A stretch of 64,000 nt of DNA, from positions 30,548 through 94,547 of the forward strand of contig MELC01000058.1 in NCBI GenBank assembly GCA_001767455.1, read 5' to 3'. Position numbers and translations under genes: made by a program. The DNA is from Acidobacteria bacterium RIFCSPLOWO2_12_FULL_66_21 (lineage in GTDB: Bacteria > Acidobacteriota > Vicinamibacteria > Vicinamibacterales > 2-12-FULL-66-21). Within the stretch, counting starts at the first letter, position 1. Every line of letters begins with the position of its first letter. Under the pieces are notes generated by a model, which was given only the letters and a program-made list of their open reading frames with translations, did no database searches and had not been told where the DNA came from. Below are positions 1 through 64,000 of this stretch, piece after piece.

Positions 1-71
1 GAGTTGGTGAGTTGGTGAGTTGGTGAATTGAACATGGTCGTGAATTCACTAATTCACTAATTCACTAATTC
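1..71. repeat. Short tandem repeats (8-bp units)
   Basis: Two 8-bp tandem arrays lie side by side: three copies of GAGTTGGT at the start, and about four copies of AATTCACT ending near 71. The second unit also occurs as a short partial run near 23062. The array runs into the 3' end of the small gene on the minus strand and supplies its stop codon. It looks like replication slippage. Confidence 0.7.
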
Positions 72-223
72 GCCGATTTCTCTGTGTCCCGTGCGGAGAC
101 AGCCGGGACCTGGCCGCAGCATCCGGCGGCCATGCACTCGTCGCACAGCTTCTGCCCGCACAACGCGCAGTGGTCGAACAGGTCAGCTCCCGACGGGCCG
201 GCTCCACAGCGGGCACATTGCAT
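65..223 (-). CDS. Small Cys-rich putative zinc-binding protein
   Basis: This is a 52-residue reading frame on the minus strand, from an ATG at 223 to a TAG at 65. It has four closely spaced CxxC-type pairs: CARC near residue 3, CALC near 19, CDEC near 27 and a CC at 35-36. The pattern is that of a small zinc ribbon or B-box-like metal-binding peptide. There is no signal peptide or membrane segment. No family could be named. The stop codon lies inside the AATTCACT tandem repeat, so the natural C-terminus may have been altered by repeat slippage. It is transcribed away from the P-type ATPase region, with the 7-bp repeat array upstream. Confidence 0.5.
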   Translation of the reverse strand: MQCARCGAGPSGADLFDHCALCGQKLCDECMAAGCCGQVPAVSARDTEKSAN

Positions 224-284
224 ACTCTCAGCTTAGCACCAGCTATCAGCTATCAGCTTTCAGCTTTCGGCGGGACAAGCCTTG

Positions 285-346
285 CAGCTGACAGCTGACA
301 GCTGACAGCTGACAGCTGATGGCTGATGGCTGATGGCTGACGGCTG
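285..346. repeat. 7-bp tandem repeat array (CAGCTGA/TGGCTGA)
   Basis: About nine consecutive 7-bp units are seen, first CAGCTGA and then TGGCTGA, with degenerate ATCAGCT-like copies just before them from about 240. The array sits between the small zinc protein and the 3' end of the ATPase gene. A 7-bp period would shift the frame if it were translated. I see no gene in it. Confidence 0.75.
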
Positions 347-364
347 CCTGGGAAGGGGTTGTCT

Positions 365-3175
<2,811 letters not shown>

Positions 3176-3202
3176 CCTGATCGTAGATCGAGTGAGGGAA
3201 TA

Positions 3203-5332
3203 ATGTTACGAAGACACATGCTCCGCTGGGCCGTGACCATCGTTGGCGGCGTGGCCACGGTGACGCTCGCTGCTCAGACGCCGCAGCGCAGCGCGGTCCG
3301 CCGGCCGGCCACGGCGGCGCCCGTGTTGCGGCCGCCCGCCGTGCCGCTCGTCGCGCACGATCCGTACTTCTCCATCTGGTCGCCCGCCGACCGGCTGACG
3401 GACGCGCCGACGGTGCACTGGACGGGCCGCCCGCACCCGATGACGTCACTCATTCGCGTCGACGGCGACACGGCCCGGTTGATGGGCGCGGCGCCGGCCA
3501 ACATGGCCGCGCTGCCGCAAACCTCCGTGACAGTCCGGCCGACGCACACGGCCTACACGTTCGCGAACGCGCGCGTCAAAGTGACGCTGACGTTCATGAC
3601 GCCGTCGCTGCCCTCGGATCTCGATGTGTTGTCGCGGCCCGTCACCTACATCACCTGGGACGTCGCGTCGGCGGACGGCAAGCCGCACCAGGTGCAGATC
3701 TATTTCGACTGCGCCGCCGACATCGCCGTGAACACCACCGATCAAACCGTGCAACTGGACTATCCGAAGGTGGACGGCCTGGCGGTCGCCCGCGTCGGGA
3801 CGACGGACCAGCCGGTGCTCGCCCGCCGTGGAGACGACGTGCGGATCGACTGGGGATACGGCTATCTCGCCGCGCCTGCCGGCGCCGGCGCAATCGTGAC
3901 CGGCGGGAGCGGCGGACGGCTGCGCGGCGCCTTCAACAACAGCGGCACGATTCCCGCCCCTGGCGAGCCGATCGCGCCGGCTCCCGCGTCCGCGGGGCGG
4001 CACACGATGGCCGCCGCCTGGGATCTCGGCGCCGTGGGAGCGCAGGCCGCGACGCGCTATGCGATGCTCGCGTACGACGACGTCAAGTCGATTCGATACT
4101 TCTCGAACGATCTGGCCGCCTACTGGCGCCGCAACGGCGCGACGATGGAAACGACGCTCGCCGCGGCCGCCCGCGATCGCGACGCGCTCGAAGTCAGGAC
4201 CCGGGCGTTCGATGCAGAGCTGCAGCACGATCTCGAGGCGGCCGGGGGCGCGAAGTATGCCGCCATCGCGATGCTGGCGTACCGGCAGACGCTGGCCGCC
4301 ACCAAGCTCGTCGCCGACGCCACCGGACAGCCGCTGCTCTTTCCGAAGGAGAACTTCAGCAACGGCTGCATCGCGACCGTTGACGTCATCTACCCGATGG
4401 CGCCGGAATTCCTACTCTTCGGCCCGGTGCTCGCGAAGGCGCTGGTCGTCTCGAATCTCGACTATGCAAGCTCGCCGCGCTGGAAGTTTCCGTTCGCGCC
4501 GCACGACCTCGGCACCTATCCGCACGCGACCGGGCAGGTGTACGGGGGCGGCGAGCGGACGGAAGTGAACCAGATGCCGGTCGAGGAAACCGGCAACATG
4601 CTGATCCTCGTCGCCGCGATCGCGAAGATGGAAGGGAACGCCGACTTTGCGGGTCGCTACTGGCCGGTGCTGACGAAGTGGGCCGAGTACCTGCGCGACA
4701 AGGGCTTCGATCCGGAGAACCAGCTGTCCACGGACGACTTCGCGGGTCATCTCGCGCACAACGTCAACTTGTCGGCCAAGGCGATCGTCGCGCTCGGCGC
4801 CTTCGCGCAGTTGGCCGCCCTGCGCGGCGACACTGCGGTCGCCGCCGAGTACCGGACGCTCGCTGAGCAGTTCGCCGGGCGGTGGGCCAAGGAGGCGGAT
4901 GCCGGCGACCATTTCCGCCTGGCCTTCGATCAGCCCGACACGTGGAGCCAGAAGTACAACCTCGTGTGGGATCGCGTGCTTGGTCTCCACCTCTTCCCCG
5001 CCGCCGTCGCGACGAAAGAGATGGCGTTCTATCGACGGGTGCAGGGGCGCTACGGCCTCCCGCTGGACAACCGGCGCCTGTACACGAAGCTCGACTGGAT
5101 CACATGGACCGCGACGCTGACGGGATCGCGCCGTGACTTCGAGGCGCTCGTCGCGCCGGTGTTCGACTTCCTGAACGCGACGCCGCACCGCGTGCCGATG
5201 ACCGACTGGTACTGGACGCACGACGCGACGAAGACCGGATTTCAGGCGCGCTCGGTCGTCGGCGGCGTGTTCCTGCGGCTGCTCTACGACGAGAGCGTGT
5301 GGAAGAAGTGGAGAGAAGCGGGGAAACGCTGA
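3203..5332 (+). CDS. Secreted glutaminase-like protein (DUF4964/DUF5127/DUF4965/DUF1793)
   Basis: The start chosen is the ATG at 3203, giving 709 residues, because it is followed by an Arg-rich n-region and a hydrophobic stretch ending before AAQTPQ, a plausible signal peptide. The frame is open far upstream, but that stretch overlaps the ATPase on the other strand. The order of recognisable parts is a short DUF4964 stretch (LVAHDPYFSIWS), a beta-sandwich DUF5127 region and an alpha/alpha-barrel half with the DUF4965 signature around LLFPKENFSNGC and VDVIYPMAPEFL. Fungal relatives are called glutaminase A. The real substrate is unverified, and glycoside-hydrolase-like barrels have the same fold. 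It probably acts in the periplasm or outside the cell, alongside the GH3 and sialidase-like genes nearby. Confidence 0.85.
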   Translation: MLRRHMLRWAVTIVGGVATVTLAAQTPQRSAVRRPATAAPVLRPPAVPLVAHDPYFSIWSPADRLTDAPTVHWTGRPHPMTSLIRVDGDTARLMGAAPANMAALPQTSVTVRPTHTAYTFANARVKVTLTFMTPSLPSDLDVLSRPVTYITWDVASADGKPHQVQIYFDCAADIAVNTTDQTVQLDYPKVDGLAVARVGTTDQPVLARRGDDVRIDWGYGYLAAPAGAGAIVTGGSGGRLRGAFNNSGTIPAPGEPIAPAPASAGRHTMAAAWDLGAVGAQAATRYAMLAYDDVKSIRYFSNDLAAYWRRNGATMETTLAAAARDRDALEVRTRAFDAELQHDLEAAGGAKYAAIAMLAYRQTLAATKLVADATGQPLLFPKENFSNGCIATVDVIYPMAPEFLLFGPVLAKALVVSNLDYASSPRWKFPFAPHDLGTYPHATGQVYGGGERTEVNQMPVEETGNMLILVAAIAKMEGNADFAGRYWPVLTKWAEYLRDKGFDPENQLSTDDFAGHLAHNVNLSAKAIVALGAFAQLAALRGDTAVAAEYRTLAEQFAGRWAKEADAGDHFRLAFDQPDTWSQKYNLVWDRVLGLHLFPAAVATKEMAFYRRVQGRYGLPLDNRRLYTKLDWITWTATLTGSRRDFEALVAPVFDFLNATPHRVPMTDWYWTHDATKTGFQARSVVGGVFLRLLYDESVWKKWREAGKR

Positions 5333-5401
5333 AGAACCGTGACCACTGTCGCGGGGTTCGATCGTTTTGAGGTCCGCTTTCGCCTCTCCTTGACACATCG
5401 G

Positions 5402-5477
5402 AGCTGAGTCCGACGTAGTAGCGATCCGGCACGCGCTTGCTGCGGAGGATGTACACGAAGCGTTTATGCAGCGCCAC
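5402..5477 (-). pseudogene. GIY-YIG nuclease N-terminal remnant
   Basis: Reading down from an ATG at 5477, about 25 codons encode the start of a small UvrC-type GIY-YIG domain (FVYILRSK then RYYVGLSSDV). The frame then loses all similarity and runs on into the antisense of the glutaminase-like gene. Intact members are about 80-100 residues long and continue with the conserved Arg and Glu, which I cannot find in any frame. I read it as a fragment left by deletion. Confidence 0.6.
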
Positions 5478-5629
5478 GCTCGCTGCTTAGCACACGACGA
5501 GCCAGGACAGTTCAGTCGATTTGCCCAGGAAAAGGAAACAACGACTTCGTCGCATAGCAGTTCCTGCAGAGTCGTATCAACGACGGAGTGCAGGAATTGT
5601 CCGCCTACGCGGCTTGCACCGCTTCGGCG

Positions 5630-5710
5630 TGACAGCCTTCGCTGTCAGTTGGCGCGGGTGGGGAATGAGGCTCGGCAGACGGCATGCAATCCAGTGCAGT
5701 CTGCCGAGCC
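5630..5710 (-). terminator. Paired hairpins downstream of tRNA-Ser
   Basis: Two perfect inverted repeats occur here. The first is TGACAGC/GCTGTCA with a 4-nt loop at 5630-5647. The second is a 12-bp stem, GGCTCGGCAGAC with its complement, at 5669-5710 with an 18-nt loop. They lie within about 115 bp of the 3' end of the minus-strand tRNA and may stop or process its transcript. Neither is followed by a clear U-tract, so intrinsic termination is only an inference. The rest of 5478-5745 shows no gene. Confidence 0.4.
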
Positions 5711-5745
5711 GAGCCGAAGCTCCGCGCGAAGCGCGGAGCGAAGGC

Positions 5746-5836
5746 TGGCGGAGAGGGAGGGATTCGAACCCCCGTGCCGGTTACCCGACAAGACGCTTTC
5801 GAGGCGCCCCCGTTACGACCACTTCGGTACCTCTCC
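5746..5836 (-). tRNA. tRNA-Ser(CGA)
   Basis: The minus strand folds as a class II tRNA. It has a 7-bp acceptor stem GGAGAGG/CCTCTCC, a D arm and an anticodon loop CTCGAAA giving anticodon CGA (codon UCG). A long variable arm follows, then a T arm with GGTTCGAATCC. The discriminator base is G and the CCA end is encoded (TGG at 5746-5748 on the plus strand). The long variable arm and the anticodon both indicate serine. It is about 91 nt including CCA. Confidence 0.95.
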
Positions 5837-5857
5837 GTTTCTTACTTCGCTCGGTGG

Positions 5858-6247
5858 GGCCCCTTCTTCCCTTCCCCACCTCCCGCCTTCGCCGGTCCGA
5901 CATCTGCCGGCTTCGGCGAGGCAAGCTGCTGCGCGCGAGTAAGCGAAGGCCTGCCGCGCCGTAGCGCCGCCCGCGGCGCGAAGGTGGGCCCTCGCTTGCG
6001 GCCGCAGGCGCTGTCGTTCCGGCAGGGCTAAAGCCCTGCGCTACAGAATGTGGAGCCCCTTCTTCCCTTCCCCACCTCCCGCCTTCGCCGGTTCGACATC
6101 TGCCGGCTTCGGCGAGGCAAGCTGCTGCGCGCGAGTAAGCGAAGGCCTGCCGCGCCGTAGCGCCGCCCGCGGCGCGAAGGTGGGCCCTCGCTTGCGGCCG
6201 CAGGCGCTTTCGTTCCGGCAGGGCTAAAGCCCTGCGCTACAGAATGT
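5858..6247. repeat. 196-bp direct tandem repeat, two copies
   Basis: A block beginning GGAGCCCCTTCTTCC-like and ending in a GGCAGGGCTAAAGCC palindrome occurs twice in tandem with a measured period of 196 bp (for example CCCCTTCTTCC at 5860 and 6056; CGTTCCGGCA at 6015 and 6211). The copies differ at only a few positions. It starts just past the 5' side of tRNA-Ser and contains no supportable gene. Confidence 0.85.
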
Positions 6248-6348
6248 GGAGCACCCTCCCCACCCTCGCTGCGCGCTCCGGCAGGGCTAAAGCCCTGCGC
6301 TACGACGTCCGTATCCTGCGTCCCGTAGCGCAGCCCTTCAGGGCTGCC
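6217..6348. repeat. REP-like palindromes (GGGCTAAAGCCC family)
   Basis: The palindrome GCAGGGCTAAAGCCCTGC followed by GCTAC occurs at 6217-6240 and 6280-6303, and also at 6021-6044 inside the first 196-bp copy. A reverse-oriented variant with TTCA at the centre lies at 6325-6348. The same family occurs at 20621-20722. These are intergenic, head-to-tail and inverted short palindromes of the REP/BIME kind. Confidence 0.8.
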
Positions 6349-6378
6349 ACGCGAGGGCGCGACCTTCTATTGTACCCG

Positions 6379-6879
6379 CTACGCCCCGTCCTGCGTCCGG
6401 CGGTCGCGAAAAAAGGCCTGGATCAAGTCGCGGCACCGCTCTTCGAGCACCCCGCCCTGTGCCGCGATGCGGTGGTTGAGCGACGGGTGCTCGTGCGCCC
6501 GCATCGCGGATTCGATCGCGCCGGCCTTGGGCTCCGGGGCACCGTACACGAGCCTGGCGATGCGCGCGTGGATCATCGCGCCGACGCACATCTGGCAGGG
6601 CTCGATGGTCACGTAGAGCGTCGCGCCGGTCAGCCGGTAGTTGCCCACCGACATTCCCGCGGCCCGAAGCGCCACGATTTCGGCGTGCGCTGTGGGGTCG
6701 TGCGACGAGACGGGCTGGTTGAAACCGCCGCCGACGAGCTTCCCCTCGAGCACCACGACCGCGCCGACCGGCACTTCGCCCGCTCGCAGACCCTCGCGCG
6801 CCTGCACGAGCGCCCGCTCCATCCACAACTCGTCCGATGCAGCCGCGAACTCGTCCGTGGGCATCCGTAAATTGTACAT
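6379..6879 (-). CDS. tadA: tRNA-specific adenosine deaminase TadA
   Basis: This 166-residue protein belongs to the cytidine/deoxycytidylate deaminase fold. The zinc site is complete: His-Ala-Glu at 65-67 provides the first ligand and the catalytic Glu, and PCQMC at 94-98 the two Cys ligands. The known role is conversion of A34 to inosine in tRNA-Arg(ACG), letting it read CGN codons. An internal ATG at residue 6 is an equally good start; neither has a strong Shine-Dalgarno. It lies 42 bp beyond the 3' end of the GH3 gene on the same strand, with REP repeats downstream. Confidence 0.9.
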   Translation of the reverse strand: MYNLRMPTDEFAAASDELWMERALVQAREGLRAGEVPVGAVVVLEGKLVGGGFNQPVSSHDPTAHAEIVALRAAGMSVGNYRLTGATLYVTIEPCQMCVGAMIHARIARLVYGAPEPKAGAIESAMRAHEHPSLNHRIAAQGGVLEERCRDLIQAFFRDRRTQDGA

Positions 6880-6921
6880 GCGAGGACGGTGGTGGGTGCT
6901 GGGTGCTGCCCCGGAAGCGGC

Positions 6922-9573
6922 TCAGCGCGGGAGGCGCTTGGCGTAACCGGAAAGTTCGACCGTTGCGGTGAGGATTTCCGCGGCGCGCACACCTTTGATC
7001 CCGGGCTGCCCGCCTCCAACCGAGACGATGACGCGCCCCGGTTCGATCGTGCGCTCGCCGTTCTCGCGCAGCGACGACAGGTCCCTGTCCGACAACGTGA
7101 AGCGCACGGTCCTTCGTTCTCCCGGCCGCAGCAGGATCCGCGTGAAGCCTTTCAGCGATCGAAGCGGGCCGGATGAACCTGCGTCGCGCGCGACGTACAC
7201 CTGCACGACCTCGTCGGCAACGACACCGCCGCTGTTCTCAACGTCGATCGCGAGGTGGAGTGACTCGTCGGTCGCAATTCCGCGGGGCACCTGCAGGTTC
7301 GAGTACTGGAAGGTGGAATAGCTCAGACCGTAGCCAAACGGGTAAAGCGGCTGGCCGGTGAAGTACCGGTACGTCCGTCCCTTCATCGCGTAGTCATCGA
7401 ACGGCGGCAGTTGATCCGTCGATCGATAGAAGGTGACCGGCAGGCGTCCACCCGGACTGACACGACCGAACAGGACGTCCGCGACAGCGGTCCCGCCGGA
7501 CTGTCCCGGATACCACGCTTCCAGAATCGCCGGCACGTGCTCGTCCGCCCAGTTCACGGCGACCGCGCTGCCGTTCAGCAGTACCAGCACGACGGGCTTC
7601 GCTCCCGCCGCTTCGACAATCGCCTTCAGCAGCGGCTCCTGACCGTCGGGAAGATCGAGTCGGGTGCGATCGCCGCCTTTGAACCCCTCGACCGCGACGG
7701 ACATCTCCTCGCCCTCGAGCTCCGACGACAACCCGAGCACCACGATGACGGCGTCTGCCGCCCGTGCGGCGTCCAGCGCCGCGCCTCGCTCGTCCGGCCG
7801 CACCCCGGGGACCTGCCACAACAGCCTGCCGACGGCATCGTACTTTTCGTGCTCGTATTCGATGCGGATCGGATACTTCACGCCCTCACGCAGCGTCACG
7901 CGCCCCGTCCTCAGCGACGGCTCGTGATCGCTGCGGCCGTAGGCGATCTGCTTGTTGTCGATCAGGACGCGAAACGAGGTCGCCCCGCGGAATCCCAGCG
8001 TGTAGACGCCCGTCGCCGGCGCAGTGAGTTCGCCCGTCCAGCGCACGCTGAAGATCTCGCCGAGACCATCGACTGGAAGACGATCCGCCCAATCGAAGTC
8101 CACCACTTGCTCCGCTCGCGTGGCAACCGGCGCGCCGTCGAAGTGGCCGCGATAGTAGGCTGCCGTAAGCGACAACGCGGATGCCGGAACGGGGACCAGG
8201 TCTGGCAGGCCGGGCGCCAGGGGACCGCCGCGGGCATAAAAAACTTTCGTGGACGGGCCGGCCGCGGCTTCAATCCCGCGCCGAATCGTTACCGGACTGA
8301 CGGGCGTGCCGTTGTAGTTCCCCAGCAGCACGTCCACGTCGTCGGCATTGGCTCCGATAACGGCGATCGTGCCGAGGCCCTTCCGCAAGGGCAGCGTGCC
8401 GCCGTCGTTCTTGAGCAGCACGATGGATTTTCGCGCGGCCTCCAGCGCGAGCGCCTGGTGCGCCGGAGAGTTCACGACGGCCTCGTATGTCAGCGTCGTG
8501 AACGGCACACGAGCGGGCGGGTCGTAGACGCCGAGCCGCATCTGCGCCTGCAACAGGCGCCGAAGCGCGATATCGACGTCACGTTCGGTGATTGAACCGG
8601 CGCGGACGCCGTCCGCAAGAGTCAGGAACGCGTCGGGAGATCCAGCCGACCACGACCCGCTTCCGCACTCGAGGTCCGTGCCAGACCGGAGCGCCAGCGC
8701 GGCAGCCTCGACGTCGGTCGCGCGCGTCTTGTGGCCCTGGTAAATGTCCTGCACCGCCCCGCAATCGGAAACCACATAGCCCGTGAAGCCCCACTCGCCG
8801 CGCAGAATCGTCCCGAGGAGCTCGTTGTTGGCGCACGCGGGAACGCCGCGCACGCTGTTGTACGCGCACATGACCGATCCGGCCTTGCCGTCGACGACGG
8901 CGGCGCGGAACGCGGCCAGGTACGTCTCGAAAAGATCGACGTCGCTCACTTTCACGTTGACCGTGTGGCGCGTGGACTCAGGTCCGCTGTGCACCGCAAA
9001 GTGCTTCGGCGTCGCGATCGTCTTCAGATACCGCGGGTCGTCGCCCTGCATACCCTTGACGAAGGCCACGCCCATCGCACCGGTGAGGAACGGGTCTTCT
9101 CCGTACGTCTCCTGTCCCCGTCCCCAGCGCGGGTCGCGGAAGATATTGATGTTGGGCGACCAGAACGTGAGCCCCTGATACAAGTGGCGATCGCCCCGGC
9201 TGATCCAGCGGTTGTTCATCGCGCGCGCTTCGTCGGCAATCGCCGTGGCCACGCGGTGCATCAGGTCCGCGTCCCACGTCGCCGCCAGCCCGATCGCCTG
9301 CGGGAACACCGTGGCCCTCCCGGTGCGCGCGACGCCGTGCAGCCCTTCGTTCCACCACGGAAACGCCGGGATGCCGAGCCGCTCGACGGGCGCCGCGCGC
9401 TCGATCATCAGGCTGACCTTCTCGTCGAGCGTGAGGCGGCCGATCAGATCGTCGATGCGCTGCTCGATCGGCAGGTCGGGGTTGCGGAACGGCAGCGCCC
9501 CTTGCGTCTGGGCGCTGCCACGAAGCAGCGCGAGGGCCGCGAACACAACCACGAGTATGCCTGGTCGCCTCAT
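6922..9573 (-). CDS. Secreted glycoside hydrolase family 3 beta-glucosidase/xylosidase with PA14 insert
   Basis: The ATG at 9573 was chosen because a GGGAGGAA Shine-Dalgarno lies about 6 nt upstream and the first 24 residues form a signal peptide; the frame itself opens 37 codons earlier. The 883-residue protein has a GH3 N domain with KHF at 190-192 and the nucleophile Asp270 in VVSDCGAV. A GH3 C domain interrupted by a PA14 module (about 455-600) follows, then a fibronectin III-like C-terminal domain ending in RDLS-type strands. PA14 inserts in GH3 enzymes usually shape the active-site pocket. Exact specificity (glucoside, xyloside or N-acetylglucosaminide) cannot be read from the motifs. 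It probably acts in the periplasm on plant or microbial oligosaccharides. Confidence 0.9.
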   Translation of the reverse strand: MRRPGILVVVFAALALLRGSAQTQGALPFRNPDLPIEQRIDDLIGRLTLDEKVSLMIERAAPVERLGIPAFPWWNEGLHGVARTGRATVFPQAIGLAATWDADLMHRVATAIADEARAMNNRWISRGDRHLYQGLTFWSPNINIFRDPRWGRGQETYGEDPFLTGAMGVAFVKGMQGDDPRYLKTIATPKHFAVHSGPESTRHTVNVKVSDVDLFETYLAAFRAAVVDGKAGSVMCAYNSVRGVPACANNELLGTILRGEWGFTGYVVSDCGAVQDIYQGHKTRATDVEAAALALRSGTDLECGSGSWSAGSPDAFLTLADGVRAGSITERDVDIALRRLLQAQMRLGVYDPPARVPFTTLTYEAVVNSPAHQALALEAARKSIVLLKNDGGTLPLRKGLGTIAVIGANADDVDVLLGNYNGTPVSPVTIRRGIEAAAGPSTKVFYARGGPLAPGLPDLVPVPASALSLTAAYYRGHFDGAPVATRAEQVVDFDWADRLPVDGLGEIFSVRWTGELTAPATGVYTLGFRGATSFRVLIDNKQIAYGRSDHEPSLRTGRVTLREGVKYPIRIEYEHEKYDAVGRLLWQVPGVRPDERGAALDAARAADAVIVVLGLSSELEGEEMSVAVEGFKGGDRTRLDLPDGQEPLLKAIVEAAGAKPVVLVLLNGSAVAVNWADEHVPAILEAWYPGQSGGTAVADVLFGRVSPGGRLPVTFYRSTDQLPPFDDYAMKGRTYRYFTGQPLYPFGYGLSYSTFQYSNLQVPRGIATDESLHLAIDVENSGGVVADEVVQVYVARDAGSSGPLRSLKGFTRILLRPGERRTVRFTLSDRDLSSLRENGERTIEPGRVIVSVGGGQPGIKGVRAAEILTATVELSGYAKRLPR

Positions 9574-9764
9574 CGCGCATTTCCTCCCGCGCTGCAAGCG
9601 CGCGACTGGGGCGCATTGTAACGCAGCCGTGCAACGCAGCCAGACCACCGGAAAAACACGGAAGTCTTCACCACTGAAGAACACGGAAGCACACCGAGAA
9701 ATGAGACCGAAGAGATTTGCCGTGTTCTTCTGTGGGCAGGCTGCGGAGCTAAGATTGACGAGTC
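9574..9764. other. Divergent intergenic region with inverted repeat
   Basis: This 191-bp gap separates the divergent GH3 and sialidase-like genes. It holds an 11-bp perfect inverted repeat, GAAGAACACGG at 9676-9686 and its complement at 9720-9730, separated by 33 nt. It could be an operator or a degenerate relative of the CGGAGACACGG-type repeat found at 16894. I see no convincing sigma-70 promoter and no gene. Confidence 0.4.
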
Positions 9765-10949
9765 ATGCGCGCATTCCTGTGGTTCGTGTTGTCAGCTGGG
9801 CTTGTTCTCGCACCGCCCTCAGTTTCCTCATCTCGATCGGCGGACCAGGTCGAGCTGGTGCGCGTGCCGAACGGCGGACTCCAGCCTGACATCGCGGTCG
9901 ACCGTGACGGTGTCGTGCATGCCGTCTATCTCGCCGGAGAACCGGGTGCGGCGGACGTCTTCTACGGGCGGTCGTCTGACGGCGGGCGGACGTTCTCTGC
10001 CGCCATGCGCGTGAACAGCCAGGACGGCAGCGCGATCGCGACGGGCACGATCCGCGGAGCGCAGATCGCGATCGGCCGGAACGGCCGCGTGCACATCGCA
10101 TGGAATGGATCCGGTCAGGCGCTGCCGAAACCGCCGGTCAATCCAAAAACGAAGCGCGCGGGCGCGCCGATGTTGTACGCGCGCTTGAATGCTGCCGGCA
10201 CAGCGTTCGAGCCCCAGCGCAACCTGATTTCGAAGACGACGAATCTTGATGGCGGCGGGTCGATCGCCGCGGATTCCGCAGGCGGCGTCTATGTCGCGTG
10301 GCACGGCCATCCTGCCAGTGGCGAGGGTGGCGAAGAAGCCAGAAGCGTGTGGCTTGCGCGCTCCGCCGACGATGGCGCCACGTTCGAGAGCGAACGGCCG
10401 GTGTCGGACGCGTCGACGGGCGTGTGCGCGTGTTGTAGGTTGCGCATCTCCGCCACCGCGCACGGCGAATTGCAGCTCCTCTACCGATCGGCGACCAACC
10501 TTGTTCATCGGGACATGTACTCGCTGGTGTCGCGCGACCGGGGCCGCACCTTCAACGGCGCGCGGCTTCACGCGTGGGAGATCGGCGCCTGTCCCATGAC
10601 GAGTTCGTCCATCGTGGCCGGGGATCGCGTGATGCGCGCCTGGGAAACGGATGGGCAGGTGTACTTCAATTCCGGAGAGACCGCCGATCCGCCGACGTCG
10701 CCCGATCTGCCGGCAGGCGGCGGGCCGCCACATCGGAAGCACCCCCGCCTCGCGGTGAATTCACGCGGCGCGGTGCTGGTCGTGTGGACAGAGGGAACCT
10801 CGTGGGGCCGCGGCGGATCGGTGGCCTGGCAGATGTTCGAGCCTGACGGCCGGCCCACGGCCATCAAGGGTGTTCAGGCCGGGCTTCCGACGTGGAGTTT
10901 CGCGGCCGTCGTGGCCAGACCCGACGGGGGGTTCAGAATCCTGTACTGA
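9765..10949 (+). CDS. Secreted BNR-repeat / sialidase-like protein
   Basis: This 394-residue protein begins with a short signal peptide (MRAFLWFVLSAGLVLA) and has several Asp-box-like repeats: SSDGGRTFSAAM, SADDGATFESE and SRDRGRTFNGA. That predicts a six-bladed propeller like exo-sialidases. The Arg triad and Tyr/Glu nucleophile of true sialidases cannot be confirmed by eye, so it may be a propeller with another glycan-related or binding role. A Cys pair (CACC) sits mid-protein. A second, frameshifted copy of its last 45 bp lies about 350 bp downstream, a sign that a tandem paralogue was lost. Confidence 0.75.
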   Translation: MRAFLWFVLSAGLVLAPPSVSSSRSADQVELVRVPNGGLQPDIAVDRDGVVHAVYLAGEPGAADVFYGRSSDGGRTFSAAMRVNSQDGSAIATGTIRGAQIAIGRNGRVHIAWNGSGQALPKPPVNPKTKRAGAPMLYARLNAAGTAFEPQRNLISKTTNLDGGGSIAADSAGGVYVAWHGHPASGEGGEEARSVWLARSADDGATFESERPVSDASTGVCACCRLRISATAHGELQLLYRSATNLVHRDMYSLVSRDRGRTFNGARLHAWEIGACPMTSSSIVAGDRVMRAWETDGQVYFNSGETADPPTSPDLPAGGGPPHRKHPRLAVNSRGAVLVVWTEGTSWGRGGSVAWQMFEPDGRPTAIKGVQAGLPTWSFAAVVARPDGGFRILY

Positions 10950-10989
10950 TTCTGGAGCACCTGCGACCGAGATGACGCGCGAAACGCAA

Positions 10990-11029
10990 TCCTCGATCGT
11001 GGTACGCACTCGTCAAGAAGGACGCGCAC
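10990..11029 (-). pseudogene. Remnant of DUF5615 PIN-like toxin
   Basis: A GTG at 11029 overlaps the end of the DUF433 antitoxin gene by 17 nt and opens VRVLLDECVPR, the typical N-terminus of DUF5615 PIN-like toxins with the first acidic residues. The next codons read LRFARHLGRR-like only after a frameshift. The frame then runs into the antisense 3' end of the sialidase-like gene. Intact toxins are roughly 110-120 residues, so more than three quarters is missing. Confidence 0.6.
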
Positions 11030-11240
11030 GGGCGAGGAGGGCTTCTTTCGCTTGTTCCAGGGCGGCGACCGCCTGTTCTTTCGAGACGGTCGGGAAGTCC
11101 TCGAGGAACTCCGAAAGGGGCTGACCGGCTTCGAGATAGTCGATTAGCGTCTGGAACGGCACGCGCGTGCCGGCGAAGACCGGCGTCCCGCTCATGATTT
11201 CCGGATCGCTATGCACGACGGGTTTCTCGATTGTCGCCAT
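11013..11240 (-). CDS. DUF433 antitoxin-like protein
   Basis: The product is 75 residues from the ATG at 11240. The DUF433 core is clear: VVHSDPEIMSGTPVFAGTRVP, then a leucine-rich helix pair with LSEFLEDFPTVS and a short Ala-rich helix. DUF433 proteins are small winged-helix-like antitoxins, usually paired with a DUF5615 PIN-like toxin that overlaps them downstream. That is the arrangement here, but the toxin is destroyed. The Shine-Dalgarno-like AAAGGA abuts the ATG, so a start slightly upstream (a TTG in the same frame) is possible. It is probably an orphan antitoxin now. Confidence 0.75.
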   Translation of the reverse strand: MATIEKPVVHSDPEIMSGTPVFAGTRVPFQTLIDYLEAGQPLSEFLEDFPTVSKEQAVAALEQAKEALLARARPS

Positions 11241-11302
11241 TCCTTTCAACGGGTCTGCCTTCAAGAATACACCTTCCCCGGGGTGGTGCCCATAGCTGCG
11301 CG

Positions 11303-11348
11303 CCGCCGTTGTCGCACGGCGGATGGAGGGTTCAGGATTCTCTACTGA
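11303..11348 (+). pseudogene. Duplicate of the sialidase gene 3' end
   Basis: The sequence from GCCGTTGTCGCACGG to TTCTCTACTGA matches, with a one-base length difference and several substitutions, the last 45 bp of the gene ending at 10949 (its C-terminus AAVVARPDGGFRILY). The length difference shifts the frame. It is the scar of a former tandem paralogue; the antitoxin gene now fills the space between the two ends. Confidence 0.55.
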
Positions 11349-11959
11349 CGCGGTCGAACCGCAAAGTAGTGGCGCCTGAGGAGGCGTTCGGCCCCAAGGC
11401 TGCCAGCGTAGAACCCGGCGACTATCAGGAACGACTCGGCCGCGTCCAGGGGACCGCGGATTGGATCGGCCAGCCACACGTCGACATATCCTCTAATCAC
11501 CACCCAGTACGCCAGCCACAGAAGAAAGAACGCGCTGAAGGTTGCCCGGAGGACCGGTCCGCGCCCGCTCGACACGGAACCCATCGTGAACCCGACGATC
11601 CCGCTGACGGTCACCTCGAACACGGCCCGCAGTGTCCATCCGAGCCCCACCATTCGAGGAGCCGAGGCCAATTCCAGTTGCAGCCAGTGAAAGAACGGCC
11701 GGGCGGTCAGCCGAATGACGGCAACGGAGAGCGCTGCCGCGCCAACTGTCGAGATGAGTCTCGGGCGCGCCATGAGGCTGCGCACGTTGCGGAAGACCTC
11801 ACGTGTGTACCAAGCGCGCGCGTGACGCGGCCCGAGCCGCCGCACGCGCTGGTGAAACTCCTCGATTAGGTCTCCGTGGATCTGCGTGAAGTCAGGCTCG
11901 CCTGAAAACAGGGTCAAGAGCAATGATGCGGTCCTGGGCGGCTTGACGGAATCAGGCAT
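11342..11959 (-). CDS. Permease prefix domain 2-type membrane protein
   Basis: This 205-residue protein begins with the PPRTASLLLTLFSGEPDF-type segment and the GDLIEEFHQR motif typical of permease prefix domain 2, which precedes ADOP (acidobacterial duplicated orphan permease) proteins. It then has about four membrane helices. It starts 8 nt inside the end of the PadR gene, so the two are translationally coupled. In related clusters the prefix domain is fused to a full MacB-like permease; here it is free-standing. A role as a partner or regulator of the adjacent permease is inferred from position only. Confidence 0.65.
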   Translation of the reverse strand: MPDSVKPPRTASLLLTLFSGEPDFTQIHGDLIEEFHQRVRRLGPRHARAWYTREVFRNVRSLMARPRLISTVGAAALSVAVIRLTARPFFHWLQLELASAPRMVGLGWTLRAVFEVTVSGIVGFTMGSVSSGRGPVLRATFSAFFLLWLAYWVVIRGYVDVWLADPIRGPLDAAESFLIVAGFYAGSLGAERLLRRHYFAVRPRQ

Positions 11960-12290
11960 GACCCTTCCCTTCCTTCATGTTCAATCCCGTCGATAACCCC
12001 TGCACCGCGCGCTGCGCATCGTTGAACGCGCGCAATCCCGCCGCGGTCACCCGATAGAAGCGCTTCGCCCTGCCGCCGCGTTCGGCCGTCGGCTCTCCCA
12101 GCCAGGATTCGACAAAGCCCTTGCGCTCGAGCCGCTCGAGCGCCGTGTAGATGGCGCCGCTCGCGACGTCCCTGTGCGCACGGTCCAGGAGTTCCTGACG
12201 AATGGACAAGCCGTAGGCCCCCTCCCGCAGCCGCACCACGGCCAGCAGCAGCAGAGATTCGAACCCCCCTAAGAGCCGCCTCCCGGTCAT
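11952..12290 (-). CDS. PadR-family transcriptional regulator
   Basis: This 112-residue protein has the PadR winged helix: LLLLAVVRLREGAYGLSI, then the recognition helix GAIYTALERLERKGFVES and a wing ending in KRFYRVTAAGLRAF. A short C-terminal dimer helix follows. PadR proteins usually repress their own and neighbouring permease genes. The promoter upstream is near-consensus with a palindrome over the -10, supporting autorepression. No Shine-Dalgarno is visible and the predicted transcription start is only 1-2 nt before the ATG, so the mRNA is probably leaderless. Confidence 0.88.
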   Translation of the reverse strand: MTGRRLLGGFESLLLLAVVRLREGAYGLSIRQELLDRAHRDVASGAIYTALERLERKGFVESWLGEPTAERGGRAKRFYRVTAAGLRAFNDAQRAVQGLSTGLNMKEGKGHA

Positions 12291-12294
12291 TTGT

Positions 12295-12328
12295 AATGCA
12301 TTGTAGTTTTAATCGAGAGCCAAGTCAA
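12295..12328 (-). promoter_or_regulatory. padR promoter with palindromic operator
   Basis: On the minus strand a -35 TTGACT (12328-12323) is separated by exactly 17 bp from a -10 TACAAT (12305-12300). The palindrome AATGCATT (12295-12302) overlaps the -10. The predicted start of transcription falls next to the ATG at 12290. Confidence 0.75.
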
Positions 12329-12361
12329 GATGCCGCGCGAATCGGTTGGCGCCGCCAGCGC

Positions 12362-14313
12362 TCAGTTCTTCAACAGGACCTTCGGGTCGATGCGTGAGGC
12401 CTGGTGCGCGGGATGCCACGACGCCAGCAGCGCGGTGACCGTGATGACGAGGGCGACCAGCGCGAGCGTCGCAGGGTCGGTGGCGCTGACGCCGAACAAC
12501 TGCGACTGCGCCCAGCGTGAGACGGCAACCGCGCCGCCGATCCCGATCGCGGCGCCTGGCAGCGCAAGTCGAAGCGACGACTCCAGGACCATACGGTTAA
12601 TCCGCCGGCCGTCGGCGCCGAGCGCCATCCGAATCCCGATTTCGCGCGCGCGATTCGCCACCAGGAATGCCATCAGCCCGTAGATGCCGGCCGCCGCAAC
12701 GATGAACGCGAGCAGGCCGAAGCCGGTGATCACACGTGTGGCAAGGAGGCGATCGGCGAACTCGGTCGCGTACTGGTCGTCGGCGAACTCGACCTTCAGG
12801 ATGTTGCGCTGGTCGACCGCCCGGACGGTCTGGTAGAGGTCGGCAGCGCGCGAACGCGAATCGACGCGCGCCGTCACGGTGAGAAACCCGTACGACGGCC
12901 CGCCGAAACTGCTGCGCGGCGTGGGAGTCGCGGACGCGATCGGCCGTGGCGGGGGCGGCTGCCGCAACGAGTACTTCTGAACGTCCTCACGTAGAGGACA
13001 CTGCCCACGAGCAGCATCACCGCCAGGCCAACTTGCGCCACTGTGAGCGCCCGGCGGCCCACCGCTCCGCCGCGCCCGCCGGCGCCCGACTGGCCTTCCA
13101 TCTTGAGCAGATCCAGCAGGTCGGCGCGCCAGACGAATGCCACGACGGGCAGCCACGCGAGGATCCACGTCAGTCCGGCGAAGACGGCCATGAACAGGAG
13201 AGCTCGTTGATCCAGATCAATCGGATTCGGACTGCCCGTGAGCGACCGTGGCAGCTGACGCACGAGCACGCCGGTGCCCAGATTCGCGAGCACGCCGGCC
13301 ACAGAGGCGGCCGCGCCTACCAGGCAAATACCCTCGGCCAGCGCCGTTCGGACGAGCGCGGCTCGAGGGGCGCCGACCGCAAGCTGAATCGCGCAGGTCT
13401 TCGCACGGCCGAGCGCGCCGGCCAGTTCGAGGCTCGCCGTGTTCGCGCACGCGATCAGGAGCAGGGTCAGAGCGGCGCCGACGAGGACGAACAGCATCCG
13501 GCGCTGTTCCGCGACGGCCCGTGCGCTTCTGAGCGGCACCGGCACGGCAACGACGCCGGGCCGTGCGCCCGCCGCCGCGAGCACCGCCGCGCTTCGAAGC
13601 GGCATCACTTGTGAGAGCTGCTCCCACGAGACGCCCGGCGCGATGCGCGCGATGAGCGAGATCCCGAAGTTGCGCGCGAGCGGCCCCCGGGGATCGAACA
13701 CGCGCCAGATGCGCTGACTGCCGTCGGGAAAGCGGAAGGACGCGGGCATGACGCCCACAACGAAAAGCGGTTCCGCGGTCGTCTCGATCGTCCGGCCGAC
13801 CGCGATGGAGGGATCGCCGAAACGCTGCCTGGCGATCGACTCCGAGATCAGCACCGCCTGGACGTCCGTCTGCCGCTCGTCGCCGGCGACGAAGCCGCGG
13901 CCCCAGCGGGGACGGACGCCGAGCATCTCGATCAGGCCAACGGTGATGTCGGCGGCGGGCACGAGTTCCGGCTCGCCGCTCCCGCTCAGAAAAATGACTT
14001 TGTAGAGGTGGCCGTGGACGCCCGTGAAGAGATCGGTCTGTTTTCGCCATTCGTCCAGGACGGCTGATGACCCGAATCCCCCGCCGGGCCGCCCCGTTCC
14101 TGCGTCCCGCGTCTCGAAGTTGATGAGACGGTCCGCGTTCGGATAGGACACGCGCCTGAAGACGAGCGAGTCCGCAGCCGAGAAGACGATCGTGTTGGCG
14201 GCCAGCCCGACGGCAAGCAGGGCGACGGTCAGCCCGGCGCGCCATCCTCGCGCGCGCACGTTGCGCCATGCCCAGTGCAGCTCCGTCCCCCATCCCTCGA
14301 CCAGCCGGCCCAT
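12362..14313 (-). pseudogene. ADOP-type ABC permease with internal deletion and frameshift
   Basis: The first 448 residues (from 14313) show a normal ADOP start: a membrane anchor, a MacB-type periplasmic domain, a first FtsX domain (about 275-395) and the linking helix RALTVAQVGLAVMLLV, ending in LYVRTF. At about 12980 the frame breaks. A second frame, running to 12362, then carries only the tail of the second periplasmic domain (SYGFLTVTARVDSR onward) and an intact second FtsX domain ending ASRIDPKVLLKN. About 170 residues of the second periplasmic domain are missing. The intact family is about 800 residues with duplicated halves. Loss of sequence plus frame change argues for a real pseudogene. 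Confidence 0.8.
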
Positions 14314-14412
14314 GACGACCTCCGCAGACGCGTATTATGCCCTTGTGACGGCGCGACCGCGGCCATCGTTGGACTAATCGGATGAGCAGCATCTGTGAAG
14401 CCCCCCGGTCTG

Positions 14413-14441
14413 TTGACATAGCCAAGTATTCTGGCTAAGTT
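14413..14441 (+). promoter_or_regulatory. Promoter and operator of the Phd/PIN module
   Basis: A consensus -35 TTGACA (14413-14418), a 17-bp spacer and a -10 TAAGTT (14436-14441) precede the antitoxin GTG at 14449. A perfect inverted repeat, TAGCCA-N7-TGGCTA (14419-14437), fills the spacer and is a likely binding site for the antitoxin. The predicted transcript starts at or next to the GTG, so it is probably leaderless. Confidence 0.7.
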
Positions 14442-14448
14442 AGATCCT

Positions 14449-14691
14449 GTGAAACGCGTGAAGATTGGCCAGTTCCGCGACCGGGCGAGCGAGCTCATTC
14501 GACGCGCGGCCGGCGGAGAGACCGTCGTCATTCTCAACCGCGATCGTGAAGTGGCGAAGATCGTGCCGATCACCGCCGAGACCAACCGCGCGGCGGGCCT
14601 GGTCGGCTGCCTCGCCGGCACCGCGGACGTCCGGGGAGACATCGAGGCGCCGATCGCGACCTCCGGTGCGTGGTTTCGGAAGCTTCCGTGA
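14449..14691 (+). CDS. Phd/YefM-type antitoxin
   Basis: This 80-residue protein has the Phd N-terminal fold: KIGQFRDRASELIRRAAGGETVVILNRDREVAKIVPI. It starts with GTG at 14449 and has a disordered C-terminus that would wrap the toxin. Phd antitoxins bind operator palindromes through the N-terminal domain and neutralise the toxin with the tail. The gene ends with a 4-nt GTGA overlap into the PIN-domain toxin. No Shine-Dalgarno is visible, which fits a leaderless mRNA. Confidence 0.85.
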   Translation: MKRVKIGQFRDRASELIRRAAGGETVVILNRDREVAKIVPITAETNRAAGLVGCLAGTADVRGDIEAPIATSGAWFRKLP

Positions 14692-15095
14692 AATACCTGC
14701 TGGACACGCAGGCGTGGATCTGGTCCGTGCTCGACCATCCGCGGCTGAGCCGGCGCGCCCGCACGGCGTTGCGGACGATCGCCGCGCAGGAGCGTGTCGG
14801 CATTGCCGCGATCTCGTTGAAAGAAGCCGCCTGGCACCTCGCCCACGGGCGAATCGTGGTGAACGAGGATTTCGGACCGTGGCCGCTGTGGCTGCGACAG
14901 GCGGCCTCATCGCCGCAGCTTGACGTGCTTCCGCTCACCGCCGATGTGGCGATCGAGTCAGCGCACCTTGGCGACACGTTCCCGCCCGACCCGGCCGATT
15001 GCCTGATTGCGGCCACCGCGCGCGTCCACGACCTGACCCTCATCACCTCCGACCGGTTTATCCGCAAGAGCGGCGCGGTACGTACGCTCTGGTAA
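14688..15095 (+). CDS. PIN-domain toxin (VapC-like)
   Basis: The GTG at 14688, overlapping the antitoxin stop, is preferred over an ATG 18 nt upstream because of the coupling; it gives 135 residues. PIN-fold acidic residues are visible: LLDTQAWIW at the N-terminus, ISLKEAAW in the middle, then DPADCLIAATA and ITSDRFI towards the C-terminus. VapC-type proteins are Mg2+-dependent RNases that cut tRNA or rRNA when released from the antitoxin. All parts look intact, so this pair is probably functional. Confidence 0.87.
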   Translation: MKYLLDTQAWIWSVLDHPRLSRRARTALRTIAAQERVGIAAISLKEAAWHLAHGRIVVNEDFGPWPLWLRQAASSPQLDVLPLTADVAIESAHLGDTFPPDPADCLIAATARVHDLTLITSDRFIRKSGAVRTLW

Positions 15096-15134
15096 CACGC
15101 CGCCTTGGCGTTCGAACACGAAATGAGCAGCGCG

Positions 15135-16784
15135 CTACCGTCGCGTCCGTCCTCGTGCTCTCGGCGTTGCGCCGTGGGCGCCGCCCCAGTGCGCGAGGAA
15201 CTGCGTGATGAACCCGTGCTCATCCGCCGGGCCAACGGCCAGCGGCGCCAGCGCGAGCGCCACGGTCAGCGCGATGTGATAGCCCGAGGACCGTGAGGCC
15301 ATGGCCCGCACGTAGGCCGGATGCGCCTCGTTGATCCAGATGGTGCTTTCCATCAGGCGCCCGAGTTCGGTGTCGGCCGGGCGCGATTCGAACTGCACGA
15401 GCAATCCGTACCGGGCGGGACGGCGGCGACCCGCGATCGTCGCGAGCGTGCCGATGATGGCCGGCGGCCTGGCGCCCTCGCCATCGCTCCCGCCGGACGC
15501 GGGCGGCGCGGGCCTTTCCGAGGGTCCGCGTTGACCTTCGGGTGGTGATTCCGTCAGATCCTCCGCCGGCGAGACCTCTTCAACGGCCGGCTCGCCGCTC
15601 CCCGGCGGGGGCGGCGCGGACGGACGCTCCCCGTCCTCGTCGCCCGAAACATCCGCGAAGAGCGGCGCAGGCACCCGCTCGCTGCCACGCCCCGGAAGTG
15701 GCAGACGCTTCTGCCCGCCGGGACGCCGATCGACGAGCGTCCGGAGCAGCGGGAACTCCTCGGCGAGATCCTCGAGCACGCGCTCGAGATCGCGCTCGAG
15801 CCGCACGCTGCGCGCCCGCGGCTCAGCGTCGCGTGCGTCCCCCCACACGTCCAGTTGGCGCGAGACGACTTCCTGGATCGCCTTGCGGTACGCGAGATAC
15901 ATCGCGCCGCGCGGGCCGGACCGGACGAAGTCGTTCTTGCTGAGCGTCAGGCAGGAGGCCAGATCGGGCGCCTCGATGAGCCCGCCGACCCGCGGGCTGG
16001 ATGCCGGCGTCACGCCGAGCCAGTCCCACCCGCGCTTGATCACCTTGCCGAAGGTGCTGATGGCAATCCCCTGACGATCCTCGGGCAGCGGCAGACGGTA
16101 CCGCTCGAGCACCGCGACGGCCGAGGGCAACCGCTTGCGCCCGAGGCGGATGGGAATCGTGACGCGCTCGCGATCCGAGATCGCGGCGCGCGCGAGTGCC
16201 CGCCCGTCCACGGCGAACACGATGCCCTGCGAATAATGCCGGCGCAGGAGGCTGTCGAAAGCGGAATCGAGCAACGGCTCGAAATGGCGCCGGAGGGCCT
16301 CTTCGAGGTACCCGGCGTCGAGCAGGGGCGACAGCGGATTGCCGAGGCGAAGCCGTACGGCTGTGCCGCGCGGCCCGGTCAGGCCGGGCGGCGCGATCCA
16401 CTTCCAGGGCGCCCGGTAGCGCGTCGCGAGACGCCAGGCGGTCGCCACGTGGCTGGCGCCGCGGCGCGTTTCCGTGATGACCTCATCCGCCACGAGCAAC
16501 CCCAGCTTGATCCCGACGCCGGCAAACCCGATCCCCTCGCCGCGCGACTTCGTGCTCGCCGCCACGTCGTGATACCGCGCCAGCTCCCGCCGTTGCATCC
16601 CGCGCCCGTCGTCGACGACGGTGATCGTCGCGGCCGCCGGATCGGGCCGGAGCTCGATGCGCGTGGCGCCGGAGTCCAGCGCGTTGGCCGCGATTTCGGT
16701 CAGGATGGTCTCTTCGAGCGCGCCGGTGTACGCGTCGCGGAGGTCTTCGAGCAGGTGCTGGAGGTCGACGCGCGTTTCGCCCAT
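15135..16784 (-). CDS. GHKL-type ATPase of unknown function
   Basis: This 549-residue protein has an N-terminal Bergerat-fold ATPase like Hsp90, MutL and gyrase B: N-box EIAANALD (30-37), G1 box DDGRGM (58-63) and G2 box GVGIKLG (89-95). A second alpha/beta region follows to about 330. A Pro/Glu/Ser-rich linker (about 385-450) then leads to a small conserved C-terminal domain containing FESRPADTELGRLMES and IWINEAHPAYVRA. There is no HisKA, receiver or DNA-binding domain. The layout recalls the ATPases of uncharacterised Hsp90- or MORC-like systems, but no function can be assigned. It stands alone, with no obvious operon partner. Confidence 0.7.
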   Translation of the reverse strand: MGETRVDLQHLLEDLRDAYTGALEETILTEIAANALDSGATRIELRPDPAAATITVVDDGRGMQRRELARYHDVAASTKSRGEGIGFAGVGIKLGLLVADEVITETRRGASHVATAWRLATRYRAPWKWIAPPGLTGPRGTAVRLRLGNPLSPLLDAGYLEEALRRHFEPLLDSAFDSLLRRHYSQGIVFAVDGRALARAAISDRERVTIPIRLGRKRLPSAVAVLERYRLPLPEDRQGIAISTFGKVIKRGWDWLGVTPASSPRVGGLIEAPDLASCLTLSKNDFVRSGPRGAMYLAYRKAIQEVVSRQLDVWGDARDAEPRARSVRLERDLERVLEDLAEEFPLLRTLVDRRPGGQKRLPLPGRGSERVPAPLFADVSGDEDGERPSAPPPPGSGEPAVEEVSPAEDLTESPPEGQRGPSERPAPPASGGSDGEGARPPAIIGTLATIAGRRRPARYGLLVQFESRPADTELGRLMESTIWINEAHPAYVRAMASRSSGYHIALTVALALAPLAVGPADEHGFITQFLAHWGGAHGATPRARGRTRR

Positions 16785-16893
16785 CGCGGCATCTTAATGC
16801 ACTCTCACCCGTCGGGGCCCCGAATGGGGTAATGTCGTCGCATCTGTTCGCGCTGGCGTGGCGCTTCTTCACGATCGGGCATTCCCGCGAGAA

Positions 16894-17080
16894 CACTCAC
16901 GCGGAGGTACGAAGATCGCGGAGACGCACGGAGGCGTAGCCGGTCCCGCCGCGCTTCGCGCGGTGAGGCCAGAGGCTGCCTCGGCCGGCGCGGGACCGGC
17001 TGCGTCACCGTGCGGTCCCAGCTGCGAATCACCGAATCGCCTCCGCGCGTCTCCGTGTCTTCCGCGACTCCGTGTGAGCG
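16894..17080. repeat. MITE-like nested inverted repeat (187 bp)
   Basis: Outer imperfect arms of about 43 bp (16894-16936 and 17038-17080, rich in CGGAGACGCACGGAGG) face each other. A second perfect 12-bp pair, AGCCGGTCCCGC and its complement, lies inside at 16938-16949 and 16990-17001. The whole could fold into one long hairpin. CGGAGACACGGAGA-like fragments recur near 25270. There is no gene in 16785-17097, and the element fills most of it. Confidence 0.6.
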
Positions 17081-17097
17081 GTGTCCCGTGCTCTCTC

Positions 17098-18096
17098 TTA
17101 CACCGCCTCAGCGAGCGTCAGCGCGAAGCGGTCCGCGGGATCGAGCCACTGTGATGTGGTCCGAAAACCCGTGGCCTCGATCATGCGCGCGATCTGCTCC
17201 GGCTCGTACTTGTACGAGCTCTCGGTCCAAATCGCTTCACCCTCGTCGAACCGCAGGTCGAGCTGCGCGGCCCCGACATGCACCTGCTGCGCCGACCGTG
17301 CGACGAGATGCATCTCGACGCGCGACTCAGCGGCGTTCCACACGGCGCGGTGAGCGAACCGCTCCACCGCGAAATCCGCGGCGAGCTCGCGGTTGATCCG
17401 GACGAGCAGATTGCGGTTGAACGCCGCGGTCACGCCCAACGGATCGTCGTAGGCCAGCAGCAGCTCGCGTTCGGGCTTGACGAGGTCGGCGCCGACGAGC
17501 AGCAGGTCTCCCCCCGCCAGGGTGCCGCGCAGGCCGCGCATGAACGCGTCGGCGGCCGGCGGATCGAAGTTGCCGATGTTCGATCCGAGAAACAGGACGA
17601 GCGTCCGCCCCGATCCGGAGATGGCGCGCGTCGCCTCGCGCAGGCCCTCCTCGTACGACAGCCGATGGGCCGACGCTCGCACGCCGTCGAGCGGCGCCAG
17701 GACGCGCGACGAGAGCTCGAGCGCGCTCGCGGACAAATCCACCAGGTGAACGTCCAGCCCGCCCGCTCGGCGGCCGCCCGCCTCCAGGATCGTCTTCAAC
17801 TTCTCGCCGCTGCCCGATCCGAGCTCGACGATGGCGGAGAGCGGATCGAGGTGACGAAGGATCGCGTCGCCGTGCGCCGCCAGGAGGGCGTGCTCACTGC
17901 GCGTGATGCGGTACCACGGCAGCCGGCAGATGGCTTCGAACAGCGCCGAGCCCAGCTCGTCGTAGAAATACCGCGACGGGAGCTGCCGCGGCGTCTGCGT
18001 GAGGTAGTACTGGACGTCGGCTACGAACTGCGCGAGCGAAGCGTCGGCCGCGCTCGGACGGCGCTTCTCGTTCGACCGGTCGGTTCGAATGTCCAT
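17098..18096 (-). CDS. egtD: L-histidine N-alpha-methyltransferase EgtD
   Basis: The ATG at 18096 (332 residues) was chosen because it shares one base with the egtB stop (TGATG); the longer frame is antisense-like and unsupported. The EgtD/DUF2260 fold is clear: SRYFYDELGSALFEAI at the start, the SAM-binding loop ELGSGSGEK at 91-99, LVLFLGSNIGNF and the ADLVKPERELLLAY region, with C-terminal FDEGEAIWTESSYKY that shapes the histidine pocket. It trimethylates histidine to hercynine, the first step of ergothioneine synthesis. It is the last gene of the DUF5996-egtB-egtD operon. Confidence 0.92.
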   Translation of the reverse strand: MDIRTDRSNEKRRPSAADASLAQFVADVQYYLTQTPRQLPSRYFYDELGSALFEAICRLPWYRITRSEHALLAAHGDAILRHLDPLSAIVELGSGSGEKLKTILEAGGRRAGGLDVHLVDLSASALELSSRVLAPLDGVRASAHRLSYEEGLREATRAISGSGRTLVLFLGSNIGNFDPPAADAFMRGLRGTLAGGDLLLVGADLVKPERELLLAYDDPLGVTAAFNRNLLVRINRELAADFAVERFAHRAVWNAAESRVEMHLVARSAQQVHVGAAQLDLRFDEGEAIWTESSYKYEPEQIARMIEATGFRTTSQWLDPADRFALTLAEAV

Positions 18097-19409
18097 CAGC
18101 CGCGATCTTTTGCCAGGCGGAACGACGCGTACACGTACGGATATCGAGGACGGAACCAATTGCGGAAGGTGGGACGCAGCAGCTCGCGCGCGGTCGCGGG
18201 CGAGCCTCCTTTCATCACGACGTGATCGCCGTCGAAGAAATCCGCCGAATACTCCGGGTACGACGCCATCGGGCGGAAGCCGGGAAACGGCGCGAAGGTC
18301 GTGCTCGTCCACTCCCAGCCGTTTCCGACGAGGTCGTCGATGCCCCAGGCGCTTCGGCCGGCCGGATGGCTGCCGGCCGGCTCGGGATCCCAGCTCGAGA
18401 AATCAAATGCCCCGTGGATTGATGCGGGCTCGGCGTCACCCCATGGATGCAGCCGCTCGGCGCCCTCGGGTGTGCCGAACGCGGCGCGCTGAAATTCACC
18501 CTCGCTCGGCAGCCGTGCGCCCCGCCATCGCGCAAAGGCGCTCGCTTCGGCGTAGCTTACGTAGGCGGGCCACGCGAGGGGCAACGGGATCAACTCGAAC
18601 ATGCCGCGCCAGAACCAGTCTCCGTCGTGGAGCTCCCAGAACAGAGGATGTGCGATCCGCTCGCTTCGGGTCCATTCCCAATCCTCAGGACGCCACCACT
18701 CGGGATTCGAGTACCCGCCGGCGTCCACAAACTCGAGGAACACGGCGTTGGTCACGTTGTGACGCTCGATCGAAAAGGCGGGAACGTCCTGCCGGGACTT
18801 CCCGAACTCGTTGTCCCATCCGAACGGGATCGCGCCGCGGTCCACGCCAAGCGTCGCGCAGCCGGCGGCGACGTCAATCCACTCGGCGGCGGGCGCCGAT
18901 CCGTCCACGCGCGGCGCGTAGTCAGGCCGGCGCTTCTGATCGAATGCGAGTCGATGCCACATGTACAGCAGCGTCTCCTGGTGCATCGCCTCGTGCTCAA
19001 GGATGGCGTGGACCGCTTCAGCACCGTCGAGCAGTGGATGGCCGGCGCGACACAGCTCCTCGTGCTCGAGCGCGGCGATCACCGCGCGATCCGCTTCCGC
19101 GGCGAATGCCTGCACCTCGGCCCTGTCGGGCCACTCGTCGCGCGGATTGCGCACCGGCGCTCCGGGCTCCGCCGGATCGATCCCGCGCGCGAACAGGCGC
19201 TCGAGCCGCGCGTCGATGCCGGGGCGCCCGAGCGCGCGCTTGACGAGCGTGTTGAAGCTGAACGCAGGCAGGTGACCCTCGTAGAACACGATGGGATGCC
19301 GCAGCGCGATGGGCTGGCTGTAATACGCGTCCTCGACGAGCAGGTCGAAGATCGCGCGCGATCGCGCGCGGTTGCGGCGGTACCGGGACAGGAAGGCGTC
19401 TCGATCCAT
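18096..19409 (-). CDS. egtB: Hercynine oxygenase EgtB-like (DinB + FGE-sulfatase)
   Basis: This 437-residue protein has an N-terminal DinB_2 domain and a C-terminal formylglycine-enzyme-like domain (from about 175; GGYSNPEWWRPEDW, GNGWEWT, FRLAK at the end). The iron ligands expected from EgtB structures are present: His46 in YEGHL, then His139 and His143 in HEAMHQE. EgtB couples hercynine to a thiol donor with O2. Some acidobacterial members use cysteine rather than gamma-glutamylcysteine, and SenA selenoneine synthases are close relatives, so the donor is uncertain. The ATG at 19409 is preferred to a GTG one codon upstream. It is followed by egtD with a 1-nt overlap. Confidence 0.85.
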   Translation of the reverse strand: MDRDAFLSRYRRNRARSRAIFDLLVEDAYYSQPIALRHPIVFYEGHLPAFSFNTLVKRALGRPGIDARLERLFARGIDPAEPGAPVRNPRDEWPDRAEVQAFAAEADRAVIAALEHEELCRAGHPLLDGAEAVHAILEHEAMHQETLLYMWHRLAFDQKRRPDYAPRVDGSAPAAEWIDVAAGCATLGVDRGAIPFGWDNEFGKSRQDVPAFSIERHNVTNAVFLEFVDAGGYSNPEWWRPEDWEWTRSERIAHPLFWELHDGDWFWRGMFELIPLPLAWPAYVSYAEASAFARWRGARLPSEGEFQRAAFGTPEGAERLHPWGDAEPASIHGAFDFSSWDPEPAGSHPAGRSAWGIDDLVGNGWEWTSTTFAPFPGFRPMASYPEYSADFFDGDHVVMKGGSPATARELLRPTFRNWFRPRYPYVYASFRLAKDRG

Positions 19410-19422
19410 CACGGGCTAGTCC

Positions 19423-20319
19423 CTATCGTTCGAGCGCGGCGCGGTTCCACTGCCCCAGCGTGGCGGCCGCGCCGTAGGTGCTGCTGATGAAGTCGCCGAT
19501 GGCCGCGTCGGGAGACGCCGCCGTCCGGACGGCATCGTACGGGAGGATGAACTCTCCGAGCTCGCGGTGATAGTAGGCGGCATCCGGACGCACGCGCGCG
19601 TCCTTCAGACCCGACGGCTCCGGCACGGCGTACGCGTAGAACGCCGGCTCGAGGATCGGCCCGCTGCCCGGCCAGAAGCCGTGGCTGATCACCTCGTGCG
19701 AGTACGCGTCGCGCATGAAGGCGGGGCCCTCGCGCGGAGGCGCGGGCCTGCCGGAAAAGCGGGTCACCGCGAAGTCGAAGCTGCCCCAGAAGAAATGCGC
19801 GGGGCTGGACTTGCCGACGAACCCGCATCGCGACTTCGTGAATACACGTTCGATCTGGACGAGCACGCGCCAGAAACGGGTCGCGGCGGCCGGATCGTAC
19901 GACTGGTGTCCGGTGTCCTCGTCGAAGCGGATGGGCGAGGGAATCTCGACCGGCACCGGCCAAATCCGCGACGGCAGCGACATGTCGCGCAGCGTGGAGG
20001 TCACCTCTCGATAGAAATCCGCGACCGACCGCCGCGCGAGCTGCACGGAACGCACGCCACCGTCGGACCTGCGTATCCATAGATGGTGATCGATGAAATC
20101 GAACTCCATCGCGAACGACCGATCGCCCGCGGCGAGCGGACCGGTCGACAAGCCGCGCGGGGTGACGCGGAACGCGATCGCCCAGCAGTGGTTGAGCGGC
20201 GGCGCCGAAGCGAGCGCCACCTTGCCCACAATCTGGGTCCACATATGCAGCGTCGCGTACGTGTCCTTCCACTCGTCGTACGGCAGCGCCGGCCAGAGCG
20301 GGTCGGCCATCATGGCCAT
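19423..20319 (-). CDS. DUF5996 family protein
   Basis: This 298-residue protein (ATG at 20319 with AAGG about 5 nt upstream) starts MAMMADPLWPALPYDEWKDT and contains the DUF5996 pattern: WAIAFRVTPRGLSTGP, FAMEFDFIDHHLWI, VFTKSRCGFVGKSSPAHFFWG and HGFWPGSG. There is no signal peptide or membrane helix. The family has no known activity. It ends 13 bp before egtB on the same strand, so it is probably the first gene of the ergothioneine operon. Conserved His and acidic residues would suit an enzyme, but that is speculation. Confidence 0.8.
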   Translation of the reverse strand: MAMMADPLWPALPYDEWKDTYATLHMWTQIVGKVALASAPPLNHCWAIAFRVTPRGLSTGPLAAGDRSFAMEFDFIDHHLWIRRSDGGVRSVQLARRSVADFYREVTSTLRDMSLPSRIWPVPVEIPSPIRFDEDTGHQSYDPAAATRFWRVLVQIERVFTKSRCGFVGKSSPAHFFWGSFDFAVTRFSGRPAPPREGPAFMRDAYSHEVISHGFWPGSGPILEPAFYAYAVPEPSGLKDARVRPDAAYYHRELGEFILPYDAVRTAASPDAAIGDFISSTYGAAATLGQWNRAALER

Positions 20320-20333
20320 GATACCTTCAGGAC

Positions 20334-20597
20334 ATGCCGAACGCATGCGCGCACATCGACGCAATCGGCGAGGTGAAACCGGGACGGCGCGAGTGCGAGG
20401 AATGCGTGAAAATCGCCGCGCGTTGGGTGCATCTTCGTACGTGCCAGACCTGCGGGGCGACGCTGTGCTGCGACTCGTCTCCGAACCGCCACGCCAGCGG
20501 CCACGCCCGCGCCAGCGGCCATCCCGTCGTCGCGTCGGCTGAGCCGGGTGAGCGCTGGCTCTATTGTTTCGCGGACGACACATTCGCTGAATACTAG
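20334..20597 (+). CDS. UBP-type zinc finger protein
   Basis: This 87-residue protein is essentially one ZnF-UBP domain: a leading CAHID, CEEC, then WVHLRTCQTCGATLCC and conserved His residues, ending with ERWLYCFADDTF. In eukaryotes the fold binds the ubiquitin C-terminus; in bacteria small stand-alone copies are common in actinobacteria and acidobacteria and their ligand is unknown. It starts 14 bp from the divergent DUF5996 gene, so the two share a promoter region. Its proximity to the ergothioneine operon may be accidental. Confidence 0.85.
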   Translation: MPNACAHIDAIGEVKPGRRECEECVKIAARWVHLRTCQTCGATLCCDSSPNRHASGHARASGHPVVASAEPGERWLYCFADDTFAEY

Positions 20598-20620
20598 AGC
20601 TGCTTTGGAGACCGCGAACG

Positions 20621-20722
20621 ACAGCCCTGAAGGGCTGCGCTACAGGTGCTTCTCCGCGGCTCCCGTAGCGCAGGCCTTCAGGCCTGCCGACGGCCGCGGG
20701 CAGCCCTAAAGGGCTGCGCTAC
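20621..20722. repeat. REP-like palindromes, three copies
   Basis: Three palindromes of the family seen at 6217-6348: CAGCCCTGAAGGGCTGCGCTAC (20621-20643), an inverted copy with GGCCTTCAGGCC at its centre (20663-20688), and CAGCCCTAAAGGGCTGCGCTAC (20699-20722). They fill the gap between the zinc finger gene and the ABC permease gene. Confidence 0.8.
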
Positions 20723-20750
20723 ACGTATTCCTTACGCTGCCATTGAGACG

Positions 20751-22283
20751 TCACGAGCGCGGGATCCGGTCCAGGAACCGCGCCGCCACGTCCCGCACGT
20801 CGCGGTGGCCGAGGTCCACGGCCGCGTTCATCTCGCGCATGTCGCGATCGGAAATGTGCCCGGCGAGCCGCGCGAGCGCCCGGCCGATCGCCGGATGGGC
20901 CAGGAGCGATGCGGTGCGCGCGACCGGCACCGCATCGTACGGCGGGAAATAGCGGCGGTTGTCCTCCAGCGCCGTCAGGTGCAGGGCCTCGATCATGGCG
21001 CTCGTGGCATCCCCCGCGATCACATCCACCTGCCCGTCCGCCAGCGCGCGATAGATGAGCGAGAGGTCCATCGACCGCGGCGGCGCGCCGAAGCCCAGTC
21101 CATACGCGCGAACGAGCCCCGGATACCCGTCGTCGCGCTGCAGGAATTCGTAGCCGAACCCAGGCGTCCAGCGGCCCGCCACCGACTGCAGATCGTCGAT
21201 CGTGCGGAGCCCGAGCGCCTGCGCGTCGCCGCCGCGCACGAGGATCGCGAAGGTGTTGTTGAAGCCGAGCGCGCCGGTCACGGTCAACCCGTCCCGCGCG
21301 TAAAGCGCACGCGCGCGCTCGTAGGCCTGGCGGGACTCGTGCGGCACCGCTTCATGAAAGACCGCGGTGACCGCGGTCCCTGTGTACTCCACATATACGT
21401 CGAGGTCGCCGCTGCGGATGCCGCGATCGCAGACGAACGTCCCGCCGAGATTCAGCTTGCGGACGACCCGCACGCCCCCTTCGGCTTCGATGGCTTGCGC
21501 GACGATCTCGCCGAGGATCACCTGCTCCGTGAAGTTCTTCGAGCCGACGACCACGGTCGCCACGGTCGTGCGCGCGTAGGCCACGCTGGCGACGAGAACG
21601 ACCAGCAGTCCGGCCGCCGCAGCGGTCTGCACGAGGCCCCTGGTCGTCGCGCGTCCACGGGCGACGCGCCGCTCCAGCCACGCGAGCAGCCCGTCGGCGA
21701 CGAGCGCAAGCGCCGCGGCGGGGATCGCTCCCGCGAGGATCGTGGTGGTGTCCACCATCGACAGACCCCGGAAGATGTACTCGCCCAGTCCTCCCGCGCC
21801 GATGGCGGCCGCAATCGTCGCGGTCCCGACGCCGATCACCGTGGCCACCCGAATGCCGGCAATGATGGACGGCAGGGCGAGCGGAAACTGCACGAGCCAC
21901 AGCAACTGACGCGGCGTCATCCCCATCGCGACACCAGCCTCGACCACGGCTGGATCGATCGTGCGGATGCCGGTCACGGTCGTGCGCACGATCGGCAAGA
22001 GGGCGTAAATCGTGAGGGCCACGAGCGCCGTGCGGGATCCGATCCCGCCGATGAACGGGATCGGCAGCAGGAACCCCAGCAACGCGAGGCTCGGAACGGT
22101 CTGCGCGGCGCTGACGGCGACGAGCAGCGCACGCCCGAGATGCGGCCGCCGCGCGGACAGCACCCCGGCGGGCACGCCGAGCGCGATCGCGGCCAGCGTC
22201 GAGACGAGGACGAGCATGACGTGCTGCTCGAGGAGTCCCGTCGCTTCGGCCCGGTGCGCCAGCCAGAATCTGAGGACGGCCAT
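20751..22283 (-). CDS. ABC importer permease fused to substrate-binding domain (OpuB/EgtU type)
   Basis: The first 215 residues or so of this 510-residue protein are a BPD-type permease with five or six helices and the EAA-like loop VVEAGVAMGMTPRQLLW. A membrane helix at about 222-242 leads to a periplasmic OpuAC-type binding domain (TVVVGSKNFTEQVILGEI onward; ELM-like DLDVYVEYTGTAVTA). This fusion is known in quaternary-amine (OpuB/OpuC, choline) importers and in the ergothioneine importer EgtU of Helicobacter and Streptococcus. Lying 0.4 kb upstream of an ergothioneine biosynthesis operon on the same strand, ergothioneine, hercynine or a betaine are the likely ligands. The start (ATG 22283, or GTG 22286) overlaps the ATPase stop. 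Confidence 0.85.
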   Translation of the reverse strand: MAVLRFWLAHRAEATGLLEQHVMLVLVSTLAAIALGVPAGVLSARRPHLGRALLVAVSAAQTVPSLALLGFLLPIPFIGGIGSRTALVALTIYALLPIVRTTVTGIRTIDPAVVEAGVAMGMTPRQLLWLVQFPLALPSIIAGIRVATVIGVGTATIAAAIGAGGLGEYIFRGLSMVDTTTILAGAIPAAALALVADGLLAWLERRVARGRATTRGLVQTAAAAGLLVVLVASVAYARTTVATVVVGSKNFTEQVILGEIVAQAIEAEGGVRVVRKLNLGGTFVCDRGIRSGDLDVYVEYTGTAVTAVFHEAVPHESRQAYERARALYARDGLTVTGALGFNNTFAILVRGGDAQALGLRTIDDLQSVAGRWTPGFGYEFLQRDDGYPGLVRAYGLGFGAPPRSMDLSLIYRALADGQVDVIAGDATSAMIEALHLTALEDNRRYFPPYDAVPVARTASLLAHPAIGRALARLAGHISDRDMREMNAAVDLGHRDVRDVAARFLDRIPRS

Positions 22284-23032
22284 CACCGCGACCCCGGAGC
22301 TGGAAGGGGCGGCAGCGCGTCGATCAGCGCCCGCACGCGCGGGTCGGCGGACGAGGCGACCCGCGACGGCGTGTCGTAGACGACCAGCTCGCCGCCGTCG
22401 ATGACCCCCACCCGCTGGCCGAGCGCAAACGCCTCGGCGATGTCATGCGTCACGACGATCACCGTCGTGTGGAGCCGATCCTGAAGCCGGACGAACTCGC
22501 GGCGGACTTCGGCGCGCGTCACCGGATCGAGCGCGCCGAACGGCTCGTCCATCAGCAGGATCGGCGGATCGATGGCGAGGGCCCGCGCCACGCCAACCCT
22601 CTGGCGCTGACCGCCGGACAGTTCGCGTGGACGGCGGGCGGCGTAGATGGGCGGCGGCAACCCGACGAGATCGAGCAGTTCGTGGGCGCGCGCCCTCGCG
22701 CGTGCGGCGGGCCATCGCTCCAGGCGCGGCACGACCGACACGTTTTCCTCGACGGTCATGTGCGGAAAAAGACCGACGTCCTGGAACACGTAGCCGATGC
22801 GCCGCCGGAGTCGAATGCCATCCCACTCGCGCGTGTCGCGTCCTTCGACGATGACGGCGCCGGCGGTCGGGAGCAGCAGCCGGTTGACGAGTTTCAGGAG
22901 CGTCGTCTTTCCCGCGCCGCTGCGGCCGACGAGCGCCACCATCTGCCCTGCCTCAATCGACAGGCGCAGACCGGACAGGATCGGCGGACCTCCCGCGTGC
23001 CGGAATCCGACGTTCTCGAACTGGACGAGCAC
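22283..23032 (-). CDS. ABC importer ATP-binding protein (ProV/OpuBA/EgtV type)
   Basis: This 249-residue ATPase is complete: Walker A GRSGAGKTT, Q-loop FQDVGLFPHM, signature LSGGQRQR, Walker B ILLMDEPFGALD and the His switch VTHD. It lacks the C-terminal CBS domains of ProV/OpuAA. It starts with GTG at 23032 and overlaps the permease-binding protein gene by a few bases, so the two form one transporter. The substrate is inferred as for the partner: a quaternary amine or a betaine thiol. Confidence 0.88.
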   Translation of the reverse strand: MLVQFENVGFRHAGGPPILSGLRLSIEAGQMVALVGRSGAGKTTLLKLVNRLLLPTAGAVIVEGRDTREWDGIRLRRRIGYVFQDVGLFPHMTVEENVSVVPRLERWPAARARARAHELLDLVGLPPPIYAARRPRELSGGQRQRVGVARALAIDPPILLMDEPFGALDPVTRAEVRREFVRLQDRLHTTVIVVTHDIAEAFALGQRVGVIDGGELVVYDTPSRVASSADPRVRALIDALPPLPAPGSR

Positions 23033-23153
23033 CTCGACGTCAGGATATCAGGGAAGAAACTCACTAATTCACTACTTCGCGGGACGCCCGGGCTCAGGCC
23101 GCGAGTGCGGCGCGCATGAGCCGGCCGAATCGGCCGCCCTCCCACACTCTCGG

Positions 23154-23366
23154 TCACCGCCGGAACGGCCGGTTATCGAGGTATCGCGAACCGGCCGCGT
23201 GCCGCCCGATGTTCCACACTTCCCCGCATCGGCAACAGCGCCAGTACGCGTCGGCGCTGACCACTTTGCTTGTGGTTTTCAGGTCCCGTGACCCGCAAGC
23301 GGGGCAGCGCTCGGGGGAGACCGCAGTATCCGGCTTCGTCCGGTCGCTCATATTACCCACGCTCAT
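23154..23366 (-). CDS. Small zinc-ribbon protein
   Basis: This 70-residue protein carries a CPACGS and a CCRCGEVW motif about 23 residues apart, a classical zinc ribbon, in a basic, hydrophilic context (RYLDNRPFRR tail). An internal ATG (residue 6) is an alternative start. No membrane or signal sequence is present. The function is unknown; such ribbons are often nucleic-acid- or protein-binding. Confidence 0.6.
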   Translation of the reverse strand: MSVGNMSDRTKPDTAVSPERCPACGSRDLKTTSKVVSADAYWRCCRCGEVWNIGRHAAGSRYLDNRPFRR

Positions 23367-23550
23367 ACATAAAGCTCCATTCTGACAGTGTCGAGGCGCC
23401 CGAGATCCCCTGGCTCCGCGATTCGGATGGCTTTCCCCGCCGGTTTTCCGCTATACCTCAGCTTGCAGCAATCGCAGGCGCGTGTCTGTGCATTTCCGCA
23501 CAGGGCACCGAATGCGCCGAAAGTCACGCGCCGGAATTCGACGATCGACG

Positions 23551-24231
23551 ATGAGAGGTTCCGCGAGAGTTCTGGCTATCAGCATCGCCGCCACCGCGGT
23601 CCTGTACGCCGTGCCGGGCGGCCGGACGCTGGCTTGGCCGCTGGTGCTCATCTCAACGCTGGCGCACGAGCTCGGCCACGGGTTCGCGGCGGCCATCCTC
23701 GGCGGGCACTTCGAATCGCTCGCCATCTACGCCGATGCCGGGGGCGTCGCGCGCTGGAGTGGGGCATTCGGGCGCGCCGGGGTGGCCACGGTTGCCGCCG
23801 CGGGGCTCGTCGGCCCGGCGGTCGCGGCGTTCCTGCTGCTCTCCCTTGGACGACGCGCGCGCGGCGCGCGAACGCTCCTCGTGATCCTCGGCGCCGGACT
23901 GCTCCTCGTCGCGCTGCTCCTCGTGCGCAACGCCTTCGGGTTCTGGTTCACGGTGACACTGGCAACGGCGTGCCTCGTCGTCGCGCTTCGCGCGCCGCGG
24001 TTGTCGCAGGGGTTCGTGGTCTTTCTCGCCGTGCAGCTCGCGCTCGCGGTGTACTCGCGCGGCGACTACCTCTTCACGAAGACCGCCGTCACCGCGGTGG
24101 GAGGCGGACCATCCGACGTCGCCGTCATCGCCGGTGCGCTCTTTCTTCCCTATTGGTTCTGGGGCGCGATGTGCGCCGGTCTGTCGGTCGTCGTGCTCTG
24201 GGCCGGCGCCAAGCTGTTCTTCCGGCCCTGA
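23551..24231 (+). CDS. M50B-family membrane metalloprotease-like protein
   Basis: The ATG at 23551 gives 226 residues, starting with a short basic segment before the first helix; the upstream extension is Arg-rich and unlikely. HELGHG in the second hydrophobic segment is the M50 zinc motif, and about six membrane helices follow. Peptidase_M50B proteins are predicted intramembrane proteases of unknown substrate. The second M50 motif (NPDG type) is not evident. It ends 12 bp from the convergent DUF1684 gene. Confidence 0.75.
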   Translation: MRGSARVLAISIAATAVLYAVPGGRTLAWPLVLISTLAHELGHGFAAAILGGHFESLAIYADAGGVARWSGAFGRAGVATVAAAGLVGPAVAAFLLLSLGRRARGARTLLVILGAGLLLVALLLVRNAFGFWFTVTLATACLVVALRAPRLSQGFVVFLAVQLALAVYSRGDYLFTKTAVTAVGGGPSDVAVIAGALFLPYWFWGAMCAGLSVVVLWAGAKLFFRP

Positions 24232-24243
24232 CGACGCCGGACT

Positions 24244-25176
24244 TCAGTGATAGTGCGCGTCCATTTCGCCGGCGCGAATGGCGACGGGAAGGGTGTTGGC
24301 CTTCGACGGCACCGGGCAGTTGTAGTGATCGGAGAACGCGCACGCCGGGTTGTAGGCCGCGTTGAAATCCAGCAGATAGAGCCCGTTCGAAAGCTTCTTC
24401 AGGTCCACGTATCGGCCGAGGCCGTACGTGTCCTTGCCGCTGGTGGCATCGCGGAAAAAGACCGAGAGGTCGTCCTCGCCGGTGCCTGGTTCCAGCAGGC
24501 GGACGGCCTCCAGCCGGTAGGGTCGTCCGCCGACGAGGAAATCGCACCAGCCGATCCGCAGCGCGCGCCGCTGGTTGCCCCGCGTGGACATCACGATGAT
24601 GGTGTCCGGTTCCGGGTTTGTCGTCAGGGGAAGCTCGAAGCGGTACGACAGATCGACCGGAAAGTACTTCAGCCCCTTGTACTCCTTGAAGTGCGGGCTC
24701 CCGGGGTCGAACACGATGATGGCGGGAAACCCCTGGTGCGAGAGCCGCAGCGACAGGCGACCGAGTCCGATCGTCGACGGACCAACGGTCGCGTCGCGCA
24801 CATCCTGGTCCTTCACCGTGAACGACGCGGAAGGATCGGTCGCCTGGACGCGGAACGCGTCTCCCTCGACGGTGACGCGCAGGTGACGGGCGGCGACGCC
24901 GGAGGCGTCCACGCGCACGTCGTTGTCGGCCGCGCTTCCCACGGTGAGCGCACGGCTCGACCCGAAGTCCTTGCGCGCAACCGCCGCGAGATACGACGCC
25001 GGATCGTGCTGTAGCCACGCCTGCGCCTGCGCCCGGTCCTTCTCGATCTGCGCCGTGACCCTCGCGGCCTCCGCCTTCGACAGCCTTACCGGCCCCGTCG
25101 GCCCCGCGCTGGCGCTCAGCGCGGCCGTCACGCCTGCCAGCAGCGCGCAGCTCCATCGACCGCTTCTTGTCGGCAT
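24244..25176 (-). CDS. DUF1684 domain protein, secreted
   Basis: This 310-residue protein (AGGAG about 6 nt before the ATG) has an N-terminal signal-like hydrophobic stretch. The DUF1684 signature fills the C-terminal half: FFRDATSGKDTYGLGRYVD, then YLLDFNAAYNPACAFSDHY and NCPVPSKANTLPVAIRAGE. The conserved Cys pair and Asn-Pro-Cys motif are typical. The domain is widespread and has no proven biochemical role. Its probable location is periplasm or cell surface. Confidence 0.82.
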   Translation of the reverse strand: MPTRSGRWSCALLAGVTAALSASAGPTGPVRLSKAEAARVTAQIEKDRAQAQAWLQHDPASYLAAVARKDFGSSRALTVGSAADNDVRVDASGVAARHLRVTVEGDAFRVQATDPSASFTVKDQDVRDATVGPSTIGLGRLSLRLSHQGFPAIIVFDPGSPHFKEYKGLKYFPVDLSYRFELPLTTNPEPDTIIVMSTRGNQRRALRIGWCDFLVGGRPYRLEAVRLLEPGTGEDDLSVFFRDATSGKDTYGLGRYVDLKKLSNGLYLLDFNAAYNPACAFSDHYNCPVPSKANTLPVAIRAGEMDAHYH

Positions 25177-25410
25177 CTGGATCTCCTGTCACGTAGCTTA
25201 GCAGCGCCGCAGGCTTCCCGCTGGCCGGGTCGGCAGAAACAGAACAGGAGAAAGGAAGAAAGGGAGGGGATCTCCGTGTCTCCGTGTGAAGGTTCGCCAA
25301 AAGGCTCCCCTTCTTTCCTCCTCCTGTTGATTGCCGTCGAGATCGCAGCGGAACGCCTTTCGTGTACAACTACAACGAAGGAAGAAGGGCCCAGGAGAGC
25401 GAGGCAAGTC

Positions 25411-25686
25411 ATGGCCGAGAAGCGCCGGATCACTGCGGACGAAGCTAGACAGGTTGGAGCCACTCTCGGAGTCGATTGGGCCAGGATCGATCTCGAGCAG
25501 TTCCGTCGCGGGCTCGAAGTCGAGCTCGAGCACGGCGCCCGGGATCCGGAGACGAACGTCACGAACGATGACCTTTCCCTGACCGGAAAGATCGCCTGGG
25601 CGCATTTGAAGGAATTCCGGGACTACTACACGCGTCTGGACAGGCTCGAAACCGAAGCCGACGCCTATTGGTCCTCGCGACGGTAG
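25411..25686 (+). CDS. DUF5661 family protein
   Basis: The ATG at 25411 has GAGG 6 nt upstream and gives 91 residues; the longer open frame is low-complexity. The sequence ITADEARQVGATLGVDW, then FRRGLEVELEHGARDPETNV and KIAWAHLKEFRDYYTRLDRLE, matches DUF5661, a small helical protein of unknown function. The conserved Glu, His and Asp residues in helices resemble a metal or ferritin-like arrangement, but that is only an impression. No operon partner is evident. Confidence 0.75.
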   Translation: MAEKRRITADEARQVGATLGVDWARIDLEQFRRGLEVELEHGARDPETNVTNDDLSLTGKIAWAHLKEFRDYYTRLDRLETEADAYWSSRR

Positions 25687-25756
25687 ACGCGAGACGCCGG
25701 CCTCAGACTCCAGGTCAGCCCCGAGCTGAAGACCGACGGTCGCGTAGAATCAAGAG

Positions 25757-26260
25757 GTGACGCGCGAGTCGATCGTTCGCGGCGTGGGGCTCATTGGGGC
25801 GGTCGTATACGCCGCGGCAATCGGTTGGCTGTACGCCAGTCAACCCCAGACCGTCGCCCAGGTCACCGGCGGCTTCGCCTCGATCGTCGGCGCGTACAGC
25901 ATCGACGAGCAGGCCTTCGCGGACGGCCTCCGGTTCTTCAACCGCGACCAGTTCGTCGAGGCCCGGGCGGCGTTCGCCCGCGCGGATCCGGCCGAGCGCG
26001 GCGCGCGCACCCAGTACTACATCGCGTACTCGTACTACCGTCAGGGCTGGGGCCGTCTCCATAATGACGACGCCCTGTTTGCGAAAGGGCTTGCGACGAT
26101 CGACAAAGCGATCGCGCTGGCGCCGCGAGAGCGCCTCGTCGTGGACGATCCAGGCCTTCAGATACACTCGGCCGACGAGCTCCGTGCGGAGCTTCAGCGC
26201 GGGATGACGCACGAGTTGTCCGACTGGAACCCGCTTCGCGTCTTCAGGACACGCAAATGA
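25757..26260 (+). CDS. Membrane-anchored TPR-like protein
   Basis: This 167-residue protein (GTG start) has one N-terminal membrane helix (VRGVGLIGAVVYAAAIGWLY). A single TPR-like helical pair follows (ADGLRFFNRDQFVEARAAFA and ARTQYYIAYSYYRQGWGR), then a region rich in charged residues. It is coupled by a 4-nt ATGA overlap to a polytopic membrane protein, so the two probably act together. The family is not recognised. Confidence 0.6.
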   Translation: MTRESIVRGVGLIGAVVYAAAIGWLYASQPQTVAQVTGGFASIVGAYSIDEQAFADGLRFFNRDQFVEARAAFARADPAERGARTQYYIAYSYYRQGWGRLHNDDALFAKGLATIDKAIALAPRERLVVDDPGLQIHSADELRAELQRGMTHELSDWNPLRVFRTRK

Positions 26261-26895
26261 GCGCGGTCCGCGAAGCCGTCGTGCTCCCGGCGATCTTCCT
26301 GACCGTCGCGCTCGTCGGGGGCCTCCAGATCGACGCGCGGGTGGCGCTGGTGCCGCCCTCGCTGTTCTCGCTCGTGCTCGCCACGCTGCTCTTCGCGGCC
26401 CTGATTCGCGGCGGCGTGGTCGCTCCAGATCGCCTGCTTCATTCCTCCCGGTCCGCGCTCCAGAACGCCAACGGCGCTGTCGTGCTGGTGTCGGCCTTCG
26501 TGGCCGCGGCGCAGATCCTCTCGATGGTGATCCCGCGGAGCGGGCTGCCGCTGTTCTTCGCCGACCTGTTCCTGCTGGTGCTGCTCGTCAACGCGCTCGT
26601 CAGCGTGCGCGACCGCGTGCACCTGCTGCGGAGCCTGGCGGTGATGCTGGGATCCGCGCTCCTGCTCAAATTCGTATTGCTCGCCTCGTTGTCGGCGCCC
26701 GCGGATAGCCGCACGGCTCGGCTGCTGTTCGCGCTGTTCGACGCGGCGACGTTCGGCTCGATTGCGCAGGAGGCCCAGGCGCCGGCTGCCGGGTACGTGG
26801 CGTTCGCGGCCGTCGCGCTGTTCCTGATCGGCGTCTCGCTGCTGCCCGCGCCGCCGCAGGTCCGCACGCACACCGCGCTCAGTCGCCGCGATTGA
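26257..26895 (+). CDS. Polytopic membrane protein of unknown function
   Basis: This 212-residue protein has about six hydrophobic helices, for example PAIFLTVALVGGLQI, FSLVLATLLFAALI and VAFAAVALFLIGVSLL. It starts inside the stop of the TPR-like gene. No catalytic motif or family signature was recognised. The codon usage and third-position GC match the neighbours, so it is a real gene. Confidence 0.6.
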   Translation: MSAVREAVVLPAIFLTVALVGGLQIDARVALVPPSLFSLVLATLLFAALIRGGVVAPDRLLHSSRSALQNANGAVVLVSAFVAAAQILSMVIPRSGLPLFFADLFLLVLLVNALVSVRDRVHLLRSLAVMLGSALLLKFVLLASLSAPADSRTARLLFALFDAATFGSIAQEAQAPAAGYVAFAAVALFLIGVSLLPAPPQVRTHTALSRRD

Positions 26896-26920
26896 CCGCA
26901 GGCCCGACCCTGACGACAAG

Positions 26921-26964
26921 TTCAGGGACTGTTCAGGCTCGGCGCCCTTCGATTCGTGTAACCT
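26921..26964 (+). promoter_or_regulatory. Response-regulator box and -10 of the two-component operon
   Basis: The direct repeat TTCAGGGACTGTTCAG (26921-26936) has two TTCAG half-sites 11 bp apart, one helical turn, as OmpR-family regulators bind. A -10-like TAACCT starts 38 bp after the box start (26959). The conduit promoter at 29177 has the same box and the same 38-bp spacing. Autoregulation is inferred. Confidence 0.65.
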
Positions 26965-27044
26965 CGAAGAGGCATGTGCGGGATCGTGACCGGCCCGCCG
27001 ATCGCCGCCTGGGTTGAACGTGGGTCGAAGCGGCGCGGTGGACG

Positions 27045-27728
27045 ATGCGTATTCTCATCATCGAAGACGATCCGAAAGTCGCTGGCGCCGTGAAAGCCGG
27101 TCTGACGGCCGAAGGATACGAAGTCGTCCTCTCGAGAACCGGAGAGGATGGCTTCTTTCGCGTCACAACCGAACCCTACGACCTGATCGTCCTCGATCTC
27201 GGTTTGCCGGGGCGCGGCGGTCTCGAGATTCTGGCCGGTCTTCGAGGTCGTGGTCTGGGCCTTCCCGTCCTCGTCCTGACGGCACGGGACGGCATCGAGG
27301 ATCGCGTGCTGGGTCTGGACACGGGCGCCGATGATTACCTGGTCAAGCCGTTCGCCTTCGCCGAACTGCTCGCCCGGGTGCGAGCCCTCCTGCGGCGTGG
27401 GCGGCCCGAGGATGCCCTCCGCGTGCGGCTCGCGGACCTCGAGGTGGATCCGATCACCAGGACGGCGCGGCGGGGCGACCTGCCGATCGACCTCACGGCG
27501 CGTGAGTTCGAGCTGCTCGACTATCTGCTCCGGCACCAGGGGCAGATTGTGTCGCGGGAGATGCTCGCCCGGGACGTCTGGAAGGAACCGTCCCGGGGAA
27601 CGCCCATCGACAACGTGATCGACGTGCATATTGCGCGGCTCCGCAAGAAAGTCGATCAAGGCGCGGATGCCCGGTTGATCCATACGATCCGAGGCGTGGG
27701 GTTCCTCATGAGCGAGGGTGAGCCGTGA
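27045..27728 (+). CDS. OmpR/CusR-type response regulator
   Basis: This 227-residue regulator has a receiver domain with the acidic pair EDD at 7-9, phospho-acceptor Asp51 (LIVLDLGLPG), the switch Thr and the Lys of LVKPFAF, followed by a Trans_Reg_C winged helix (LTAREFELLDYLLRHQGQIVS to VGFLM). It overlaps the histidine kinase by 4 nt. A direct-repeat box upstream of its own promoter and of the decaheme cytochrome gene points to control of the electron-conduit genes. Confidence 0.92.
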   Translation: MRILIIEDDPKVAGAVKAGLTAEGYEVVLSRTGEDGFFRVTTEPYDLIVLDLGLPGRGGLEILAGLRGRGLGLPVLVLTARDGIEDRVLGLDTGADDYLVKPFAFAELLARVRALLRRGRPEDALRVRLADLEVDPITRTARRGDLPIDLTAREFELLDYLLRHQGQIVSREMLARDVWKEPSRGTPIDNVIDVHIARLRKKVDQGADARLIHTIRGVGFLMSEGEP

Positions 27729-29143
27729 TCCGGCCGCGTCTCCGAACGAGACTCACGCTCTGGTTCGCCGCGTCGATTCTGCTCATCCTCCTTCCGTTTC
27801 TGGGCGGCATTCTCGTGCTGGAGTCGCGATCGATGCGCGCGGCGCTGGACCACCATCTCGGCGAGGACCTGGAGGTGGCCTCCGAAATGATCGTGCTCCA
27901 CGGATCCGAGGTCCGCTGGCGAACCGAGTCCGACCGGGATGCCGGCTACAACGCGGGCCCGCAGCGCTGGGTCGAGGTGTATGCGCGCGATGGCCGCCCG
28001 CTGTTTCTTCGCGGGGTACCGAAGCAGCAGGCAATCAGGGCCACCCTGCCGCCGCCTTCTCCCGACAGCGTCGGGTATCGCACGCTGCGGACTCCAGCGG
28101 GTGCCTATGTGCGCACGCTGACGGCGGACCGATCACTCGGACCGGTAGACGTACGGATGCGCGTCGCACGCGCAGAGGACGACCTTCGGGACGACGTGCG
28201 GCAACTCGGTCTGCTGTTCGCGATCGGCGCGCCCCTCGCCGTACTGGCCGCGGCTGTTGCGGGTTATGTGATTTCCGGCGGGGCGCTGACGCCCCTCGCC
28301 CATATGGCCGACCGGGCCCGCTCGATCAGCGCAGAGCATCTGTCGGAGCGGCTCCCGGTCGAGAACGCGCGCGACGAGCTGGGCCAGCTCGCCACTGTCT
28401 TCAACGAGACGTTCGCGCGCCTCGAGGACTCGTTCCGACGCCTGAGACAATTCAGCGCGGATGCCTCCCACGAGCTGCGCACGCCGCTCACGGCCATCCG
28501 CAGCGTGGGGGAGGTAGGCCTGCGCGAGGCGAGGGATCCCCCGGCGTATCGGGAGATTATCGGCAGCATGCTCGAGGAAGCCGACCGGCTCGCACGCGTC
28601 GTCGACACGCTGCTCACCCTCTCACGTTGGGAGAGCGGACATGTACGCCCAAACTCCGAACATGTGGATCTACGGCTCCTGGTGGGAGAGGTCAGCGGAC
28701 AGTTGACGGTGCTGGCAGAAGATCGTGGCGTGGCGATCGAGACCGATCTGAACCGACCCCTCATGGTATCGGTGGATCCGGTCATGGTGCGACAGGCCGT
28801 GGTCAACGTCCTGGACAATGCGATCAAGTTCACGCGCGAACACGGTCGAGTCCGGATATCCGCGGAATCGAGCGAACAGGAGCACCGGCTCGTGATCGAC
28901 GATGAAGGGCCCGGCATCCCCGTCGAGCACCGGCACCGGGTACTCGAGCGCTTCTACCGAATCGACGGCGGGCGGGATCGGGACTCTGGAGGGGCCGGTC
29001 TCGGGCTTGCCATCGTCCAGCGCGCGATGACGGCCAATCGCGGTCACGTCACGATCGAGACGAATCGCGCAGGCGGTGCGCGGGTCGTGCTGGGCCTGCC
29101 ACGCAGCGACTCCCCGATGACGCCGTCGCGAGCGACGACATAG
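27725..29143 (+). CDS. Sensor histidine kinase (CusS/QseC-like)
   Basis: This 472-residue protein starts with GTG inside the regulator stop. It has an N-terminal helix (about 10-32), a periplasmic domain of about 125 residues, a second helix (about 160-182), HAMP (about 183-235) and HisKA with His249 in SHELRTPL. The HATPase follows with an N box (VLDNAIKF), a G1 box (DDEGPGIP) and a G2 box (GGAGLGLAI). The periplasmic sensor has no recognised fold and no metal-binding Met/His clusters, so the signal is unknown. Position suggests a respiratory or redox cue. Confidence 0.9.
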   Translation: MIRPRLRTRLTLWFAASILLILLPFLGGILVLESRSMRAALDHHLGEDLEVASEMIVLHGSEVRWRTESDRDAGYNAGPQRWVEVYARDGRPLFLRGVPKQQAIRATLPPPSPDSVGYRTLRTPAGAYVRTLTADRSLGPVDVRMRVARAEDDLRDDVRQLGLLFAIGAPLAVLAAAVAGYVISGGALTPLAHMADRARSISAEHLSERLPVENARDELGQLATVFNETFARLEDSFRRLRQFSADASHELRTPLTAIRSVGEVGLREARDPPAYREIIGSMLEEADRLARVVDTLLTLSRWESGHVRPNSEHVDLRLLVGEVSGQLTVLAEDRGVAIETDLNRPLMVSVDPVMVRQAVVNVLDNAIKFTREHGRVRISAESSEQEHRLVIDDEGPGIPVEHRHRVLERFYRIDGGRDRDSGGAGLGLAIVQRAMTANRGHVTIETNRAGGARVVLGLPRSDSPMTPSRATT

Positions 29144-29164
29144 ATCCCCGCGCCCTCCACGAAT

Positions 29165-29220
29165 CCTGAACACGAATTCAGGAACTCTTCAGTTCCATCC
29201 CCCGGCGCGGCCTCTACACT
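29165..29220 (+). promoter_or_regulatory. Conduit promoter with response-regulator box
   Basis: The box TTCAGGAACTCTTCAG (29177-29192) matches the two-component promoter box at 14 of 16 positions, and a -10-like TACACT (29215-29220) starts 38 bp after it, as at 26921. A third, inverted half-site (CCTGAA at 29165-29170) makes a palindrome with the first repeat. The sequence is between the kinase stop and the decaheme gene. Confidence 0.65.
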
Positions 29221-29307
29221 CGTTCTGTTTTTGTCCGCCCGTGAACGCGGTCCGCCGATCGGCGCGGCCGCGGGATCGACGCGGTGGTTCATTCAGGAGT
29301 TGCCATC

Positions 29308-30225
29308 ATGTCAGGACATCGCTGGACGTGGCTCGCGGGCGCTACCGCGGCGCTCGTGGTCGCGCTCGGATGGAGCGTGGCGACGGCGAAAGTGAAAAAG
29401 CCGATCGACTGGGTTGCGCTCAACCCGGCGTTCGCAGGTGCGACGTTCGTCAACGATACGGAGACCTGCCGAACCTGTCACGACGACACCATGACGCCGT
29501 ACGCCGAGACGAAACACGCCAGGGCCTTCGCCGTGAATCCACCGGCGGGAACGGGCGAGTGCGAGAGCTGCCACGGCCCGCGCAGCAAGCACGTGGAAAA
29601 CCCCACGGCGGAACTGAAGATCGACCCCGCGTCACGCGCGCGGACGACGGTCTGCCTGCAGTGCCACGAAGGCGGCGCGCGCCTGGGGTGGAAGGCCGGC
29701 GCCCACCAATCCAATGACGTGACCTGCTCGTCCTGTCACTCGGTGATGGCCAAGAAGAGCGCGAAGGGGCTGCTCGTGAAAGCGACGCTCGGCGACACCT
29801 GCTATCAGTGCCATGCCGAGGTGCGGGCCGACGGCAACAAGATGTCGCACCATCCGGTCCGCGAAGGCCGCATGGATTGCGCGAGCTGCCACAATGCCCA
29901 CGGAGCGACGCCGGGCCTCCTGGTGAAGAACACGCTCAACGAGACCTGCTACACCTGCCACGCGGAAAAGCGCGGGCCGTACCTGTGGGAGCACGCGCCC
30001 GTCCGCGAAAGCTGCGCGAACTGTCATACGCCCCACGGTTCGAACCAACGGAACCTCCTCACCGCCAAGGATTCATTCCTGTGTTTGAGCTGCCACTCGT
30101 ACGGCGGGCACATCAATCTGCCCCGCTACAACCGGACCAGCAACCCATACGGGAATGGATGCTCGAATTGCCACGTGAGCACGCACGGCTCCAATCACCC
30201 ATCCGGCGCAAAGCTCACGCGATAG
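29308..30225 (+). CDS. DmsE/MtrA-like periplasmic decaheme cytochrome c
   Basis: The ATG at 29308, with GGAG upstream, gives 305 residues with a signal peptide (WTWLAGATAALVVALGWSVATA). Ten CxxCH haem sites are present: CRTCH, CESCH, CLQCH, CSSCH, CYQCH, CASCH, CYTCH, CANCH, CLSCH and CSNCH. Spacing and the distal-His pattern (SHHPVREG, WEHAPVRESC) fit the DmsE/MtrA/PioA family, which sits in the lumen of an outer-membrane barrel and moves electrons across it. The barrel gene follows 11 bp downstream. No extracellular MtrC-like cytochrome is found in the window. Confidence 0.92.
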   Translation: MSGHRWTWLAGATAALVVALGWSVATAKVKKPIDWVALNPAFAGATFVNDTETCRTCHDDTMTPYAETKHARAFAVNPPAGTGECESCHGPRSKHVENPTAELKIDPASRARTTVCLQCHEGGARLGWKAGAHQSNDVTCSSCHSVMAKKSAKGLLVKATLGDTCYQCHAEVRADGNKMSHHPVREGRMDCASCHNAHGATPGLLVKNTLNETCYTCHAEKRGPYLWEHAPVRESCANCHTPHGSNQRNLLTAKDSFLCLSCHSYGGHINLPRYNRTSNPYGNGCSNCHVSTHGSNHPSGAKLTR

Positions 30226-30236
30226 AGGAGGTCGCC

Positions 30237-32687
30237 ATGAAAAAGCTGATAACGCTGGCGGCGGCCCTCTGGGCTGCCCCGGTTCTCGCGCAGACGCAGG
30301 CCACCCCGGCCCCGACGCCGGCCGTCCAGACCTCCGGCAGCATCGTGTCGGGGGTGCAGCAGGTCGACAACACGACGAACTCGAGCAAGCTGACGGAGTA
30401 TCGGGACCTGCAGGACAGTTTCTATGTTCCGGCGCTCACCTTCGGCGCGCGGCACCAGCGCACGGGCGTGTTCTTCGATCTGAGCGGTGCCAACGTCAGC
30501 CGCGCCGATCAGACGATTCTCGCGAGCGCAGGCCGGCCCGGCGCGTGGAATGCTCAGGTGAGTTGGATCGGTGTGCCTCACAACTACAGCAACAGGGCAG
30601 TGACGCCGTACATCCGTCGCGGCCCGGGGCTGTTCGAGGTGCCGGCCACGGTTCCGATTACCTTCAAGAAGCTCGGCACGGGTTCCGCCGACACGCCCGG
30701 GGTCCTGGCGAGCGACGAGCTCATCGCCGCGTATCAGCGCGCGTTCCTGACCCCTACGCCACTCGGCACACAGACGAACACCGGTCACGCCGGCCTCACG
30801 TGGTCGGGTTCGGACGCCGTCTCGCTCGGGATTGCGTACGATTTGCGCGACAAGTCAGGACTGAAGCCCACGTTCGGGCCCATCGGCGATCGGCCGCCGC
30901 GGACCCTCAACATCCAGCTCACCGAGCCGGTCGACTATCGGACCAACGACCTGACGCTTTCGGCGGAGCACCACGGCGGCGCTTATCAGGTTCGCGCGGA
31001 GTACTTGTTCTCGGACTTCGCAAACCGGATCGACACCCTCCAGTGGGAGAACGTGTACGCGACGCCGGCAGCCGGCGCCACGTATGACGTGTGGGATCGG
31101 GCCGTCTCCGCGTATGGCGTGCGGCCGCTTCCGCCCGACAATCGCTATCACCATGCGTCCGTGACGTTCGGAGGCGACCTGCCGGGGAGCAGCCGGGTCA
31201 CGGCGACGGCAGCCTACGGCCGGATGGAACAGAACGAAACACTGGTGCCGTACAGCTACAACAGCGATCAACTGGCGGTGAAGTCGCTGCCGCGCAGCAC
31301 GGCCGACGCGCTGATCGACACGTTGAACTTCACGGCTGATTACGTGGTGTCGCCGGCGCCGGGCGTCAACGTGCGGGCCTTCTACCGCCGGTACGATCTG
31401 AACAACGACACCCCTTCGAGCCAGTGGCAATACGTGACCTCGGACACGAGCAATCTGAACGGCAACGTCAGCTACGCGAACAAGCGGGTGAACCTCCCCT
31501 ACGCGTGGGATCGGCAGAACATGGGCGCCGAGGCGACGTGGAGGCTGCCGCGCCGGAGCACTCTGACGTTCGGCTACGAGCACGAAGGGATCGGGCGGGA
31601 ACACCGGGAAGCCGACACGGCCGAAGATATCTTCCGCGCCGCGTGGCGGACCCGAGCCGCACAGTGGATCTCGTTCGACGCTCGCTTCGTGCAGGGCGTG
31701 CGCGACGGCGGCGTGTACGAGAACGCGGTCACGAAGGCAGGCTACTGGTATTCCCCAAGTGACGCGAACGACAACAACAACCCCGCCCTGACCTTCGACA
31801 ACCATCCGGACATGCGGCGCTTCGACGTGTCGGATCGCCTGCGCCGGCAGGTCGACGTCAAGGTCAACCTGACTCCACGCGACATCGTGGCGGTGTCGGC
31901 GTACGTCCGGTATCGAATGGACGACTTCGACTCGAACGTCGTGGCGTCGCAGCCGCTCCTTGGCAGCGGCCTGTCCGATCAGGCGGCGACGACCCCCGGC
32001 GATCAGCTTGGCCGGCTGAAGGATGCGCGCACGCGCTATGGAATCGACGCGTTCGTGCAGCCCGGACCGCGAGTGTCGCTCAATGCGTTCCTGAACTTCG
32101 ACAAGGGCACCGCGCTCGAACGCTCGATCGAGTTCAACGAGAACAACAAGGCCAATCCGAGCGCCGTCGCCGTGGCCGAGCTCGGGCCCTGGACGCGCGC
32201 GAGCAGTCAGTGGACGGCCGATTTCGACGACCGCACCTGGAGTGCCGGGCTCGGCGCCGCGCTGCAAATCGTGCCCGAGCGCCTGGCGTTCAACGCGGAC
32301 TACACCCTGTCTCTCACGAGATTCGACATTACGTATGGCGGATACGGGACCGCGAATTTCGACGGGACGCCGTTTCCGGCGACCCATCAGTTCGCATTCT
32401 CGTCACCTCCGACCGTGCGCGAGGATCTGCACGTGCTGAACCTGCGCGTCGAGGTGCCGCTGAAGACCGTGATGCTCGTCGCGGGATACAGCTACGAGAA
32501 GTACTCGCTGCTCGACTGGCAGCAGAGCCCCAGCGCACCGTGGGTCGAGTCGGTGGGCGCCGACACGCTCCTCCGCGACACCTCGCGGTCGTACCAGTGG
32601 GGCAACCGCCTGTTCAATCTGGGCACGTACCTCGCGCCGGGCTACGGCGCGCACATCGGCTTCGTGGGGTTCAGGTACCGTTTCTGA
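30237..32687 (+). CDS. MtrB/PioB-family outer-membrane beta-barrel
   Basis: The ATG at 30237, with GAGGAGG 5-6 nt upstream, gives 816 residues with a clean signal peptide (MKKLITLAAALWAAPVLAQ). The rest is a long array of amphipathic strands ending in FVGFRYRF, with the C-terminal Phe typical of barrels recognised by BamA. Length and features such as RADQTILASAGRPGAWN and NDLTLSAEHHG match MtrB/PioB, the sheath that holds a decaheme cytochrome. The N-terminal CxxC of Shewanella MtrB is not seen. Together with the preceding gene it makes an outer-membrane electron conduit. Confidence 0.9.
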   Translation: MKKLITLAAALWAAPVLAQTQATPAPTPAVQTSGSIVSGVQQVDNTTNSSKLTEYRDLQDSFYVPALTFGARHQRTGVFFDLSGANVSRADQTILASAGRPGAWNAQVSWIGVPHNYSNRAVTPYIRRGPGLFEVPATVPITFKKLGTGSADTPGVLASDELIAAYQRAFLTPTPLGTQTNTGHAGLTWSGSDAVSLGIAYDLRDKSGLKPTFGPIGDRPPRTLNIQLTEPVDYRTNDLTLSAEHHGGAYQVRAEYLFSDFANRIDTLQWENVYATPAAGATYDVWDRAVSAYGVRPLPPDNRYHHASVTFGGDLPGSSRVTATAAYGRMEQNETLVPYSYNSDQLAVKSLPRSTADALIDTLNFTADYVVSPAPGVNVRAFYRRYDLNNDTPSSQWQYVTSDTSNLNGNVSYANKRVNLPYAWDRQNMGAEATWRLPRRSTLTFGYEHEGIGREHREADTAEDIFRAAWRTRAAQWISFDARFVQGVRDGGVYENAVTKAGYWYSPSDANDNNNPALTFDNHPDMRRFDVSDRLRRQVDVKVNLTPRDIVAVSAYVRYRMDDFDSNVVASQPLLGSGLSDQAATTPGDQLGRLKDARTRYGIDAFVQPGPRVSLNAFLNFDKGTALERSIEFNENNKANPSAVAVAELGPWTRASSQWTADFDDRTWSAGLGAALQIVPERLAFNADYTLSLTRFDITYGGYGTANFDGTPFPATHQFAFSSPPTVREDLHVLNLRVEVPLKTVMLVAGYSYEKYSLLDWQQSPSAPWVESVGADTLLRDTSRSYQWGNRLFNLGTYLAPGYGAHIGFVGFRYRF

Positions 32688-32690
32688 GGC

Positions 32691-32729
32691 TCAGTACCGA
32701 AACGCGTACTGCAGTTTGACGTGCTGGGC
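32691..32729 (-). pseudogene. C-terminal barrel fragment
   Basis: Reading the minus strand, the last 12 codons encode AQHVKLQYAFRY followed by TGA at 32691, a typical last strand of an outer-membrane barrel. It matches neither the MtrB-like nor the porin C-terminus and has no preceding frame. It sits in the gap between two convergent barrel genes, beside an 11-bp tandem GGGCTAGCTCG repeat. It is probably a scar of a lost porin. Confidence 0.4.
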
Positions 32730-32765
32730 TAGCTCGGGGCTAGCTCAGCTCGCGCTGTGGGGCGG

Positions 32766-33851
32766 CTAGAACATGAACACCTGGCCCTGTACGACCAGTT
32801 GTGTTCGATCTTTGGCGTTGGTCTTCGTCAGGCGTGCGACGCCCGCTTTGATGTTGAACCGGTGGCCTTCGGCCCAGTACGAGAGGCCACCGGTCACCTT
32901 GGTCTCGTCGGCGAGGCCTGCCGCGACGACCTGCCTGGACGTCCACTGCAGGAACGGTCCCGCCTTCGCCGCCTTGTGGAACCAGCCCGCCTCGACGAAC
33001 CACACGTCCTGCTTCGGCAGTTGCGCGAACGTCGCACCGCCGTCGTACCGGACGTAGTTCACCTGAGCCGTCACGTTCTGACGTCCGGCCGCAATCGGAT
33101 GGTCCACGTAGACATCGACTGAACCCGCCGAGTAGTCATCCTGATGGTCCACACTCGCTCCGACGCTCACCACTTTCTTCTCGCCGAGATACGTGCCGCC
33201 ATAGAAGATGCCGGTCTCTGCTTCGAGCGGATACCAGACGGCGCGGACGGCGTACCGCAGGGGCGCCGTCGCACCCACGCCTCTGGCGCCGTTGAACACG
33301 CCCGCCCGGAACTCGAGGTGGTTCTTCGCCACATAGCCGCGCGCCTGCACGCCGTAGTCGCGGCCGACGCGTGAGTTGGTCGGATCCGAGTGCGTGAAGG
33401 CGAAGGCGCCATAGTCGACGCCGAGCAGGTTCGCGGCCGACTGGGTGGAGTGCCGGGAGGCCGGGACGAACATCAGGCCGCCATCGATGAGGAACGAGCC
33501 GCGCACGGTGTAGGTGAGGATGGCGTCCTGAAGGAAGATGGCGTCCTCGTTCTTGCGTCCGGCGGCGTTCGCCTTTCCCACGTTGGGTGCGTCGGTATCG
33601 ATGAAGAATGATACCCGGTCGGTCACCTTCCCGCCGAAGATGAGCCGCAAGCGACGGAAAAAGAAACTCTTCGCCGCGTCGGTGTTGTCCGGCGCGGTCA
33701 GCCGTTCGACCTGTGGCTGCGCCAGCACGCCGAAAGTCACCGACGTCTTCTGGTCCGCCGAAGCGATCCGCCACTGCGCTTCGGCGCTCGGTGCCGCACC
33801 GAACACGCACACCACCACCAGCGCTGCCTATCGCACGATCGTCACTCGCAT
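32766..33851 (-). CDS. OprO/OprP-like porin with in-frame amber in signal peptide
   Basis: The mature protein of about 335 residues (from QWRIASADQ) is a phosphate-selective-porin-type barrel: FFFRRLRLIFGGKVTDRVSF, RVGRDYGVQARGY and a C-terminal Phe in QGQVFMF. The natural start is the ATG at 33851, preceded by AGGTG, giving MRVTIVR. Codon 8 is then TAG (33830-33828), followed in frame by AALVVVCVFGAAPSAEA, the rest of an ordinary signal peptide. Without it, translation could start only at a GTG giving an unusually short, uncharged signal. It may be a nonsense mutation, a sequencing error or readthrough. The porin lies between the conduit and the formate dehydrogenase genes. Confidence 0.75.
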
Positions 33852-33880
33852 TGTCTTCACCTGTGTGTGGAACGCGGCTG

Positions 33881-33953
33881 TCAGGATGCGTCGGCCGGCC
33901 GTTTCCCGGCCCGAGCGGCTACCTCGAGAAACGCCGTCATGTCATCTGCCGTG
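33881..33953 (-). pseudogene. MobA-like C-terminal remnant
   Basis: In the frame offset from the mobB-like gene, the minus strand encodes FPLGGAPWYRNLNTADDMTA and a short tail to TGA at 33881. The RNLNTADD motif resembles the C-terminal NVNTPEDL signature of MobA molybdenum cofactor guanylyltransferases. No start or nucleotidyltransferase domain is present upstream in this frame. A mobA deletion fused to the end of mobB is the likely origin. Confidence 0.4.
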
Positions 33954-33954
33954 T

Positions 33955-34659
33955 TCAGGTTTCGGTACCAAGGCGCGCCTCCAAGTGGGAAGACGCGCCC
34001 GCGAGGATGGCCGCCGACGCTTCCGCAAGGTGCCACGCGCCATCGACCACTGCGAGGTGCCGCCGGGGACTCAGATCGAACACCCCGTCGGTGGACACGA
34101 CCACGCGGTTCGCCAGCGGCATGACTTCAGCCGCCGAGGCCTTGACCGACGAACAGCGCGCGTCCTTCACCATGAGGAACAGATCCGGCTCGATCGCCCG
34201 CGCCAGGCTGTTCGATTCGGCCACGACGAGGACCCCTGGACCGAGTCGCGGCGCGAGCGCCTTCAGGGCGGCATGGATCTGCTGCCTGCGGCACCTGATC
34301 CAGAAGACCCGGCTGGCCCCGCTCGCGCGCAGCCGCGCCGTGTCCTTGTCCGGCTGGCCGCCGGTTTCCTCGGCGATCTGGAAATCCCCCTCGAACGCGG
34401 AACAGACGCCGCAGCCTTCGCCGCCACGCGGGCAGATCGATTTCCCTTCGGTGATGGCGGTGACCTTGACGCCCACGACCGCATGCGTGCGGCGGAACGC
34501 CCTGACGATCGCGCAGGCGAGCTCGGTCTTCCCCGAGTTCCTGGCAACGGCGCCGACGATGAGCCAACCCGGCTGCCGCTGGCGATCCGGCAGGTCCCCG
34601 GTGCCGGATGCGGCGGACAGGCATGATGGCCCGATCGCGAAACGACGATTCTGGAGCAT
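33955..34659 (-). CDS. MobB-like P-loop GTPase for molybdenum cofactor
   Basis: This 234-residue protein has a P-loop GAVARNSGKTEL near residue 36, then VVGVKVTAITEG and a Cys cluster, CPRGGEGCGVC. MobB-type proteins help attach GMP to molybdopterin and to insert it into enzymes. The position, 5 bp after fdhE in the formate dehydrogenase operon, fits cofactor supply for FdnG. The family call rests on the P-loop fold and context, so other SIMIBI-type NTPases are possible. Confidence 0.65.
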   Translation of the reverse strand: MLQNRRFAIGPSCLSAASGTGDLPDRQRQPGWLIVGAVARNSGKTELACAIVRAFRRTHAVVGVKVTAITEGKSICPRGGEGCGVCSAFEGDFQIAEETGGQPDKDTARLRASGASRVFWIRCRRQQIHAALKALAPRLGPGVLVVAESNSLARAIEPDLFLMVKDARCSSVKASAAEVMPLANRVVVSTDGVFDLSPRRHLAVVDGAWHLAEASAAILAGASSHLEARLGTET

Positions 34660-34664
34660 GCGGT

Positions 34665-35582
34665 CTACCCGGGCATGACGTATGGCACCCGCCGGATGTA
34701 GCCCTCGCGCTCGGCCAGAAGATCCAGGTGCAGCGTGGCCGATTCCTCGACGATCGGAAGGACCACCTCGCCTTCAGGGAGCCTGCGTTCATCCACAGTC
34801 TTGATGTAGCCCTTGCATCCGTCGCACGTCTCCACCCACCGTGGGCCCGCATCGCCCAGACGGAGCACGCCGAGCCGCGACTGCTCCAGAGTTCCGCAGC
34901 ATGCGCACGCCAGCCGCACCGCCTCCCACTCGCTGCCACAGAGCCCGCAGGTCAGCACACGGCGGCCATCCGCACGACGGAGTCGGGCTACGCTCGGGGC
35001 TGACCCGCAGGCAGGACACCGGTGCGCCGGCGCCTCACGTGTCCGAGCCCCACCGTTCGCGGCGCGGGCGCGCACCGCCTCGGCGACACAAGGGGCCGCC
35101 AGGGCCCGTCCGACAAACAGAAGGGCATCCACGAGGACGCCCCACTCCCGAGCCAGTGATTCCAAGGCGACCAGGTCTGGCTCGAAGGCGGCGGCCGCGG
35201 CGAGGGCCTGGAGCTGTTCGGGGTGGGTCGCCACTCCGGCGCTGAGGCGCTGGAGCGCGGCCGTTTTCTGGCCGTGTCTCGCGGCAGAGTCGCGGATCGC
35301 CTCGAGAAGGATCGCGAGGACGCCGATGGGAAACGGTACGTCGGAGGGAGCCAACGGAAGTGGAGCCGGGAGACGTTCTGACCCTCTGGGTGCCAGAACC
35401 GTCCCCGCCAGAGCGCTCCGGGCCGCTCGCTGAGCCGCCAGAAGGTCAAGGCGGAAACGAACGTACGCGTCCGACACCTGTGGCTGGCCGATCAGCGCGT
35501 GGAGTCGGGCCGTGACTTCACACGACCGGTCCCACCCCGTGTCGGTCTCGCGTCCGGGCACTGCCTCCCCTCCGCGTGGCAT
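34665..35582 (-). CDS. fdhE: Formate dehydrogenase accessory protein FdhE
   Basis: This 305-residue protein has the C-terminal pair of rubredoxin-like zinc/iron sites: CPACGSAPS, then CGLCGSEW, CACCGTLEQ and CDGCKGYIKTVDE. FdhE is needed for activation of formate dehydrogenase-N/O enzymes. It starts at ATG 35582 with a one-base overlap with the preceding cytochrome stop and precedes the mobB-like gene by 5 bp. Confidence 0.9.
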   Translation of the reverse strand: MPRGGEAVPGRETDTGWDRSCEVTARLHALIGQPQVSDAYVRFRLDLLAAQRAARSALAGTVLAPRGSERLPAPLPLAPSDVPFPIGVLAILLEAIRDSAARHGQKTAALQRLSAGVATHPEQLQALAAAAAFEPDLVALESLAREWGVLVDALLFVGRALAAPCVAEAVRARAANGGARTREAPAHRCPACGSAPSVARLRRADGRRVLTCGLCGSEWEAVRLACACCGTLEQSRLGVLRLGDAGPRWVETCDGCKGYIKTVDERRLPEGEVVLPIVEESATLHLDLLAEREGYIRRVPYVMPG

Positions 35583-36085
35583 CAGAATCCAGCCATCTGC
35601 TCGAAGGCGCGCAGGATCCGTGCGGTCTCGTCCGGTGAAATGCGCGAACCGGGCCTCGCAATCATCTCGCCGATGATGCGCATGCGCTCAGCCGGCGACT
35701 TGATCGCGAGCCGGCGCAGCTGATCCAGATCGTGGCATTGCGAGCAGCGGAAGATCTCCAGCGAGGCGTGGATCTTCGCCGTTTCCGCCTGCGTGAACGG
35801 CGCATCGGGCATCTGGCCCATGTGCGCCACCGCGCGCTCGATCTCGCCTCGCACGTTGTGATCGCCGGCGAACCTGCGCTCCGAGTGGCAGGTCGTGCAC
35901 TTTTCCTCGTGGAAAAGGGTCAGCCTCGGCGCGGCGACGTTCACCAGGTCCTGCTTGGTGGCAAGGACCTGTTTGAGGTCGCCGACGTCGTTGCGGGTGT
36001 CCCGAACGAGTCCGCACAGGAGCAGCGTCAAGAAGGCGTTGAGCACGGTCAAAAAAACCACGACGAACCGGTTTCGGCTGTCCAT
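35582..36085 (-). CDS. Membrane-anchored diheme cytochrome c
   Basis: This 167-residue protein (ATG at 36085, GGGAG upstream) has an N-terminal uncleaved helix (FVVVFLTVLNAFLTLLLCGL) and two haem motifs, CTTCH and CSQCH, about 50 residues apart. Charged helical segments follow (DQLRRLAIKSPAERMRIIGE). It lies between the NrfD-type quinone subunit and fdhE, so it could accept electrons from the membrane subunit or the quinol pool and pass them to a periplasmic carrier. The family is not otherwise named. Confidence 0.85.
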   Translation of the reverse strand: MDSRNRFVVVFLTVLNAFLTLLLCGLVRDTRNDVGDLKQVLATKQDLVNVAAPRLTLFHEEKCTTCHSERRFAGDHNVRGEIERAVAHMGQMPDAPFTQAETAKIHASLEIFRCSQCHDLDQLRRLAIKSPAERMRIIGEMIARPGSRISPDETARILRAFEQMAGF

Positions 36086-36096
36086 GATGTTCTCCC

Positions 36097-37413
36097 TCAC
36101 GCGTGGGCAGCGAGGCCTGCCGCCAGCTCCGGAGTCTCCGCAGGCCGCCGGTGTTCGTGTGCGAAGACAGGGAAATTGCTGCAAATGACGAGATAGACCA
36201 GCACTCCGGCGGCGACGATTCCGCTCGTAATCGCCACCTCGATCCAGTGAGGGTAGTAGGTCGCCCCATAGGTCGACGTAATCCCGACCACCGCCACGTT
36301 CATCCGGTTGATCACGAGTCCCGTGATGACCATGAGGCTCGCGATGAGCAGCCAGCGTCCCGACGTCGCAAATTGCGGAGTCAAGAGGAGCGCCAGCGGA
36401 ATGATCAAACCGACCAGCGCCTCGATCCAGAACGCGATGGACGGCGTGTTGAATACCAGCAGCTCGGTGCCGACACCCCGAAGCACCAGATCGGTCGTCC
36501 GGAGGGCGAGCGTGAAGAAGATGGCCCAGGTGAGCACGTGGCCTACGTCCTTCAGAAGTTCTTCTTCGACCTTCCGCCCGAAATACCAGGCGCTGGCAGT
36601 CGACTCGACGATCACCATCGCCACCCCGGCGGCCACCGCCGAAACGAAGAACGAGATCGGCAGGATCGGCGAGTACCAGATGTGATTCAGCTTGTGCGGC
36701 ACCATCAGAAAGAGGGAGCCGAGCGAGCTCTGGTGCAGCGTCGAGAAGATGATGCCCGCCATCAGCAGCATGGTGGGCATGCGGGGATCGCGGTGAATGA
36801 TGCCCAGCCGGATCAGCCACTCGAACGCGATGAGGACGGCCGCGATGGCCAGGACCCACACCACCGACTGCGTCATCGCGAACGTGAACAGCACGAGCAA
36901 GGCGATTGCGACCCAGGGCGCGGCGTTCATCCAGATCGCGTACGGGCGATCCAGCCTGAATCGTTCGAACACGACCGGCAGGAACTCCATGAAGAGAATG
37001 GTCGTGTACATCATCACGCACCATCCCACTTCGAACATCGGGGACTCGTGGTGCCAGTAGATGATCATGTGCCAGATGGTCCAGGGGCGCCCGAGGTCCA
37101 CCATGAGTGCCACGACGAACAGCAGGTAGCCGAGGAACGCAGTCAGGATCGTCGGCCGGACCAGCGGGTGATACCTCTCGCCGCCGAACATGTGCATCAG
37201 GCCGGCCACGACGAACCCGCCGGCGGCGAGCGCGATTCCCGCCAGAACGTCGGCCCCGATCCAGAACCCCCACGGGTAGCCCTGGTTGAGGTTGCTGACC
37301 GCGCCGATGCCGGAGAAGAACCGATACAGAGCCAGGCCGATCCCGACCACGGCAATCGCTGCCAGCGCGAGTGTCCCGATACTGAGCCGGACGTTCAACA
37401 CGGAGCGCCTCAT
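36097..37413 (-). CDS. nrfD: NrfD/PsrC-type membrane subunit (quinone site)
   Basis: This 438-residue protein has about ten membrane helices and the NrfD pattern: GYPWGFWIGADVLAGIALA, VDLGRPWTIWHMI and HHESPMFEVGWCVMMY near the N-terminal half. Proteins of this family anchor a periplasmic molybdoenzyme/FeS complex and oxidise or reduce quinone without haem. Here it replaces the cytochrome b (FdnI) subunit of classical Fdh-N. It sits 9 bp downstream of fdnH. Confidence 0.9.
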   Translation of the reverse strand: MRRSVLNVRLSIGTLALAAIAVVGIGLALYRFFSGIGAVSNLNQGYPWGFWIGADVLAGIALAAGGFVVAGLMHMFGGERYHPLVRPTILTAFLGYLLFVVALMVDLGRPWTIWHMIIYWHHESPMFEVGWCVMMYTTILFMEFLPVVFERFRLDRPYAIWMNAAPWVAIALLVLFTFAMTQSVVWVLAIAAVLIAFEWLIRLGIIHRDPRMPTMLLMAGIIFSTLHQSSLGSLFLMVPHKLNHIWYSPILPISFFVSAVAAGVAMVIVESTASAWYFGRKVEEELLKDVGHVLTWAIFFTLALRTTDLVLRGVGTELLVFNTPSIAFWIEALVGLIIPLALLLTPQFATSGRWLLIASLMVITGLVINRMNVAVVGITSTYGATYYPHWIEVAITSGIVAAGVLVYLVICSNFPVFAHEHRRPAETPELAAGLAAHA

Positions 37414-37422
37414 CGTCGGCTC

Positions 37423-38223
37423 CTATGAAATGTGGCCGCTCTCGGCGGGCTGGTTGTCGCGCTGCTTCCGGGTCCGGAGCGCGTAACTGGCACCGAGCAC
37501 CGTGGCGAGGCCCAGCATGACCATGGGAACCGCCTTCATGGCCGGTTCCGTGTGGGCCACCATGGGGCTCCGTGGGACGCGCATCACGTATCCCAGTTCT
37601 TCGAAGGGCACGCTGGAGATGTGCAGCACGCACGTGCCGCCGGCCTCCTCCATCCCGTAGATGTGATGGACGTAGCCACCGGGGTTGCCGGCGATCCGAT
37701 GTTCAGCCTCGCGGATCAGCACCTCACGGTCGCCGAACGTGATGGCCCCGGTGGGACACGCCTTGGCGCACGCGGGAATTCCCCCGGCCACCTGGCGGTG
37801 CGCGCACATCGTGCACTTCGTGATGTAGGGGTTCCACGTCTCGTACTCGAAGCGTGGGACGACGAAGGGGCAGGCCAACATGCAGTAGCGGCAGCCGATG
37901 CATTTCTCCCGGTGGTAGATCACCGGACCGCTGTCGAGCTTCTCAAGGGCTTTGACGGGGCAGGCCGACGCGCAGCCCGGGACCTCGCAGTGCATGCACT
38001 GGCGCTTGCCGAACACCCAGTCGTGCCGGCCGTTGACCAGCACTTCGTTGTAGGTGACGAGGCACCAGGTCTCGGCACTCAGGTCGGCGGGGTTCTGGTA
38101 CCCTGGGCCGCCGAAGAACGTCGTCTTCTCCGCCTGTCGCTTGTATTCCTGCTTGCACGCGACCTGGCAGCCGCGACAGCCGGTACAGCGCGGCAGGTCG
38201 ATGAGCAAGGCCTTGGTTTTCAT
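37423..38223 (-). CDS. fdnH: Formate dehydrogenase iron-sulfur subunit
   Basis: This 266-residue protein has four ferredoxin-like Cys clusters: CTGCRGCQVACK; CMHCEVPGCASACP; CIGCRYCMLACP; CTMCAHR with CAKACP. A C-terminal helix (VPMVMLGLATVLGASYAL) anchors it. This is the FdnH/HybA/DmsB-type electron wire from the molybdenum site to the membrane subunit. It begins 12 bp after fdnG with GGAGAG upstream. Confidence 0.93.
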   Translation of the reverse strand: MKTKALLIDLPRCTGCRGCQVACKQEYKRQAEKTTFFGGPGYQNPADLSAETWCLVTYNEVLVNGRHDWVFGKRQCMHCEVPGCASACPVKALEKLDSGPVIYHREKCIGCRYCMLACPFVVPRFEYETWNPYITKCTMCAHRQVAGGIPACAKACPTGAITFGDREVLIREAEHRIAGNPGGYVHHIYGMEEAGGTCVLHISSVPFEELGYVMRVPRSPMVAHTEPAMKAVPMVMLGLATVLGASYALRTRKQRDNQPAESGHIS

Positions 38224-38235
38224 CGTCCAGCTCTC

Positions 38236-41200
38236 CTAAGCCTTCGCGAGGTCGCAGAGAAACGCCTTGTACTCGGGAATGAACGTGTTGGGATCCCCGA
38301 TATTGGCGGTCAGGAGATTCGCGCTGTCGCCCTTGGCGATCCCGGCATAGCCCCAATGCCAGGGAATGCCGATCTGGTCCACCGCGCGCCCTGCGACGAA
38401 GAGCGGCTCGAAACGATTGGTCACGAGGGCGCGCGCTTTCAACTCGCCTCGCTTCGTCCACACGCGTACCCAGTCGCCTGTCCTGATCCCCTTGCTCCGC
38501 GCGAGGTTCGGCGACAACTCGACGAAGACGTCGGGGACCAACTCCACGAGCCACGGCATGTTCCGCGTCATGGCCCCGGCCTGCCAGTGCTCGGAAACCC
38601 GGTAGGTCGTGGCCACGATGGGGAACTCACCGGGCTCGCCGATGCTCTTCAGGTCCCACACCTTGCAGACGGGGCTGTACTGCACGGCGGACATGGGGTT
38701 GCGGATGGGGCTCTCCACCGGCTCGTAATGTTCCGGGAACGGGCCGTCCACGAGGGCCACCGCAAAGAGGCAGGCCACGCCCTCGGGGCGCATGATGAAG
38801 GGCAGCTTCTCGCCCGGCGGCCACGGCCCGTCGGGCACGTCGCCCTCCCACTTCTTCGCGTCGGCGTTCCACCGGATCACGGCGCGCTTGGGATCCCAGG
38901 GCTGTCCATGGGCGTCCACGGAAGCGCGGTTATAGAGGATGCGCCGGTTCACCGGCCAGCACCAGGACCAGTTCGGATGCATGCCTAACGGGTCCTTGGC
39001 CGGATCGCTTTTCTCGCGGCGAGCCAACCGGTTGTCCGCCTTGTTCGGTCCCGGGTAGCTCCCGCAGTAGATCCAGCTCCCGCACGCGGTGGAGCCATCC
39101 GCCTGAAGCGCCGCGAAGCCGGGCGCCTGGTCCCCGGCCTTCCACAGCTTGCCCGCGATGTCCTTGTCCTCTGTGAAGTAGCCGTTGATTTCCCGCGCCA
39201 CACGGTGGGGATCCGGCTCGCCGTGGGCGTCGGCGTCCTGCCCGTAGTCCCACGTCAGCTGCCTGATCGGCTCCGGGAAGGCGCCACCGGCGTCATACGC
39301 CTTCCTCAGTCCTGCGACGAGCTGGGTGATGATCCAGGCATCGCTCCTGGCATCACCGGGAGGCTCCACCGCTTTGTAGCGCCACTGGCACCAGCGACCG
39401 CTGTTGCTGATGCTGCCTTCCTTCTCCACCGAGGCCGCCGCTGGCAGCAGGAATACCTCCGTGGCGATCGTGGACGGATCGGTGCCCGGCCGCTTCCAAA
39501 AAACCGAGGAATCGGTCTCGAACAGGTCGATCGCCACCATCCATTCGAGCTTGCCGAGGGCTTCCCGCGCCCTGGTCGAGTTCGGGCCACCGACAGCCGG
39601 ATTCATTCCGAAGCAGAACAGGCCCTTGATCGCGCCCGCGTGCATGGCCTCGACGAGCGCCACGTACGAGTGGTTGCCGACCGTCTTGGGCAGGTAGCTG
39701 TAGGCGAAGTCGTTGTCCTTCGTGGCGTGCGTCCCCCAGAACGCCTTGAGCAGGCTGGTGATGTACTTGGGGTAGTTCTGCCACCAGTTGGCGCTGAGAG
39801 GATCGTTGCTCGTCGGCGTGAGCCTCTCCAGATAGGTGGAGAGCGTCTGCATGGCTGCGACGGGTTCCCCGAGGTAGCCGGGAAGCGAGTGGTACAGGAG
39901 CCCCATGTCGGTTGACCCCTGCACGTTCGACTCGCCCCGCATCGCATTGACGCCGCCGCCGGCCATGCCCATGTTCCCGAGGAGCAACTGCAGGATGGCG
40001 TAGCTCCGGATGTTCTGGGTACCGTGGCTGTGCTGGGTGGTTCCCATCGCGTACAGCCAACACCCCACGCGATCGGGAGCCCAGGTCGACGTGTAGACGT
40101 CGCAGGCCTTCCGGTAGACGTCCTTTGGCGTGCCCGTGATATTGCACACCGTGTCGATGTCGTAGCGGGCGTAGAACGCCTTCATCAGTTGCAGGACCGA
40201 GCGCGGATGCCGCATGGTCAAGTCGCGCTTCGGCACTCCGCTCGGGTCCAACGCGTACGCCCACTTGGACCTGTCGTAGCTCCGCGTTGCCTGGTCGTAC
40301 CCGGAGAAAAGGCCGTCGGCGAACCCGTACTCCGGGTTGAGGAGGAAGGTCGCGTTGGTGTAATGCCGGACGTACTCGAGTTGGATCCGATCGTTCTGCA
40401 GGGCGTAGTTGATCATGCCGTTGACGAAGGCGATATCAGTGCCAGACCGCATCTTGCAGTAGTGATCGGAGAACGCCGAGGTGCGGGTGTAGCGGGGATC
40501 ACACGAGACGACGATGGCCCCGTTCTCCTTCGCCTTCATGATCCAGTGCGCCGCAATGGGGTGGTTCTCCACGGCATTGCTGCCGCAGATCATCACCACG
40601 TCGGCGTGCTTCATGTCGATCCAGTGATTGGTCATCGCCCCACGGCCGAAGGTGGCGGCCAGACTGGCCACCGTGGAGCTGTGTCATATCCGGGCCTGGT
40701 GCTCGAGCCAGATGACGCCCAGCCCGCGCATGGCCTTGGCGAGCAGGTAGCACTCCTCGTTGTCCAGTGCCGCCCCGCCAAGAGAGCCAATGCCGGTGGT
40801 GTGATTGAGCGTCAGTCCGTCACGCTGCCCGACCCACGTGGCGTCGCGTGTCTTCTTGACGCGTTCGACGATCATCGGGATCGCCTGGTCCCAGGAGAGC
40901 TCCTCCCAGTCCGCACCGCCTGGCTTCCGGTAGCGGATCTTCTGGAGGCGTCTCTCGTTCTGAGACACCTGGTACAGAGCCGCGCCCTTGCTGCACAGGC
41001 TTCCTTCGTTGATGGGGTGGTCGGGATCGCCTTCGGTGTTGAGGACACGTCCTTCGCGCGCTTCGACAATCAGGCCGCAGCCTACACCGCAGAACGGACA
41101 GATGGTCGTGATCGCGCCGCGCTGGGTTGCGCCGTTTCTGCAAAGGCGACGCTAGGTTGAAGACTGAGGCCGAGTGAACCGAAGAGCGCGCGTGTACCCG

Positions 41201-41243
41201 CAGCACCGGTGCCGCCTAGAAAGTCTCGACGACTGATTGACAT
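38236..41243 (-). CDS. fdnG: Selenocysteine formate dehydrogenase catalytic subunit, frameshifted N-terminus
   Basis: The gene runs from ATG 41243 to 38236 (about 1000 codons). The N-terminus is a Tat signal, MSISRRDFLGGTGAAG, ending PSVAFAE. The mature part starts with the 4Fe-4S motif CPFCGVGC and LCSKG. The in-frame TGA at 40686-40684 lies in QARI-U-HSSTVASLA, exactly where Fdh-N has selenocysteine, and is followed by FGRGAMTNHW and the full molybdopterin domains. The Tat signal frame and the mature frame differ, with a stop in each near 41082-41150. So a one- or two-base indel separates them, either a sequencing error or a real lesion. It oxidises formate to CO2 in the periplasm. Confidence 0.85.
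40651..40686 (-). promoter_or_regulatory. Selenocysteine TGA and SECIS-like hairpin
   Basis: The TGA codon at 40686-40684 is followed after 11 nt by an inverted repeat, GGTGGCCAGTCTGGCC then GCCACC (40672-40651). It folds into a stem with the apical GCCA-GTC-TGGC, resembling the bacterial fdhF/fdnG SECIS loop that carries GUCU. SelB would bind it and recruit Sec-tRNA. No selA/selB/selC lies in the window. Confidence 0.7.
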
Positions 41244-41700
41244 GCCTTGCCCTTCCGGCCCTTCCGAGAAAACCGGCTTGCCGAAGTCATCCCCAGTGCG
41301 GGGAAGCATGGTCGTTGGAGCCTGCCTGTGTTTTCGGAACGGTTCGTGGCCGGCTCCCAGCTGGAACCGCTACGGAGAGACTACGAGGGGAACCGCGATG
41401 AGACTATTGCGCCGTCAAGGCCGCAGCGCGATGTGTCTTAGGTGTTGAAATATGCAGCACGAATGCCAGTCGCCTTCGGCCTGCCGTCTCGCGTTTTGCA
41501 CGCGATCCAGAGCCGGAGCCCGATCGGTTTGCGGATTTCCAGCAGTTCAAACGGAAGGCCGCCAGCGTCTCGTCGTCACTCGCGCGGGCGTCAGACCACT
41601 CCGCTCTTGACCTCGCCGCCTGTCGGCATGCCGCGCTCGGGGGCCAGACTCTAACGTGAATGGCAGGTCCGCGCCTTGAACAAATGCGACACATGGCGCC
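41244..41700. other. Gene-poor region upstream of fdnG
   Basis: This 457-bp stretch shows no supportable gene. Short frames on both strands lack start signals and similarity. The promoter of the formate dehydrogenase operon should be here, but no clear sigma-70 or sigma-54 motif was found. Confidence 0.4.
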
Positions 41701-41907
41701 TACTCTGCCCGCAGCGCCTCCATAGGATCGGCGCGCGTCGCGCGCCACGCCGGAACCAGGCAGGCCGCGGCCGCGACAACGACGAGCAGCGCCGCGGCGC
41801 CCACGAACACGCGCGACCACCATGAGCATCGCCAGCGCCGCCTCGACGCCATGGGCAAACCGACGCAGCGCACACTTGCCGACCCGGAGCGCCGCGCGCG
41901 TCGGCAT
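41701..41907 (-). pseudogene. C-terminal remnant of an ADOP ABC permease
   Basis: The minus strand encodes GVEAALAMLMVVARV then VFVGAAALLVVVAAAACLV and PAWRATRADPMEALRAE followed by a stop near 41701, the typical last helix and tail of MacB/ADOP permeases. A frameshift at about 41815 separates the two parts. The start is truncated at about 41907, near a GTTAAC hexamer that recurs at the other side of the RND operon. Confidence 0.65.
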
Positions 41908-41928
41908 CGTGTTAACGGGCGACAGTCC

Positions 41929-44900
41929 TTACAGCGCCCGGCCGCCGGCAGGCCGGCCGTAGCGCAGATACAACGTGGGCACGACGATCATGTTCAGCAG
42001 TGTCGACGACATGAGGCCGCACAGGATGACGATGGCCATGGGCGTCTGAATCTCGCTGCCCGCTCTTCCGCCGCTGACCGCCAGCGGAATCAGCGCTAGT
42101 CCGGCTGCCATGGCCGTCATCAGAATCGGGATGAGCCTCTCGCGAGCGCCCCGCTGAACCGCCTCCCGGAAATCCGTCACGTCCTCTTCCTCCATCAAGT
42201 GCTGAATGTGCGACACGAGCATGATCCCGTTCCGGGTCGCGATGCCGAACAGTGAAATAAACCCGATCATCGAAGCCACGCTCAACACACCGCCCGCAAG
42301 AAAGACTCCCACCACGCCGCCGATCAGCGCCAGCGGCAGGTTCAACATGATGAGCACCGCGTCACGCGGGCGGCCGAACGCGAGGACCAGAAGGATGAAC
42401 AGACCCGCGAGCACTGCGACGCCCAACAGCAGCAGCCGGCGCGACGCACTCTGCTGACTTTCGAACTGTCCGCCGTACTCGACGCGGTAGCCGGCCGGCA
42501 TCGGTACGGACTGCGCAATCGCCGCGCGGATGTCGGTGATCACCCCTCCCAGATCGCGCCCCGCGACGTTGCAGGAGATGACGATGCGCCGCTGCACGTT
42601 TTCGCGAAGCACCATATTCGGTCCCTCTTCGCGCCGGACGTCCGCCAGCAATCGGATGGGCACGGAACCGCCAGTTGGCGTATCCACGGGCAGATCCGCA
42701 ATGCGCTCGAACTCGGCATGGCCCGCCGGATCGAACTTCACCACGAGATCGAATGAGGTGCCGCGGTCAAAAATCCTTCCGACCGTCGTGCCCGCGAAGC
42801 TCGTCTCGACCGCCTCGGCCACGTCATCGGCGTGCAGCCCATATCGCGCGATCGCTGCCCTGTTCAGCACAAAACGCACGAACGGGATATCCATTTGTTG
42901 CTCGAGCGACAGGTCTGCCACTCCCGGCACACCGCTGATGGTCTCGCGTACGCGTTCCCCCAGCCGGCGCAACGTGAGGAGATCGTCCCCGAAGATCTTC
43001 ACCGCGATGTTCGCGCGCGTGCCGGACAGCATGTGGTCGATGCGATGGGAGATCGGTTGCCCGATCGTGGCGTTGGTCCCAGGCAGCGTCGAAAACTCCC
43101 GACGCAGGTCCGCCAGGAACTCGGCGCGCGGCCGGGCGGTCTCCCGGAGGCCGACGTCGATTTCAGCTGCCTCCACGCCCTGCACGTGTTCGTCGGCTTC
43201 GGCGCGCCCGGTGCGACGCGCAGTCGCGACGACTTCCGGTTGGGACAAGAGAATCTGCTCAACCCGCCGGCCGATCTCGTCCGACTTGGCCAGCGACGTC
43301 CCCGGCAACGTGTTTGCCTGGATCGTCAAGTTCCCCTCGTGGAACTCGGGGAGAAAGGCCGAACCCATCTGCGTCATGGCCGCGATGGCGCCCGCCAGCA
43401 ACAGCCCGGATACGATGATGACTGCCGTCGGATGGTCGAGGACGCGAGGCAGATCGCGCGCGAAACGCGCCTTGAGCGTGCGGGCGAGCCATCCTTCGTG
43501 ACCCTGCTCAATGGATCGCGCGGTCGGCAGGAACGCCAAACAGAGCGCAGGCGTCACGACAATGGCGACGAGCAGCGATGCCGCCAGGGAAACAATGTAC
43601 GCGAACGCCAGCGGTGTCAGGAGCCGCCCCTCGATACCCGCAAGACCGAAGATCGGCAGAAATACCAGGATGATGATGATCGTCGCAAAGACGATCGACG
43701 AGTTGATTTCGAGCGTCGCGTCCCGCACCACTTCGCCGATCGGCCGTCGCGCGTCCACGGGTTTCGCGTGATTCTCCCGAAGCCGCCTGACGACGTTCTC
43801 CACGTCAATGATCGCGTCGTCAACGAGCGCGCCGATGGCGATGGCCATGCCGCCGAGGGTCATCGTGTTGATGGTGGCCCCGAAGCCACGGAGCACCAGC
43901 ACGGCTGCGGCCAGCGACAACGGCATAGCCGTGATCGTGATGGCGGCGGCCCGGAGGTTTGCCAGGAACACCACGACGATCAGGATGACCAGTAGACCGC
44001 CATCACGAAGGGCCTTCACCACGTTGTCAACGGCCACCTCGATGAAATCCGATTGTCTGAAGATCTTGCGATCGATCGTGATCCCGCGCGGCAGCTCGCG
44101 CTGGAGCGCATCGAGCTCCCGGTCGAGCCGGGCGGTTACATCGATCGTGTTCGCGCCGGGCTGCTTCTGGACCCCGATGATGACGGCCGGCTTTCCGTTC
44201 CGTGCACCTTCGCCGCGTTTCAGCGCGGCGCCCTCACGAACAGCAGCCACGTCGCGAATGAGCACCGGCCGAGCTCCTCGAAGGGCGATGACGCCTTCGC
44301 CGATCTCCTTGGGTGTTCGTGCGCGGCCGATGGCCTGCAGCACGTACTCCTGCGGACCTTCGGTGTAAATGCCGGCGGATGTGTTCTGACTCGCGCCTCT
44401 CACCGCGTCGAGCAGCTCGGTCAGCGAGACGTCGTTGGCTCGAAGGAGCTCCGGACGCGCAATGACCTGGAATTGCCGTTCGGCGCCGCCAATCGGCGTG
44501 ACCTGCGAGACGCCTGCGACAGCCAACAGGCGGCGCCGGACGACGGTATCGGCCAGCGTCCGCAGGGTGAGCGGGTCTTCCGTGTCGGAGGACAACGCAA
44601 AGAACAGGATCTCGCCCATGATGGACGAGATCGGCGTGAGGATCGGCCGCTCCACTTGAGGCGGCAGGGTGCCACTGACCAGTGACAGCTTCTCCGCGAC
44701 GAGCTGCCGCGCGACATAGATGTCCGTGCCCCAGTCGAACTCGACCCACACGACCGCGATCCCCAATGCCGTCGCCGAGCGGACGCGCCGCACCCCGGAG
44801 GCGCCGTTGATCGCGCTCTCGATGGGGAACGTGACGAGCGATTCCATCTCGTCTGGCGCCATCCCGTGACCCTCGGTGAGGATCGTGACGGTCGGGGCCG

Positions 44901-45024
44901 TCAGGTCGGGAAACACGTCGACCGGCATGTCGCGCGCGACCCACAGGCCGGCCGCCAGCAGCAGCGCCGACATGGCGATGACCATCCAGTGATGGTCGAT
45001 CGACCATTGAATGAGCCGTTTCAT
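41929..45024 (-). CDS. cusA: CusA/CzcA-family heavy-metal efflux RND pump
   Basis: This 1031-residue protein is a full-length HME-RND pump: helix 1 DHHWMVIAMSALLLAAGLW, PVDVFPDLTAPTVT, two large periplasmic loops and twelve helices. The proton-relay motif in helix 4, GALVDDAIIDVENVV, has acidic residues as in the HME group. The metal (Cu/Ag or Co/Zn/Cd) cannot be decided from that motif alone, though the monovalent-type Met residues should be checked. The ATG at 45024 is preferred to a GTG one codon upstream. It is the last gene of the CBA operon. Confidence 0.9.
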   Translation of the reverse strand: MKRLIQWSIDHHWMVIAMSALLLAAGLWVARDMPVDVFPDLTAPTVTILTEGHGMAPDEMESLVTFPIESAINGASGVRRVRSATALGIAVVWVEFDWGTDIYVARQLVAEKLSLVSGTLPPQVERPILTPISSIMGEILFFALSSDTEDPLTLRTLADTVVRRRLLAVAGVSQVTPIGGAERQFQVIARPELLRANDVSLTELLDAVRGASQNTSAGIYTEGPQEYVLQAIGRARTPKEIGEGVIALRGARPVLIRDVAAVREGAALKRGEGARNGKPAVIIGVQKQPGANTIDVTARLDRELDALQRELPRGITIDRKIFRQSDFIEVAVDNVVKALRDGGLLVILIVVVFLANLRAAAITITAMPLSLAAAVLVLRGFGATINTMTLGGMAIAIGALVDDAIIDVENVVRRLRENHAKPVDARRPIGEVVRDATLEINSSIVFATIIIILVFLPIFGLAGIEGRLLTPLAFAYIVSLAASLLVAIVVTPALCLAFLPTARSIEQGHEGWLARTLKARFARDLPRVLDHPTAVIIVSGLLLAGAIAAMTQMGSAFLPEFHEGNLTIQANTLPGTSLAKSDEIGRRVEQILLSQPEVVATARRTGRAEADEHVQGVEAAEIDVGLRETARPRAEFLADLRREFSTLPGTNATIGQPISHRIDHMLSGTRANIAVKIFGDDLLTLRRLGERVRETISGVPGVADLSLEQQMDIPFVRFVLNRAAIARYGLHADDVAEAVETSFAGTTVGRIFDRGTSFDLVVKFDPAGHAEFERIADLPVDTPTGGSVPIRLLADVRREEGPNMVLRENVQRRIVISCNVAGRDLGGVITDIRAAIAQSVPMPAGYRVEYGGQFESQQSASRRLLLLGVAVLAGLFILLVLAFGRPRDAVLIMLNLPLALIGGVVGVFLAGGVLSVASMIGFISLFGIATRNGIMLVSHIQHLMEEEDVTDFREAVQRGARERLIPILMTAMAAGLALIPLAVSGGRAGSEIQTPMAIVILCGLMSSTLLNMIVVPTLYLRYGRPAGGRAL

Positions 45025-45043
45025 CACCCCTCCGTGTTCGCGC

Positions 45044-46585
45044 TCAATGCACGTGGCCTTCGGCCGGAAGGCCTTTGGCTGCCGATGCGAGCTGGACTTC
45101 GTACGCGCCCCGAGTGACGACGCGATCGCCCGGACGAATACCGGCTCGGATGCCGATCAGGTCGCCATCGCGCGCGGCGATCTCGATCGGCCGTCGAATG
45201 AACCGCTCGCCGCCGACCTGGACGAACACGTACGGACGGCCCGCCTCCATCAGGACGGCGCTCTTCGACACAGCCGGCACGCGCTGCCGCTCGCCCTTGA
45301 ACAGGACGGCCGTTCCCGTCTGCCCCACCAGCAACTGTCCACCCGGATTGTCGACTTCGAATTGAACAGGTAGAGCCCGCGTGGTCGGATCGATCACGCC
45401 GGCGTCGCGCACACGGCGGGGCTGGAGGGCGACCGGATCGGGACGGCCGGGAATCTCGAAGGCGATACTCCCAACGCCACGCGCGGCCGCAACATCAGAG
45501 GGAGGGACCTGCGCACGGACTTGAATTCGATTCGTACGAACGATCTTGAAGAGTGGTGCGCCCTCGTCGTACGACGCGCCGAGCGTCGCCATGACCTCCG
45601 CGATGCGTCCGGCAATCGGGGCCCGAATCACGAATGCGTTGCCCCCGGCGACGCCACCACCCGTCCGGAGCGTCTGGTCGCGCTGGGCCAGTCGCGCCTG
45701 CGCCGCGCCGAGCCGTGCTTCAGCGACGGAGAGGGCGCGGCGTGCATCCTCAACGCGCCGGGCGGGCACCGCACGTTCGGCCAATAAACGTTCGGCGCGG
45801 GTCAGATCGATGCGGGCGGCATCCGCCGCAGACTCGGCCTCCGCGACCGCCGCGGCCAAGGTGGCGCGGTCGTCACCGTTCGACGACAGCCGGGGCTCGA
45901 GTCGACCGAGTGACTGACCCGTCTGGACTGCGCTGCCCACTCCCGGAAGCGCACTCGCCGTGAAGCGACCGGCGGCGGGTGCCGTCACGACTGCTTCGCC
46001 GCCCGGCAGCGGTTCGATCGCGGCCGGGACGCGAACAGCGGTACGCAGCTCGGCTTCGCGGACGCGCTCGGTCGCGAATTCGTTCGTCCACTGTTGCTCC
46101 TTCAAATACGCGATTGCCGTCGGGTCGTCCGGCTGGCTGGCCACGCCGGTGCTGGCCTCGTCGGGAAACACGGTCACCACCCCGAGATCGTGCCGGTCAG
46201 ATATCCCAGGGGCGACAATCGTCAGGGCCCAGCGGTATCGGCCCGCAGACGGCGGCACTCCCTCGATGCGAAACGCGCCGGGCCGGGATGGTTCGGACCC
46301 CTTGAGCACCGTCACGGCACCGCCGTTCTCGGGTTTCAGCTCGAGATTGGGACGGCCGGCCGGCAACGGCTTGAAGTCCCCGAGCCTGGTCAGATGGGCT
46401 GCAAACCGCGCCGACTGTCCGGCGATCAGTGGCGGATACTCCATGTAGAGCTCCGTCTTGTCGGTCCAGTTCGTCACGTTCAGCGAGGGTGGGTCACCTT
46501 TTGGGGACTCCGCGCGTCGGCTGCATCCAGCGGCCACAACCGTCGCCAGCAGCATCGCCGCCACGGTGAAGCGTCGTCTTGTCAT
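45044..46585 (-). CDS. cusB: Periplasmic adaptor of RND efflux (CusB-like lipoprotein)
   Basis: The ATG at 46585 shares one base with the cusC stop. The 513-residue protein has a lipobox (LATVVAAGC) followed by a long N-terminal immunoglobulin-like extension, a hairpin and barrel-sandwich region (VTAPAAGRFTASALPGVGSAVQTGQSL, then IRAPIAGRIAEVMATLGASYDEGA), and the HlyD beta-barrel and membrane-proximal domain. It links the CusA-like pump to the TolC-like channel. No Met/His metal site could be placed with confidence. Confidence 0.88.
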   Translation of the reverse strand: MTRRRFTVAAMLLATVVAAGCSRRAESPKGDPPSLNVTNWTDKTELYMEYPPLIAGQSARFAAHLTRLGDFKPLPAGRPNLELKPENGGAVTVLKGSEPSRPGAFRIEGVPPSAGRYRWALTIVAPGISDRHDLGVVTVFPDEASTGVASQPDDPTAIAYLKEQQWTNEFATERVREAELRTAVRVPAAIEPLPGGEAVVTAPAAGRFTASALPGVGSAVQTGQSLGRLEPRLSSNGDDRATLAAAVAEAESAADAARIDLTRAERLLAERAVPARRVEDARRALSVAEARLGAAQARLAQRDQTLRTGGGVAGGNAFVIRAPIAGRIAEVMATLGASYDEGAPLFKIVRTNRIQVRAQVPPSDVAAARGVGSIAFEIPGRPDPVALQPRRVRDAGVIDPTTRALPVQFEVDNPGGQLLVGQTGTAVLFKGERQRVPAVSKSAVLMEAGRPYVFVQVGGERFIRRPIEIAARDGDLIGIRAGIRPGDRVVTRGAYEVQLASAAKGLPAEGHVH

Positions 46586-47802
46586 CAGCGAATCTCCCAC
46601 CCGCTCGCGAATTCCAACTCGATTTCCGCCTGCCGCACCGCGCCGTCCAACACCGCCTGGCGGACGCGGGCGGACGCGCCCGTCCGGTAGGCATCCAGCA
46701 CCTCGAGGATTCCCCGCTCGCCGGCGTCGTAGCTGACCTGCGCGATGCGTTCGATCTGATCACCGCTGGCGGCCGCGGCGCGATAGCGTGTCGCGGTCTC
46801 GCGCTGTTGGATCACTGACGCTCGCAGTGCCGCGATGTCGGCGCGCAACACAATGCGCAAGGCCTCCGCGCGCGCTTCGGCCTCGTGTGCCCGGGCCTGC
46901 GCCTGCGCACGCTCGGGCCGGGCGCGATCGAACAAGGGAATCGTGGCTTGCACCATGACGACGCTCCCAATGTCCCGGCCCACGTTCGACGACTTGCTCC
47001 CCGCGACGATCTCAGGGTCGGGGACGAGACGGCGGCGCGCGGCCTGTTCCGAGAAACGGGCAGCGCCGATCTCTTTCCGCAGCGCCAGCAGCTCACCGCG
47101 GACCGATTCAGCCCGTTCGAGAAGCGCATCGACGGGTGGAAGATCAGGCCGGGGCGTGATCACGTCCATGGCGACGATTCGATCGGGCTCGATGGCCTCC
47201 GCGAAGAAGCCGGCGAGGGTCGCCTGCGCGCGTACGCGATCGGCCGCGGCGGCGGCGCGATCCGTCTCCACATCGAGCACCTCGCGCTCGGCGCGGAGAC
47301 GATCAAACCCGGCCGCGTCACCGGCGGCTTCCCGCCTCGCGAGCACCCCAGCGAGTTCGCGGAGGCGATCACGCGCGCGACCGAGTTCCTGCTCGCGCGC
47401 CTGCGCGGCCGCAAGCTGTGCGAAGGCGATCCGCAAATCCGCGCGCGCGCGCCGCAGATCGTCGTCAGCCCGATTGGCCGCCGCGTCGACCAGTGCCGAC
47501 GCGGCTCGAACCTGCAGGCGGAGCCTGCCGCTGATCGGCAGCGCTTGTGCGATGGTTGTGATGTTCTCCGTCACGCCGGCCACGGACTCGCGGTCGTACG
47601 TGAGGCGGGGATTGGGCCACCGACCGGCCGCCAACACATCCGCCCGGGCCACGTCAATGCCCGCACGAATCGCGCGGACGCGCGGACTGCTCGGCGAGAG
47701 CCGCGCCAGCGCATCGGCTTCGGTGAGTGGCAACGACTGCGCGCCGACACTCGACGGCAGCAGTCCTGCCGCCAGGCCGGCGCAAAGCACCAGTCTACGC
47801 AT
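46585..47802 (-). CDS. cusC: TolC/CusC-family outer-membrane channel
   Basis: This 405-residue protein has a signal peptide (MRRLVLCAGLAAGLLPSSVGA) and two OEP repeats of helical hairpins with Ala/Arg-rich coiled coils (QALPISGRLRLQVRAASALVDAA; FDRARPERAQAQARAHEAEARA; GERGILEVLDAYRTGA). Unlike true CusC, no lipobox Cys follows the signal. It is the outer-membrane exit of the pump, coupled to cusB by a 1-nt overlap and preceded by the His-rich gene. Confidence 0.88.
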   Translation of the reverse strand: MRRLVLCAGLAAGLLPSSVGAQSLPLTEADALARLSPSSPRVRAIRAGIDVARADVLAAGRWPNPRLTYDRESVAGVTENITTIAQALPISGRLRLQVRAASALVDAAANRADDDLRRARADLRIAFAQLAAAQAREQELGRARDRLRELAGVLARREAAGDAAGFDRLRAEREVLDVETDRAAAAADRVRAQATLAGFFAEAIEPDRIVAMDVITPRPDLPPVDALLERAESVRGELLALRKEIGAARFSEQAARRRLVPDPEIVAGSKSSNVGRDIGSVVMVQATIPLFDRARPERAQAQARAHEAEARAEALRIVLRADIAALRASVIQQRETATRYRAAAASGDQIERIAQVSYDAGERGILEVLDAYRTGASARVRQAVLDGAVRQAEIELEFASGWEIR

Positions 47803-47860
47803 AACACCTCGGATGAATCGGGAACGAGACGGACGACGGGCGGCCCCGTCAGACCTGAGG

Positions 47861-48238
47861 TCAGGCGAGAACGGCGGGAGGAGCGCGAAGGCCGAAACTC
47901 GCGACGGGTGGATCGTGAACGGAACGGTCTGGATGGTCCCGCCAGTCGCACGTCACCGACGAGGAAGCGGTCACACTCGGCCAGTCGACACTCACCGCGA
48001 TCGGATGTACCGCCAGGCCAGCCGGCGATCGAACGGACGCGACATCGTCCACGTACGTAGCGTCCGCCTCGTGCTCGGCAAGCGAGGACGCCGGCAGATT
48101 CGCGCCAGTGTGGACCCCGAAATGCGCATGAAGAAGCGCGCGGTGATCCGCGTCGTGCGCCGGATGGACGTGGAGCGCCGGCAGCGGCGTGCACAAGGCC
48201 GCCAACAGGACGAGCGCGAGTATCGGTCGGAGGCGCAT
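47861..48238 (-). CDS. His-rich secreted protein leading the metal efflux operon
   Basis: This 125-residue protein has a signal peptide (MRLRPILALVLLAALCTPLPA) followed by ALHVHPAHDADHRALLHAHF, with eight His in about 25 residues including HxH and HxxHxxDH. One Cys near the C-terminus. It is the first gene of the cus-type operon and may bind metal in the periplasm before export. No named family was recognised. Confidence 0.65.
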   Translation of the reverse strand: MRLRPILALVLLAALCTPLPALHVHPAHDADHRALLHAHFGVHTGANLPASSLAEHEADATYVDDVASVRSPAGLAVHPIAVSVDWPSVTASSSVTCDWRDHPDRSVHDPPVASFGLRAPPAVLA

Positions 48239-48308
48239 CAGAGTCGGCGATTATTACGTCTTTCGGGGTAATGGTCAACCAGTCGCGAACGCGCCAGCGT
48301 CACCGTTC

Positions 48309-48350
48309 TTGACAGGGACGGTGCAACCGGCGTATTCATAGACTGTCTAT
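48309..48350 (+). promoter_or_regulatory. padR-type promoter and operator (orphan)
   Basis: A TTGACA -35 (48309-48314), an 18-bp spacer and TATTCA -10 (48333-48338) are followed by the perfect palindrome ATAGACTGTCTAT (48338-48350). Its last bases contain the ATG of the truncated PadR gene. This leaderless, operator-over-start layout resembles the intact PadR gene at 12290. Confidence 0.6.
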
Positions 48351-48450
48351 GGGAACGAAACCGGCGAAGCAGGACCTGCTGCCAGGCACGCTCGACATGC
48401 TCATCCTCAAGAGCCTCACGCGCGGCATGATGCACGGACACACGCGTTAA
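48349..48450 (+). pseudogene. Truncated PadR regulator gene
   Basis: ATG at 48349 opens MGTKPAKQDLLPGTLDML, then ILKSLTRGMMHGHTR and TAA, 33 residues in all. This is the first helix pair of a PadR protein; the DNA-binding wing (normally about 70 more residues) is absent. The break is near a GTTAAC hexamer at 48446. The promoter and operator are intact. Confidence 0.8.
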
Positions 48451-48456
48451 CAGATA

Positions 48457-49689
48457 TCAGAGGCTGACCGGGACGCCGTAGATCCGGCTGCCCACGCCCA
48501 GCGCCGATTTCAGGATGCTGCGCCGCACCCCCCACGGCGACAGCCACCAGCGCTCGAACAGCACCTTCCCGAGATGCCAGGCTCTGCCAACGGATTTCAC
48601 ACGCACGTCCGGGGACGGCTCGTGGAAGAAATCGCCGAACGCCACGCCCGCGAGCTCCTCGCCGGCTTCCAGCATACAGAAGCCGTCGCCGCAGAACCTG
48701 TCTGTCGGGGCGGTGCCTTTGACCTCCGCGGCGATCCGGCGGGCGACCACGCGGGCCTGCGCGTGCGCAAACACCCCCGCCTTGGGCAACATGAGCGGGA
48801 CATCTGGTTTCCATCGGCCCGGAATGGGAACCGTTGTGACATCGCCAATGGCGAAGACGTGCTCGTATTTTGTTGCGAGCGTCTGGGCATCGACCGCGAT
48901 CCATCCGCTCTCGTTGGCCAACCCGGCCTCTCGTGCGAGCGCGGGCGGGTGGTGCGGCGGAATCGCCACCAGGAGATCGTAGTTGACCGGCCGCTTTCCG
49001 TCGAACAGCAGCTCTCGCGTCTCCGTCCTGACCGCCGCGAGTTTATGGGAGGGATGGAACGCGACGCCCCGCTGGTCGAGCATCTGCTTAACGGCGTCGC
49101 CGAGTGCCGGGCCGGCGACGGGCATCGGCTGCGGTTCGGGCGTGAACAGGTGCACGCTGACCGTGTTTCCACGGCCGTGCCGGCGGAAGAAGTCGGCGAG
49201 GAGCATCGCTCCCTCATGCGGTGCGCCCGGGCACTTGTACGGCAGCGCACTGACGACCACGGCCACGCTTCCGCCTGTGACATCGTTCAGGGCCGTTCGC
49301 AGCCGCGTCGCGCCCTCGAGCGTGTAGAACGTGTGGGCGCCAGCCGCGAGACCGGGAATCGCATCGGGGGCCAGCTCGGCGCCCAATGCAATCACCAGGT
49401 AGTCGTACGCCAGAGACTCGCGATCGAACTCCACGCGCCGGTTGGCTGTGTCGATGGCGCGGATGTCGCCCTGGAGCACCTCGACGCCTGGCCTCACCAA
49501 TTCGCGCACGTCACGGGTGATCTGTTGAGGCTGGCGGTCTCCGGTCATGACCCACAGAAACGAAGGCGCGAAGGCATGGCGGACATTCCGCTCGACGACC
49601 GTGACCCGGTGCTCGCCGGGAAGCAGGCGCCGGAGCTCGTTGGCGACCACCTGCCCCCCAATGCCGGCGCCGAGAATGACAATGCGCAT
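48457..49689 (-). CDS. SQR-like NAD(P)/FAD-dependent oxidoreductase
   Basis: This 410-residue flavoprotein has the dinucleotide motif GAGIGG (7-12), VTVVERN, then ALGAELAPDAIPG and the second FAD motif VFAIGDVTTVPIP. Two Cys, PYKCPGAPHEGAM and FCGDGFCMLEAG, lie where sulfide:quinone reductases have redox Cys, and the C-terminal amphipathic segment (RAWHLGKVLFERWWLSPWG) could bind membrane. It probably oxidises sulfide and reduces quinone, feeding the divergent Rieske/cytochrome b complex. ATG 49689 fits the AGGAGG better than the GTG one codon upstream. Confidence 0.82.
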   Translation of the reverse strand: MRIVILGAGIGGQVVANELRRLLPGEHRVTVVERNVRHAFAPSFLWVMTGDRQPQQITRDVRELVRPGVEVLQGDIRAIDTANRRVEFDRESLAYDYLVIALGAELAPDAIPGLAAGAHTFYTLEGATRLRTALNDVTGGSVAVVVSALPYKCPGAPHEGAMLLADFFRRHGRGNTVSVHLFTPEPQPMPVAGPALGDAVKQMLDQRGVAFHPSHKLAAVRTETRELLFDGKRPVNYDLLVAIPPHHPPALAREAGLANESGWIAVDAQTLATKYEHVFAIGDVTTVPIPGRWKPDVPLMLPKAGVFAHAQARVVARRIAAEVKGTAPTDRFCGDGFCMLEAGEELAGVAFGDFFHEPSPDVRVKSVGRAWHLGKVLFERWWLSPWGVRRSILKSALGVGSRIYGVPVSL

Positions 49690-49728
49690 CACGCCTCCTG
49701 CGATGCTCTCGAGATGCCGCGCCGCGGA

Positions 49729-50082
49729 TCAGAACACCAGGACTCTGTGCGCCCACAGGGTCCAATCGGCGAGCTGTTCGAGCGTGCTTCGTTGGGTGCC
49801 GTCCGAGAGTTCCGCGTCGGTGATGCCGCGTGCGTCCATGCACGTGCCGCACACGCCGGTGTTCCCTCCGTGCCGCCCGACGTTTCGCAACATGACTTCC
49901 GTGTTGTAGTACCCCTGCGGCACCTTCTGCCCTTTTTTCGCGCAGCTCGCGGCATCTCCCATCAGGAAGACCCTCACCTCCTCGCCCTCGCGCTTGGACA
50001 GTGCGCCGGCGAGGCGAAGAGCGTTGTAGCTGCGCTCGGTGCCATAGGGCGGATCGTTGAGGATGAACAGTGTCGTGGCCAT
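49729..50082 (-). CDS. DsrE/TusD-family sulfur carrier-like protein
   Basis: The ATG at 50082 gives 117 residues: TLFILNDPPYGTERSYNALRLA, VRVFLMGDAASCAKKG and NTGVCGTCMDARGI, with the conserved Cys before DARG expected to carry persulfide. DsrE-fold proteins move sulfane sulfur in the cytoplasm. It lies between rhodanese and the SQR-like gene, all same strand. Confidence 0.85.
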   Translation of the reverse strand: MATTLFILNDPPYGTERSYNALRLAGALSKREGEEVRVFLMGDAASCAKKGQKVPQGYYNTEVMLRNVGRHGGNTGVCGTCMDARGITDAELSDGTQRSTLEQLADWTLWAHRVLVF

Positions 50083-50090
50083 GAGTGTGT

Positions 50091-50624
50091 CTACCGTTCC
50101 ACGGGGTACCGTTTGTCGGCCCAATCGGTCGCGAAGTTATTGGGAAGGATGAGCACCCGCAGATGGGTGAACCCCATGTCGCGGAGCGTCGTAAAGGCCG
50201 GCCGCACGGCCGGACACTCAGCCAGGGGGCAGCACCCGCAATACAGCACGATGTTCGTGGGTCGCGCGACACCTTGCGCCCACATTTTCAGATCGGCCAG
50301 TCCCTCCGGAGACGAGGCCGGACCGTGAAACGACGCGCCCGGGACGTGTCCGGCGCGATACAGAGACCTGAAGCCGACGTGCAGCACCGTCGGCCGTTTT
50401 GATGGTGACGGGGCGGACAGTTCCTTCAGCAGATCCGCCGGCTGCACGGTCTGCGCGGGCGTCCACGGCTCCGTGGCGCCCTGGCGTGGCTGTGCAGCCA
50501 CCGCCGCGTCGCCATTAGATGGCCGGCTACAGCCGATGACGGTCGCCGTGCTCACTGCCACCAGGGCCGCGAGCATCAGACTCATACCCCACGACGGCGT
50601 CAACGGTCGACGGTTCCATATCAT
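50091..50624 (-). CDS. Lipoprotein rhodanese
   Basis: This 177-residue protein (ATG at 50624, AGGG about 7 nt upstream) has a lipobox ending VIGCSRP, so it is likely anchored in the periplasm. The rhodanese-like domain contains LHVGFRSLYRAGHVPGASFH and the active loop VLYCGCCPLAECP. The CxCCPxxxC arrangement differs from the standard six-residue loop. It may accept sulfane sulfur from the SQR-like product outside the cell membrane. Confidence 0.82.
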   Translation of the reverse strand: MIWNRRPLTPSWGMSLMLAALVAVSTATVIGCSRPSNGDAAVAAQPRQGATEPWTPAQTVQPADLLKELSAPSPSKRPTVLHVGFRSLYRAGHVPGASFHGPASSPEGLADLKMWAQGVARPTNIVLYCGCCPLAECPAVRPAFTTLRDMGFTHLRVLILPNNFATDWADKRYPVER

Positions 50625-50756
50625 CAAGAGACCCTCGTGATTCTTGTCGCGGCTGCCTTGGTTCCTGTCGGAGTGCGCGGCCGTGCGGTGTCTGCGGCGT
50701 TCCGCCGCAGGGTTTCTGTCATCCGCAGCGCCCCGTTGGAGGTGATGTCGACGGAC

Positions 50757-51458
50757 TCATGGCCGTCCACCCGCGTGACGGTCGGCGCCTGTTTCAACGC
50801 GCCACCCCTGCGCACGCCATTCGGGCACACCCTGTTCCAAGCGGTGAGCGCGGAAGCCCTTCCGTCGCAGGAGGTCGACCGCATCGAGCGCCATCACGCA
50901 GTACGGGCCGCGGCAGTACGCGACGACATCGCGGCGTTTTGGCAGCTCGCGCACGCGTTTGCCGACCTCCGCGAGGGGCACTGAAATGGCGCCTGGGATA
51001 TGGGCCGCCACGTACTCCTCGCGCGGCCGCACATCGATGAGCGTGACCTCGCCGGCGCGGACACGGCGCACGAGCTCGTCATTGTCGACTGGCTCCAACA
51101 CCCCGCGTTCCTCCAGGTACTGGCGAGTGACGTGCCGGACTTCTGCCAGCCGGGACTCCGCCAGGGTTCGCAAGGACAGAAGGAACTCGCCCACTTGGGG
51201 GTCCGCGAGTCGATATGTCACGTAGAGGCCGGCCTTCTCGGCCTCGGCCAGACGCGCGCGTCGGAGCACTTGCAGATGGTGCGAGGTCGTTGCGACGCTC
51301 CGGCCGGCCTGGCGGGCGAGCCCTTCGACGGTCCGCGGCCCCTGCGACAGGAGGTCCAGCAGCTCGAGACGACTTGGGCTGGCGGCTGCCTGGCCGATGC
51401 GCGCGATCTGTTCGTAGATCGCTTGCTTGAGTGAGGCCGGACGTGTCTTCATGCGCAT
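50757..51458 (-). CDS. ArsR-family regulator fused to rhodanese domain
   Basis: This 233-residue protein has an ArsR winged helix (LLDLLSQGPRTVEGLARQAG, then VATTSHHLQVLRRARLAEAE) and, from about residue 120, a rhodanese domain with the Cys loop YCRGPYCV and IDVRPREEYVAAHIPGAI. Such fusions (SqrR/BigR-like) sense persulfide through Cys. It is the first gene of the reverse operon with rhodanese, DsrE and the SQR-like gene, so it probably represses it until sulfide appears. An AT-rich palindrome lies 11 bp upstream. Confidence 0.87.
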   Translation of the reverse strand: MRMKTRPASLKQAIYEQIARIGQAAASPSRLELLDLLSQGPRTVEGLARQAGRSVATTSHHLQVLRRARLAEAEKAGLYVTYRLADPQVGEFLLSLRTLAESRLAEVRHVTRQYLEERGVLEPVDNDELVRRVRAGEVTLIDVRPREEYVAAHIPGAISVPLAEVGKRVRELPKRRDVVAYCRGPYCVMALDAVDLLRRKGFRAHRLEQGVPEWRAQGWRVETGADRHAGGRP

Positions 51459-51468
51459 GATAAAATAA

Positions 51469-51484
51469 TCAAATGTATATTTGA
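51469..51484. promoter_or_regulatory. ArsR-type operator
   Basis: The perfect inverted repeat TCAAAT-GTAT-ATTTGA lies 11 bp upstream of the arsR-rhodanese gene in an unusually AT-rich patch, with -10-like sequences on both sides. It may control the reverse operon and perhaps the divergent Rieske operon at 51749. Confidence 0.65.
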
Positions 51485-51748
51485 ATAATGCCAGACCGCC
51501 ATCGAAACGTCAAGCCCACCCGCGACGCCCACCCGCGACGCGTGTCCGGGGGAGGAGGCGCCACACTATGTGGCCGCGACCGTCGGGGGCCGACGCCATC
51601 TGGCGATGCATCATGAAACCCCACGGCTGCGGCACTTGCCATCGTCGGCATCGGGTGGCAGGATGATCTGACAGCCGTGGCGTTCGTGCTCCACGGGTGA
51701 CTGCTCGACAGACGAACGCGCTCGGCAGCGTGGGAAGGTACGGAGATC

Positions 51749-52213
51749 ATGTCGGCCATCACCGGAACCGCTCCGGCTTCGGGCGAACCGGAGCGTCGGA
51801 CGTTTCTCAACTGGCTGCTCGGTTCGTGGGCCACCGGCGTGGCCGCGTCGATCTTCTACCCGATACTCCGATACCTGATTCCGCCTGATATCCCGGAGGC
51901 CGCGACGCGATCGGTCGATGCCGGGAAGGCGTCGACGCTCCTCCCGAATTCCGGCCGCGTGGTGGCCTTCGGATCCGCGCCGGCGATCGTCGTACGCACG
52001 GCGACTGGCGACTATCGGGCATTTTCCGCGGTCTGCACCCATCTGCAGTGCACGGTGCAGTACCGGCCGGACCTGCAGCACATCTGGTGCGCGTGCCACA
52101 ACGGTCACTACGACCTGAGCGGGCGCAACATCGCCGGACCGCCCCCGCGTCCCCTGGAACAGTACGACGTGAATCTCCGCGACGACGAGATCGTGGTGTC
52201 GAAACGCGCATGA
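51749..52213 (+). CDS. Rieske iron-sulfur protein
   Basis: This 154-residue protein has a Tat-like or uncleaved N-terminal helix ([20 protein letters not shown]) and the 2Fe-2S ligand boxes CTHLQC and CACHNGHYD. Preceded by an RBS with GGAG. It is the Rieske subunit of a bc-type complex. The stop overlaps the cytochrome b start by 4 nt (ATGA). Confidence 0.92.
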
Positions 52214-53304
52214 GGGTCGCCCGTGTGCAGGCGTGGCTCGGCGAGCGCGTCCCGATCGCTCCGTTGATCGAAGCGCTGAGACACAAACGCGTCCCGCAGC
52301 ATCGGTACTCGGTCTGGTACTACTTCGGCGGAATCACGCTCTTCCTGTTCGTCGTCCAGGTGGTGACCGGCGGGCTGCTGCTTCTGTATTACCGCCCCAG
52401 CGCCGGCGAAGCGTACGAGAGCGTTCAGTTCCTCATGACGAGGGTCCAGTTCGGATGGCTCGTCCGATCGATCCACGCCTGGTCGGCGAACCTGATGGTC
52501 GCCTCGGCCTTCGGGCATCTGTTCAGCGTCCTGTTCCTCCATGGCTACCGCAGGCCCCGGGAGGTGACATGGGTCAGCGGCGCCTTCCTGTTGTTCCTGG
52601 TTCTGGCGTTCGGATTCACGGGCTACCTGCTCCCGTGGAATCAGTTGTCGTTCTTCGCCACGAGCGTCGGCACCGATATGGCCGGCACCATTCCATGGAT
52701 CGGACACTTCATCGTCCGTTTCCTGCGCGGCGGCGATACCGTCACGGGCGCGACATTGACGCGACTGTTCGGCGTTCATGTGGCGATCCTCCCGGCGATC
52801 GCCACGGCGCTCGTCTGCCTTCACCTGTTTCTCGTTCAGCAGCACGGTATGAGCGTGCCGCCATCCATTGAAGAGGAGAGTCGCCGGTCGGAGCGTCCGG
52901 TTGCGACGGTACCGTTCTTTCCCGATTTCGCGCTGCGCGATCTGTTCGCCTGGACGGTGGCGCTGGCCGTGCTGGCGGCTCTGGCCGCTTTCTATCCGTG
53001 GGAGCTCGGGCTGAAGGCAGATCCATTTGCGGCAGCCCCAGCCGGGATCCGTCCCGAATGGTATTTTCTCTGGGAGTTCCAGACGCTGAAGTACGTGCCC
53101 GCATCGGCGTTTGGCATCAACGGCGAGCTGCTCGTCGTCGGCGCGCTGGGGATCGGCGCTGCGTTGCTTTTGGCCCTTCCGTTCCTCGTTCCCGATCGTC
53201 CGTCCACCCGCCGCGCACTCGCCTGGATCGCGGCGGCGGCCCTTGCGTACATGATTCTCCTGACGGCTCTCGCGCTGCGCGGTTCGGGAGGACCGATCCC
53301 ATGA
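52210..53304 (+). CDS. Cytochrome b (fused b6/IV type)
   Basis: This 364-residue protein carries both parts of cytochrome b: the haem-binding four-helix core ([17 protein letters not shown] and [21 protein letters not shown]) and the C-terminal part with the Qo-site PEWY in [12 protein letters not shown]. It has about eight membrane helices. The gene overlaps Rieske and octaheme genes by 4 nt each, so the three are one complex. Confidence 0.92.
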
Positions 53305-54473
53305 TGGCGCTGCGGGCGGTGCACGCGGCGGCGGTCCTGGCGATCGCGGCGTCCTGGGCGTCGGCACAAACGACGGAAGAGGCGGCGTCGCGGGCGTATC
53401 GCGACGACGTGCACGCGGCGGCCGGGCTCAGATGCGCCGCCTGCCATCAGGAGAGCAGGTCAACGTACGCGATCGCGCGAACAGCGGTTGCGCCTCTCTG
53501 CGCGAAGTGCCACAGCGACGCCGCGTACATGAAGGCGTTCGATCCGCAGGTGCGGGTCGACCCATACGCGCAGTACCTGACGAGCACGCACGGCAGGCAG
53601 ATGGCCAAGGGGGAGACGCGCGTCGCGACGTGCAGCGACTGTCACGGCGCGCACGGCGTACGGAAAGTGGCCGACAGTCGATCGCCCGTCGCGCCCGTCA
53701 GCGTCGCTCTCACCTGCGAAAGGTGCCACGCGGATCCCGCCCGCATGGGCGCGTTCGGCAAGGAGGCGACGCCGTTCAAGGACTGGTCCGAGAGCGTCCA
53801 TGCCGCGGCGCTCCTCGAGCGCGGCGACCTGTCGGCGCCAACCTGCAGCACGTGCCACGGCAGCCATGGCGCCGCGCCCCCGGGCGTGACCGAGGTGGCC
53901 AACGTCTGTGCGCACTGTCACGTGCGCGAGGCCGAGCTGTTTCGCGCCAGTCCGAAGAAAGCGATATTCGAGCAGATCGGTCAGGCCGAATGCCTCGCCT
54001 GTCACGGCAGCCATCGGATCGAGCAACCGGCCGACGCGTGGGCCGGCTTGACGGAGCCTGCGGTGTGTGCGGCGTGTCACGACAGCACGACCAGGGGTGC
54101 GGATACGATTGTGAGGATCCGAAACGGATTGGACCGGTTGGCCGCGGCGATTGCAGGTGGGGAGGCCGTTCTCGCGCGTGCGGAGCGGGCCGGAATGCTC
54201 GTCGATGATGGACGCGCGGCATCGCGCGAAGCCCGGGAACATCAGATTCACGCGCGCGTCCTCGTGCACGCCTTCGCCCTCCAGCCGTTTCAGGACATGA
54301 CCGATCAAGGCATGCGGGCCGCGAGGCAGTCCCAAGCCGCGGGCGAGCGCGCGCTGCACGACTTGCAGGTCCGGCGTCGCGGACTGCTCGCGGCGACGAT
54401 CCTCATCGTCGGGTTCCTTGTGACGCTGTGGTTCAAGATTCGACGGCTTGGTCCTCGCGGCGATCAGCTGTGA
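53301..54473 (+). CDS. Octaheme cytochrome c with C-terminal membrane anchor
   Basis: This 390-residue protein has a signal peptide ([20 protein letters not shown]) and eight CxxCH motifs: CAACH, CAKCH, CSDCH, CERCH, CSTCH, CAHCH, CLACH and CAACH, several followed by GxH as in multihaem nitrite/tetrathionate-type folds. Then comes a long helical region and a C-terminal helix ([17 protein letters not shown]). It replaces cytochrome c1 as electron exit of the Rieske/cytochrome b complex. Multihaem bc complexes of this kind occur in acidobacteria and anammox bacteria. Confidence 0.9.
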
Positions 54474-54745
54474 AGACGACCGGAAGGATCTCAGGCCGGG
54501 GCGCAGTTCCGAGGCCAAACCCGTCCGCACTGGGCCCGCGCGTTCCCGGTCGCTCCGTGCTACGGTAACGGCCTTCGGTTTGATCGAGAACAGGCAGCGG
54601 CGGTCGCGGACTGTCGGATTTCAAGCACTGACGCACCGACAGAGTTACGGATCTGCGCCCTCGAGTTTGGACGAGGCCATTTTCATTCAATCACTTGCGA
54701 GTTCGTCGCCAGGCATGGCACATCTCGTGCTTCCGTGCCACCCGA

Positions 54746-55114
54746 ATGTCATCACTGTTGACACTCCGGCGCTTGGTCAGCCTGGCCACGGTCATGGCCA
54801 TCGTGATCGCCGGCCTCCCCGCGCTCGCCGCAACGCGCGCCGCATCGCCTCGGTGCAGGGCGATGGCACAAATGGGTCACGAGTGTCACCGGCCAAGCGC
54901 CTCGCTCACCTGCTGCTGCTCTGACGACGAAGACTCGCAGAGCTCGGGCGTCCCAGCGGAACGCAACGGATCGATGGCCCCAACGGCTTCTTCAGCCGGT
55001 GCGGGCGTGGCCGTGACGGTTCCAGCATTCCGGATGGATCGCCTCGCGCCTTCACCAACGCAGGGCTATCGAAACAGAGACTTACCTACCCTCTTCGCGA
55101 CCTTCCTGCTCTAA
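54746..55114 (+). CDS. Small secreted Cys/His protein
   Basis: This 122-residue protein has a signal peptide (LVSLATVMAIVIAGLPALAA) followed by CRAMAQMGHECH and TCCCSDDEDSQ, and ends in DLPTLFATFLL. The Cys/Met/His pattern suggests a metal-binding periplasmic peptide. It is placed like the His-rich protein ahead of a TolC-like gene. No known family. The start at 54746 is chosen for the signal peptide; an upstream ATG at 54695 is possible. Confidence 0.5.
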   Translation: MSSLLTLRRLVSLATVMAIVIAGLPALAATRAASPRCRAMAQMGHECHRPSASLTCCCSDDEDSQSSGVPAERNGSMAPTASSAGAGVAVTVPAFRMDRLAPSPTQGYRNRDLPTLFATFLL

Positions 55115-55130
55115 GTGTGTCTCCGGGTTT

Positions 55131-55226
55131 CGCCGAAGCGCATCGCGCGAAGGCGGACCTGTCCCGCCGAAGCGCATCGCGCGAAGGCGGACCTGTCCCG
55201 CCGAAGCGCATCGCGCGAAGGCGGAC
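55131..55226. repeat. 34-bp tandem repeat, three copies
   Basis: The unit CGCCGAAGCGCATCGCGCGA plus AGGCGGACCTGTCC is repeated with a 34-bp period at 55131, 55165 and 55199 (the last partial). It contains a hairpin (CGCC/GGCG and GCGC/GCGC). Related GCGAAGGCGGAC fragments recur near 57670. Confidence 0.85.
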
Positions 55227-55328
55227 CGCATCCCTCAAAACTGTTCCCGTTGATTGACGCGCGTCGTGTTTCGTCACGACACGCGGGGCGACGCTCGCAG
55301 GCGTGAGCCGCCCGAGAGGTGCACTGTG

Positions 55329-56378
55329 ATGAGATCGGTCGGGATTCTGTTCGTCCTGTTTTCTGTGTCAGCGGGACCGGCGTTCGCCCAGCAAGCTGCT
55401 CAGCCTGTCCCGGTTTCCCCGGCGAGCCTTTCGTCGCTCGTATCGGAGCTGGAGGCCAGAAACCCGGAGCTGGCCGCCACCCGTCGCGAGCTCGACATGC
55501 GGGTCGCCCGTATTTCGCCGGCCGGCGCCCCGCCCGACCCAACGGTATCGGTCGGGTATATGAGCGGCTTCCTGCGCCCGCCCTTCTTTCCGTCCACGGC
55601 CACGCCAAACGCCTTTCGGCAGATCGGGGTGTCGCAGGAGATTCCGTATCCAGGCAAGCTGGCGCTCCGGTCGCGCATTGCCTCGACCGAGGCGGACGCG
55701 GCGCGCTGGGAGGTGGAGACCAGGCGCTGGCGGCTCATCTCCGAGCTGAAGACGATGTATTTCGAGTATCAGCTTGCGGCGCGCAACCTCGAGATCGTGC
55801 GCCGGAACCAGACGCTACTGGATCAGTACCGGCAGATCGCGGAGGCGCGCTTCAGCACCGGCCGGGCCATTCAGCAGGATGTGCTGAAAGCACAACTGGA
55901 AATCTCCGGGCTGATCGAGCGCACCGTCGTGCTCGAGCGGCAGCGTGACGCGTTGCGCGCCCGGATCAACGCGCTCCTGTATCGGGCGGCCGACACGCCC
56001 CTCGACGCGGATCTGGCCTACACCGAACCCCCGCTGCCGGCCAGCGCTGAAGGCCTTCGGGCCGACGCGCTGTCACGGTACCCCGCGATTCGCCGGAGCG
56101 AGCAGGAGATCGTCCGCGGGCAGCAATCGCTCGCGCTTGCGCGGCGCGAACTGCGACCGGACTTCGGGATCAATGTGACGACGCAGCGGGGGATCGCCGG
56201 GATGCCGTGGATGTACGGCGTGGACTTCATGGTGAAGGTCCCGATCTTCTGGCAGCGGAAGCAGCGGCCGATGATCGCCGAAGCGGCGGCGGCGCTCGAA
56301 GCCGGGCGCAGGATGCGTGATGCCACCGTCGCCGACGACGGGACGGCGCCACGTGGACACACGCGGCCACTGCCGTGA
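55329..56378 (+). CDS. TolC-family outer-membrane protein, C-terminally truncated
   Basis: The ATG at 55329 gives 349 residues with a signal peptide (SVGILFVLFSVSAGPAFA). The first OEP repeat is whole and the second begins (IRRSEQEIVRGQQSLALA), but the sequence breaks off after RRMRDATV into VADDGTAPRGHTRPLP. Family members run about 430-480 residues with another 100-residue helical hairpin; that part is missing. No cusB or cusA follows. Likely a decaying channel gene. Confidence 0.75.
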   Translation: MRSVGILFVLFSVSAGPAFAQQAAQPVPVSPASLSSLVSELEARNPELAATRRELDMRVARISPAGAPPDPTVSVGYMSGFLRPPFFPSTATPNAFRQIGVSQEIPYPGKLALRSRIASTEADAARWEVETRRWRLISELKTMYFEYQLAARNLEIVRRNQTLLDQYRQIAEARFSTGRAIQQDVLKAQLEISGLIERTVVLERQRDALRARINALLYRAADTPLDADLAYTEPPLPASAEGLRADALSRYPAIRRSEQEIVRGQQSLALARRELRPDFGINVTTQRGIAGMPWMYGVDFMVKVPIFWQRKQRPMIAEAAAALEAGRRMRDATVADDGTAPRGHTRPLP

Positions 56379-56428
56379 GGCACACGAACGTTGCCGCGCG
56401 ACGGAACGGGCGGCTCATCGGCGTTCGC

Positions 56429-56749
56429 TCACTTCTTGGGCTTCACGGATGCTGCGCCAAGCCGAACTTCTTTCGCTATGAGCGGACCCTTGCCCTCGGC
56501 GGACGCGGTCACCACCACGCGATCGCCGACCTTGACGTCGCCGATCTTCATGGCCATGGTGCCGTGGATGACCTTCGTCTTGCTGGTCAGCGTGATCGAT
56601 GCCATCTTCCCGGCAGTCGTCTTCACGTCGAGACGCGTGTCGGTGATCGCCGACACCGTTCCCATGATCTTCTGATCGTGTCCCTCGTGTGCCGACGCCA
56701 GCGGCGCCAGCGTAAGCGCAATGATCGACGCGAGCATTAGACTTCTCAT
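56429..56749 (-). CDS. DUF5666 secreted protein
   Basis: The ATG at 56749 (AAGGGG about 8 nt upstream) gives 106 residues: a signal peptide to ASA, then HEGHDQKIMGTVSAITDTRL and a small beta-barrel ending VTASAEGKGPLIAKEVRLG, typical of DUF5666. Such proteins sit with metal-efflux genes (CusF-like position). The two His near the N-terminus could bind metal. It is transcribed towards the truncated TolC gene. Confidence 0.75.
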   Translation of the reverse strand: MRSLMLASIIALTLAPLASAHEGHDQKIMGTVSAITDTRLDVKTTAGKMASITLTSKTKVIHGTMAMKIGDVKVGDRVVVTASAEGKGPLIAKEVRLGAASVKPKK

Positions 56750-56778
56750 TCTGTGATCCCCTTTTTGCGACTCTTCGA

Positions 56779-57411
56779 CTACCTTCCATGCACATGTTTC
56801 GGAGCGGAGGGCTTCGGTGGAGCTGCGTCCCCTCCCTCGAGAAACCTCTGCTCCTCGAGCTCCTGTCGTACCTCGTCTGGACTTCTCGGGTTCATCCCCT
56901 GCATCTGCTGCAGCTCCTCGGGCGTCAGCGTTGGCAGCTTCCGAATGAAGTGGACGAGATGCCACGACGCTTCGGCGCTTTCCTTGGTGCCGTCGCCCCA
57001 AGCCGGCATGCCCGTCAGCCGGACGCCGTTCTCGATGATGTAGAACAGCTCCCCGTCGGTCAGCGACTGCGTGGCCGGCAGACGCATGTCAGGCGGTTTG
57101 GGATAGAGCCCGAGTCCGATCGCCGTCTCTCCGCTGCCGTCGTTGGCGTGACACGCCGCGCAATGGTCCGCGAAGTGCGCCATCCCTGCCGCGAGGACCT
57201 CCGGCGTGACGGCGATAGGGTTCTTTCGTGTGCGATCGCGGCGTGGTACGGCCAGCCCGCGCATCGTCCGCGCCACGGCCGTCTCGATCCGTCCGGGCTC
57301 GGCGCGCGCGCTGATGCCGCGCGAGCTGATCCAGAGGAACGCCGCCGCAGCGACCAGCGTCAGCAGGGCCACCCCCGAAAGGAGCAGTTTCAACAGGGTC
57401 TTCGGTTTCAC
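56779..57411 (-). CDS. Membrane-anchored cytochrome c
   Basis: The GTG at 57411 (GGAG about 8 nt upstream) gives 210 residues; an N-terminal helix (LLKLLLSGVALLTLVAAAAFL) anchors a monohaem cytochrome with CAACH and the axial Met region ENGVRLTGMPAWGDG. The C-terminus is Glu/Pro-rich and ends KHVHGR. It may deliver electrons to a terminal oxidase. It is followed by the DUF5666 gene 29 bp on, same strand. Confidence 0.82.
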   Translation of the reverse strand: MKPKTLLKLLLSGVALLTLVAAAAFLWISSRGISARAEPGRIETAVARTMRGLAVPRRDRTRKNPIAVTPEVLAAGMAHFADHCAACHANDGSGETAIGLGLYPKPPDMRLPATQSLTDGELFYIIENGVRLTGMPAWGDGTKESAEASWHLVHFIRKLPTLTPEELQQMQGMNPRSPDEVRQELEEQRFLEGGDAAPPKPSAPKHVHGR

Positions 57412-57453
57412 ATGCAGATCTCCAGAACTCTGCGCGTCCGCGCAGAGAGACAC

Positions 57454-57704
57454 ATTGTTGTTGGGCGGCTGCTAATGAGCCGCATGGCGGAGGAAGCGCG
57501 CCACGGGCGCGCCCGCCGGAGCGGAGCGGGGCGCAGGGCCCCCGCGAGCGACGGCGAGCCGGGGCCCCCGCCGCGCGTTTTGTGCGCGGTGGGGTGGGAT
57601 GGGGGGTCCGGCCCGCCGTCGCCCGGCGCGCATGCGACCGGGCTTTGGCGAGGTCTCGCCGGAGCCTTCGCGAAGGCGGACGCGGCGAAGCCCCCCGGTC
57701 TAAG
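57454..57704. other. GC-rich gene-poor region with repeats
   Basis: Very GC-rich, with direct repeats of GGGCCCCCG (57537 and 57562), a hairpin CCGCGC-GTTTTGT-GCGCGG (57571-57589), a GCGAAGGCGGAC fragment related to the 55131 repeat, and the 15-mer GAAGCCCCCCGGTCT (57687-57701) that also occurs at 14397-14411. No gene could be supported. Confidence 0.5.
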
Positions 57705-58124
57705 CTAGATGCGGAGCGGACTGGAGAATCGAGCGCCGGGCGGGCTCTCCGACCCGACCGGCGCTCGAACGACGCTGTCACCCGTCAGGGCCGACGATGT
57801 CAGGAGCGCCCGCGATACGATCGCGGGAACAACACGAAAGGCGGCATCTGCTGTGCCGGACCTCAACGTTGCAGGGTCGGGCGCCGAGTGCGTGCAGAAG
57901 CCGGGACTCTGCGCGAAGGCCGGGCCTTCGTACTGGTCTGAGCCGGCTGAAGGCGACGCGTCGTGATGACACCCCGCGTGCGCTGCCTCGGAGGCCGATA
58001 CCTGCAGATCGCCCGAACCGGACTCGAGGGCAAGGCAGGCGCACACGCATGCGAGTATCGCGACGGGCTGCAACAGCAGGATTACCGTCAGACCAACGGT
58101 CGCCGCGCGCATGCGAAGCTGCAT
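57705..58124 (-). CDS. Small secreted Cys/His protein
   Basis: The ATG at 58124 (AGGA 6-7 nt upstream) gives 139 residues: a signal peptide (TVGLTVILLLQPVAILA), then CVCACLALESG, AGCHHDASPS and FCTHSAPDP. Cys and His spacing suggests metal binding. It resembles in layout the small secreted proteins at 47861 and 54746 that precede metal-efflux genes. No named family. Confidence 0.5.
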   Translation of the reverse strand: MQLRMRAATVGLTVILLLQPVAILACVCACLALESGSGDLQVSASEAAHAGCHHDASPSAGSDQYEGPAFAQSPGFCTHSAPDPATLRSGTADAAFRVVPAIVSRALLTSSALTGDSVVRAPVGSESPPGARFSSPLRI

Positions 58125-58283
58125 CGTCTTTCCTACTATAACCCGCCGCTGGAACGTAGCACTTCCCGTTCTCTGGTTGGGCTGGCTGCCGGGGAGGGCG
58201 AACCTCATCAGCCCGCGCGCCGGCCCCTCAGATTATTGGCCGCTCGCCTTTCGCAGCATCGTCTTCATCTGATCGATCTCCCC

Positions 58284-58679
58284 TCACGATAGCCGAACCA
58301 AGCCAGGGACGAGGTCATACCCCCCGTCGAAACTCATGATGCGAGTGACACCATGCTGCTGCATGATCGCCACGTGGATGGCGTCTCGGGCTGACAGCGA
58401 TGGGTATCCCAGCACGAGCGACTTCGCACGCTCGGCGCCAGCGCGGTCGACTACAAAGACCTCATCGACGACGGCGAGCAGCGCGTCGAACGCATCCTGG
58501 ATTGCCCCGCGACGGTTGATCGCGACATAGCGGTGCACGATCTCCTGCAGCACCTCGGCGTCGGTCACCAGACGCTCGCGGGCTCTTGCCGCCCGTTCGA
58601 GCAGCGAGACGGAGGCCAGCTTGTGGGGGTGCGGTGCGCCGACCAGGTACATCGGCAGGTTGGCATCGATGAAGATCAC
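58284..58679 (-). CDS. PIN-domain toxin (VapC-like)
   Basis: This 131-residue PIN protein has acidic residues at [34 protein letters not shown] and IMSFDGGYD. It is coupled to the antitoxin by a 4-nt ATGA overlap. Expected role: an RNase toxin. All four acidic positions are present, so it looks functional. Confidence 0.85.
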
Positions 58680-58936
58680 GACCGCGAATCGCCAAGATAG
58701 CCGCGCTCGATCTCGGCGTTCATCTGGTCGATGTCCCCCGCCGGATGTTCGTGGCGCGCGGCGGCTCGAATGGCCGCGAGCTTCTGGTCGACGTCAGCGG
58801 ACGACTCGTGGCGTCTTGCGGCGCGGAGCGCCTGTCTGACCCACTCCGCCACCGTGATGCGCTGGCTGCGAGCCGCGCGTCGGATCTCGCGCAGCTCGGG
58901 CTCATCCAGCAGGACCTGCAGCCTCTTACTCATCAT
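58676..58936 (-). CDS. Ribbon-helix-helix antitoxin
   Basis: This 86-residue protein starts [20 protein letters not shown], an RHH/CopG-type fold with a strand and two helices ([17 protein letters not shown]), and has a charged C-terminal tail likely to bind the toxin. An ATG at 58936 or 58933 is possible. Upstream the sequence is rich in ATGATG/CATCAT repeats (58931-58962), a plausible operator, with a weak -10 TACACT. Confidence 0.82.
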
Positions 58937-59016
58937 GATGAGTGTATCATGAGTCATGATGTGAGTCGTACGGACCGCTCGAGCATTCCCTCCCCTCTCG
59001 CCGATCGCCGCAGGGC

Positions 59017-59163
59017 TTACTCCCTCAAGGCAATCGTCGGCTCGAGCCGTGAGGCCCTGCGCGCGGGAATCGACGCGGCCGCCAGAGTGACGAAGCCGAG
59101 GGCTCCGATGGCGAGGGCGAACGACCCCTGCGCGAACAACTCGTTCACGATCGCCACCTGCGG
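59017..59163 (-). pseudogene. ADOP ABC permease remnant
   Basis: The minus strand encodes [14 protein letters not shown] directly joined to [20 protein letters not shown], then [14 protein letters not shown] and TAA at 59019-59017. VAIVNE belongs to the MacB-type periplasmic domain, and the rest is the last helix and tail; the FtsX part between is deleted. It is transcribed against the RiPP locus. Confidence 0.65.
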
Positions 59164-59299
59164 GCTCCCGACTCGATCCTGTGCAGCGAACGTCCGCCAA
59201 GATCATCTATGTGACGTGCGGGTAGTTAGGACCCATCGAAAAATCTCGCCGGAGATCGCCAGCTCAACTATGCTAGGGCGACACTCAGGAGGATTTCCG

Positions 59300-59560
59300 A
59301 TGCGCACACCGAAGAGCGTCACCGACGTGATGGAACGGCTGGCCACGGATGCCACATTCGAGTCCCGGCTGAGAAGCGACCCGGCGGGCGTCTTGCGGGA
59401 GATGGGCTGGGAGGCGCAGGACGTCGTCTCCTTCGCCGTCCCGGACAAAGGTGGCTGCGGGACCGCGTGCGGCTGCACGGCCGACATGGGACAGGGCTGC
59501 GGCGAAAAGCGCGGCAACATCGTGCAGTGTCCGAGCGGCAAGCCCGGTCAGGTGTACTGA
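59300..59560 (+). CDS. Nif11-leader RiPP precursor with Cys-rich core
   Basis: The ATG at 59300 has a strong AGGAGG 7 nt upstream and gives 86 residues. Residues 5-47 look like a Nif11-type leader (SVTDVMERLATDATFESRLR, DPAGVLREMGW). A Gly-Gly at 51-52, a possible cleavage site, is followed by a Cys-rich tail: Cys at 53, 57, 59, 67 and 77 within CGTACGC and MGQGCGEKRG. The radical SAM gene begins 13 bp downstream. The peptide is probably modified at Cys (thioether, as in sactipeptides or ranthipeptides) or at Asp/Gln neighbours, then cleaved. The product is unknown. Confidence 0.75.
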   Translation: MRTPKSVTDVMERLATDATFESRLRSDPAGVLREMGWEAQDVVSFAVPDKGGCGTACGCTADMGQGCGEKRGNIVQCPSGKPGQVY

Positions 59561-59573
59561 CCGCGCACGGCTG

Positions 59574-60815
59574 ATGGCGGTCGATGTGCCGCGGTCTTTA
59601 TTCGTATCGCAGAAGGGCGACCGCGTGCTCGCGTTCTCCCAGGACACGGGCATGTGCGTCGTCGTCAACGCGGCGGGACGTGACGTGCTCGACCTGCTGG
59701 TGAGCAAAGGGCTGCTGGGCGAATCGGCAGCAACGCCGAACGCACAGGAGACATCCTCCTCATCGGTCGACGGGCTGTCGGCCGTCTACCTGCACCTGAC
59801 GAACCGATGCAACCTGTCGTGCGCGTACTGTTACAACGCCGGGTATCGCCGCGACCGCGACGCCCGCGACGAGCTGACCGCCCGCGAGATTCGTGACTGC
59901 CTGGACGCGGTTTCCGCGGCCGGAGCGACGCAGGTCGTTTTCACGGGCGGCGAGCCGTTGCTGCGGCCGGATTGCCTCGATCTCGCTCAATATGCCCGCG
60001 GTCTCGGCCTCGAGACGAGCCTCCTGACCAATGGCACCCGCGTGCGCGGGCGCGCGGCACGGATCGCGAGTGTCTTCAGCCCGGTGATCGTCAGCCTCGA
60101 CAGCTGGCGCCCCGAGGAACACGAGCGGCTCCGCGGAAAGGGATCTTTCGCCGTCATCGTCGACGGCATCAGGGAATTGGCCGACGCCGGAGCGGCTCTT
60201 TATCTGCGCGCGGTCGTCACGTGTGAGAACGTTCGAAGCCTCCCGGAATTCCCGTGCTACGCGGCGTCGCACCTGGGATGCACCAACTTCATGCTCGCGC
60301 CCTGCATTCCGACGAGCCTGGAACATGCCGCGGGCCTGACTCTCACTCCAGCCCCGAACGAATACCTCAGCGCCCTCGACGCGTTTCATCGCGTGCTCGA
60401 AGAGGTAGGCGGCACCTCGAACTATGACACGGAGGCATTTCGATCGGACGGGAACTGCGGCGCGGGCTGCAACATCCTCAGCATCTCAGCGGACGGTGAC
60501 GTATTCCCCTGTCAATGCCTGCATCGCGCCGAGCTGTGCGCAGGGAACGTCAGGAAGATGCCGTTGGACCGGATCCTCCAACGGGCCGCCACGGCGCCCG
60601 ACGTGTGCCGGCGCTCGGCAGCGGAGTTCCGCGCCTGCGCGGAGTGCCCCGTGTCCCGGCTGTGCGGGTTGAAATGCTGGGCGCTGCTAGCGGGATTTCG
60701 CGGCGACGAGGAAGCATTCATTGAGCGGCTGTGTCCGATGGCGCATGCGGAGATCGAGCACAGACTCTGGAAGCAGGCCGGACGGATTCTCAGCGAGCAG
60801 CCCGCAGGGTCATAG
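59574..60815 (+). CDS. RiPP-maturing radical SAM/SPASM enzyme with PqqD-like RRE
   Basis: This 413-residue enzyme begins with a PqqD-like RRE (about 5-48; SLFVSQKGDRVLAFSQDTGM), which would bind the leader peptide. The radical SAM motif CNLSCAYC places Cys79, Cys83 and Cys86, followed by FTGGEPLL. The SPASM domain has CGAGCNILSISADGDVFPCQ and the tail CAECPVSRLCGLKC for auxiliary Fe-S clusters. Such enzymes make C-S, C-C or epimerised residues on peptides. Thirteen bases after the Nif11-type precursor, it is almost certainly its modifying enzyme. No transporter or peptidase gene is seen nearby. Confidence 0.88.
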   Translation: MAVDVPRSLFVSQKGDRVLAFSQDTGMCVVVNAAGRDVLDLLVSKGLLGESAATPNAQETSSSSVDGLSAVYLHLTNRCNLSCAYCYNAGYRRDRDARDELTAREIRDCLDAVSAAGATQVVFTGGEPLLRPDCLDLAQYARGLGLETSLLTNGTRVRGRAARIASVFSPVIVSLDSWRPEEHERLRGKGSFAVIVDGIRELADAGAALYLRAVVTCENVRSLPEFPCYAASHLGCTNFMLAPCIPTSLEHAAGLTLTPAPNEYLSALDAFHRVLEEVGGTSNYDTEAFRSDGNCGAGCNILSISADGDVFPCQCLHRAELCAGNVRKMPLDRILQRAATAPDVCRRSAAEFRACAECPVSRLCGLKCWALLAGFRGDEEAFIERLCPMAHAEIEHRLWKQAGRILSEQPAGS

Positions 60816-60956
60816 AAGGAGTGGGACGAAAAGGTGGTCAACCGGGACCGCTGTCGCAGGTTCTCCCTCCACGAATGCCCACACCAGCCGCATACCGTTA
60901 TCGGTTGAAAGCTGCTCCGGGATGGGAACGGATCGCCGGCGCAGGGTCTTCACCAT
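60810..60956 (-). CDS. Possible small protein (48 aa)
   Basis: A minus-strand frame from ATG 60956 to TGA 60810 encodes MVKTLRRRSVPIPEQLSTDN then GMRLVWAFVEGEPATAVPVD, which looks protein-like, but it has no clear Shine-Dalgarno and may be the tail of a decayed gene (the frame stays open a little upstream). It overlaps the radical SAM gene end by a few bases. Confidence 0.2.
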   Translation of the reverse strand: MVKTLRRRSVPIPEQLSTDNGMRLVWAFVEGEPATAVPVDHLFVPLLL

Positions 60957-60976
60957 CCAATCAGGGCGGCCATCCC

Positions 60977-61297
60977 TTATGTGGACGTTCCTCTTCTCGT
61001 GTCAACCTCGGGGTCATCGTCGGCGCATGCAGCGTCAACGGGTCGATCCCCGTCAGCTTCTTCAGCCTTGTTGAGCTCGCGCATCGACACGATCGCCGCT
61101 TTGTCCGGGTTCGCCTGCTTCACGGCCAGGAAGAGATCGCCGGGACGCTGGCCATCCCACGCCATGATCGCGTCGGCGACCCGAACGAGCGCGGCCGCGT
61201 TCGCGTCCTGCGCCGCCTCAGGGTGGAGCGTCAGGAGAGGTGTGAAGACGCAAAGCCACAGCGTGACGAGGGCTGAGAAGCCGAGACGGAGGCCCAT
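60977..61297 (-). CDS. Hypothetical secreted protein
   Basis: A 106-residue frame from ATG 61297 begins with a signal peptide (LGFSALVTLWLCVFTPLLTL) and continues HPEAAQDANAAALVRVADAI, with a Glu/Asp-rich tail (ELNKAEEADGDRPVDAACAD). No family recognised. A GAGAGG lies upstream but at a long spacing. The opposite strand also has an open frame, so the call is uncertain. Confidence 0.4.
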   Translation of the reverse strand: MGLRLGFSALVTLWLCVFTPLLTLHPEAAQDANAAALVRVADAIMAWDGQRPGDLFLAVKQANPDKAAIVSMRELNKAEEADGDRPVDAACADDDPEVDTRRGTST

Positions 61298-61755
61298 AAC
61301 GGAACACCTCTCCCTCGGAAAAATCCCCATCTGATCGCGGGTTCTTCCGCAGTGCGCCAACTGGATTCAACTTGCGCCAGTCGTTGGCGTGTCGCCTGGT
61401 GTTATGCGCGTGTGAACGCCGTCGGGGCCCGCAACTTTCGGACCGCGCGCGCCCTGGACTCTGGCGCGCGTGTTCGGAAGCGAATTGTTCACTGATTGTT
61501 CCGCGAGCGTTTCAACCGTTCACCGCATCAGCAGCAGCACGTCTGCAAACTTCTGGTCCAGCAGCGTCGCGCCAGCGAACTGGCAATGTCGCAGTTCCTC
61601 CTGCGTACAGTCGATGACGATGAGTCGCTCGCGTGGGAGTTCGGGCCCTCCCCGAACCTCCAGCTCGTCGTACCATCAAACGGTTCATGGACCCATTCGG
61701 CCGATTGCGTGTCTAACGCTGTAGTCCGCCTTACCCAGGAGCCAGTGGGTACCGC
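61298..61755. other. Gene-poor region upstream of the permease
   Basis: This 458-bp stretch is somewhat lower in GC than its surroundings and holds no supportable gene. Frames on both strands are short, Arg/Ser-rich and lack start signals. The permease promoter should be here; no clear consensus was found. Confidence 0.4.
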
Positions 61756-64000
61756 ATGCGCCCGTTCCTTCGCGACCTGACGTGCAGTTTTCGCGCACTT
61801 CGCGCAACGCCCGCAGTCGCTCTCGCCGCTGTTCTCACAATCGCTCTTGGCACCGGCGTCAACACCGCGGTCTTTGCCGTCGCCTACGGCGTGCTGCTTC
61901 GGCCACTCCCCTGCCCTGAACCGTCGCGCATTGTCGTCGTGTCGTTCCATGCGCCGAACGGGAACGAGTTCGGGGTCCCGTTGACCGAGATCGAGGATTG
62001 GCAGCGCCGTGTCCGCGCGTTCGAGGCGACGGGGGCCTACAGCGTCGCCGAGTTGACCATTCGCGGCATTGGCGAGCCGCGTCTCGTCAGGACGGGCCTG
62101 GTCACGCCTTCGTTCTTCGAGGTCCTTGGCGTGGCCCCGCGCGCCGGCCGCTCGCCCTCGGCATCCGATCCCGACGAGTGGATGGTTCTCGCCAGCCGGT
62201 TGTCGCCCGCCCATTCGGGGCAAGACTCCGCGCTGCTGCTCGGCAGCCCGGTCATGGCGGGCGACCGCGGCTTTCACGTATCGGCAATCATGCCGCCGGA
62301 GTTCGGGTTTCCGGCGGAGGACGTCGCAGCCTGGATTCCAGCCGCCCCGCTGAGCCGGATCCACCTGGCGTCGGGCAGGGAGATACCCCGCACCTTCCGG
62401 CTGATCGGCCGGCTCAAGGATGGTGTGAGCATCGAACAGGCGCGCGACGATGCGCAGCGGGCGTTTTCGCAGGTGGCGACCACAGACAGAGGCACGACCG
62501 AGTTGCGGACCCTCGACGATGTCCTTTTCGGGAAGGTCCGTCCTGTCCTCAACGCGCTCGTGGCGGCAGCCATCCTGGTCCTGCTCGTGGCCTGCGGGAA
62601 CGTGGCCACGCTCCTGGTCAGTCGCGCCGTGGCCCGCAAGCGCGACCTGGCCGTCCGGCTGTCGCTCGGCGCCAGTCCCTGGCAGCTTGCGCGCGTCGCC
62701 CTCGCCGAGAGTCTGCTGATAGCCGCTGCCGGTTCCGCGCTCGGCATTGCGCTCGCCCTTGCGTGCGTGCGCCTGTTCGTCCGCGCCGCCGCCGGGGTCA
62801 TTCCGCGAGTGGACGCGATTGCCGTTGACCTGCCCGTCCTGGCTGCAACCGTGCTCGTCGCCTTTGGCGTCACGCTCGTCTGCGGACTCGCGCCCGCCAT
62901 TCATGCCATCCGCTCCGATTTCGCTCCCGCCTTCGGCAGTTCGCGCACGAGTGCGTCCCGGGGCGCCCGTCTCACGCGACGGGCCCTCATCGTCGCGCAG
63001 ATAGCGATCTCGATCGTGCTCCTCAGCGGCGCCGGCCTGATTGCGCGCACGGTGTTCGGTCTGATGTCCGACCGCGCAGGTGCCGATCCGGATCGCGCCC
63101 TCGTCGTGAAGCTGATGCTGGCCGATACCCCACGCTTCGATCTGGCGTCGCGCATGCCGGCGATCAGGGAAGTGCTGCGGAGCGTGCGCCTACTGCCAGG
63201 CGTCGAGCACGCCGCGATCGGCACGAACATTCCGCCGCGCGTGTCGCAGATTTCGTTCAGCGTCGAAGTCACGTCCGACGGCCGTTCCGAGGATCACCGC
63301 GTGCACCTGGCGTCCGTGACCAGCGACTTCTTCGAGGCGCTGGGAACCAGCGTGCTCGAGGGACATGGGATCACCGAAGCCGACGAGCAGCGCGACGGAC
63401 CCGTCATCGTCCTCAGCGAATCGGCGGCACGACTGCTCTCGCCAGGAAGGAGCCTCGTCGGGCGCGAGCTGCCCTGGCCGCTGCCGGCGGGGGCGGGAAA
63501 AGGAAAACGGCCTCTCGTGGTCGGCGTGGTCCCTGACGTGAAGTACGGCGGCCTCGATGCTCCGGCTTTCCCGGCGATCTACACGAGATGGGTCGATCTG
63601 CCCGCGAGCGTTGGCCACCTCGTGGTGCGCACGTCCGTCGATCCCGCGTTGCTCGCAGCGACGCTGAGGAAAACCCTGCGGAACGTCGACCCGCCGCTTG
63701 CCGTGACCGACATCCGCACGCTCCGACAGGAGTACGCCACCTCGATTGCCGATCGCCGAATCCGCCTGATTCCGGCTGCGGGTTTCGCCGGCCTCGCGAT
63801 TGCCGTGGCGCTCGTCGGCCTTGGCGGGCTGCTGGCTCGGGCTGTGACTGAGCGGCGTCGCGAGCTGGCGATCAGGACTGTCCTCGGGGCCTCGCCAGGA
63901 AAGGTCATCGGGATCATCGTTCGAGAAGGGATCCTGCTGGCGGCCTCCGGGGTGATTCTGGGGCTCGGTGCGGGAGCCGGGGCGGCCAGGTGGCTGCGGT
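61756..64000 (+). CDS. ADOP-type ABC permease (partial, window end)
   Basis: From the ATG at 61756 the frame runs to the window edge (748 codons visible). It starts LRDLTCSFRALRATPAVALA, followed by a first helix with GTGVNTAVFAVAYGVLLRPL, a MacB-type periplasmic domain, an FtsX domain (VAAAILVLLVACGNVATLLV, RKRDLAVRLSLGASPWQLAR), a linking helix, a second periplasmic domain and a second FtsX domain (RELAIRTVLGASPGKVIG). The duplicated layout is typical of ADOP orphan permeases, often PadR-controlled. The substrate is unknown. About 40-50 residues should remain outside the window. It looks intact, unlike the other ADOP copies here. Confidence 0.88.
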   Translation, partial: MRPFLRDLTCSFRALRATPAVALAAVLTIALGTGVNTAVFAVAYGVLLRPLPCPEPSRIVVVSFHAPNGNEFGVPLTEIEDWQRRVRAFEATGAYSVAELTIRGIGEPRLVRTGLVTPSFFEVLGVAPRAGRSPSASDPDEWMVLASRLSPAHSGQDSALLLGSPVMAGDRGFHVSAIMPPEFGFPAEDVAAWIPAAPLSRIHLASGREIPRTFRLIGRLKDGVSIEQARDDAQRAFSQVATTDRGTTELRTLDDVLFGKVRPVLNALVAAAILVLLVACGNVATLLVSRAVARKRDLAVRLSLGASPWQLARVALAESLLIAAAGSALGIALALACVRLFVRAAAGVIPRVDAIAVDLPVLAATVLVAFGVTLVCGLAPAIHAIRSDFAPAFGSSRTSASRGARLTRRALIVAQIAISIVLLSGAGLIARTVFGLMSDRAGADPDRALVVKLMLADTPRFDLASRMPAIREVLRSVRLLPGVEHAAIGTNIPPRVSQISFSVEVTSDGRSEDHRVHLASVTSDFFEALGTSVLEGHGITEADEQRDGPVIVLSESAARLLSPGRSLVGRELPWPLPAGAGKGKRPLVVGVVPDVKYGGLDAPAFPAIYTRWVDLPASVGHLVVRTSVDPALLAATLRKTLRNVDPPLAVTDIRTLRQEYATSIADRRIRLIPAAGFAGLAIAVALVGLGGLLARAVTERRRELAIRTVLGASPGKVIGIIVREGILLAASGVILGLGAGAGAARWLR

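Follow-up and report, generated by a model that had tools for sequence, protein, structure and literature searches.

The gene pair

The window considered here is a stretch of 64,000 nucleotides from the acidobacterial assembly named above. It holds two adjacent genes: one for a small Cys-rich peptide, the precursor, and one for a radical SAM (rSAM)/SPASM enzyme, its presumed maturase (Table 1). The layout described in an earlier note on this DNA can all be read in the sequence: a strong ribosome-binding site, an 86-residue peptide with Gly-Gly at residues 51-52 and five Cys (53, 57, 59, 67 and 77), all within the last 34 residues, and 13 nt between the precursor stop and the ATG of the enzyme gene. 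The precursor is not a chance open reading frame, because it has relatives at 70% and 69% identity and its family numbers 14 members in all. For the enzyme, the start at 59574 is better than an internal GTG at 59625, at which the 396-aa protein record of the same enzyme (P0003) begins, because relatives align from the upstream ATG. The pair is a real two-gene rSAM/SPASM RiPP cassette, as had been proposed, and, within the searches made, an undescribed one.

Table 1. Features of the gene pair (positions in the window)
Feature	Position	Strand	Basis or remark
Ribosome-binding site AGGAGG	59287..59292	+	before precursor gene; read in sequence
Precursor gene, 86 aa + stop	59300..59560	+	ATG 59300; stop 59558-59560
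Leader, residues 1-52, probable NHLP/Os1348-clan helical bundle	59300..59455	+	NCBIfam below cut-off; model
Core (tail), residues 53-86, CGTACGCTADMGQGCGEKRGNIVQCPSGKPGQVY, predicted modification site	59456..59557	+	conserved in relatives
rSAM/SPASM peptide maturase gene, 413 aa + stop	59574..60815	+	ATG 59574
PqqD-like RRE remnant, enzyme residues 9-44	59598..59705	+	three strands + first helix only
Radical SAM core, enzyme residues 75-208	59796..60197	+	Pfam PF04055
CxxxCxxC, enzyme residues 79-86 (Cys 79, 83, 86)	59808-59831	+	sequence
SPASM region, enzyme residues 295-387	60456..60734	+	PF13186 at 295-359

The leader of the precursor

A single-sequence search with the precursor returned two relatives besides the query; a five-sequence profile returned 13 proteins including the query. 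These 13, with the peptide of locus L010, make up the 14-row precursor alignment, in which P0125 and P0131 are near-identical. All Pfam and NCBIfam matches of the family that make sense fall on the leader.

That leader had been called Nif11-like; models of the NHLP/Os1348 clan fit it better, all of them below their cut-offs. Residues 6-38 of the window precursor match NF038399 (Os1348 family NHLP clan) with E 2.7e-6 and 27.3 bits against a cut-off of 40, and TIGR04509 with 1.1e-4; TIGR03793, the model of NHLP precursors, gives 12.0 bits against 50.9, and the peptide (P0001) lies under every curated NCBIfam cut-off. Across the family, NF038399 and TIGR04509 each match 10 of the 14 precursors (E up to 10; best 4.1e-8 and 2.1e-7, respectively). 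The Nif11 models TIGR03798 and PF07862 match nothing in the window precursor up to E 10 and match four of the 14 family precursors each, with best E values of 0.0067 and 0.023. To judge from these sequence models, the leader is likely kin to the NHLP/Os1348 clan rather than to Nif11, a kinship short of formal membership.

The predicted structure of the precursor has helices at residues 4-16, 18-26, 28-34 and 39-45 and a disordered tail (mean pLDDT 61; 72-89 in blocks of the first 40 residues). A fold search with this model gave weak matches, the best at E 1.1: 13 of the 17 listed are SonM/SonA borosin complexes, with SonA as the matched chain deduced from chain length, and the others are Os1348 (6lk7), dbOphMA and two unrelated structures. 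When the precursor-family profile was compared with the PDB, nitrile hydratase came first, at E 0.15.

A conserved core

The tail is what this family keeps. The pattern CGxxCGCxAxMGQGCxxKxG(N/H) fits 10 of the 14 precursors; CGC is present in all 14 and the first core Cys in 13. Behind the shared motif, six precursors continue with NI(V/A)xCPxG(K/R)PG and six with GHAC, P0136 and P0137 being divergent. Pfam and NCBIfam scans of the 14 precursors yielded no sensible model for the tail, four sequence words taken from it had no match in a literature text search, and a search of titles and abstract openings found no published description of the precursor; within that compass, the claim that the tail lies outside the known RiPP classes has held up.

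Precursor and enzyme occur together elsewhere. Small Cys-containing open reading frames were sought at 22, then 18, of 79 enzyme loci; at L010 and L013, both in Omnitrophota MAGs, a family precursor immediately precedes an enzyme that belongs to the clade of the window enzyme. Three further precursors share a source with an enzyme and lie on contigs of equal size (P0124/P0004, 2821; P0130/P0005, 8448; P0137/P0019, 2149), which suggests that each of these pairs sits on one contig. Six pairs were accordingly available for comparison, three paired by adjacency and three by equal contig size. In 15 of the 15 comparisons among them, which share members and hence are not independent, identity of the core (short, Gly/Cys-rich, cut at its own motif before the count, gaps left out) exceeded identity of the leader and of the enzyme. 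Between the window and P0124/P0004, leader, core and enzyme are 56, 88 and 55% identical; between the window and L013 the figures are 37, 56 and 39%; the tightest margin is that between L010 and L013, with a leader at 80% and a core at 84%.

In the part of PMC2887384 that deals with NHLP precursors, conservation stops at GG and a hypervariable core follows. NHLP precursors thus keep the leader and vary the core, and the window's family does the opposite: in contrast to Os1348/NHLP-clan and Nif11 leaders, the core is here the most conserved part, and GG, which immediately precedes the core in 3 of the 14 precursors, is no family motif. A leader that varies more than its core, the reverse of the NHLP arrangement, suggests that the product has one settled function, as is the case for PQQ and mycofactocin, and is not an arms-race weapon.

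The enzymes of these pairs are not a group of their own. A midpoint-rooted tree was made from 46 enzymes, 20 from the 79 loci and 26 from protein records; it left out the short P0009, P0011 and P0018, the full-length P0022, P0003 (the window enzyme itself) and the proteins below P0030, except P0138 and P0139, which were kept. The window enzyme falls in an 18-row clade (support 99/96) with two halves, and known family precursors occur in both: with the window, P0004 and P0005 (99/96) in one, and with L010, L013 and P0019 in the other. On their own, the six precursor-paired enzymes are not a clade (three label changes). Because the other 12 of the 18 enzymes, known from protein only, have no known precursor of this kind, and because the six are not one clade, the substrate range may be wider than this peptide family.

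The maturase

Pfam recognizes both Radical_SAM (PF04055; 3.8e-23, 82.9 bits against a cut-off of 29.5) and SPASM (PF13186; 1.1e-7, 32.5 bits against 21.5), in agreement with the earlier reading of CxxxCxxC and SPASM Cys. In a 27-row alignment the catalytic Cys of CxxxCxxC are all kept in the window enzyme and the SPASM Cys 295, 313, 355, 358, 364, 368 and 387 are invariant; these seven are predicted to hold auxiliary Fe-S clusters. The window enzyme has both marks of an rSAM/SPASM maturase, the CxxxCxxC core and the seven-Cys SPASM region.

Clustering of the enzyme with a well-characterized rSAM group had been named as evidence that would tell against a new product; no NCBIfam cut-off is reached by the window enzyme among the best 25 of 111 models. 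The top model is the sactipeptide maturase StsB (NF045574), which we take to be GggB, with 167.2 bits against a cut-off of 625 (27%), and the next are AhbD and NirJ with about 104-105 bits. StsB is also the top NCBIfam model for the clade mates P0004 and P0005.

The AlphaFold model of the enzyme (from 50 rows; mean pLDDT 88, pTM 0.88) has 5why, presumably CteB, a SCIFF-type maturase, as its nearest solved fold (E 5.7e-17), followed by SkfB (6efn) and SuiB. By sequence only, three PDB chains come out best, a cytosylglucuronate decarboxylase, 5wgg and SkfB, with E values between 1.5e-11 and 1.9e-11. CteB (5wgg/5why) and SkfB (6efn), with which the window enzyme shares its overall fold, are thioether-forming SPASM enzymes that act on Cys-containing peptides; they are 18% identical to the window enzyme, which, unlike them, is without RRE helices 2-3. 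No SCIFF precursor model appears among the NCBIfam matches of the 14 precursors.

The fused PqqD-like domain that the earlier note described is a remnant. Pfam PqqD has no match in the window enzyme; in the enzyme model, three strands and a single helix span residues 9-44, a linker follows, and helices 2-3 are absent. The RRE is about 36 residues shorter than in P0004, P0005, P0014 and P0019: between positions 36 and 76, where the window enzyme has 40 residues, P0004, P0014 and P0019 have 77 and P0005 has 76, and the same interval measures 79 in P0006, 75 in P0010, 67 in P0013 and 66 in P0016. The PqqD model PF05402 gives P0005 38.5 against a cut-off of 23.4 and P0004 20.9, just under it, matches P0139 very weakly (E 0.052) and does not match P0138. 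Scores and lengths indicate that the RRE is generally divergent across the clade, with some rows carrying a shorter version and the window enzyme the shortest; the L013 enzyme has an N-terminal region of full length. The apparent loss of about 36 residues relative to relatives, which may be a true deletion or an artefact of assembly, is placed at window 59690-59720.

The absence of helices 2-3 may mean that the leader is bound weakly, or that the gene is decaying. If the window enzyme, with half of its recognition domain lost, is still active, it would reveal the minimum of leader binding with which maturases of this type can work.

Distribution

The cassette is rare. Among 396 genomes sampled from its phylum, the precursor was found in its own genome alone; among 384 sampled from the phylum to which G060 (the L013 genome) belongs, it was found in two. 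Each sample covers part of a larger group. Absence of precursor conservation in related genomes had been put forward as evidence against the proposal, and the outcome is divided: among the sampled genomes of the phylum the precursor stands alone, and its conservation is strong in distant and metagenomic relatives.

Matches to the rSAM enzyme at E 1e-10 or better occur in 49 of 60 genomes, the window's own included; no close relative was found in the 59 related genomes (11 of the same family), the best match scoring 95 bits against 933 for the enzyme itself. The window's own genome contains five weaker rSAM matches, 28-38% identical over part of the enzyme, and no second family precursor: a search for one gave two matches at chance level, and TIGR04509 finds the window peptide only, below cut-off. 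The viral contigs searched gave no match. Plasmid records matching the enzyme number 473, none of them at least 60% identical and the ten matches listed between 25 and 34%. In GC and GC3 the pair does not stand out from its surroundings, so that any transfer would have been ancient or from a donor with a comparable base composition.

One way to understand a solitary copy with a shortened RRE is decay: the deletion would have broken leader binding, and the window pair would be on its way to being lost. The roughly 36 missing RRE residues fit this, as does the lack of a relative in the other 395 sampled genomes of the phylum. Both frames are open, however, the catalytic and SPASM Cys are all kept, GC and GC3 look normal, and identity to the nearest paired relative is 88% in the core against 55% in the enzyme. 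Decay is rather improbable.

Ring pattern and candidate chemistry

The spacing of residues behind the core Cys bears on what the enzyme may do. If a terminal Cys of P0135, with no residue after it, is set aside, xxG stands behind the last core Cys in 14 of 14 precursors, and this Gly at +3 is the sole constant offset among +1 to +6; the core position of that Cys varies (25, 23, 22 or 20). The fourth core Cys is followed by xxK in 13 of the 13 precursors that have it, P0136 being without; offsets besides +3 are also near constant there, because much of the core is conserved. Cys57 has one of T, N, D and S at +3 in 13 of 14 precursors, and Cys59 has one of D, N, S and G there, again in 13 of 14; behind Cys53 the +3 residue varies (A, Q, T, V, E).

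In sactipeptides, the sulphur of Cys is bound to an alpha carbon. The closest parallel to the pattern seen here is streptosactin (GggA/GggB), likewise the product of an rSAM/SPASM maturase and a Cys-containing precursor, whose rings, in the passages of PMC8172795 that describe them, join Cys25 to Ser28 and Cys31 to Gly34, unnested (one passage prints Cys15 for Cys25). These are rings from Cys(i) to i+3, one of them on C-x-x-G, and C-x-x-G is constant in the window's family too. The window precursor differs in its five Cys, their spacing, its NHLP-clan leader and a core common to distant genomes; moreover, the streptosactin cluster as described there has a protease gene (PMC8172795), and none was seen beside the window pair. 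The likeness is one of pattern and not proof of the chemistry.

The enzyme likely binds the precursor and is predicted to link tail Cys to nearby backbone carbons through thioether bonds. A 5'-deoxyadenosyl radical formed at the CxxxCxxC cluster would abstract hydrogen from an acceptor three residues after a Cys; the Cys sulphur would then close the ring with assistance from the SPASM clusters, as is known for sactisynthases, and 2 Da would be lost per ring. The best-placed candidate rings are those from Cys77 to Gly80 and from Cys67 to Lys70; the first three Cys (CGxxCGC), none of which has an invariant residue at +3, may form further rings, with Thr, Asn, Ser or Asp as acceptors, or serve as free ligands. 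Thioether formation is the most likely chemistry, with acceptors that we infer from sequence. As there are only two genes, the cassette can be tested by co-expression alone.

An alternative is ranthipeptide-type chemistry, in which Cys would be joined to beta or gamma carbons, as PapB does, and not to the alpha carbon. The PapB model scores 91 bits over enzyme residues 68-370, the best solved fold, 5why, is that of the SCIFF-type maturase CteB, and Asp, Asn or Ser stands at +3 of Cys59 in 12 of 14 precursors. Yet StsB outscores PapB by 76 bits, and the Asp concerned in the window, Asp62, is replaced by Ser or Asn in most relatives. Furthermore, the recognition motif of PapB, in the passage of PMC8172795 that gives it, is Cys-x3-Asp, with Glu accepted, and none of the 14 cores places Asp or Glu four residues after a Cys, which speaks against a ranthipeptide of the PapA type. 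Such chemistry is unlikely at this locus.

Membership in the triceptide/cyclophane RiPPs was considered and set aside. An aromatic residue is the ring anchor of these peptides; the sole aromatic residue of the window core is the terminal Tyr86, no Trp, Tyr or Phe position is common to all 14 cores, and six rows carry His at the same place.

Surroundings and probable function of the product

Ten flanking proteins of the window were scanned with Pfam. They comprise an outer membrane efflux protein, a DUF5666 protein (below cut-off), a cytochrome c, a PIN-domain protein, a MacB/FtsX permease, a multihaem cytochrome c and four proteins without a match. The earlier note had seen no exporter or protease nearby: no protease or C39-type exporter is among the ten, and this part of the claim stands, but a MacB/FtsX-type permease begins 0.94 kb downstream of the enzyme gene, and on the upstream side the outer membrane efflux protein is about 3 kb away. 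The sole C39-peptidase match of the genome is on another contig, C91. Five scanned neighbours of L010 are two TPR proteins, a PagL-like outer membrane protein, a short-chain dehydrogenase and an FAD oxidoreductase; of three at L013, one is cellulase-like and two are without a Pfam match. At two sister-family loci described below, one neighbour each was chosen for scanning: at L012 a DUF420 protein, and at L011 an ABC ATPase, which is separated from the downstream gene pair by about 1.8 kb. The remaining neighbours at L010, L011, L012 and L013 were assessed by eye. The window, L010 and L013 have no neighbour in common and no protease or C39-type exporter, as judged from the ten and eight scanned proteins and the rest by eye. 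The permease of the window and the ABC ATPase of L011 leave room for export.

Two other stretches upstream of the pair may be recorded. At 53298-57450 the multihaem cytochrome c, the efflux protein, the DUF5666-like protein and the cytochrome c are clustered in a redox- or metal-related stretch, which is not seen at L010 or L013. At 58284-58957, on the minus strand, the PIN-domain protein and a small upstream partner without a Pfam match are likely a toxin-antitoxin pair.

One perspective would make the product an ordinary bacteriocin-type RiPP, with export and cleavage genes elsewhere in the genome or with the nearby permease and efflux protein in that role. The part of PMC2887384 concerned links NHLP precursors to an ABC transport system; the C39-peptidase match on the other contig, the positions of the permease and the efflux protein, the ABC ATPase near the L011 pair and the Gly-Gly at 51-52 of the window precursor all agree with it. 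Against it, GG directly precedes the core in so few relatives, the core is conserved and not hypervariable, and no transporter is among the eight scanned neighbours of L010 and L013. A bacteriocin is distinctly unlikely on this balance.

The explanation preferred here is a two-gene cassette in which a peptide, likely with an NHLP-clan leader, receives thioether rings on its five-Cys tail and then serves a fixed role inside the cell; as a whole we consider it reasonably probable. The product would act in redox, metal or signal functions, possibly with the leader still on. The reasons for an intracellular, fixed role are that the core barely varies among close relatives and that no protease or C39-type exporter was seen next to the pair at any of the three loci (window, L010 and L013); such a role, which we infer, is the most likely use of the product.

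A more specific alternative holds that the product is a metal- or cluster-binding mini-protein: one or two rings would fold the tail, Cys53, Cys57 and Cys59 would bind the metal, and the peptide would be a carrier or buffer and no weapon. The constancy of CGC and of the first Cys (14 and 13 of 14) suits such a site, as do a core that stays fixed while enzyme and leader drift and the same want of a protease or C39-type exporter at the three loci, where some neighbours were judged by eye. No constant metal gene lies beside the pair, however, the scanned neighbours of the window, L010 and L013 being different, and the likeness to the nitrile hydratase motif CxxCSC is without score support, as set out below. 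The mini-protein is a possible but doubtful reading.

That likeness concerns the alpha subunit of nitrile hydratase. The leader aligns to the segment that precedes the metal site in three nitrile hydratases from order-level relatives, and a profile alignment puts CGTACGC of the precursor on CTLCSC of nitrile hydratase, so that the Cys triads coincide. The alignment scores 35.2 as a whole, 32.5 with the leader alone and 9.9 with the core alone; 69 of 150 cores with permuted columns also reached 35.2, so that the core adds nothing, and homology of the core to the metal site was rejected. The two also differ in size, 207 aa for nitrile hydratase alpha (7qom) against 86 aa for the precursor, and in motif, C-x2-C-S-C against C-x3-C-G-C. 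A bolder proposal can be framed around the alignment: a free-standing metallopeptide whose leader is kin to nitrile hydratase and whose CGxxCGC claw, at the site of the parent's CxxCSC, would be preorganized by two thioether rings from i to i+3. This is very unlikely indeed; if true, the pair would be a sporadically spread two-gene cassette that produces a new cofactor peptide of metal or redox type.

Related peptide loci

Other Cys-rich peptides were met beside related enzymes. In a sister family, represented by L011:5650-5892 (Rhodobacter MAG) and L012:5486-5752 (Epsilonproteobacteria MAG), precursors lie directly upstream of related rSAM enzymes and have unlike leaders and a near-identical tail, SCSGCGCxCFSxxGAGHGCGxHAGHWA. 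Short peptides just downstream of the enzymes of another clade (100/100) were seen at L015:7466-7600, L017:1612-2057, L019:7482-7619 and L023:7408-7614; these begin with MF-P, have CGCGC- or CSCGC-type motifs and Gly-rich tails, and come from Acidobacteriota and one Stenotrophomonas. In an Aminicenantes MAG (L022:5018-5896), five tandem open reading frames for small Cys/Gly-rich peptides precede an rSAM enzyme. Lastly, the nitrile hydratase alpha model brought up NHLP-like peptides ending in AISAGLCCCW at L114, L115 and L117, in the order relatives G058 and G031.
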